Assembly (NCBI GenBank): GCA_024275165.1 | Contig: JAJRZQ010000035.1 | Coordinates: 1 to 32,092, forward strand | Direction: 5' to 3' | Length of the DNA stretch: 32,092 nucleotides | Source: a bacterium | GTDB taxonomy: Bacteria; SAR324; XYD2-FULL-50-16 | Shown here: positions 1 through 32,092 of the stretch, one piece after another | Layout: each line of letters begins with the position of its first letter | Position numbering within the stretch: the first letter of the stretch is position 1 | Notes under the pieces: generated by a model | Databases searched by the model: none | The model's input: only the letters and a program-made list of their open reading frames with translations | Told to the model about the DNA's origin: nothing | Program-made: the position numbers and the translations under genes

Positions 1-124
1 GCGTTAAGGGTCCAAAAAGTTTTTTATAATCCAAAGACATGGTTTTCCTCAAAGCAAAAGCAACTACCAAAGTGCCTAAATGTCAGTTTAGCAAAAAAAA
101 ATTAAATTGTAATAACCTACTTCA

Positions 125-1345
125 TTACCTTAAGGGAATTTGCATCCTTAAGGTGAACTCTTGGGGTTGAGTATAACTTGCCTCCATCTTGCCTCCGTGA
201 GAGAAAATAATGTAGCGCGCGATATTCAACCCCAGCCCCTTGCCTTTTGCGCCTCCCACATTGCTGCCACGAAAAAAGGGATCAAACAAATGCTCGACTT
301 CTTCTTCCTTTAAAGGCTGGGCCGTGTTGGAAAAGATCAGGGTTATCCCCTTGCCCTGTCGCGCTCCCCAAATCTGGATTTTTCCTCCTTCAGGGGTGTA
401 CTTCACCGCGTTCGACATGACATTCAGCAGCACCCGGTGAATCAACACCTCATCCAGCTCGCCGAGAAGGTTTTTGGGGCAATGTTGGACCAAGACAATC
501 CTCTTTTCTTGAATCAAGACCTCAAAATCAGCCACAACCTCAGTGATCATCGCGCTGAGATCGACTTCTTCACATTGTAAGGATAAGGGAGTGAAATTGG
601 AACTGGCAATTAATTGCAAATCCTGCAAAAGGGTAATGATTCGGTTGGATTCCAACAAACCCAAGTGCAGAATATCTTGATATTCCTCAATACTTCGTTC
701 CCTGCGCAACCCGACTTCTAAATTGCCCTTTAGACTGGTCAAGGGACTATGCAGTTCGTGGGTTACATTCGAAGAGAAGTTTTCTTGATACCGAAAGGCT
801 AGAGTAATGGGCCGCATAGCCAAATTCACCAGCCAACTGGAGATTAAATAACTTAAAAAAATCACGGCCGGAAGACTGATCATCACCAGGAAACGAAAAT
901 TTTCCTCATATTGACTCAGTTGTAAAATGGGCTCGGCAATGAGCCCCGCGTGCGCTTGCGAAATCGGAATATACAAAACCAAGTGTAAAACTCCCTCCAC
1001 CTCCAGAGATTCAAAATTGGATTGACCCAAAAAAGCGGCCCGCAACAATACTGGGTTGGGAGAAAAATTAAAGTTCTGGCTATTGACCGTCTGTACGATC
1101 AAGCTCCCCGAAGAGTCATAGATCCGCATCACCTCATCTTCGTCAACCTGAGCAAACTCAGCCAGAGAATGCTCGTTGTAATACTCTACCAATTCATTTT
1201 GCCCGTCTTTGCTTAAAGCTTGCTTTAGCCCCTGCAAAATCGACTGATGCAAATAGTAATAGCTGACTAAAAGAATCAACAAATTAATTCCAAAAACCGC
1301 GATGGAAAAAAGCAGCGTTAACCGATTTTTGGTATGACGAATCAT
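125..1345 (-). CDS. Membrane sensor histidine kinase next to SHP/DHC cytochromes
   Basis: A 406-residue two-component sensor kinase. A hydrophobic segment at about residues 10-35 and a second at about 150-172 flank a periplasmic loop of about 115 residues that probably senses the signal. The HisKA phospho-acceptor motif VTHELHSPLTSLKG lies near residue 195. The ATP-binding domain follows, with an N-box (LLNVMSNAVKYTPEGG) and a G-box (GKGLGLNIARYI). I recognise no HAMP or PAS domain. The ATG overlaps the stop of the upstream diheme cytochrome gene in an ATGA junction, so the two are almost certainly co-translated. Kinases are known neighbours of SHP/DHC cytochromes in other bacteria, and this one may respond to the same redox or oxygen signal. 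No cognate response regulator is adjacent inside the window; one could lie to the left of base 1. Confidence 0.9.
   Translation of the reverse strand: MIRHTKNRLTLLFSIAVFGINLLILLVSYYYLHQSILQGLKQALSKDGQNELVEYYNEHSLAEFAQVDEDEVMRIYDSSGSLIVQTVNSQNFNFSPNPVLLRAAFLGQSNFESLEVEGVLHLVLYIPISQAHAGLIAEPILQLSQYEENFRFLVMISLPAVIFLSYLISSWLVNLAMRPITLAFRYQENFSSNVTHELHSPLTSLKGNLEVGLRRERSIEEYQDILHLGLLESNRIITLLQDLQLIASSNFTPLSLQCEEVDLSAMITEVVADFEVLIQEKRIVLVQHCPKNLLGELDEVLIHRVLLNVMSNAVKYTPEGGKIQIWGARQGKGITLIFSNTAQPLKEEEVEHLFDPFFRGSNVGGAKGKGLGLNIARYIIFSHGGKMEASYTQPQEFTLRMQIPLR
127..154 (-). other. Perfect 9-bp stem-loop across the end of the histidine kinase gene
   Basis: ACCTTAAGG at 127-135 and CCTTAAGGT at 146-154 form a perfect inverted repeat around a 10-base loop. 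It covers the last codons and part of the stop codon of the kinase gene. No U-tract follows directly on the minus strand; the nearest A/T-rich run is about 25 bases further on. A 3' mRNA-stabilising stem is more likely than a classical intrinsic terminator. The remaining bases 1-124 are A/T-rich with no gene I can support. Confidence 0.4.
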
Positions 1346-1905
1346 CGAGGAATTTGAATATACTTTTCATCGTAGATTCCTCGTTTTGCCGTAGTATGAC
1401 AAGCCGAGCAGTTTGCCCAGGAACGAATGCTTTTGCGCGCCAGTACGCGAGTCCCAACCTCTCTATGTTCGTGCTTAAAAAAGGGAATATCCGAAATCCG
1501 CAAAGGCGTTGCCCCCTCTAGGCTGCGCAAAATTCGCTTTGAAAAGCGAGCCGAAGAATTTTCAGCGGAATTGGCGTATAAATATTCTTGAATGGCACTA
1601 GCGTGTTCCGAACTGAGCGACGCGTCTTCTTCAAAATGCTGATCAAGCCCATCCATGATTTTTTCCCAAGAGGCTTTCGGCAGCAAACCCGCCTGATAGG
1701 CGAAATGGCACGCGCCACACTCTTGTTGGTACAGCGGGTCAACCGCGGGGCTCAAATGCTTTGAATAGCCGTGTCTTAGATTAGAGTGCCATTCATGGTC
1801 TTCCCCCTCGTCGTCATCACTGTCACTAAAGGCGATGAAGGGGAGCAATAAAATAAGCGAAAGGCTCAATGCGAGCAATAGCGTTTTAGACAATGATTTT
1901 TTCAT
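1342..1905 (-). CDS. DHC-type periplasmic diheme cytochrome c
   Basis: A secreted c-type cytochrome of 187 residues resembling the DHC (diheme cytochrome c) family. A signal peptide (MKKSLSKTLLLALSLSL...) is followed by an acidic, His-rich segment (DSDDDEGEDHEW). There are two CxxCH haem sites: CGACH in the first half and CSACH close to the C terminus. The spacing and the motif GLLPKASWEKIM are typical of DHC. I chose the ATG at 1905 because AGGTGA sits about 7 bases upstream; the GTG at 1917 would start on top of that ribosome-binding sequence. In Rhodobacter-type systems DHC passes electrons between a membrane cytochrome b561 and the SHP cytochrome. The SHP gene lies immediately upstream here, but no b561 gene is visible. 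Confidence 0.87.
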   Translation of the reverse strand: MKKSLSKTLLLALSLSLILLLPFIAFSDSDDDEGEDHEWHSNLRHGYSKHLSPAVDPLYQQECGACHFAYQAGLLPKASWEKIMDGLDQHFEEDASLSSEHASAIQEYLYANSAENSSARFSKRILRSLEGATPLRISDIPFFKHEHREVGTRVLARKSIRSWANCSACHTTAKRGIYDEKYIQIPR

Positions 1906-1917
1906 ATAATTTTTCAC

Positions 1918-2352
1918 CTATAGGGAAAAAGCCCAAATCAGAAAATCTCCTTTTTCTTTCGCCGTACATTCTCTTTCCAATACCCACTTGCAGTTTCTCT
2001 TAAACCACTTATTTATCTTGCTCTTTTTGACAAATCGCTTTCGATTCGCCGAAGGCGCCAAGGGTTGAATAACTTTCCCCGTCCGCTCGTGCCGCCCTGT
2101 GCTGGTTGGTTTCTTATGGCAAGTCTGACAGGAACGGTTCTTTTTTTTCCTCGAGTGCATGAATTCTTTTTGGAACAAGTCCTGCCCTTTTTGCACGGAA
2201 AAATACTGAAAAGAAGGATCCTCTTTTTTAGCCTCTACTTTTAAATTATTCAGGTAAGCCATCGCTACCGGGGTTAATTTTGTCTTTGCGAATAAAGGGA
2301 TCACAAGAGGGGTTAAAAAAAATAAGGCGATTAGAATAAGGCAATGTTTCAT
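1918..2352 (-). CDS. SHP-type monoheme cytochrome c (DUF1924)
   Basis: A small periplasmic cytochrome of 144 residues similar to SHP, the high-potential monoheme cytochrome that binds O2/NO in its reduced form. A signal peptide (MKHCLILIALFFLTPLVI) is followed by one haem site, CQTCH. The family block comes next: TGRHERTGKVIQPLAPSANRKRF, then KINKWFKRNCKWVLERECTAKEKGD. The two cysteines in that block (NCKWVLEREC) are the pair that forms a disulphide in SHP, and the Asn in APSAN sits where the distal haem ligand is expected. The start is set at 2352, where AGGA precedes ATG by five bases. An upstream in-frame start would add a charged, non-signal leader. First gene of the shp-dhc-kinase operon. 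Confidence 0.85.
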   Translation of the reverse strand: MKHCLILIALFFLTPLVIPLFAKTKLTPVAMAYLNNLKVEAKKEDPSFQYFSVQKGQDLFQKEFMHSRKKKNRSCQTCHKKPTSTGRHERTGKVIQPLAPSANRKRFVKKSKINKWFKRNCKWVLERECTAKEKGDFLIWAFSL

Positions 2353-2413
2353 GTTGGTCCTACGATTTAACAAACATTTTTTTTCATGCCCCCTCACTTG
2401 ATCCAGCCAAAGC

Positions 2414-2434
2414 CTTTGACTAGATGAATCAAAG
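2414..2434. promoter_or_regulatory. Inverted repeat in the shp upstream region
   Basis: CTTTGA and TCAAAG form a 6-bp inverted repeat separated by nine bases, about 60-80 bases upstream of the SHP start codon. It could be an operator or a leader hairpin. The rest of the 2353-2519 spacer is A/T-rich; I could not settle on a convincing -35/-10 pair. Confidence 0.25.
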
Positions 2435-2542
2435 ACTAACCCTGAATTATGAATTTACAATGAAGGGAATATTAAATTGATTTCATGGAAAAGAAAAAAT
2501 AATCGAATCCCCAAAAGCTTTAATTGAGCAAATCGGGATTGT

Positions 2543-3262
2543 CTAAAAGCTTAGTGAACTCCCTGCCTGTTTCAACTTTAGCCTCTGCAATAGCGTCAAC
2601 CAGTTTTTCCAGTTCGCTTTTGGATAGATCACAGGCTTTTTGTTCGATTTGATTGGCGTAAAAGGCAATTTTTTTGCCCCCACATTCACCGCTAACCCTT
2701 TTAAACTATGGGCTACCTCTTTTAAGGCTTGGCAATCTTCTTCTAAAGATTGAGTCAGGTTTTCTAAGTGTTTGGGCAACATCTGGTGATAGATCGCAAT
2801 CAATTGTTCCACCAGTTCGTCATCCAAAAGGTGTCGAGAACGAAGCAAGGCGTAGTCAACCAGTTCCTCATCGTGAAAAAAGACAGGAGAACTTTGCGCC
2901 TCTAAGAGATGTCTCCACATTCTCAAGGATTCATCTAAGTGGTCAATACCCATAAAGGGGTCAACAGACGCGTCAAAGCCGATTTGATGCCAATTCGTCC
3001 AAGTGGGTTCGTTCAAGGAAGGGGTATTTAGAATCCACAGAGGGGGGCAAGGGCCTTGCTTGGGAAAGGGAAAGCAAACCGGGTTTGAATCCTGGGGGCT
3101 ATAAATAAAAACATCAAAATCCCCTTGCTCTAACAGGGTTTTGGTGGTGACCTCCTCTTCAACCCGTTGGTAAGGGTGACCCAAAAAGCGAGTCCAGGCA
3201 GTTAAATCTTGCCCAAAGCCGCCATCCCAGTGAAGAATTTTTAATGAAGAAGCCTTATCCAA
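2543..3262 (-). CDS. Pseudo-receiver plus HPt protein, frame disrupted at a poly-A run
   Basis: The open frame gives 239 residues from a TTG at 3262. Residues 7-120 look like a degenerate CheY-type receiver: LKILHWDGG and a DVFIYSPQ strand where the phospho-Asp should be, then a GFDASVDPF segment in place of the GaxdyxxKP motif. The acidic and Lys active-site residues are missing. Residues about 145-198 are an HPt domain with the phospho-accepting His185 in VAHSLKGLAVNVGAKK. After Lys198 the frame leaves the HPt family pattern. The -1 frame from the A7 run at 2669-2675 restores a convincing HPt C-terminal helix (IAFYANQIEQ...SELEKLVDAIAEAK) and ends at 2520, giving 247 residues. It lies beside several kinases and receivers, fitting a phosphorelay intermediate. 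The start is uncertain: there is no ATG, and a second poly-A run lies just upstream. Confidence 0.72.
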   Translation of the reverse strand: MDKASSLKILHWDGGFGQDLTAWTRFLGHPYQRVEEEVTTKTLLEQGDFDVFIYSPQDSNPVCFPFPKQGPCPPLWILNTPSLNEPTWTNWHQIGFDASVDPFMGIDHLDESLRMWRHLLEAQSSPVFFHDEELVDYALLRSRHLLDDELVEQLIAIYHQMLPKHLENLTQSLEEDCQALKEVAHSLKGLAVNVGAKKLPFTPIKSNKKPVIYPKANWKNWLTLLQRLKLKQAGSSLSF

Positions 3263-3263
3263 T

Positions 3264-3386
3264 TCAGTTTTTTTTTGCGTTGAAGCCTGCGTAAAAGACT
3301 CCCAGGGTATTTAAAAGGCAGCTCGCGAGCCCCAAAAACCCTGCAGCTTTTGCTTGATGAAATCTTTGCTTAGATTTTTTAAGCAT
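3264..3386 (-). CDS. Possible 40-residue membrane peptide, or the lost N terminus of the HPt protein
   Basis: An ATG-started frame encodes a basic start (MLKKSKQRFHQAKAAG), one hydrophobic segment (FLGLASCLLNTLGVFYAGF) and the end NAKKN. Its TGA lies one base before the TTG start of the pseudo-receiver/HPt gene. A weak GAAG ribosome-binding sequence precedes the ATG. The end falls in a run of nine A's (3268-3276). Removing one A would join this peptide in frame to the HPt protein, giving it a membrane anchor. It may be an independent small protein, part of a frameshifted larger gene, or chance. The remaining 3387-3502 spacer shows no gene. Confidence 0.3.
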   Translation of the reverse strand: MLKKSKQRFHQAKAAGFLGLASCLLNTLGVFYAGFNAKKN

Positions 3387-3502
3387 ATCTTCTTTGAAGC
3401 TTCTTGTCGATATGGCCCCTTGCTTGAATTTTCCTTTAATTTTACGCTTCCTTTTGCTAGTTTTGAATCGGACAAGCTTAAACCTTATTTCTCACCTCAC
3501 CC

Positions 3503-4654
3503 ATGATCACCGCTCAAGAATTAAAAAATCAATGTCATGGGCTAAGCGTATTGTATGTTGAGGATGATGATGACATTCGCAGTTATACCGTCAATCTATT
3601 AGAAAACTTCTTCACCCGCATTGAAGTCGCTGAAAACGGCGCTATAGGCTGGGAAAAATTCCAATCCCATTCCTTTGACTTTGTCATCACCGATATCCGT
3701 ATGCCGGAAATGGATGGCATCGAACTCAGCCAGCTCATCAAAAAGAAAAACTTCAATTTCCCCATTTTAGTGATCTCCGCCCATGATGAGGCCCAATACC
3801 TTACAGAACTGATCAATATCGGGGTGGCTAACTTTTTGGCCAAGCCCTTAGACATCCAGCAATTTTTATCCATCCTCCATCGCCTTGTTTCCAGAATTCA
3901 ACTGGAAAAGGAAAAAGAAGCCCTGGTGCAAGAAAGGGAGAAATACACCCTCATGCTGCAAAAGTTAAACCAAGACAAAGACCTCTTTTTTTCGATTATC
4001 TCCCATGACTTAAAAAGCCCCTTTAACGGGATTTTAGGTTTAACCGAGCTTCTCGCCAGTCCTGACTTTAGCCCTCCCCCCGATGAAGCGCGACTCATCG
4101 CCGCGGAAATCAATAACGCTTCTAAAAAATATTACCAATTGCTGCTCAATTTGCTGGACTGGTCCAGGCTGCAAAGGGGGAAGATGGAATACCGACCCGA
4201 GGTGGTCAACCTCAACAGCTTAGTCACCCTGGTCATCGGCCAATTGAGTCAATTCGCGCGGCAAAAAGAAATCACCTTGCAAAATCAAACCGAGCAAAAC
4301 TTGTTGCTGAAAATAGACAAGGAAATGACCCGCACCGCAATCCACAACCTCTTATCCAACGCGATCAAGTATAGTACCAGGGGAGGGCGAGTGAGCATCT
4401 CCACCTCCATCACCCCGGAAAATTGGGTCGAGCTGGAGGTCAAAGACTTTGGGGTGGGAATGAGCGCCAAAGACGCCAGCAAACTGTTTCAGATTGAGCA
4501 TAAAAACAGCACCCCCGGCACCGAAGATGAAATGGGCACCGGTCTAGGCCTGCACCTCTGCAAAGAGATGGTGGAAAAGCAGGGGGGGAAAATTCGCGCT
4601 GAGAGCGTTTTAGGGCAAGGTTCCAGCTTTTTTATCTCCTTTATGCAGGTTTAA
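3503..4654 (+). CDS. REC-histidine kinase hybrid (soluble)
   Basis: A 383-residue cytoplasmic protein. The N-terminal receiver (about residues 14-130) has an intact acidic pocket (VEDDDD), phospho-Asp in FVITDIRMPEMDG, the Ser of ISAHDE and the Lys of LAKPLD. A short coiled coil (QLEKEKEALVQEREKYTLMLQKLNQ) leads to HisKA with the phospho-His in IISHDLKSPFNG. The HATPase domain has an N-box (HNLLSNAIKYSTRGG) and G-box (GTGLGLHLCKEMVEKQGG). With no membrane or input domain, it probably takes its signal as phosphate on its own receiver. The receiver closely resembles that of the convergent HD-GYP protein (shared SAHDEA.YL and KPLDI). It converges on that gene, and the two stop codons share the bases TTAA at 4651-4654. 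No strong Shine-Dalgarno is visible. Confidence 0.92.
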   Translation: MITAQELKNQCHGLSVLYVEDDDDIRSYTVNLLENFFTRIEVAENGAIGWEKFQSHSFDFVITDIRMPEMDGIELSQLIKKKNFNFPILVISAHDEAQYLTELINIGVANFLAKPLDIQQFLSILHRLVSRIQLEKEKEALVQEREKYTLMLQKLNQDKDLFFSIISHDLKSPFNGILGLTELLASPDFSPPPDEARLIAAEINNASKKYYQLLLNLLDWSRLQRGKMEYRPEVVNLNSLVTLVIGQLSQFARQKEITLQNQTEQNLLLKIDKEMTRTAIHNLLSNAIKYSTRGGRVSISTSITPENWVELEVKDFGVGMSAKDASKLFQIEHKNSTPGTEDEMGTGLGLHLCKEMVEKQGGKIRAESVLGQGSSFFISFMQV

Positions 4655-5757
4655 AGCGGATCTTGATGATTTAGATAAATTTGGTGCAGTTCCTCGGCGC
4701 AATCTAAAAAACATTCCCAAACCTGCGGGTCGAAATGCCCCGGCTCGGTACGGCCATCCCCCTCTCGAATAATCCGCACGACTTCTTGGTGCGGCAGAGC
4801 CTTCTTGTAAGGGCGTTTCATCAAAAGAGCGTCATAGATGTCGCAAATCTGGGTCACTCGCGCTTCCAAGGGGATCGCCTTACCGCCAATCCCCTCGGGA
4901 TACCCCTGCCCATCCCATTTTTCATGATGAGAGCGGGCGATTTTCTCCGCCATTTGAATGGCTGGATCCCCAGACCCCCGTAAAATATTGGCCCCCTTTT
5001 GGGCATGGCTGGCCATTACCTCCCACTCTTCTGGGGTATGCCGACTTGGCTTATGCAAAATCGCGTCGGTAATCCCGATCTTGCCGATATCATGCAAGGG
5101 GGCGGCAAAGAGCAAAAGATCACAGAACTCCTGTTTCAGCCCCATTTTCCCCCCCAGTTTTTGGGCGTAAAGACCGATCCTTCGGATATGCTTGCCCGTA
5201 TCATTATCCTTGTACTCGGCCGCGGTGCAGAGTTTTTCCACCAACTCCCGACGATTGCGACCTAAGGCCTCTAAAGCGAGGTTGAGGTCTTGGGTGCGCA
5301 ATAAAACCTGTTCTTCTAAACTTTTTTTATAATTTCTTTCTATTTCAACAAGTTCTAAAAAATGAATTGTTTTTTCCACGACCTGGAGCAACTTTTCAAT
5401 ATCTAAGGGTTTGACAATAAAATTATCAATCCCCATATCAATCAAATCTAATAAATAAGGGGCTTCGTCATGAGCGGAGGTAATCAGCACAACCTGCTCC
5501 GGGTTTTTCCGCTTGATCTCACGCACCATTTCCAAGCCGTTCATCACAGGCATGTTGAGGTCGCTGATCACAATATCCCAATCCCTTTGCTTAAATTTTT
5601 CCAATCCCTCTTTCCCGTTCACGGCGGTGACCACCGTGGCAAAAAAGGTGGAAAAAAGGTTGGCCGTGCTTTCGCGCAGGGCATCGTCGTCTTCTACAAA
5701 AAGAACATTGAATTTCTTGGAGCGCTCGATGAGCGATTTCAGTTGGTTTACTTGCAT
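4651..5757 (-). CDS. Response regulator with HD-GYP domain (c-di-GMP phosphodiesterase)
   Basis: A receiver (first ~125 residues) with VEDDDA, phospho-Asp in IVISDLNMPVMNG, TSAHDE and VKPLDI, then a coiled-coil linker, then an HD-GYP domain. HD-GYP signatures are visible: the HD dyad in APLHDIGKIG, downstream HAQKG, SHHEKWDGQGYPEG, and ICDIYDALLMKRPYK. HD-GYP enzymes hydrolyse cyclic di-GMP, and phosphorylation of the receiver normally sets activity. I start at the ATG at 5757 because GAGGA precedes it; the in-frame TTG at 5769 lacks a ribosome-binding site. It follows the sensor kinase gene by 12 bases, so that kinase is the obvious phosphodonor. Confidence 0.93.
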   Translation of the reverse strand: MQVNQLKSLIERSKKFNVLFVEDDDALRESTANLFSTFFATVVTAVNGKEGLEKFKQRDWDIVISDLNMPVMNGLEMVREIKRKNPEQVVLITSAHDEAPYLLDLIDMGIDNFIVKPLDIEKLLQVVEKTIHFLELVEIERNYKKSLEEQVLLRTQDLNLALEALGRNRRELVEKLCTAAEYKDNDTGKHIRRIGLYAQKLGGKMGLKQEFCDLLLFAAPLHDIGKIGITDAILHKPSRHTPEEWEVMASHAQKGANILRGSGDPAIQMAEKIARSHHEKWDGQGYPEGIGGKAIPLEARVTQICDIYDALLMKRPYKKALPHQEVVRIIREGDGRTEPGHFDPQVWECFLDCAEELHQIYLNHQDPL

Positions 5758-5769
5758 TGTCCTCGTCAA

Positions 5770-7503
5770 TTAAATTGGCTCCGCCATATTCAAGGGAAGG
5801 GAGATGCGAAACTGCGCCCCTTCTGTTGTGTTTTTAACGGTTAAACTACCTTTACAATGCTGTTCCACAATGGTTTTAGCCATGTAAAGGCCGAGCCCGG
5901 TCCCCCGGTTGGCGTGCTTGGTGGTAAAATAAGCGTCGAAAATCTTTCCCATGACCTCGTCGGATATCCCGCCCCCGTTATCACTGATTGAAATATAAAC
6001 CCCCTGCTCCGCTTCCCCGCCAGAGAGAATGATTTTCGGCTTGGAGACTTTCTTTTCATCCAAGGCATCCCGGGCATTGGTTAAAATATTTAAGCAAACC
6101 TGCATCAATTCATTTGGATAAGTCACAATACTTTGCTTATAGGCGTAGTTTTGCACCAACTGAATGGATTGTGTTTCTAGGCTTTTCCCAATCAAGCCAA
6201 CTACTTGATCCAGCAACCGGGCCAAAACCACTTTTTCTTGCTTTTTCTTTGGGTTGAAAAAATCACGGAAATCATTGATGGTCCTGGAGAGGAATTGGGC
6301 ATGCTCATTGATCGCCGACAAACAATGATCTAATTTTTCCGGGGAGGGATCGCCTAAAGAAAGCTGTACCTTTAAACCGCCTGCCAAGGTGCTGATCGTG
6401 GAGAGGGGCTGACGCCATTGGTGAGCGATCATCGAGAGCATCTCCCCCATACTGGCGAGTTTCGATTGTTGGATCAATAGTTTTTCTTGCTCCAAGCGGC
6501 GTTGAACCTCCTGCTTTACTCGTTGTTCCAGCGTTTGATTGAGTTCGGTGAGTTCTAGGGTTCGTTTGGCGACCCTCGCCTCCAATCCTTCTTTGGCGAA
6601 CTGGAGTTCCGCCTCGGTTTTCAGCCTTGCTTCGTTCTCCGCTTCTAAATCAGCGGTCCTCAAAGACACCTGAGACTTCAGCACCAAGCTCACCCCTAAA
6701 AAAAAGAGCACCAGCACCCCAAAAAACCCTAAGAGCAAAAAAACGGAGCTTTGATCCTGATTGCGCATTTCTCCATATTGTTGCTCCAAGGCCATGTTGT
6801 ATTTACTCGCCTTGTTGGCCTGTTCTTTGAGTAAATGTTTTTCCAGGGTTTGGAGCAGGCTCGGCTCTTGCCAACGGGGGATGGCGATATCTAGGGAGGT
6901 CGGGGCAATCGCCAGAGAGTGAACCTGCAACATCAAGCCCTCCAATCGCTCGGGATCAAATAACCGCGAGATGATCGCCGCGTCCGCCTTCCTTTGAACG
7001 ACCCGATTTAAAGCTTCCTCTTCGGTTTGCGCCACGAAGACCTGAGGAGGGGTCAGAAAATTTTTGGATTGGTTGATGAACTCAATTAAAAAAAAATCGT
7101 TTTGCACTCCAACGATCTTTTTCCCCTCAAGGTCAACCAGGCTTTTCAAGGCCTTGCTGGGGCGAGTTAAGACCTGCCCCCAGTTGGTGATGAAATGAGT
7201 CTTGGGAAAATCAAATTCTTTCGCCAATTTGCTCGAATAGGGAATATCAATCGCCAGGTCCAGGCGCTTTTCCCGCAGGCCTTGCAGCGTGCTGGGCAAA
7301 TCACCTTCGATAAAGCGCAGTTGCCAGCCCTCTTTCTTTGCCAGGTCATTTAAAAAATCAATGAAAATGCCCCGGAAATCGCCTTGGTGATTGACAAAGG
7401 CCAAGGGCCTCAAACTGACAACCCCAACCCTGTAAATGCGCGGCCCTACATCCGCAAAGAGAGACAAGGGAAAAAGGATAAAAAGTAAAGCCAGCAAACG
7501 CAT
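5770..7503 (-). CDS. Sensor histidine kinase with periplasmic solute-binding (SBP_bac_3) domain
   Basis: About 577 residues. A signal/anchor sequence (MRLLALLFILFPLSLFADVG) precedes a bacterial family-3 solute-binding domain: VGVVSLRPLAFVNHQG, FIDFLNDLAKKEGW, KRLDLAIDI, and EEALNRVVQRKADAAI. A membrane segment (SSVFLLLGFFGVLVLFFLGVS) follows near the middle, then a long coiled coil, HisKA with MIAHQWRQPLS, and HATPase with LNILTNARDAL, DNGGGIS and GTGLGLYMAKTIVEQ. No REC domain is attached; the receiver is supplied by the HD-GYP protein just downstream. The open frame extends upstream into rlmH, but I use the ATG at 7503, where AAGG lies four bases upstream and a proper signal sequence begins. 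The gene starts 71 bases after rlmH in the same direction and may share its transcript. Confidence 0.9.
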   Translation of the reverse strand: MRLLALLFILFPLSLFADVGPRIYRVGVVSLRPLAFVNHQGDFRGIFIDFLNDLAKKEGWQLRFIEGDLPSTLQGLREKRLDLAIDIPYSSKLAKEFDFPKTHFITNWGQVLTRPSKALKSLVDLEGKKIVGVQNDFFLIEFINQSKNFLTPPQVFVAQTEEEALNRVVQRKADAAIISRLFDPERLEGLMLQVHSLAIAPTSLDIAIPRWQEPSLLQTLEKHLLKEQANKASKYNMALEQQYGEMRNQDQSSVFLLLGFFGVLVLFFLGVSLVLKSQVSLRTADLEAENEARLKTEAELQFAKEGLEARVAKRTLELTELNQTLEQRVKQEVQRRLEQEKLLIQQSKLASMGEMLSMIAHQWRQPLSTISTLAGGLKVQLSLGDPSPEKLDHCLSAINEHAQFLSRTINDFRDFFNPKKKQEKVVLARLLDQVVGLIGKSLETQSIQLVQNYAYKQSIVTYPNELMQVCLNILTNARDALDEKKVSKPKIILSGGEAEQGVYISISDNGGGISDEVMGKIFDAYFTTKHANRGTGLGLYMAKTIVEQHCKGSLTVKNTTEGAQFRISLPLNMAEPI

Positions 7504-7574
7504 CATACCTTTTGGTGAAGACGCTTTAAGAATAGCCGATAATCCGTATTGGGAAAAGCCCGCCAAGCTTTTTT

Positions 7575-8039
7575 TTAAGGATGATGATACTTCTCCCCCT
7601 TCAACAGAGTCATAGCGCGATAAAGTTGCTCCACCAAACTCAGTCGAATCAGTTGATGAGGAAAGGTCAATTGAGAAATCGACCATACCCAGTTCGCCCT
7701 GGCCGCAACCCGCTCATCCACCCCATAGGCCCCTCCGACGATAAAACCAAATTGACTGTGCCCCTGATTCATCCACTTTTGAAAACTCTGGGATAAGCCG
7801 ACACTGGTGGTTTGTTTTCCCCTTTCATCGAGCAAAACCCAAAAACAACCTTCGTCCATTTTCGCCAGTATCCGCTCGCTCTCTTGGGTTTTCCCCGCGA
7901 CAGGGGCGAGGGCCTTGGCTCCTTTGACCTCTAAGAGGGTCACCTTCGCGTAATGCCGGAGGCGATTTCGATAATGCTCTACCCCCTGATGAACCCAAAA
8001 GTCTTTGGTTTTGGAAACAAAGAGCAGTTTAATTTCCAT
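7575..8039 (-). CDS. rlmH: 23S rRNA (pseudouridine-1915-N3)-methyltransferase
   Basis: RlmH, 154 residues, matching the usual length of about 155. It is a SPOUT-class enzyme that uses S-adenosylmethionine to methylate pseudouridine 1915 in helix 69 of 23S rRNA. Diagnostic stretches are the N-terminal MEIKLLFVSKTKD, the cofactor loop FIVGGAYGVDE, LTFPHQLIRLSLVEQLYRA, and the C-terminal EKYHHP. The true start is the ATG at 8039, which overlaps the end of rsfS by 11 bases; the longer frame to 8117 is only rsfS read out of frame. The nadD-rsfS-rlmH order is common in bacteria. Confidence 0.96.
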   Translation of the reverse strand: MEIKLLFVSKTKDFWVHQGVEHYRNRLRHYAKVTLLEVKGAKALAPVAGKTQESERILAKMDEGCFWVLLDERGKQTTSVGLSQSFQKWMNQGHSQFGFIVGGAYGVDERVAARANWVWSISQLTFPHQLIRLSLVEQLYRAMTLLKGEKYHHP

Positions 8040-8373
8040 CCCGATGGACCCGCTCCGTCTCGAAGAGGTCTTCAATTTGAATCTCCTCTCGGCGCTGAGG
8101 GGTAAAAAGGTGTACAATCACCTCGTTATAATCCATCAAAAGCCAATCCCCTTGAGTAACCCCTTCTACCCCTAAAGGCTGTTGCCCTTGCTTTTTCAGG
8201 TCAAAATGCACCTTATCGGCCATCCCTTTTAAATGGGTGCTGCTCGTGCCGGTGGCGATAACCAAGAAATCGGTCAGGCTCGACTTCTCTCCCACCTCCA
8301 TAGAGATTAAATCTTCCGCTTTCGTGCTCTCTAAGGATTGGATAATTTCTTGTACTAACTGTTCTGCCTTCAT
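8029..8373 (-). CDS. rsfS: Ribosomal silencing factor RsfS
   Basis: RsfS/Iojap family, about 114 residues. It binds ribosomal protein uL14 and blocks joining of the 50S and 30S subunits when nutrients are scarce. Family motifs: AEDLISMEVGEKSSLTDFLVIATGTSSTHLKGMAD, GVEGVTQGDWLLMDYNEVIVHLFTPQRRE, and FETERVH near the end. Two starts are possible. The ATG at 8373 (MKAEQLVQEI) gives the typical family N terminus and is chosen; the ATG at 8391 would add six residues (MGDEPG). It sits between nadD and rlmH and overlaps the rlmH start. Confidence 0.94.
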   Translation of the reverse strand: MKAEQLVQEIIQSLESTKAEDLISMEVGEKSSLTDFLVIATGTSSTHLKGMADKVHFDLKKQGQQPLGVEGVTQGDWLLMDYNEVIVHLFTPQRREEIQIEDLFETERVHRDGN

Positions 8374-8425
8374 GCCCGGTTCGTCTCCCATTAAAATGAC
8401 TTTAAAAATCTTTGGTCCAGCTCTT

Positions 8426-8444
8426 CAGGGTTCCATCAACCCTG
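8426..8444. other. Stem-loop in the nadD-rsfS spacer
   Basis: CAGGGTT and AACCCTG pair around a five-base loop (7-bp perfect stem). On the plus strand it is followed by TTTTG, so the terminator-like orientation is against the direction of the flanking genes. Confidence 0.35.
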
Positions 8445-8483
8445 TTTTGAGTTTGGCGAATCAGCGAGGCCGCCTGCCCCGCG

Positions 8484-8506
8484 GCAGAGGCTTTAGGAAC
8501 CTCTGC
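8484..8506. other. Second stem-loop in the nadD-rsfS spacer
   Basis: GCAGAGG and CCTCTGC pair around a nine-base loop (7-bp perfect stem). Bases GTTTTT follow on the plus strand. It lies about 40 bases from the other hairpin and just after the nadD stop. Read on the minus strand there is no U-tract, so it probably acts as an mRNA processing or stability element, or as a terminator of antisense transcripts. Confidence 0.35.
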
Positions 8507-8523
8507 GTTTTTCAGAGTTTCCC

Positions 8524-9114
8524 TTACTCTTTTTGGGCTTCCTTCAGCCATAACTTGGCCGCTTTCGGGTGCAGGCGTGAAGCGAGTTTGCGCTCGCTCA
8601 AAGATTGGGTGCGGATCTCCGTTGAAGAAACCTCGGGGATTTCCACCTCCACCCAATGCACCTTTTTTGCCTCTTTGAGGCTCAATTGCGGGCGGCTGCT
8701 CGCGTTACTTTTCCCCTTTCTATTAAAAACCAAGATCTCGGCAAGCTCGAAAATACGGGCTTTGTTCTTCCAATAGGGGAACTGGGCAAAACTGTCTTCC
8801 CCTAAAATCAGGTAAAGCCGATCTTGCGGGTATAAGGCGCTTATTTCCTCTAAAGTTTGATAGCTGTAGCTCAAGCCTCCCCGCTGCAATTCGCATAAAG
8901 AAACCTCGACCTCGGAAAGCTCTCCAAAAGTTGCCTGTAAAAGCCGCGCCCTCAATGAGCCAGACAGTTGAGGGTGATTTTCTTTCAAAGGGTTATGGGC
9001 TGCGGGAATCACCATCACTCGGTCCACAAGACGCAATTTCAACAATTGATGAACGATCTCAAAATGCCCTAAGTGAACCGGGTTGAAACTACCGCCAAAA
9101 ATACCGATCCGCAT
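8524..9114 (-). CDS. nadD: Nicotinate-nucleotide adenylyltransferase
   Basis: NadD, 196 residues, joins nicotinate mononucleotide and ATP to form deamido-NAD in NAD biosynthesis. It begins with the nucleotidyltransferase signature MRIGIFGGSFNPVHLGH, continues with MVIPAAHNPLK and LILGEDSFAQFPYW, and has the late VSSTEIR motif of the family (ISSTxIR). Length and start are standard. It heads the minus-strand nadD-rsfS-rlmH group. Its upstream spacer is shared with the divergent PilZ-like gene. Confidence 0.96.
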   Translation of the reverse strand: MRIGIFGGSFNPVHLGHFEIVHQLLKLRLVDRVMVIPAAHNPLKENHPQLSGSLRARLLQATFGELSEVEVSLCELQRGGLSYSYQTLEEISALYPQDRLYLILGEDSFAQFPYWKNKARIFELAEILVFNRKGKSNASSRPQLSLKEAKKVHWVEVEIPEVSSTEIRTQSLSERKLASRLHPKAAKLWLKEAQKE

Positions 9115-9160
9115 AAGTTTTTTTCTTTTTTTACCTTTGGTGCTATCCTTGCTTTAACAG

Positions 9161-9192
9161 CCTTGCTCATCGACCGAGCAAGGGTTATAGAT
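9161..9192. promoter_or_regulatory. Hairpin and possible promoter in the divergent nadD / PilZ-like spacer
   Basis: CCTTGCTC (9161-9168) and GAGCAAGG (9176-9183) form a perfect 8-bp inverted repeat. TTGCTC (9163-9168) followed 18 bases later by TATAGA (9187-9192) would be a modest sigma-70 promoter for the plus-strand gene at 9255, with the inverted repeat sitting on it like an operator. Nothing else is recognisable in 9115-9254. Confidence 0.3.
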
Positions 9193-9254
9193 AATCTTAG
9201 CACGGTTCGCGATACAGCATCTATCTAAATTTTACCCTCTACCATTGTAGGGCT

Positions 9255-10388
9255 ATGAATCTACTTCTTTTGCTCTCCCAGCAAGCCTTGGCCGTCAATT
9301 ACGAGATCAAGGGCGGTTTTTTCGCCCATGAAGAGGCCTTTGACCCCACTGTCCTCTATTATACCATCGGGGGGATTCTTCTCTTAACCGTCCTGTTTAA
9401 AATCCGTTCCTTCCTCCGCACCATCACCCTGCGCAAAGAATTGCGCCATTATCACAAAAAAAAGGCGGAAGCAAAGATGTCGGCGATGAATGTCTCGGAT
9501 GTCACGGCTCAGGGCTTGGATAAACTAGCTGCTTTTGCCGATGTCGAACCCGACCAACTCTTAGCGGATAACATTCTCTTTGAAAAGGCGGCAAGCGAAT
9601 ACGCAAAAAAACACTCCGAAAGCGATTTAATCAAAAAATTTCGCCATATGCGTGAAGAATTAGATTTCGTCTTCATCAATCCAAAGGCAAAATTCCTCAA
9701 TACCAATATGATGGAAAAGGGGCAAAAGCTCCGGGTGTACCTTGAGGCTCATGGGGAATCGCGCCCTTTTTTGAGTCAGGTACTGCGCTCTTCGGAAAAA
9801 CAACTTTGGGTTTCCCCCCCCAAAATAAAAAACAAGACCATCAACCTCTCTAAGTTGAGGCGGGTCCGGATTCGAGTTTACCGGAACGGAGACGGGGAAT
9901 ATGAGTTCATCATGCCCCTACGGGCGCAAATCCGCAAACCGATTTCTGCGCTTATTTTAGATCAGGTGAGTCAATTACAGCCTCTAGACGCGGCTCCCAT
10001 GGAAAAGGTGCGGGTTAATTATCAAAACAAATTCGTTTTCTTAGTCCCCCTCGACCAAGATGACCCCTTTTTAACCAAATATACCAGCATGCCGGTACAG
10101 GGCACCCTGACCTCGCTTTCGACCAATCAGATCCGCATGGTTTCGACCAGCTTGCCTGATTTGGTTGTCTTGGGGACCTATCTCCTCTTTAAATTCAAGG
10201 AAGCGGGAATCAATGAACGGATCAAGGGACGGGTGGTTAAGGTTGATCAAGATGCCAAATACTATTACACCAATATTCAAATTGTTGAAATGAGTGAAAA
10301 AGGCCGCCTGCAATTGGAAAACTTTATGCATACTCACCAACGGACGCCCAAAGCCAAACCCAAGCCGCCTGTCGCCCCTAAGATATAG
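9255..10388 (+). CDS. Membrane-anchored YcgR/PilZ-like protein (degenerate c-di-GMP motifs)
   Basis: 377 residues. One membrane segment (residues ~33-50, TVLYYTIGGILLLTVLF) is followed by a basic, helical stretch. A YcgR-N-like beta domain comes next (about 150-255: EKGQKLRVYLEAHGESRPF, IRVYRNGDGEYEFIMPLRAQI), then a C-terminal PilZ-like domain (about 260-355: MEKVRVNYQNKFVFLV, GTLTSLSTNQIRMVS, GTYLLFKF, GRVVKVDQ). The two-domain order matches c-di-GMP effectors of the YcgR/PlzA kind. The usual PilZ RxxxR and D/NxSxxG motifs are not intact: KVRVNY and SLSTNQ occupy those places. c-di-GMP binding is therefore uncertain. The next gene starts 11 bases downstream, so the two form an operon. Confidence 0.7.
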   Translation: MNLLLLLSQQALAVNYEIKGGFFAHEEAFDPTVLYYTIGGILLLTVLFKIRSFLRTITLRKELRHYHKKKAEAKMSAMNVSDVTAQGLDKLAAFADVEPDQLLADNILFEKAASEYAKKHSESDLIKKFRHMREELDFVFINPKAKFLNTNMMEKGQKLRVYLEAHGESRPFLSQVLRSSEKQLWVSPPKIKNKTINLSKLRRVRIRVYRNGDGEYEFIMPLRAQIRKPISALILDQVSQLQPLDAAPMEKVRVNYQNKFVFLVPLDQDDPFLTKYTSMPVQGTLTSLSTNQIRMVSTSLPDLVVLGTYLLFKFKEAGINERIKGRVVKVDQDAKYYYTNIQIVEMSEKGRLQLENFMHTHQRTPKAKPKPPVAPKI

Positions 10389-10399
10389 CTAGGAATATG

Positions 10400-11833
10400 A
10401 TGAAATCAATGAACTTTTTTGCGATATTCTTTCTCTTTTCCCTCCCCGTGATCGGGCTGGCGGCGGAAACGACCACTCCGCAAACCAAGGTTTCCAGCCC
10501 TCCTCCAGAGGCTCAAGCAGCAAAGACGACCCCCATCGAATCAGGTCAAAACACCTCTGCCTTGGTGGAAGGGAAAATTTTCCGCCACCTTGAGGCGGCC
10601 TTTGCCCAACGCGATTTGGTGGAATTTGAAAAGGTGATGGCTTATTATCGGCAAAGCTTTCCCCAAAGCCCACGCAAGGGAGAAATCGAGCAACTACGCC
10701 AAAAATTCTATTATCAAGAGCAATTGCCCAGCTACCTTTTAAAAGATGGTTTTGTGCGCCTGCAATACCCTCAAGCCAAATCCCTAGAAGAACTGAGTGA
10801 ATATTTTAAAACCCTGAAAGAACTAAATATTTCCACCGTAATCCTTGCGGCCTCGCAAACAAAGGGAACCCCGGTCTACCTCTTTGCCCATCGGGATAAA
10901 ACGGTGGGGTACTACTTTGCGGTCAAAAACGGCCCCATGATTGAAAACCTATTCGACCGAATCATCGCCATCGCCCATGAGCAAAAACTAAAGGTTCATG
11001 TTGCCTTGCCCGTGCGCGACCTTCCGGGGTTGAGCAGCTACAGCGACTTTATTTTAGATGAATCCTGGAACTTTTTACAAAATGAAACCAAAATAACGCA
11101 GAAGCTCGACCTCTTTCACCCTCTAGGCAAGGCTTACCTTTACGCTCTGGTGGATGATATATTGAATTTGGATATTGACGGGGTTTTACTCTGCGCGGAC
11201 TATGCCTATCAACAACAAGAGGGATTTTCCGCTTTTGACCGCAAACTCTTTATCGAAGATACGGGCCTAGACCTCCACTTCGATCAATTGTTCGCCACCA
11301 GAAAAAGCAGAGGTCGATTCGGCGTCTTAACCAGAGAGGAATTTCACGACATCGCCCTATGGCGCACCCGGGAGTTGACCCAATCCCTGTGGGAATTGAT
11401 CGCCCACCTGCGACAAAGCCAAAGAAAGCTTTCCATCGGTATCGAGGTCTACCCCGGCATGCTCTCAGAAGAAGAAAGAGCCATGCGCAACTACTCAATG
11501 AACCTAAGCCACCTCAAAGACTTAGAAGTCGATTATTTTTACCTCGCCTGGAAAGGCCAAGGCAGAGTGGGAGCCCAAGAAAAGCAAGACTACAAAAAGG
11601 CGGCGCAAAAACTGAGAACCCATATAGCGCCGCATAAAACCTTAGTCGTGACGGTTCCCTTAAACGAGTCCAACAAAAACTTGGTCTTTTTGAATCAAGC
11701 CTTACAACAACAAGCCACCTTTAAGCAAGAAAGCTCCAAGGTGGAAATCGCGATTGGCCCCATCAACCGCTACCAAGGCCTCGACTTTGTGCAATACCCC
11801 CGCTTGACCGCTCCGGTTAAAGAAGCGAATTAA
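10400..11833 (+). CDS. Secreted PgaB C-terminal-domain-like glycoside hydrolase
   Basis: 477 residues. A signal peptide (MKSMNFFAIFFLFSLPVIGLAAE) and a Thr/Pro/Gln-rich linker precede a small helical region and then a (beta/alpha)8-type domain. The domain resembles the C-terminal hydrolase domain of PgaB (GHL13-like): SLEELSEYFKTLKELNISTVIL, LFDRIIAIAHEQKLKVHVALPV, DGVLLCADYAYQQ, LSIGIEVYPGMLSEE, VDYFYLAWKG. In PgaB this domain binds and cleaves poly-beta-1,6-N-acetylglucosamine. The N-terminal deacetylase domain of PgaB is absent, and the catalytic acids are not clear to me. ATG 10400 is preferred over 10397 because AGGA lies five bases before it. Paired with the PilZ-like gene, suggesting polysaccharide export or turnover. 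Confidence 0.65.
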   Translation: MKSMNFFAIFFLFSLPVIGLAAETTTPQTKVSSPPPEAQAAKTTPIESGQNTSALVEGKIFRHLEAAFAQRDLVEFEKVMAYYRQSFPQSPRKGEIEQLRQKFYYQEQLPSYLLKDGFVRLQYPQAKSLEELSEYFKTLKELNISTVILAASQTKGTPVYLFAHRDKTVGYYFAVKNGPMIENLFDRIIAIAHEQKLKVHVALPVRDLPGLSSYSDFILDESWNFLQNETKITQKLDLFHPLGKAYLYALVDDILNLDIDGVLLCADYAYQQQEGFSAFDRKLFIEDTGLDLHFDQLFATRKSRGRFGVLTREEFHDIALWRTRELTQSLWELIAHLRQSQRKLSIGIEVYPGMLSEEERAMRNYSMNLSHLKDLEVDYFYLAWKGQGRVGAQEKQDYKKAAQKLRTHIAPHKTLVVTVPLNESNKNLVFLNQALQQQATFKQESSKVEIAIGPINRYQGLDFVQYPRLTAPVKEAN

Positions 11834-11848
11834 ACCCTTATTTTAGGC

Positions 11849-13060
11849 CTACACCAGGGTATTGAGCTCAAACATGGGCAACATGACGGCTAAAACGATA
11901 AATCCCACCATCAAAGCCATCAAGACAATCAAGAGGGGTTCGAGCAGAGCAACGGCCTTTTGCACCTGATCCTTGACCTCTTTTTCCATGTTTTTGGCGA
12001 TTTGCTCCAACATTTCTTCTAAGTGACTTGTTTCCTCCCCAACTCGAATCATTTGCAGCACGCTGGGAGAAAAAAGCCCTGTTTTGCGCAAAGCCTGGGA
12101 AATATCCAAGCCCTTTTGGGTGATATCTTGGATAATCTGCCCGAATTTTTCTTCATAAACTCGGCTCCCCGTGACTTGAGCGACGATTCCAAAGGCCTCT
12201 TTGACCTCCACCCCGCTAGCCATCAGAGTGGCTAAGGTTTGCGTAAAACGATAGTTGTAGATTTGGGTCAAGGTGACTTTGATGACCGGAACCCTTAAAA
12301 TCAATTGATCAAAGCGAAGCCGCCCCCCGTCGCTGCGCAGGTATTGCCTCCCCCCTAAAAACAACAAGACCCCGCCGAGCAAAAAAGCCCACCAGCCGCT
12401 TGTTAGGATACCGCTGCAAAAAATCACGATTTGGGTGGGCAGGGGCAAGGCTAAATCAAACTGCTGAAAAAGGGGAATGATTTTCGGCAAAATAAAAGTC
12501 ATCATAAAAACCACAATCCCCAACCCCATAACGCTCATGACAATCGGATAGATCAGCGCGGCTTGCAGTTTGTTTTTCAATTCTTGGGATTCTTCCAAAT
12601 ACTCGGCGAGCTTGGTCAAGACCTTCGGCAGGCTGCCGCCCGCTTCCCCGGCCTTGACCATGGCAAGGTACATGAGCGAAAACTGCCGTTCAAAAGGGGC
12701 TAGGGCTTGGGCAAAAGTGCCGCCTTCTTCGACCTTGGCTTTAATCTCACTTAAGACCTGTAAAAAATCAGGGTCTTTGTTTTCAGAAATCAAAATGTCC
12801 AAGGCGCGGTCATAGGGAATGGAAGTGGACTGCAAGAGCGCGAACTGGCGGGTAAAATCAGCGATTCCCTTAGCAGAGAGGCTGACTTTGCTCTTTTTCC
12901 CCTTCAAGCCGCTGGATTTTTCTTGATGCGCCTTCACGGCGAGGATAATCAACCCCTGCCCCTGCAGACTTTGCTTGGCCAGCTTGAGGTTGGAGGCATC
13001 GAGCCGCCCCTTGACTTTTTTCCCCTCCCGATCAACCGCTTGATAATCGAAAAGAGCCAC
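11849..13060 (-). CDS. gspF: Type II secretion / type IV pilus inner-membrane platform protein (GspF/PilC)
   Basis: 403 residues of the GspF/PilC family, the cytoplasmic-membrane platform that couples the assembly ATPase to pseudopilin or pilin polymerisation. The N terminus (MALFDYQAVDREGKKVKGRLDA) and two homologous T2SSF repeats (about residues 70-195 and 270-395) are complete. Family motifs: FTRQFALLQSTSIPYDRALDIL, MVKAGEAGGSLPKVLTKLAEYLEES, IYNYRFTQTLATLMASGVEV and MIRVGEETSHLEEMLEQIA. There are three membrane segments. The GTG start sits directly against a GGGGGGAG purine run and lies 8 bases after hemN. No ATPase, pseudopilin or secretin gene is nearby, so type II secretion versus type IV pilus cannot be decided here. 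Confidence 0.92.
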   Translation of the reverse strand: MALFDYQAVDREGKKVKGRLDASNLKLAKQSLQGQGLIILAVKAHQEKSSGLKGKKSKVSLSAKGIADFTRQFALLQSTSIPYDRALDILISENKDPDFLQVLSEIKAKVEEGGTFAQALAPFERQFSLMYLAMVKAGEAGGSLPKVLTKLAEYLEESQELKNKLQAALIYPIVMSVMGLGIVVFMMTFILPKIIPLFQQFDLALPLPTQIVIFCSGILTSGWWAFLLGGVLLFLGGRQYLRSDGGRLRFDQLILRVPVIKVTLTQIYNYRFTQTLATLMASGVEVKEAFGIVAQVTGSRVYEEKFGQIIQDITQKGLDISQALRKTGLFSPSVLQMIRVGEETSHLEEMLEQIAKNMEKEVKDQVQKAVALLEPLLIVLMALMVGFIVLAVMLPMFELNTLV

Positions 13061-13068
13061 CTCCCCCC

Positions 13069-14439
13069 TTAAATGGTTTTGGAGAACTGGGCCTTGGCGC
13101 CCTTTTCCCCCTTTAAGTACGCGTCAAAGACCATGCAGATGTTGCGAATGAGAATCTTACCGGGGTCTAAAATCAAGATGTGATCCCCGTGAACCTCCAA
13201 CAAACCATCGGCGACCATTTCTTTTAAACCGGCAAGCTCTTCTTTAAAGTAGTCTTTAAAATCCTGACCAAACTCGGTGGTGAATTCGGCAAAGCTTACA
13301 TAAAAATGGCAGATCAGCCGGATAATCGTCCATTTGCGAATGCGATCCTCCTCAGAGAGCTTGATTCCCCTCGCCCCGGAAAGCCCCAGCATATTGACCT
13401 TGCGCATATAGGTATTGATATCTTTTTCATTCTGCACAAAAAAGTTTTCCGTTTCCCCAATGCTGGTGATCCCGATACCAAAGAGGTCCACCCCGGATTT
13501 GGGTGAATAGCCCATGAAGTTGCGGTACAGGCGGCGTTCCTTTTGGGCTAAGGCAAGCTCATCGGTGGCCAAGGCAAAGTGATCCATGCCGATGTATTCA
13601 TAACCTGCCTCGGTAAAAAGCTTAATGGCTCGAAAAAAAATATCGACCTTTTCTTTTTCACCCGGCAAGTCGGCTTCTTTGATCCCCTTTTGGTGGGGGA
13701 GGAGTTTCGGCAAATAGGCAAAATTATACAAAGCCAAGCGGTCTGGCCGCATCTCAATAACACGATGAATCGTTTTGGTAAAGCTTTCCAAGGTTTGATG
13801 CGGCAAGCCGTAAATCAAATCGAAATTGACCCCCGTAAAGCCTAAGGCCTTTGCCTGCACAAGGTGATCATAGGTGATCTCTTCGGATTGAATGCGGTTG
13901 ACCGCCTCTTGCACCTTGGGGTCAAAATCCTGCAAGCCTAAGCTGATGCGGTTAAAGCCAAGCTTAGCCAGATGTTTTAATTGGCCGGGTCGAGTAAAAC
14001 TGGGGTCCACCTCAATGGCGATTTCCGCGTTTTCCTCAAAGGGAAACAGTTCCCTTACCTTGCCTAAAATCAAATCGAAGTCTTCATTGAGCAAATAGGT
14101 CGGGGTGCCGCCGCCAAAGTGCATTTGCCGTAGGGGCCGCCCCTTGATCCCCTGTTTGGCTAGGGCTTCCAACTCCTTTAAAAGGTATTCCACATAGGCG
14201 GAAACCTTGTCCTGACTCCGAGTGAGCATGGTGTTGCAACCGCAATAAGAGCAACGCTCTTCACAAAAGGGAATATGAAAATATAAAGAAATGGGCCGTT
14301 GACTGTCTTTTGCGCTTCCATACCAATCGAGTTGATCTCGCACCTTGATCTCCACCCAATTGGGCGCCGTGGGATAACTGGTGTAGCGAGGGCCGCTGGT
14401 GGCGTATTTTTCGATTAGATCATCCGAAAGCTTTTCCAT
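13069..14439 (-). CDS. hemN: Oxygen-independent coproporphyrinogen III oxidase
   Basis: HemN, about 456 residues, a radical SAM enzyme that decarboxylates coproporphyrinogen III to protoporphyrinogen IX without O2. The iron-sulphur signature CEERCSYCGCN follows FHIPF, as in true HemN rather than HemW. Other family motifs: GPRYTSYPTAPNW at the N terminus, HFGGGTPTYL, FNRISLGLQDFDPKVQEAVNRIQ, YGLPHQTLESF, and IGMDHFALATDELA. The ATG at 14439 has AAGGA six bases upstream; the longer frame to 14484 has no such site. Haem supply fits the c-type cytochromes elsewhere in the window. gspF follows after 8 bases. Confidence 0.95.
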   Translation of the reverse strand: MEKLSDDLIEKYATSGPRYTSYPTAPNWVEIKVRDQLDWYGSAKDSQRPISLYFHIPFCEERCSYCGCNTMLTRSQDKVSAYVEYLLKELEALAKQGIKGRPLRQMHFGGGTPTYLLNEDFDLILGKVRELFPFEENAEIAIEVDPSFTRPGQLKHLAKLGFNRISLGLQDFDPKVQEAVNRIQSEEITYDHLVQAKALGFTGVNFDLIYGLPHQTLESFTKTIHRVIEMRPDRLALYNFAYLPKLLPHQKGIKEADLPGEKEKVDIFFRAIKLFTEAGYEYIGMDHFALATDELALAQKERRLYRNFMGYSPKSGVDLFGIGITSIGETENFFVQNEKDINTYMRKVNMLGLSGARGIKLSEEDRIRKWTIIRLICHFYVSFAEFTTEFGQDFKDYFKEELAGLKEMVADGLLEVHGDHILILDPGKILIRNICMVFDAYLKGEKGAKAQFSKTI

Positions 14440-14515
14440 AACATCCTTGTTTGTCTGTGGCCTCTGCCTGGTTTCGGCGAACAAGCCCCTTTAAGAAGCA
14501 GTCTGCCCCATTTAT

Positions 14516-15250
14516 TCAATCGAGCCAACCTCTTTGAGATAAGGATTTGATTTTCAATCCTTTTTTAATTTCTTGCTGATCTTTGTCACTCACTTCCAAC
14601 CAAGCGGTATTTTCATTCACCCGGATCACCGGCGCCCTGATCGCCCTCGCCCCTTCGATTAAGAACCGTTTCCCCACTACCACCCCCAAAGAGCGGCCCA
14701 AGCTGATCTTGACAAAACGCCCGGCCCCCCGGGTTTCAATAATAAATCCCGTGAGGGGGAACAGAGTTCGCAACTCCCTCGCCAGGGTGGAGTCGTTTGG
14801 GAGAGGGTTCCCCAATTGGGCGGTCAGCAGGGTTTCAAGTTGATTTAAATCAATCAATTGAAAAAGCGTCACCTCCTTGGCGCCAATTTTTTTCTCTTTA
14901 AAAGAGGCAAGATAGTCCGCTTGCAACTTTTGCCCTATTTGGATGGCCTGTAATAGGTTCAAGGGGGCTTTACCGGCAACGCGCTCTAAAACCCGCTCGT
15001 CAATGGGCCTCAAGGGGGTATTTGCGCGAAATAATGCCTCTGCCACCGGCCTCCAAGCCGCCTTTTGCCCCTTTTCTAAAGAGCTTGTCAGGAGCAAAAT
15101 ACTTTGTGGTCGAAAAACCAAATCTTCCGGCTTTGGTGCCTTGGCAACGACTTCTTGATCTCTTTTCGTCAGGGGAAAAGAACCAGGGTCGGGGCTCGCC
15201 CCCGAGCAACCCAGCAAGAAAACCAAAAGCGCCCCATATATAAATTTCAT
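14516..15250 (-). CDS. Lipoprotein of unknown function
   Basis: 244 residues. The N terminus is a lipoprotein signal: MKFIYGALLVFLLGC, with lipidated Cys15 followed by SGA, which would favour outer-membrane sorting. The mature part starts with a region of mixed charge, continues with a helical segment rich in Leu and Gln (residues ~95-145), and ends in beta-rich sequence (GFIIETRGAGRFVKISLGRSLGVVVGKRFLI...). That last part looks like a small barrel or SH3-like fold often found in envelope-assembly lipoproteins. I do not recognise the family. It starts three bases after the antiporter gene, so it is its operon partner and may be linked to it functionally. Confidence 0.75.
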   Translation of the reverse strand: MKFIYGALLVFLLGCSGASPDPGSFPLTKRDQEVVAKAPKPEDLVFRPQSILLLTSSLEKGQKAAWRPVAEALFRANTPLRPIDERVLERVAGKAPLNLLQAIQIGQKLQADYLASFKEKKIGAKEVTLFQLIDLNQLETLLTAQLGNPLPNDSTLARELRTLFPLTGFIIETRGAGRFVKISLGRSLGVVVGKRFLIEGARAIRAPVIRVNENTAWLEVSDKDQQEIKKGLKIKSLSQRGWLD

Positions 15251-15253
15251 TTC

Positions 15254-16777
15254 TTAAAGCAGCAAAAAAGCGAGACTCATGACCAGAGTAGGAATCATCG
15301 CCGCCAAAGCGAGGTACAAGGGGCTAACCCCGTTTTCAAAGTGATGCTGCAAAATGGATTGCCCCGCTGGGTTGGGAGCATTGGCAATCACGGTAATCCC
15401 CCCACCGGTAACCGCGCCGGCAACAACCGCGTATTTCAGGCTGTCCGTAAAATCAGGCACTAGGCTACTCAGATAGGTAATGGCCGCATTGTCATTAAAG
15501 GCAGTCAGCACCGTGGCCCCAATGAACAGCGGAACCTCCGACAAACGACTTAAAATCGGGGCGATCCACCAAGCTTGTAAGCCTCCGTGAATCACCAAGC
15601 CCGCAAGGAAGAAACCGACCAATAAAGCGGGTTTGAGATCCAAACGGTTTTGATGATGGGCCGTGGCCTGCATAAAACCTAAGGAGAACAAAAACCCCCC
15701 GATAAACAGAGGTGGATAATGGGCATTCATTACCGTCCAGGCCATGAACAAGATATGCACCAAGGTGATCCAGGCGGGAACGGGCTCCTCGCGCGCGTCC
15801 CAGTCGGGCCGTTTTTTGTCTTCCGCTATAACTTCAGGCTGATGACTCACCAACAAGCTAAAATCTTTTTTAAAGATCATATAATAAATCAGGTTTGCCA
15901 CTAGAATACCTAAAACCGCTTTCCAACCATAATAGGTAAGCATGTGCATCATGTCCCAGTTCCACTTCCCCGCGACCATCAACACCGGAGGAGCCGCAAA
16001 ATGGGTGAGGGTTCCCCCCACCGAGACATTGACGAACAACAGGCCGATGGTCCCGTAGGCAAAGCGCTTGGTCGGCTTATAATGGTAAAACTGACGGCTC
16101 AAAAGCATCGCCCCGATGGTCATTGCCGCCGGCTCGGTGATAAAGCTGCCCAGTAGAGGCGCCACGGTTAAAATAACCAACCACCAAGCAGCGGGGCTGC
16201 TGCCGCCAAGACCGGCGAGAAAACCCAAGGATTTTTTCGAGAGTTCAAGAATCGGGCGGGTTGCCGCCAAAGCCATGATGACCACCACAAACATGGGTTC
16301 GGTAAAATTCACGGTCAACAGGTACTCAACCGAAGCATGATAGCCGAAATCAAGACTCAAAAGAGCGATTAAAACCAAAGTCCACAAGCCAAAGATCACT
16401 TCCACCTCACCTAAGAAGTGAAAAAACTCCGCTCCAAAATGAACCTCGGGAACAACGGCCCCGTCATATTTCAGGTGGACTCCGTTCTCTGCCACCTTTT
16501 CAGTGTGTTTTTCCTCTAAATAGTGGGCAAAGGCTTGGAATTTTCCAGCTAAAAAGGTATGGGTGATGGCCAGCACAAAAATGACGGTTACCCACAGGTT
16601 TAAAGGCTCCACTTCAATACGATGGGTGAGAATCTCACCCAAAGAGGTCAGGTCATGATCGCCGTAGGCGTCTAATGGCATGGGAAAAGCAATGCCCGTT
16701 GAGCCCTCTCCGCTCGAAGCGAACAGAACCCCAGGCAAAAAGACGAACAATAAAAAAAACAAAAATCGATGGATCAC
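15254..16777 (-). CDS. Putative Na+/H+ antiporter (Na_H_antiport_3 family)
   Basis: 507 residues, about a dozen membrane segments, starting with an N-terminal hydrophobic leader (MIHRFLFFLLFVFLPGVLFASS). Sequence blocks fit the putative Na+/H+ antiporter family related to NhaD: FAHYLEEKHTEKVAENGVHLKYDGAVV, FITEPAAMTIGAML, GGTLTHFAAPPVLMVAGKW, FNDNAAITYLSSLV and GGITVIANAPNPAG. The Asp/Asn-rich FNDNAAITYL segment and the NAPNPAG loop are the expected ion-handling elements in this superfamily. The start is GTG at 16777, with AGGAGGA seven bases upstream. Probable role is Na+ expulsion and pH balance; the exact substrate is not provable from sequence. Confidence 0.88.
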   Translation of the reverse strand: MIHRFLFFLLFVFLPGVLFASSGEGSTGIAFPMPLDAYGDHDLTSLGEILTHRIEVEPLNLWVTVIFVLAITHTFLAGKFQAFAHYLEEKHTEKVAENGVHLKYDGAVVPEVHFGAEFFHFLGEVEVIFGLWTLVLIALLSLDFGYHASVEYLLTVNFTEPMFVVVIMALAATRPILELSKKSLGFLAGLGGSSPAAWWLVILTVAPLLGSFITEPAAMTIGAMLLSRQFYHYKPTKRFAYGTIGLLFVNVSVGGTLTHFAAPPVLMVAGKWNWDMMHMLTYYGWKAVLGILVANLIYYMIFKKDFSLLVSHQPEVIAEDKKRPDWDAREEPVPAWITLVHILFMAWTVMNAHYPPLFIGGFLFSLGFMQATAHHQNRLDLKPALLVGFFLAGLVIHGGLQAWWIAPILSRLSEVPLFIGATVLTAFNDNAAITYLSSLVPDFTDSLKYAVVAGAVTGGGITVIANAPNPAGQSILQHHFENGVSPLYLALAAMIPTLVMSLAFLLL

Positions 16778-16925
16778 GGATATTCCTCCTAGGGGAAGGT
16801 AAAAGATAGGTTCTATAAGAATAACACCGAGAATCGTTGCCTACAAGCACAAAAAGATCAAGCCTTGCTCTACGGGCAATCAACTGTTAAAAAGGAATTA
16901 AACTTTCTAAAGGGTACATTTTTCC

Positions 16926-16954
16926 TTGTGAGAAAAATAAAACATATGTACACT
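16926..16954 (+). promoter_or_regulatory. Probable recA promoter with LexA-like palindrome in the spacer
   Basis: TTGTGA (16926-16931) and TACACT (16949-16954) are separated by exactly 17 bases. Between them and running into the -10 is AAACATATGTAC (16940-16951), with the core palindrome ACATATGT. This resembles the Gram-positive-type LexA box (GAACATATGTTC) at most positions. The location over the promoter, about 40 bases upstream of the recA start, is what an SOS operator would show. No lexA gene is in the window to confirm the binding motif. Confidence 0.5.
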
Positions 16955-16992
16955 TTTTTTAAAGTTCAGCCCTATAACCTCCAGGAGTAATC

Positions 16993-18078
16993 ATGTGGGA
17001 CAACGATAAAACAGGCGCCGTGCAAGGCGCCCTCTCGCAAATTGATCGGCAATTCGGCAAAGGCGCCATCATGCGCATGAATGAAGGCGCTATCGAAGAT
17101 ATCCCCACCACCTCGACAGGAGTTTTAGGCCTCGATATCGCTTTAGGTTGCGGTGGCCTGCCCGTGGGCCGAGTCGTTGAAATCTTCGGCAAGGAATCCT
17201 CCGGCAAAACCACCATCGCCCTTCACGCCGTTGCCGAAGTACAAAAAAAAGGCGGGATCGCTGCCTTTATCGACGCGGAACACGCCTTGGATATTTCCTA
17301 CGCCCGCAAACTCGGAATCCATGTCGATGACCTTTTGGTTTCACAACCCGATTACGGTGAGCAAGCCTTGGAAATCGTTGATATTTTAGTCCGCAGTGGC
17401 GGCATTGACTTAATCGTCGTCGATTCCGTTGCCGCCTTGGTACCAAGAGCTGAAATCAATGGAGAAATGGGAGACTCCCATGTAGGGCTGCAAGCCCGTT
17501 TGATGAGCCAGGCTTTGCGCAAACTCACCGGCACCCTCTCCAAATCTCACTGTACCATTATCTTTATCAATCAATTGAGAATGAAGATCGGGGTCATGTA
17601 CGGGAACCCCGAAGTGACCACCGGAGGCAATGCCCTCAAATTTTACGCCTCGGTACGCTTGGATATCCGCAGGGTCACCGACATCAAACAAGGCGAAGAA
17701 GTCATCGGCTCTCGCATGCGGTGCAAGGTCGTGAAAAACAAAGTGGCGCCCCCTTTTAAAACCGTGGAATTCGATATTATCTTTGGGGAGGGCGTTTCTC
17801 GCACCGGGAACCTCTTAGATATCGCCGCCGAAGACGGCATCATTAAAAAAAGCGGAAGCTGGTACTCCTATGGCGATAACCGGATCGGCCAAGGGCGCGA
17901 AACAGCGAAGGCTTTTTTAGAAGAGAACCCCGAATTATTCACAGAAATCGACCAGGTCGTACGGACGCAGTATGGCTTTATCACCACCCCTTTACCCGCG
18001 ATGGAGCCGCCCAAAGCAAAAACCACGGGCAAAGGCAAAGGGAGTCAAAAAGCAGAAGCCCTGGCGGAAAAAAGTTAA
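16993..18078 (+). CDS. recA: Recombinase RecA
   Basis: 361 residues, full length. RecA forms filaments on single-stranded DNA, drives homologous strand exchange and stimulates LexA self-cleavage. Visible landmarks: Walker [10 protein letters not shown] (near residue 64), [14 protein letters not shown], Walker [20 protein letters not shown]-binding loop region [51 protein letters not shown], and the C-terminal [10 protein letters not shown]. The tail ends in a Lys/Pro/Gly-rich stretch ([12 protein letters not shown]) rather than the acidic tail of E. coli RecA. AGGAG lies before the ATG. It is apparently transcribed alone. Confidence 0.98.
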
Positions 18079-18159
18079 TTTTTCTCCTCCCCAACCGCCG
18101 GGGCCGACTCCTTTTCTCTTCCATTTTTACCCCCCTTTGCCGGAGTCTAAAAAAGGCTC

Positions 18160-18188
18160 TTGATCTTTCCTAGGCTGCAAGTTAAGAT
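18160..18188 (+). promoter_or_regulatory. groESL promoter
   Basis: TTGATC (18160-18165), a 17-base spacer, and TAAGAT (18183-18188) make a good sigma-70-type promoter. Transcription would start at about 18195, so that the CIRCE element lies at the very 5' end of the transcript, the classic arrangement for HrcA control. Confidence 0.65.
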
Positions 18189-18195
18189 CAAAACA

Positions 18196-18222
18196 TTAGC
18201 ACTCTTCTTGATAGAGTGCTAC
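18196..18222 (+). promoter_or_regulatory. CIRCE operator (HrcA binding site)
   Basis: TTAGCACTC, nine bases, then GAGTGCTAC. This matches the CIRCE consensus (TTAGCACTC-N9-GAGTGCTAA) except for the final base. It sits just downstream of the predicted -10 and about 80 bases before groES. HrcA bound here represses the operon until heat shock titrates GroEL. hrcA itself is not in the window. A small hairpin (CAACTC-CGG-GAGTTG) lies directly after it in the leader. Confidence 0.95.
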
Positions 18223-18301
18223 CAACTCCGGGAGTTGAGGAGTAAAAACCTCCAACCCCTAATTTGTTTCTTTACCATTTTCAACGCTACAAGAGGAATC
18301 T

Positions 18302-18592
18302 ATGAAGTTACAACCCCTAAATGACCGCGTGATCGTCAAACGCAAAGAAGCGGAATTGACCACCACCAGCGGGATCATCATTCCCGATACAGCTAAGGAA
18401 AAGCCTCAAGAAGGTGAAGTCCTCGCCGTTGGCAAAGGACGCATCAAAGAAGACGGCAGCGTCATCGCTTTGGATGTCAAGCCCGGTGACCGCGTTCTCT
18501 TTGGCAAATATTCAGGAAACGAAATCAAAATTGATGGCGAAGAGCTCATCATGATGCGTGAAGACGACATCCTAGCCATCATTCTCTCTTAA
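18302..18592 (+). CDS. groES: Co-chaperonin GroES
   Basis: 96 residues. GroES is the seven-subunit lid of the GroEL folding chamber. Typical sequence throughout: [46 protein letters not shown], the mobile loop around [10 protein letters not shown], and the C-terminal [27 protein letters not shown] precedes the ATG. groEL follows after 37 bases. Confidence 0.98.
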
Positions 18593-18617
18593 TTCTAAAC
18601 CTATTACTATAACATAA

Positions 18618-20294
<1,677 letters not shown>

Positions 20295-20308
20295 TGCCCC
20301 TGCTTGTT

Positions 20309-20326
20309 GGAGGAGCTTGCTCCTCC
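20309..20326 (+). other. GC-rich stem-loop after groEL
   Basis: GGAGGAG-CTTG-CTCCTCC is a compact 7-bp hairpin 14 bases after the groEL stop. No T-tract follows immediately; the true terminator is the next hairpin at 20340. It may protect the 3' end or help pausing. Confidence 0.45.
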
Positions 20327-20339
20327 TGCTTGAATCACC

Positions 20340-20366
20340 AAGGGCCGCTCGTCGGCCCTTTTTTTT
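20340..20366 (+). terminator. Rho-independent terminator of groESL
   Basis: AAGGGCCG-CTCGT-CGGCCCTT is a perfect 8-bp stem with a five-base loop followed by a long T run (to 20366). This is the first and strongest member of the tandem repeat array at 20344-20486. Confidence 0.88.
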
Positions 20367-20486
20367 GCCTCAAAACTTTTAATTGCCGCTCGTCGGCCCT
20401 TTTTTTTGCCTCAAAACTTTTAATTGCCGCTCGCCAGCCCTTTTTTTGCCTCAAAACTTTTAATTGCCGCTCGTCGGCCCTTTTTT
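20344..20486 (+). repeat. Four tandem copies of a terminator-containing unit (~41 bp)
   Basis: Copies begin at 20344, 20385, 20426 and 20466, so the period is 41, 41 and 40 bases. Each has GCCGCTCG(T/C)C(G/A)GCCC, a run of six to eight T's and, except for the last, the linker GCCTCAAAACTTTTAATT. Only copy 1 has the full 8-bp stem, because copies 2-4 are preceded by AATT and keep at most GCCG/CGGC. Copy 3 carries two changes (CGCCAGCCC) that break even that stem. Confidence 0.93.
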
Positions 20487-20547
20487 ATTTTTGCTAAAGG
20501 GGTTACAATCCCCCATTAGAAATAAAAAAGAGAACAGGCAACCCTGA

Positions 20548-20602
20548 AATATTCAATATTATGATATAAAAACAGCTAGTTGAATATTAAACGGCTGTTT
20601 TT
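20548..20602 (+). promoter_or_regulatory. Attenuator-like leader of the SMR pump gene
   Basis: AAAAACAGC (20568-20576) and GCTGTTTTT (20594-20602) pair into a terminator-like hairpin with a T-rich 3' arm, ending only 22 bases before the SMR start. The 17-base loop contains TTGAATATT (20580-20588), which is perfectly complementary to AATATTCAA (20548-20556) just upstream of the hairpin. The two pairings would compete or form a pseudoknot. This is the layout of a transcription attenuator. The rest of the 20487-20624 spacer holds a small GGGG-TTACAAT-CCCC stem and no clear promoter. Confidence 0.45.
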
Positions 20603-20624
20603 TCATTTAACTTCGGAGGTTTAA

Positions 20625-20948
20625 ATGAGTTCCTGGCTCTGGTTGTTTTTAGCCATTCTCGCAGAAGTCGTTGGCACCACGGCCTTAAAACTCAGTGAAG
20701 GCTTTACCCGTTGGCTCCCCATCCTGCTGCTCATCTTAGGTTACGGCTTTGCCATGTACGCCATGAGCCAAAGCCTGCGCGATCTTTCTTTAAGTTTGGT
20801 TTATGCGGTGTGGTCAGCGGCGGGCATCGGACTCATCACCTTAGTCGGCTTCTTCTTTTTTTCCGAGGATTTTTCCCTCCTCCAAGGCCTCAGCCTCTTG
20901 TTGATCCTTTTGGGGATCATCGGCCTGCGCTGGGAGCAAGCCGCTTGA
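20625..20948 (+). CDS. Small multidrug resistance (SMR) efflux protein, EmrE-like
   Basis: 107 residues, four membrane helices, the standard SMR length. It works as an antiparallel dimer exchanging protons for cationic compounds. The essential Glu14 lies in AILAEVVGTTALKLSEGFTRWLP, which matches the EmrE/Qac subtype rather than the guanidinium-exporter (Gdx/SugE) subtype. Tyr60 and Trp63 of the substrate site are present in VYAVWSAAGIGLI. One SMR gene is present, so a homodimer is expected. GGAGGT lies seven bases before the ATG. Polyamines or quaternary cations are the plausible substrates; the subtype call rests on motifs only. Confidence 0.93.
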   Translation: MSSWLWLFLAILAEVVGTTALKLSEGFTRWLPILLLILGYGFAMYAMSQSLRDLSLSLVYAVWSAAGIGLITLVGFFFFSEDFSLLQGLSLLLILLGIIGLRWEQAA

Positions 20949-21012
20949 ACCAAAACAACTTCCCGCTCCTTTCGACCCCGCGAATCAAAAGCAGGGCCAT
21001 TGCTCGCTCATT

Positions 21013-22278
21013 TCAAGGAGCGGCCAAATGCGCCTTGAAGGCATCGAGCAACTCTTGACTGAGCAAGGTGGTGGGGTTGTCGCTATAGCAGCAATCCACC
21101 TGGTACAAGCGGTTGAAGTAGTAAAACTGCCAACTGGCCGAACGAGCGGTCATTAAGGACATCACATCTTTAATATAACTCACCCCCCCTTTGGTCGCTT
21201 CGTTTTGGATGGCCGAGTCGGCGGTTCCCCACTCTCCGAAATTATAAGGGACCCCTTGAGCCTTCCAATAGGCAAGTACCTGGTCCATCTCGGAACTGAG
21301 ATAGGCTTTGTCGCGCGCCGCCGTGGTGCCCGCAAAGGTGGTTTCCATGGTTCCCGCTTCGGGGTAGCCCCCTCCGTCAATCCCCTTTTCGTCTTGCAGG
21401 GTGTAGTTGCCGGGGAGGTAGAAATGAAAATCATACATCGCATTCGCATCACTGACTAAAAACTGAAAACTCTGCAGGGTCGCCAAGTCTAAGTTGCTTA
21501 AGGTGGATTGATCGTTTTTGTCAAAAATCCAATTCACCATTTCAACAATTAAAAGATGATTGGTATCTTCTTTGCGGATTTCATCCACCAAGGCTTGGGC
21601 TAAGGTCTTCCATTGATCGACCGAACCGGTCGGTGCCGGTTCATTGAGCAGGTCAAAGGCGGCAATGGTGGTTTCGTCTTTGTACCTGCGGGCGATTTCC
21701 CGCCACAAGGCCTTAAAGCGGCTCTGGTAGGTGGCGTCGTCCCAGGTTCTCCAGCCGCAACCCAAGCAGGAGATGATACCCGCGCCCCCGGGGGCGACAT
21801 GCATATCCAAAATCAGATAGAGGTTGTACTTTTTCGCCCAGGCGATCACCTGGTCGAGCAAAGCCCAGCCAGAGGCCTTATAATTGCCTGGGTCGCTGTT
21901 GTCTTCAAAAATCCGATACGATAAATTGAGCCGCGCCACATTAAAACCAATCGTAGACAAAGAGGCAAAATGCTTTTCCTGGTACCAGGTCGTCACCGGG
22001 GTCCCCCAATCGGTATAGTCGGCCATCCGCCAATTTACGGAAGGGTCGCTGGAAGCAACCCGGTCGTACGACAAATTGACGCCCCTCAGTTGAATGGACT
22101 GGTTTGCCGCCCCGACCACCAAACCGGTACCGCTTCGTTTGACAAAGTCGCTCCCTACCGTCGGTGAGGTGAGGATCAGGCTGCCGGTGACCGTTCCCTC
22201 GTCTTTTTTCCTACAGCCAAGCAGCAACAGCAGTACAATAAAGGGAATACAAAACCGAAATTCGCGAGAACAAAACAT
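21013..22278 (-). CDS. Lipoprotein glycoside hydrolase family 5 (cellulase-like)
   Basis: 421 residues. The signal ends in a lipobox (VLLLLLGC) with CRKKDEG after it, so the enzyme is tethered to the envelope. The GH5 barrel follows: IQLRGVNLSYDR, FNVARLNLSYRIFED, LYLILDMHVAPGG, the acid/base Glu in AAFDLLNEPAP, YDFHFYLPGNY, and the nucleophile Glu in YNFGEWGTADS. GH5 enzymes cleave beta-1,4-linked glucans, mannans and related polymers; the exact substrate cannot be read from sequence. It has its own promoter-like sequence upstream and converges on the SMR gene with 64 bases between. The spacing and lack of neighbours suggest a single-gene unit. Confidence 0.9.
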   Translation of the reverse strand: MFCSREFRFCIPFIVLLLLLGCRKKDEGTVTGSLILTSPTVGSDFVKRSGTGLVVGAANQSIQLRGVNLSYDRVASSDPSVNWRMADYTDWGTPVTTWYQEKHFASLSTIGFNVARLNLSYRIFEDNSDPGNYKASGWALLDQVIAWAKKYNLYLILDMHVAPGGAGIISCLGCGWRTWDDATYQSRFKALWREIARRYKDETTIAAFDLLNEPAPTGSVDQWKTLAQALVDEIRKEDTNHLLIVEMVNWIFDKNDQSTLSNLDLATLQSFQFLVSDANAMYDFHFYLPGNYTLQDEKGIDGGGYPEAGTMETTFAGTTAARDKAYLSSEMDQVLAYWKAQGVPYNFGEWGTADSAIQNEATKGGVSYIKDVMSLMTARSASWQFYYFNRLYQVDCCYSDNPTTLLSQELLDAFKAHLAAP

Positions 22279-22319
22279 AGCGATACACCCAAAAATAAAT
22301 TAGGGGCTTGGTACGGTGG

Positions 22320-22348
22320 AGCATAACAGGGCGCAACCAAATAGACAA
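22320..22348 (-). promoter_or_regulatory. Probable promoter of the GH5 gene
   Basis: On the minus strand, TTGTCT (22348-22343), 17 bases, then TATGCT (22325-22320). The predicted transcript would start about 30-35 bases before the GH5 ATG at 22278. No other gene lies in the 22279-22408 spacer. Confidence 0.5.
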
Positions 22349-22408
22349 TCTTTGACGAAATGAACTACAGGAAAGAAAATGACCGATGAACCGAAAAAAA
22401 CAAAAAAC

Positions 22409-23530
22409 TCAAGACAAAGAAGTGGCGGCAAGGGCGAGAACAAGCTCTTGCGCCACCTTTTCGGGCTTCACCGGCAACAAATCGGGATGAAAAGAAAGCC
22501 GCAAAGTGCTTTTGATTTCTGGGGGAGAAAACCCCAAGGCGGTCAAGGTGGGAGAGAGCTTTTTGCTCTTGGCGTTGCAGGCGCTGCCGGTGCTGACCAT
22601 CACCCCTTGGCCGCTGAGTTGGTTGAGTAGAATTTCACCAAGGCAACCGGGGAAAAAGAGCAACAAAATATAGGGACTCGCCATGGCCGGTTCAAAGCAG
22701 CGCACCTGGGGCAGTTTCTGCTGCAACCGGCCCATCAATTCTTGTTTAAAGCGGCTCACCTTGCGCAGGTTTTCCGCCTGTTTGTTGATCGCCCTTGCCC
22801 CTGCCCATTGCAGGCTCAAGGCCCCGCAAAGGTTTTCGGTTCCCGAGCGGAGGCCGAACTCCTGCCCGCCCCCCTGCTGCTGTACGCTTAAAGGTTGAGG
22901 CGTCGTGCGAATCAAGGCCCCGACTCCGGGTAGAGCTCGAAATTTATGACCACTGATGGAATAGAGGTCGATCCCTTTGAGGTTGCAGGGGAATTTGCCA
23001 AAAGCCTGCACCCCGTCCACATGAAACAGGCTTTGGGGGGAACCCGCCTTGATTTGCGCCGCCAATTCCGTCACCGGCTGCATCACCCCGGTTTCACTAT
23101 TCACCTGTTGAATGCTGATCAGATCGGGTCGCTCCCTTAAGGCCGCGGCTAAATCCGCCTCATCAATGCTTCCGTCGCGGCGGTGCTTCAGGCGCCTGAC
23201 CGGCACCCCTTTGCCTTCCAGCTCCTTTGCCGTTTGAGCCACCGCGGCATGCTCCAACCCCGAAATCAGCAGGCGTCCGCCTGGTTTCAGGCCTCCCTTT
23301 AAAGCGAGATTGATGCTCTCGGTTCCCCCACTGGTAAAGATCACCGCCTCTTCAGGCAGGTGAAACAACCCCGCCAACCAAGCTCTCGCGCCCCGCAGGG
23401 CCGAAGCGGCTTTTTTGCCCGCCTCGTGAGTGGCCGAGGGGTTGCCGGGCAGAGTTTGGTAAAACTGGGCTAAATAGGGCCAGATTTCGGGGTCGGGGGG
23501 CAGGGTCGCGGCAGCATCAAGATAGATCAT
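22409..23530 (-). CDS. Cysteine desulfurase (NifS/IscS-type class V aminotransferase)
   Basis: 373 residues. A PLP enzyme that takes sulphur from cysteine as an enzyme persulphide for Fe-S cluster or thio-cofactor synthesis. Visible: MIYLDAAATLPPDP, GNPSATHEAGKKA, VIFTSGGTESINLALKG, LEHAAV, VNSETGVMQPV, FHVDGVQAFGK, the PLP lysine in SISGHKF, and the catalytic Cys in VSTGSACNAKSKKLS. The SGHKFRALPGVG block differs from the usual SGHKxxGPKGxG, so it is an outlier within the NifS group. No iscU, iscA or iscR genes are near. Its ATG overlaps the purQ stop (ATGA), so the two are co-translated. Confidence 0.92.
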   Translation of the reverse strand: MIYLDAAATLPPDPEIWPYLAQFYQTLPGNPSATHEAGKKAASALRGARAWLAGLFHLPEEAVIFTSGGTESINLALKGGLKPGGRLLISGLEHAAVAQTAKELEGKGVPVRRLKHRRDGSIDEADLAAALRERPDLISIQQVNSETGVMQPVTELAAQIKAGSPQSLFHVDGVQAFGKFPCNLKGIDLYSISGHKFRALPGVGALIRTTPQPLSVQQQGGGQEFGLRSGTENLCGALSLQWAGARAINKQAENLRKVSRFKQELMGRLQQKLPQVRCFEPAMASPYILLLFFPGCLGEILLNQLSGQGVMVSTGSACNAKSKKLSPTLTALGFSPPEIKSTLRLSFHPDLLPVKPEKVAQELVLALAATSLS

Positions 23531-24339
23531 GCAGAATCATTTAAGTAGCGATAGGCGTTTTTAAAGAAGATCAAGCCCTCTCCTTCTTCCCCCTGAAAGG
23601 GTTGACTAGTCCAATGAGGATGATTTGTATAATGATTATAAGCCTCTGGATGAGGCATCAAACCAAAAACCGTTCCCTCTAGGTTGCTCAAGGCGGCCGC
23701 GTTTTCCCACGATCCATTGGGGTTTAAGGGATAAACTTCCGTAGGGCGACCCTCGGTATCTGCGTACCTTAGACCAATCAGATTGTGTTTGATAATTTCT
23801 TGTTCCACCATGGCGTTTTTCACTACGAGTTGCCCTTCACCATGGCGTACGGGAAGATAAATGCGGTCGATTCCAGTTAAAAAAGGGCTGGAATTGCCCT
23901 CATTTTTTTTCAACCAGACCCAGCGATCCTCAAACTGACCTTGAACATTATGCGCCAAACTCGCCGATTGGGTGGTAAACGCATCTTCACTAAAAGGGAG
24001 CAGCCCCAACTTGACTAAAAACTGAAACCCGTTGCAGATTCCCAAAATTAATCGGCCCTGTCGCAGGTACTCCTTTAATTGTTCCCTCAGTTTTGGCTCT
24101 GCCCCGTATTTAAATCGATTTACATTGACCCGCGCGCTACCGAGGTAATCCCCGTCTAAAAAACCGCCAATAAAAACAATCAAGCCGTAATCGAACAGAT
24201 TGACCCGCCCTTGGAGCAAATCCAGAGTATGGACTACCTCAGCCCCTTCTGCCCCCGCCCGCAAGCAGGAGTATTGAGTTTCTTTCTCACAGTTGAGCCC
24301 CAGGCCGGATGGGATCAATGTTTTTGTCGGTCCTTTCAT
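23527..24339 (-). CDS. purQ: Phosphoribosylformylglycinamidine synthase glutaminase subunit
   Basis: 270 residues, a PurQ-type class I glutamine amidotransferase that supplies ammonia to PurL in step four of purine synthesis. Features: IPSGLGLNCEKETQYSCLRAGAE at the start, FIGGFLDGDYLGSARVNVNRF, the nucleophile Cys in LGICNGFQFLVKLGLLP, LPVRHGEGQLV, and the His-Glu pair in FGLMPHPEAYNHY. It is longer than the ~225-residue small PurQ and resembles the larger archaeal/bacterial form. AGGAGGA lies eight bases before the ATG. It is not beside purL or purS; the next gene is a cysteine desulfurase. Confidence 0.9.
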   Translation of the reverse strand: MKGPTKTLIPSGLGLNCEKETQYSCLRAGAEGAEVVHTLDLLQGRVNLFDYGLIVFIGGFLDGDYLGSARVNVNRFKYGAEPKLREQLKEYLRQGRLILGICNGFQFLVKLGLLPFSEDAFTTQSASLAHNVQGQFEDRWVWLKKNEGNSSPFLTGIDRIYLPVRHGEGQLVVKNAMVEQEIIKHNLIGLRYADTEGRPTEVYPLNPNGSWENAAALSNLEGTVFGLMPHPEAYNHYTNHPHWTSQPFQGEEGEGLIFFKNAYRYLNDSA

Positions 24340-24450
24340 TTTGTTCCTCCTGCTTCTTTTTAAAGCAGGGGCGGCATTTTGAAAAGCCCCATCTTCCTTG
24401 ACGAATCCTCGTATTGCGTAGCAAACTAGGATATTAACCTATGGCCCGTT

Positions 24451-27400
24451 ATGAATCAGTCCGTTGCCCCCTTCGATTTTTTAGACCACTTTCGCCAACA
24501 AAGCCCTCAATTTAGCGAGGTAACCCAAGCCAATCTCGCTTTAAGGAAAAAAGAACTCTCCGCTTACTTCCAATCCCTCTATCAAGAATTCCGCGCCGCC
24601 TCTGCCGAGCGTGCCTTAAACGAAAGCAACAGTTTCGACCTCTTAGATCAACATACCGCATGGATGGATGCCTGGGTCACCTTCACCTGGGAATTCGCCC
24701 AACAAGAAACGGGCCCCCTAAGGCTCTTGCTCATCGAAGAAAGCCAACAAAAGTTGACCTACTTTAGCCAGAGCCTGCCCGGCAAGCAGGCAATGGTGCA
24801 GGACTTAAAAGAATTTCTCTACAATGAGCAGGGGGAACCCAACCCCCTGGACCCAGCCGAGTTCACCTATTACTCCAACCAACTCGAAAACTTGATTCGT
24901 CAGACTCAAGCCTTAGAAACCGAACACACAACCCTCGCCCAAAGTCTACCCCGTTTAAAAGCCTACAAAAAACCCTTAAAAAAAGGCCTGCCCTTTTGCG
25001 TCTTCGCTCGAGGGGGCTATGGCCGAGGGGAATTAAGCTTCAGTTCGGATGTGGATTTAGCCTATTGCCTCAATCAGGCCGATTTTTCCCCCACGGAATA
25101 CTTGATCTTGCAAGAACGGATCAAGCGTTGCGAAGAACTCTTTCATGACCAAGGCGGGGACATCGCCAGTCAATATTTAGAACTGGGAGAAGATTTCAGC
25201 CGCTTCAAGGAAAAAGCGGCCTTGCACGCCCTACCCGCGATCTTGGAAGGGAGGCTGTTGATCGGCAAACAGCAGGTCTTAGAGCAGCTTAAGTCAGAAA
25301 TCCAAAAAGCCATTCCCCTAGAACGAATGAGCCTCTGGCTCATGGAGCAGCAACAGGCCCTCATCCCAAAGGGCAACGACCAGTTGCAAGTCAAGGAGGG
25401 TTGGGGCGGACTGCGCCATTTACAATACAGCCTTTGGCTTGCCTTGATCTTTTTCAAACCCACTCAATCGGGGTTTCGGCCTCTGTTGCGCCTCTTGGAA
25501 AAACGAGGTCTCTTGCCCCCCGTGGACCGTCAACATTTAGAGCAGGCCTTTGAGTTTTACTATGGCTACCGAAATTTTGTAGGGCTTTTTGAGTTCTACC
25601 GCCCCCTGTTGCAAGAAATGGGAGAAGAGCAACTCGCGGCCACCCCCCCTGAAAAAGACCTCATCAACGATCATGGGGGAAGGGCTTTTTTAAAGCTGGT
25701 CCAACGCTTTACCACCATTGACGACCTGGACCGCTTTCGCATCTTTTCCATGAAAAAGGTGGCGAACCTGAGCATCGGGCTAACCCAATCCCTTTCCGAC
25801 CGTACCGTGGTTGAAAAGCTGAAATACTTTAAGGTCTACAAGCATTTGGGTACGGGCCAGATCCATCACCTCGTTGATTTAAAGGGCAGCACCCCCCTAA
25901 AAAGGCAAACCCGCGACCAGCTTGAACAACAAATCCAAAACATCTTTAAGGAGTTCCCTCCCCTCTTTGAATTGTTCATCTACCTCGCTCAAAGAGGGCT
26001 AAAACTGCACCCCCGCTTGACCGGGGCCTTTTCTTCCCGCTTGCCTTGGCTTTTTGCCAAAAAAGAACAAATCCCAACCCAGGAAGCCAAGGAATTTATC
26101 TTTCAACTTTTTCAAGCGGAATTCGCCCATATCGCGATCAGCCAAGCTTGGGAAATTTCCCTGCCCCTGCAACGGAGTGGAGAGCATCAAAGCCTGTTGG
26201 GTTTGTTTCTCCCCGAAGCGGATCAGATGCGCTATCTCTTGCGCAATCTCAATATTCACGCCTACCCCCTTTGCGAACATAGCCTATTGGCCTTAGAGCA
26301 AGTCGAAACCGAGGTTAAGGCTCTGAAAGAGCGTGAACCGGAGCTATGGCACTTTATTGGGAAAAATGACATTTTTGCCTTGAAATGGGCCACTTTTTTC
26401 CATGATTTGGGAAAAATCAACCCCTACCGAGACCATGAACTCCTCGGGCCCATTTTATCGACAAAACTTCTACTCGAGCTCGGTTGGGATGAAAACGACA
26501 GCACCTTAAACCTCATTCGCCTACTGATTCGCCACCATCAATCCGTGGTTCGCTTTAGTCGCCTTTCGACCTATATTGATGTGGGGATTGTCAAGTTTTT
26601 TGGGCTCACCGAGCGTGACCCGAGGCAAATGATCCTGCTTTACCTCGTCAACCTCGCTGATTTTAAAAGCGTCAACCCACGCATTAAGGAGCAGGCCGCC
26701 CATTTAGAAGACTTCTTTAATAAAACCTTAGAAATCTTAGCCGAGGTCAAGCAATCCATGGGGAGCCACCCCTTGAGCGAAGTGGTGGAAAACTTCTTAG
26801 AAGGGCAAATAAAAAAATTGAACCAAGCCGTCGTACTCGAACTCCTTTTAAAACATTGCATCCTCAACGGCTTGGATCAGGCAATCTTTCATCCCCTTGC
26901 CGCAAACTACCCTAAGGAATTAAAGGCGCTCAAAAAAGAACAGAGCGAATTGGGCCGCTCTCTTCATTTTCTCAGCTTAGGGGAATTGGATGAAAAAAAT
27001 CTCGCGCGCCACCGGCAAAACTTCCAGCGCATCTTGACCCGACATTTCCCGGCTGAAACCCTGCGCCCCCTCTCGGGCCAGGAAGAGACCCATTTGAGTT
27101 GGTTTTTTACCAGCGTGCCCAACCGTTATCTTTTATCCATGAACCCCCAGGCCCTTGCCGGTCAGATTATTGATCTCGCCGACCACCAAGACAAGCGCAT
27201 CCGCTTCTCCTACACCAAGGGGCAAACAGGAGAATATGACACCCTGCTGTTTACCGGTGCCGCAAAATCCCACCTGCAATCCAAGGTCGGCTTTCTTTTA
27301 GGCCAACTCGGTTACAATATCGAAAACGGCAAGATCAACCCGGTCTATTATCAAAACGGGCAAAAGGGGCTGGTCGGCTTTTTCCAATTCAGTCGCTTAA

Positions 27401-27831
27401 AAGAAGAACGAGAGACCTTAATGAGCGAATTGGAAAACCACATTGAGCACTTGCGACTCCCCCAGCTTTACAACCTGGCAAAAAAGCTGCACAAGAAGAC
27501 AAACATTCAAATTCAGTTTATCCCAGAAAAGAAAAAAGCCTACCTGGTTCAAGAGGATGAGCAAGGTTATTTTACGCGCAAAAAAACGGAAAAAATCGCC
27601 ATGAAGGTCTCCCTCTTTGACCAGCCCTATTGTTACTTCAAGCTCATGGCGGCCTTAGAGGCCTTTGACATCTATCCCTCACAGGTGACCATCACCACCA
27701 TCGGCAGGCAGATCATTGATTATTTTTACATTCGGCCCGATGAACAAGAAAAGGTGCAGAGCGAATCCTTCCAAGCGGTCTTGCAAGAATACCTGCAATC
27801 CGAAATTAGCAACCAGAATTTAAATTCATGA
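24451..27831 (+). CDS. glnD: PII uridylyltransferase / uridylyl-removing enzyme (GlnD-like), long form
   Basis: 1126 residues, against about 890 for E. coli GlnD. GlnD senses glutamine and uridylylates or deuridylylates PII. Order seen: an N-terminal extension plus helical region, then the nucleotidyltransferase site GGYGRGELSFSSDVDL near residue 188 (about 95 residues later than in E. coli). Next come a helical PII-UTase domain, an HD domain with FFHDLGKINPYRDHELLG near residue 650, and two C-terminal ACT domains (from about 890, and from about 1035 to the end). Both catalytic centres look intact. No Shine-Dalgarno is evident; the ATG at 24441 is out of frame. The stop overlaps the start of hom. 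No glnB, glnK or amtB gene is visible. Confidence 0.88.
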   Translation: MNQSVAPFDFLDHFRQQSPQFSEVTQANLALRKKELSAYFQSLYQEFRAASAERALNESNSFDLLDQHTAWMDAWVTFTWEFAQQETGPLRLLLIEESQQKLTYFSQSLPGKQAMVQDLKEFLYNEQGEPNPLDPAEFTYYSNQLENLIRQTQALETEHTTLAQSLPRLKAYKKPLKKGLPFCVFARGGYGRGELSFSSDVDLAYCLNQADFSPTEYLILQERIKRCEELFHDQGGDIASQYLELGEDFSRFKEKAALHALPAILEGRLLIGKQQVLEQLKSEIQKAIPLERMSLWLMEQQQALIPKGNDQLQVKEGWGGLRHLQYSLWLALIFFKPTQSGFRPLLRLLEKRGLLPPVDRQHLEQAFEFYYGYRNFVGLFEFYRPLLQEMGEEQLAATPPEKDLINDHGGRAFLKLVQRFTTIDDLDRFRIFSMKKVANLSIGLTQSLSDRTVVEKLKYFKVYKHLGTGQIHHLVDLKGSTPLKRQTRDQLEQQIQNIFKEFPPLFELFIYLAQRGLKLHPRLTGAFSSRLPWLFAKKEQIPTQEAKEFIFQLFQAEFAHIAISQAWEISLPLQRSGEHQSLLGLFLPEADQMRYLLRNLNIHAYPLCEHSLLALEQVETEVKALKEREPELWHFIGKNDIFALKWATFFHDLGKINPYRDHELLGPILSTKLLLELGWDENDSTLNLIRLLIRHHQSVVRFSRLSTYIDVGIVKFFGLTERDPRQMILLYLVNLADFKSVNPRIKEQAAHLEDFFNKTLEILAEVKQSMGSHPLSEVVENFLEGQIKKLNQAVVLELLLKHCILNGLDQAIFHPLAANYPKELKALKKEQSELGRSLHFLSLGELDEKNLARHRQNFQRILTRHFPAETLRPLSGQEETHLSWFFTSVPNRYLLSMNPQALAGQIIDLADHQDKRIRFSYTKGQTGEYDTLLFTGAAKSHLQSKVGFLLGQLGYNIENGKINPVYYQNGQKGLVGFFQFSRLKEERETLMSELENHIEHLRLPQLYNLAKKLHKKTNIQIQFIPEKKKAYLVQEDEQGYFTRKKTEKIAMKVSLFDQPYCYFKLMAALEAFDIYPSQVTITTIGRQIIDYFYIRPDEQEKVQSESFQAVLQEYLQSEISNQNLNS

Positions 27832-29138
27832 TGAAGCAATTGAATATCGGCCTCTTTGGTTTAGGAACCGTCGGCCAGGGGGTGATTGAGCAACTGGGCG
27901 AAAACCAAGCCTTGATCAAAACCCGCGCAGGGTTAAAGATTCAAATCAGCAAAGCGGTCACCCAAAACCCGGATAAAAAAAGAAGGGTTGACCTCTCCGG
28001 CATTGCCGTCTCGGGCGACCCCGCCTTTATTTTGGACGATCCCTCGATTGATCTGGTTTTAGAGTTGATCGGCGGTACAAAAGAGGCGAAAGAAATCGTG
28101 CTTTCCGCCTTGGAAAAGGGTAAATCCGTGGTCACGGCCAACAAGGCCCTTTTAGCCGAAGAAGCGGGGGAAATATTTCAAAAGGCCTATCAATCTAAAG
28201 GATTGTTTGGTTTTGAGGCGAGCGTGGCCGGGGGCATCCCCATTTTAAGAGACCTCCGCGAAGGCTTCAGCGGGGAACGGATCACCGCTATTTCGGGGAT
28301 CATCAACGGAACGGCCAATTACATCTTAACCCAGATGAGTAAAGAGAATAAGGACTTTGCCACCGCCTTGAAGGAGGCCCAAGAGGCAGGCTACGCCGAG
28401 GCCGACCCGACCTTTGATATCGAAGGGGTTGATACGGCGCACAAGCTTTTAATCTTAATGAAACTTGCCTTCAACGGTCTCTTTAACTTTGCGGACCTTT
28501 ATATTGAGGGGATCACCAATATTGAGCCGATTGATATCGAGGTCGCTCAAGAGTTTGGATTTGTCATCAAGCTCTTAGGCACCGCAAGAGCGCAAGCAGG
28601 GGCCTATGAAGGGCGAGTCCACCCCTGTTTGGTCGAGGCGGAAAGCATGTTGGGCAATGTCAATGGAGCCTTTAACGCCGTCGAAGTCTTCGGCAATTTT
28701 GTGGGCCACACCCTAGCCTACGGCAGCGGGGCCGGCAGTCACCCGACCTCTTCTGCCGTGGTGGGAGATATCATCTCCATCGCCAGGCAATTGAAGGTCG
28801 CGGGTCAGGCTGTCATCCCTCCTCTTTCCGCGGATTTAAACCAACTCCGCCCTTTACCGATCCTGCCTATGGAGCAGGTGATCTGCCCCTTTTACCTCCG
28901 TTTTACGGTCGCGGATCGGGTAGGGGTTTTAGCCGAAATCACCCGAATTTTAGGCGCTGAGGGTATTTCCATCGGCAGCATGCTGCAAAAGGAACGCTCT
29001 AGTTCTCAAGGGCCTGTTCCCGTTATTATTTTTACCCACAAAGCTAAAGAGGAAGCGATTCGACGCAGTTTAAAAAAAATCGACCACCTGGAATTCATCG
29101 CGGAATCCACCAAGGTGATCCGCCTCCATGAAGGCTAA
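27828..29138 (+). CDS. hom: Homoserine dehydrogenase
   Basis: 436 residues. It reduces aspartate semialdehyde to homoserine with NAD(P)H, the branch to threonine, methionine and isoleucine. Features: Rossmann start NIGLFGLGTVGQGVIEQL, VVTANKALLAEEAGEIF, the catalytic block FGFEASVAGGIPILRDLREGFSGERITAISGIINGTANYILTQM, AQEAGYAEADPTFDIEGVDTAHKLLIL, and a C-terminal regulatory ACT domain (FTVADRVGVLAEITRILGAEGISI). It lacks a fused aspartokinase. The ATG overlaps the glnD stop (ATGATGA; the second ATG, at 27831, is also possible), indicating a glnD-hom operon that pairs nitrogen sensing with amino acid synthesis. Confidence 0.97.
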   Translation: MMKQLNIGLFGLGTVGQGVIEQLGENQALIKTRAGLKIQISKAVTQNPDKKRRVDLSGIAVSGDPAFILDDPSIDLVLELIGGTKEAKEIVLSALEKGKSVVTANKALLAEEAGEIFQKAYQSKGLFGFEASVAGGIPILRDLREGFSGERITAISGIINGTANYILTQMSKENKDFATALKEAQEAGYAEADPTFDIEGVDTAHKLLILMKLAFNGLFNFADLYIEGITNIEPIDIEVAQEFGFVIKLLGTARAQAGAYEGRVHPCLVEAESMLGNVNGAFNAVEVFGNFVGHTLAYGSGAGSHPTSSAVVGDIISIARQLKVAGQAVIPPLSADLNQLRPLPILPMEQVICPFYLRFTVADRVGVLAEITRILGAEGISIGSMLQKERSSSQGPVPVIIFTHKAKEEAIRRSLKKIDHLEFIAESTKVIRLHEG

Positions 29139-29226
29139 AACACAGCTATTTTGCGGGGGATGCTTTTTTCTCTTGCCTGAACCCTACCTAGGGCTTATTT
29201 TTTAGTGTCAAACCCACAACGATCAA

Positions 29227-29883
29227 ATGAATTCAGAACATATCTCTACCGACCTCGTCCCAAACACGAGCCGAATCGAAGACTTTTTCTTTCACAGCGC
29301 GGATTATGTCTATCGCCACCGCTTGGCCTTTATCCTGCTTGGGGTACTTTTACTCATCACGGTCTTAGGCGTTTACGGGGGCTATCAATACCAAGAAAAC
29401 CAGGCAATCCAACGGGCTGAGCGGCTTTATAGCTTGCAGCAACAGATGAGCGAGGCTGATTTCCTGCAAAATCAAGGGGCTGCCTTAGACCGCTTTATCA
29501 AAGAAAATCAGGGGAGCGCTGAGGCGCACATTGCCCTGTTGCAGCGCGCCAACCTGAGAAGCAAGGCGAATCAGTTGATCAAGGCGGAATACGATTTAAG
29601 AACCCTCCTCCAAGAGATGGACCCAAAAGTCAACCTCTACCCCTTAGTCGCCATGTATTTGGCCAATATCCTCAGAGATCAGGAAAAACCGGAAGAGGCC
29701 TTGTCCCTCTTGCTTGAAGCCAAAGCCAAACGAAACAGTGAAGTGATTTTAATTGAGTTGGGAGAAATCTACAGCTCCTTAAATCGCCCTCAAGAAGCCA
29801 AAGAAGTACTCAACGAATTAAAGGGGCAATTCCCCAACAGCCTGTTTATTGAACGGGCAAACCGATTACTCGAACTCATGTAA
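29227..29883 (+). CDS. Membrane-anchored TPR protein (YfgM-like)
   Basis: 218 residues. A cytoplasmic N terminus of ~35 residues, one membrane segment (LAFILLGVLLLITVLGVYGGY), then an exported helical region with TPR-like helices (about residues 60-215: AIQRAERLYSLQQQMSEADF, AEAHIALLQRANLRSK, EALSLLLEAKA, VILIELGEIYSSLNRPQEAKEVLNELK). The plan matches YfgM-type proteins that associate with SecYEG and periplasmic chaperones; I am unsure of orthology. The start has no strong ribosome-binding site. The omega-like gene follows after nine bases and ispG after that, so the three probably form an operon. The 29139-29226 spacer holds a weak CCCTA-CC-TAGGG stem before CTTATTTTTT that may end the hom transcript. 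Confidence 0.72.
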   Translation: MNSEHISTDLVPNTSRIEDFFFHSADYVYRHRLAFILLGVLLLITVLGVYGGYQYQENQAIQRAERLYSLQQQMSEADFLQNQGAALDRFIKENQGSAEAHIALLQRANLRSKANQLIKAEYDLRTLLQEMDPKVNLYPLVAMYLANILRDQEKPEEALSLLLEAKAKRNSEVILIELGEIYSSLNRPQEAKEVLNELKGQFPNSLFIERANRLLELM

Positions 29884-29892
29884 GGATTCCAA

Positions 29893-30147
29893 ATGAAATA
29901 TCTCGACTTTATTGAAGACCATCTTCACCCCGGCCCCATCAACCAATTCGATAAAATCAGGGTCCTCGCTCACCGCGCGAAAGACCTCTACGCGGGAAAA
30001 AACTGCCTCATCGGAGGGATGCGCAAAAGAAAACCAACCGCTCAGGCTCAGGTCGAGTTCAATCACGGCCTGATTACCCCAAAAATTGAAGAAGTTGACC
30101 CTGAAACCTTACGCCAAACTTACCTAGACGAAGATTCCGACGACTAG
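29893..30147 (+). CDS. rpoZ: RNA polymerase omega subunit-like protein
   Basis: 84 residues. The central region INQFDKIRVLAHRAKDLYAG fits the omega motif (NRFxLVxxAAxRARxLxxG), and KRKPTAQAQVEFNHGLITP fits the later conserved block (KPTVxALxEIxxGxI). Omega (RpoZ) binds the beta' subunit, assists RNA polymerase assembly and contributes to the ppGpp site. An insertion (KNCLIGGMRKR) and a very acidic tail (DEDSDD) differ from typical members. It follows the TPR gene by nine bases and precedes ispG by 12. I am fairly, not fully, sure of the assignment; no gmk or spoT neighbours are present to support it. Confidence 0.62.
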   Translation: MKYLDFIEDHLHPGPINQFDKIRVLAHRAKDLYAGKNCLIGGMRKRKPTAQAQVEFNHGLITPKIEEVDPETLRQTYLDEDSDD

Positions 30148-30159
30148 CCCCCCGGCCCG

Positions 30160-31872
30160 ATGGAATTCTTAGCCTATCCTACCACCTCTCGCCGCTCTTT
30201 AACTAGACAGGTTGAAATCGGGAACCTAAAAATAGGAGGGCACCATCCCATCTTGATTCAGTCGATGCTCGTTTGCCCCGTGACAAACCTAGACCGGGCC
30301 TTTAATGAAATCACCGCCTTGGCACGGGTCGGCTGCCCTCTCATTCGCGTTACCACCCCCAGCTTAAAAGAAATCGAGGCCACGGCCCGACTTAAAACTC
30401 GCATGGCCGAGGAGGGATTGAATATCCCCTTGGTTGCCGATATTCATTTCAATGCCGCCTTAGCCCCGCAAGCGGCGGAAGTCTTTGAAAAGGTGCGCAT
30501 CAACCCGGGAAACTTTGCCGACCGGCCTAAAAACTCCGGCAGCCAAGCGAATTTAACGGACTCTGCCTTTAGGGCGGGAAAAGAAGAATTCAAAGAAAAA
30601 CTCACCCCCTTGCTCGAGGTCTTAAAGAAAAAAAAGCGAGCCTTACGCATTGGGGTCAACCACGGCAGCTTGAGTGAGCGCATGATCCTCCGTTATGGAG
30701 ATTCCCCCCTAGGGATGGTGGAGTCGGCCTTAGAAGCCATTCAACTCTGTGAGGAGCAAGGGTTTTACCAAATCGTCGTCTCCTTAAAATCCTCCAACCC
30801 CTTGGTGGCGCAGCAAGCTTATCGGCTCTTGGATGCCCGGCAACAAGAAGGGAAAAAATACCCCCTGCATTTGGGGGTGACCGAGGCCGGGGATGGTGAA
30901 ATGGCCCGAGTCAAGAGCCTCATCGGAATCGGCGGGCTCTTGCGCGACGGGATAGGGGATACGATTCGGGTTTCTCTAGCTGAAGATAGCGTCAACGAGA
31001 TTCCCTTTGCCCAACAAATCCTCTCCGCTGTATCTGGGCAAGCACCTAAGACTACCAAGCCGACGACACCTATCCGCCGCCCCTTAGGGAGTTATCGCTA
31101 CGGCTCCCAGCAGGCCCGATTCGGTACGCTCGCCCTAGGCCCCCCCAACCCCGTCCGCATCGGGTTGGAAGAAGGGGCCTTCATGCCCTTTAAACCGGAT
31201 TTTTTCTATCAAGAAACTAAAGACTCTCTGAGCATCTCCGGGCAATTCATCCCCCTCTATAACAATTTAGAACAGATTCCCCACGGTCATCTTTCCCAAC
31301 CCTTTGCCCTATCCAGCCCTCCCCCGCTCTTTGCCTTTCGTCGATTTTTGGCAGAGCGAGCCGCCGCCCTACCGCCCCTCGGCTTGCTTTTACCCTGCCT
31401 AAAGGGGGAACTTTCCCTGGAAACCGATCTCTCTCTGCTGCTCAGCGAGGGTTATTTTGATCTTCTTTTCCTTTCCAAAAATCAACCCTCCAGTTCGATT
31501 CAGCGATTGCAACTCTTTTTGCAAGCGACCCGTATCCAGTCCTTTCAGGCAGACTACATCGCCTGCCCCTCTTGCGGGCGCACTCTCTTTGATTTACAGG
31601 CCACCACCGCAAAAATCAAAGCAAAAACCTCCCACTTAAAGGGAATAAAAATCGGGATCATGGGCTGCATTGTCAACGGCCCGGGGGAAATGGCCGATGC
31701 CCACTTCGGTTATGTGGGCAGTGGGCCTGGAAAAATCGACCTCTACTTTGGGCAGGAGCGAGTCAAAAGAGGTCTAGAAGAAGATCAGGCGGTCGAGGCT
31801 TTAGTCGCCTTAATCAAAGAAAAAGGGGCTTGGGTCGAAGCGACTTCAAATTGGACCAGTAAAAACAGCTAA
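30160..31872 (+). CDS. ispG: 4-hydroxy-3-methylbut-2-enyl diphosphate synthase (long-form IspG)
   Basis: 570 residues, against about 372 for E. coli IspG. IspG makes HMBPP from methylerythritol cyclodiphosphate in the non-mevalonate isoprenoid pathway. The N-terminal TIM barrel carries IGGHHPILIQSMLVCPVTNLDR, VADIHFNAALAPQAAEVFEKVRINPGNF and GVNHGSLSERMILRYGDSPLGMVESA. The C-terminal Fe-S domain has the three cluster cysteines in CPSCGRTLFDLQ (near residue 468) and IMGCIVNGPGEM (near 503). Between them lies an extra domain (about 300-460) as in plant, Chlamydia and Bacteroidetes enzymes. The weak upstream site (CGGCCCG) makes the start less certain. The final codons and stop lie inside the repeat that begins at 31864. 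Confidence 0.93.
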   Translation: MEFLAYPTTSRRSLTRQVEIGNLKIGGHHPILIQSMLVCPVTNLDRAFNEITALARVGCPLIRVTTPSLKEIEATARLKTRMAEEGLNIPLVADIHFNAALAPQAAEVFEKVRINPGNFADRPKNSGSQANLTDSAFRAGKEEFKEKLTPLLEVLKKKKRALRIGVNHGSLSERMILRYGDSPLGMVESALEAIQLCEEQGFYQIVVSLKSSNPLVAQQAYRLLDARQQEGKKYPLHLGVTEAGDGEMARVKSLIGIGGLLRDGIGDTIRVSLAEDSVNEIPFAQQILSAVSGQAPKTTKPTTPIRRPLGSYRYGSQQARFGTLALGPPNPVRIGLEEGAFMPFKPDFFYQETKDSLSISGQFIPLYNNLEQIPHGHLSQPFALSSPPPLFAFRRFLAERAAALPPLGLLLPCLKGELSLETDLSLLLSEGYFDLLFLSKNQPSSSIQRLQLFLQATRIQSFQADYIACPSCGRTLFDLQATTAKIKAKTSHLKGIKIGIMGCIVNGPGEMADAHFGYVGSGPGKIDLYFGQERVKRGLEEDQAVEALVALIKEKGAWVEATSNWTSKNS

Positions 31873-32092
31873 GGTTACCAGATGGGCAGGGCTCGCGCAA
31901 GCGCTCGCCGGCAGGGGCCTGCCCGAATAGAAACCCAATGCCTCCGGCAGGCTGGGGCTGAGAGCCCCAGACCCCAGTGATTTTTTAAAAACAGGAACTG
32001 CCTACACGCCGAATCAACAGCTAAGGTTACCAGGCGGGCAGGGCTCGCCCGAATAGAAACCCAATGCCTCCGGCAGGCTGGGGCTGAGAGCC
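31864..32092 (+). repeat. Two copies of a ~150-bp intergenic repeat at the right edge
   Basis: Copy 1 starts at 31864 and copy 2 at 32016; copy 2 runs off the window. Both open with AACAGCTAAGGTTACCAG and share GGGCAGGGCTCGC, CCGAATAGAAACCCAATGCC, TCCGGCAGGCTGGGGCTGAG. Copy 1 has about 27 additional GC-rich bases in its centre (from 31896, GCGCAAGCGCTCGCC...). The start of the repeat coincides with the last codons and stop of ispG. Confidence 0.85.
31952..31970 (+). terminator. Hairpin after ispG, possible terminator
   Basis: CTGGGGCT-GAG-AGCCCCAG is a perfect 8-bp stem with a three-base loop. A TTTTTT run begins about ten bases further on (from 31981), so it could work as a weak terminator of the TPR-rpoZ-ispG transcript. 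The hairpin is part of the repeat unit and is partly seen again at the window end. Confidence 0.45.

Follow-up and report, generated by a model that had tools for sequence, protein, structure and literature searches.

Does a gene whose reading frame changes at a run of seven A's encode two forms of a phosphotransfer protein, switch itself on and off, or carry a lesion? The question is raised by a receiver-like-HPt gene in the window, the whole 32,092-nucleotide stretch of DNA analysed here, for which an earlier note had put forward all three readings. The window is the entire contig 27 of a metagenome-assembled genome of 2.69 Mb (47 contigs, 98% complete). The features at the break are as follows.

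2543 to 3262, minus strand: 0-frame open reading frame of 239 amino acids with a TTG start at 3262, comprising a degenerate receiver-like half and a truncated HPt domain
2669 to 2675, minus strand: A7 run, the site of the -1 change of coding frame according to the sequence, the frame HMM and the coding log-odds
2520 to 2668, minus strand: -1 frame tail of 49 codons and a TAA, completing the HPt domain

The T7 on the plus strand at 2669-2675 is the A7 run of the coding strand. The 0 frame reads GCA AAA AAA TTG across it and reaches its stop at 2543, 41 residues past the run; the -1 frame continues after the run for 49 residues (IAFYANQ...DNPDLLN) and ends with a TAA at 2522-2520. In the unshifted ORF, the Pfam Hpt profile was matched with 31 bits over positions 1-48 of 84, and when the frames were joined at the run the match rose to 45.5 bits (E 9.4e-12) over positions 1-80, against the PF01627 cut-off of 24.6 bits. 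A codon-statistics HMM that uses no homology (a periodic coding model of fourth order whose training set was 263 long ORFs from the source genome) placed the frame change at about 2664, a few bases from the run, and the coding log-odds over 2668-2543 favoured the -1 frame (+11.4) over the 0 frame (-8.9). The three analyses agree that the A7 run splits the HPt gene into two frames, as first noticed from the letters, and that the assembled sequence does contain the frame break. The 49-residue extension ending at 2520 also held up, but it forms the end of the helical bundle and a tail, and is not necessarily the single continuous helix that had been described.

The phospho-acceptor motif H-x-x-K-G is present as HSLKG, and His185 is invariant in alignments A1 and A2. 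Truncation leaves the protein this His but removes the second part of the HPt bundle, and the 0-frame product should therefore not work in phosphotransfer. The -1 tail contains no further stop or other lesion; since it is still coding-like and HPt-like, the break is probably young. We also considered a second lesion at the A9 run at 3268-3276, which would fuse an upstream ATG ORF (3386-3264, minus strand, 40 amino acids) to the gene. This was rejected because the ORF scores as non-coding (-2.2) and is missing from the orthologues, which begin where the TTG at 3262 would place the start; the 40-residue ORF is probably a chance occurrence.

To place the break in its evolutionary context, we turned to related genomes, a comparison that the earlier note had proposed. 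The nearest compared genomes belong to the same family, and two of them are Candidatus Lambdaproteobacteria (G002 and G004). A single-sequence search of the genome contigs gave no match; an alignment-based search of them recovered both Lambdaproteobacteria orthologues along with distant HPt proteins, and a search of viral contigs gave no match. Both orthologues (L006 in G002 and L008 in G004) are syntenic and consist of one open frame each, of 250 and 246 amino acids. The alignment across the break is gap-free, with GAKK|IAFYANQIEQ in the window against GAKR|MSEIIGQIER and GAAS|LTQLTEQIDR. The slippery run is absent from the break site in both (GCCAAAAGG and GCCGCCAGT), where the DNA reads GCCAAAAGGATG in G002 and GCCGCCAGTTTA in G004, so the run was not inherited. 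Since two syntenic orthologues keep single gap-free frames without the run, the unbroken gene is the ancestral state and the break a singleton among the compared genomes, which supports the lesion reading.

The receiver-like-HPt protein of the window is 31 and 27% identical to the two orthologues, which are 39% identical to each other; for the neighbouring SHP protein the corresponding values are 42 and 49 against 55. The low identity of the receiver-like-HPt protein would fit relaxed constraint, but the hint is weak because an outgroup position of the window lineage might by itself explain it. In the receiver half, the usual phospho-acceptor Asp is apparently missing in the window and in G002, and may be retained in G004 (VILDPTLPG).

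Programmed -1 ribosomal frameshifting or transcriptional slippage, which would give a short and a full-length protein, finds a correctly phased slippery heptamer at the frame change (GC A_AAA_AAA TTG), and a 7-A cassette from another gene reached 10% in E. coli (PMC3711429). However, the A7 run is ordinary for the source genome. In the 432 kb of it sampled for motif and frame statistics, 110 A7 runs lie within 225 intact ORFs of at least 250 amino acids, and 57 of these 225 ORFs contain the heptamer in phase. Folding of the 59 nt that follow the run is no stronger than that of shuffled sequences (z +1.2), and the first stable downstream helix begins about 31 nt past the run, whereas stimulatory structures generally begin 5-8 nt downstream of a slippery site (PMC4066793). 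No SD-like stimulator was found at the proper spacing: the only match ends 2 nt from the second base of the motif, against the 6-17 nt required (PMC4066793). That strong hairpins and SD stimulators are lacking here had already been remarked from the sequence, and the folding and spacing results bear this out. Heptamers without stimulators reach at most 10 times a background of 0.055% in E. coli. The slippery site is also not conserved, both family-level orthologues being single-frame genes without the run. Some -1 leak is possible, and nothing suggests programming; since the motif is unconserved, has no stimulators and recurs in many intact genes, we consider the proposal of a programmed two-form protein improbable.

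Phase variation is hardly better placed. It would have A7/A8 run-length switching turn the HPt protein off and on, and the run does lie within a regulator gene whose frames are otherwise intact. Yet A7 is short and as common in intact ORFs as the above counts show, the orthologues lack the run, and the source genome encodes both mutS and mutL for mismatch repair; we regard such switching as unlikely. Loss of mismatch repair was likewise considered and, given the two genes, rejected. A related proposal, in which unassisted slippage or run-length switching at the A7 run would supply full-length HPt protein at a low, regulated dose, next to a truncated receiver-like form serving as a decoy, seems to us very doubtful.

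An assembly or base-calling error would mean that the cell carries eight A's and an intact gene of 247 residues. The intact orthologues, the -1 tail free of other lesions and the exact coincidence of the break with a homopolymer would all fit such an error, and the authors of GeneTack expect a singleton frameshift that BLASTp validates to be a sequencing error and not a genuine indel (PMC3711429). We examined how often frames break in the 432 kb. The HMM, which recovered 80 of 93 planted one-base indels (each at least 150 nt from the gene end), called 97 direct frame switches, almost all being ordinary gene junctions, in which a start lies close to the stop. No start was nearby at four of them (leuC-leuD, the HPt gene, L030 and L038), and at the leuC-leuD switch an ATG is present further on. 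This leaves three breaks for which no plausible restart exists, and two of the three coincide with homopolymers, the A7 of the HPt gene and a C9. The latter (L030, about 4035 on the plus strand of G000:C16) lies at the frame change of a homocysteine S-methyltransferase-like gene; apart from it and the A7, the sample has no homopolymer break. At L038 (17283-18877, plus strand, G000:C41), the coding frames overlap by 64 nt, and the junction has neither a start codon nor a homopolymer; it is an unexplained case of a frameshifted or unusually started gene, whose family is unassigned.

Against these two homopolymer breaks stand 373 runs of at least 7 bases inside intact long ORFs, a break rate of about one per two hundred runs, so errors are not a general feature of the assembly. 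In the window itself, 33 runs of at least 7 bases hold their frame in 27 other genes. Both the observation that other genes stay in frame across such runs and the argument drawn from it against general base-calling error are thus upheld. Breaks this rare are what a normal load of recent mutations could produce, and they give no sign of a poor assembly; the record fits neither base-calling error nor recoding on a pervasive scale. Their rarity across the 432 kb cannot, however, clear the A7 site itself of error, and a local assembly error would look identical to a real loss. An error confined to this site is the main competitor, and we hold it tentatively to be somewhat less likely than a real contraction.

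We assign a probability of about 0.5 to a recent one-base contraction, a real mutation, in a conserved receiver-like-HPt gene. One A would have been lost from the homopolymer run in the window lineage, breaking the frame, and the resulting 0-frame product would be a truncated HPt protein inactive in phosphotransfer. Full-length protein would then come only from unassisted -1 slippage at A_AAA_AAA and make up no more than a small basal fraction. While the frame break, the ancestral intact frame and the unconserved slippery site are shown, we infer that the cell truly lacks the base, that it was lost recently and that the protein made is inactive. The proper annotation of the gene is a frameshifted one and not one with two forms. 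What looked like a recoding signal dissolves when it is set against the frequency of the motif, the orthologues and the homopolymer record of the genome.

The gene is followed by three conserved genes.

1918 to 2397, minus strand: SHP-type cytochrome c (DUF1924), the conserved next gene
1342 to 1917, minus strand: dihaem cytochrome c (DHC), the conserved next gene
125 to 1345, minus strand: sensor histidine kinase, the conserved fourth gene of the module

All three genomes share the gene order, with nadD-rsfS-rlmH upstream and then the HPt gene, SHP, DHC and the sensor kinase. The four-gene module occupies 125-3262 (minus strand) in the window, 7264-10430 at L044 and 10502-13578 at L045. Between rlmH and the HPt gene, the window additionally carries a REC-kinase, a REC-HD-GYP and an SBP-kinase gene (3503-7686) that are not in G002 or G004. 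SHP-DHC operons carrying a sensor kinase and a response regulator have been described (PMC2909971). The window resembles them in that the SHP and DHC genes adjoin a sensor kinase and a regulator-like protein; it differs in that its regulator-like gene encodes a receiver-like-HPt protein, and the modules of the relatives differ in continuing with more multihaem cytochromes and a cytochrome b-like protein.

With dnaX-type and IS-type programmed -1 frameshifting, the window shares an in-phase A_AAA_AAA. Unlike those systems, its site has neither stimulators nor conservation, and the break cuts through one functional domain instead of offering a choice of two whole products. The closest likeness is to the GeneTack class 'H-pseudo / Error' (PMC3711429), a transition present in one genome, confirmed by homology and a Pfam domain, with intact homologues. 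The HPt gene shows no notable difference from that class: its homologues are intact, and its break is confirmed by both homology and the Pfam domain, as in a singleton frameshifted gene.
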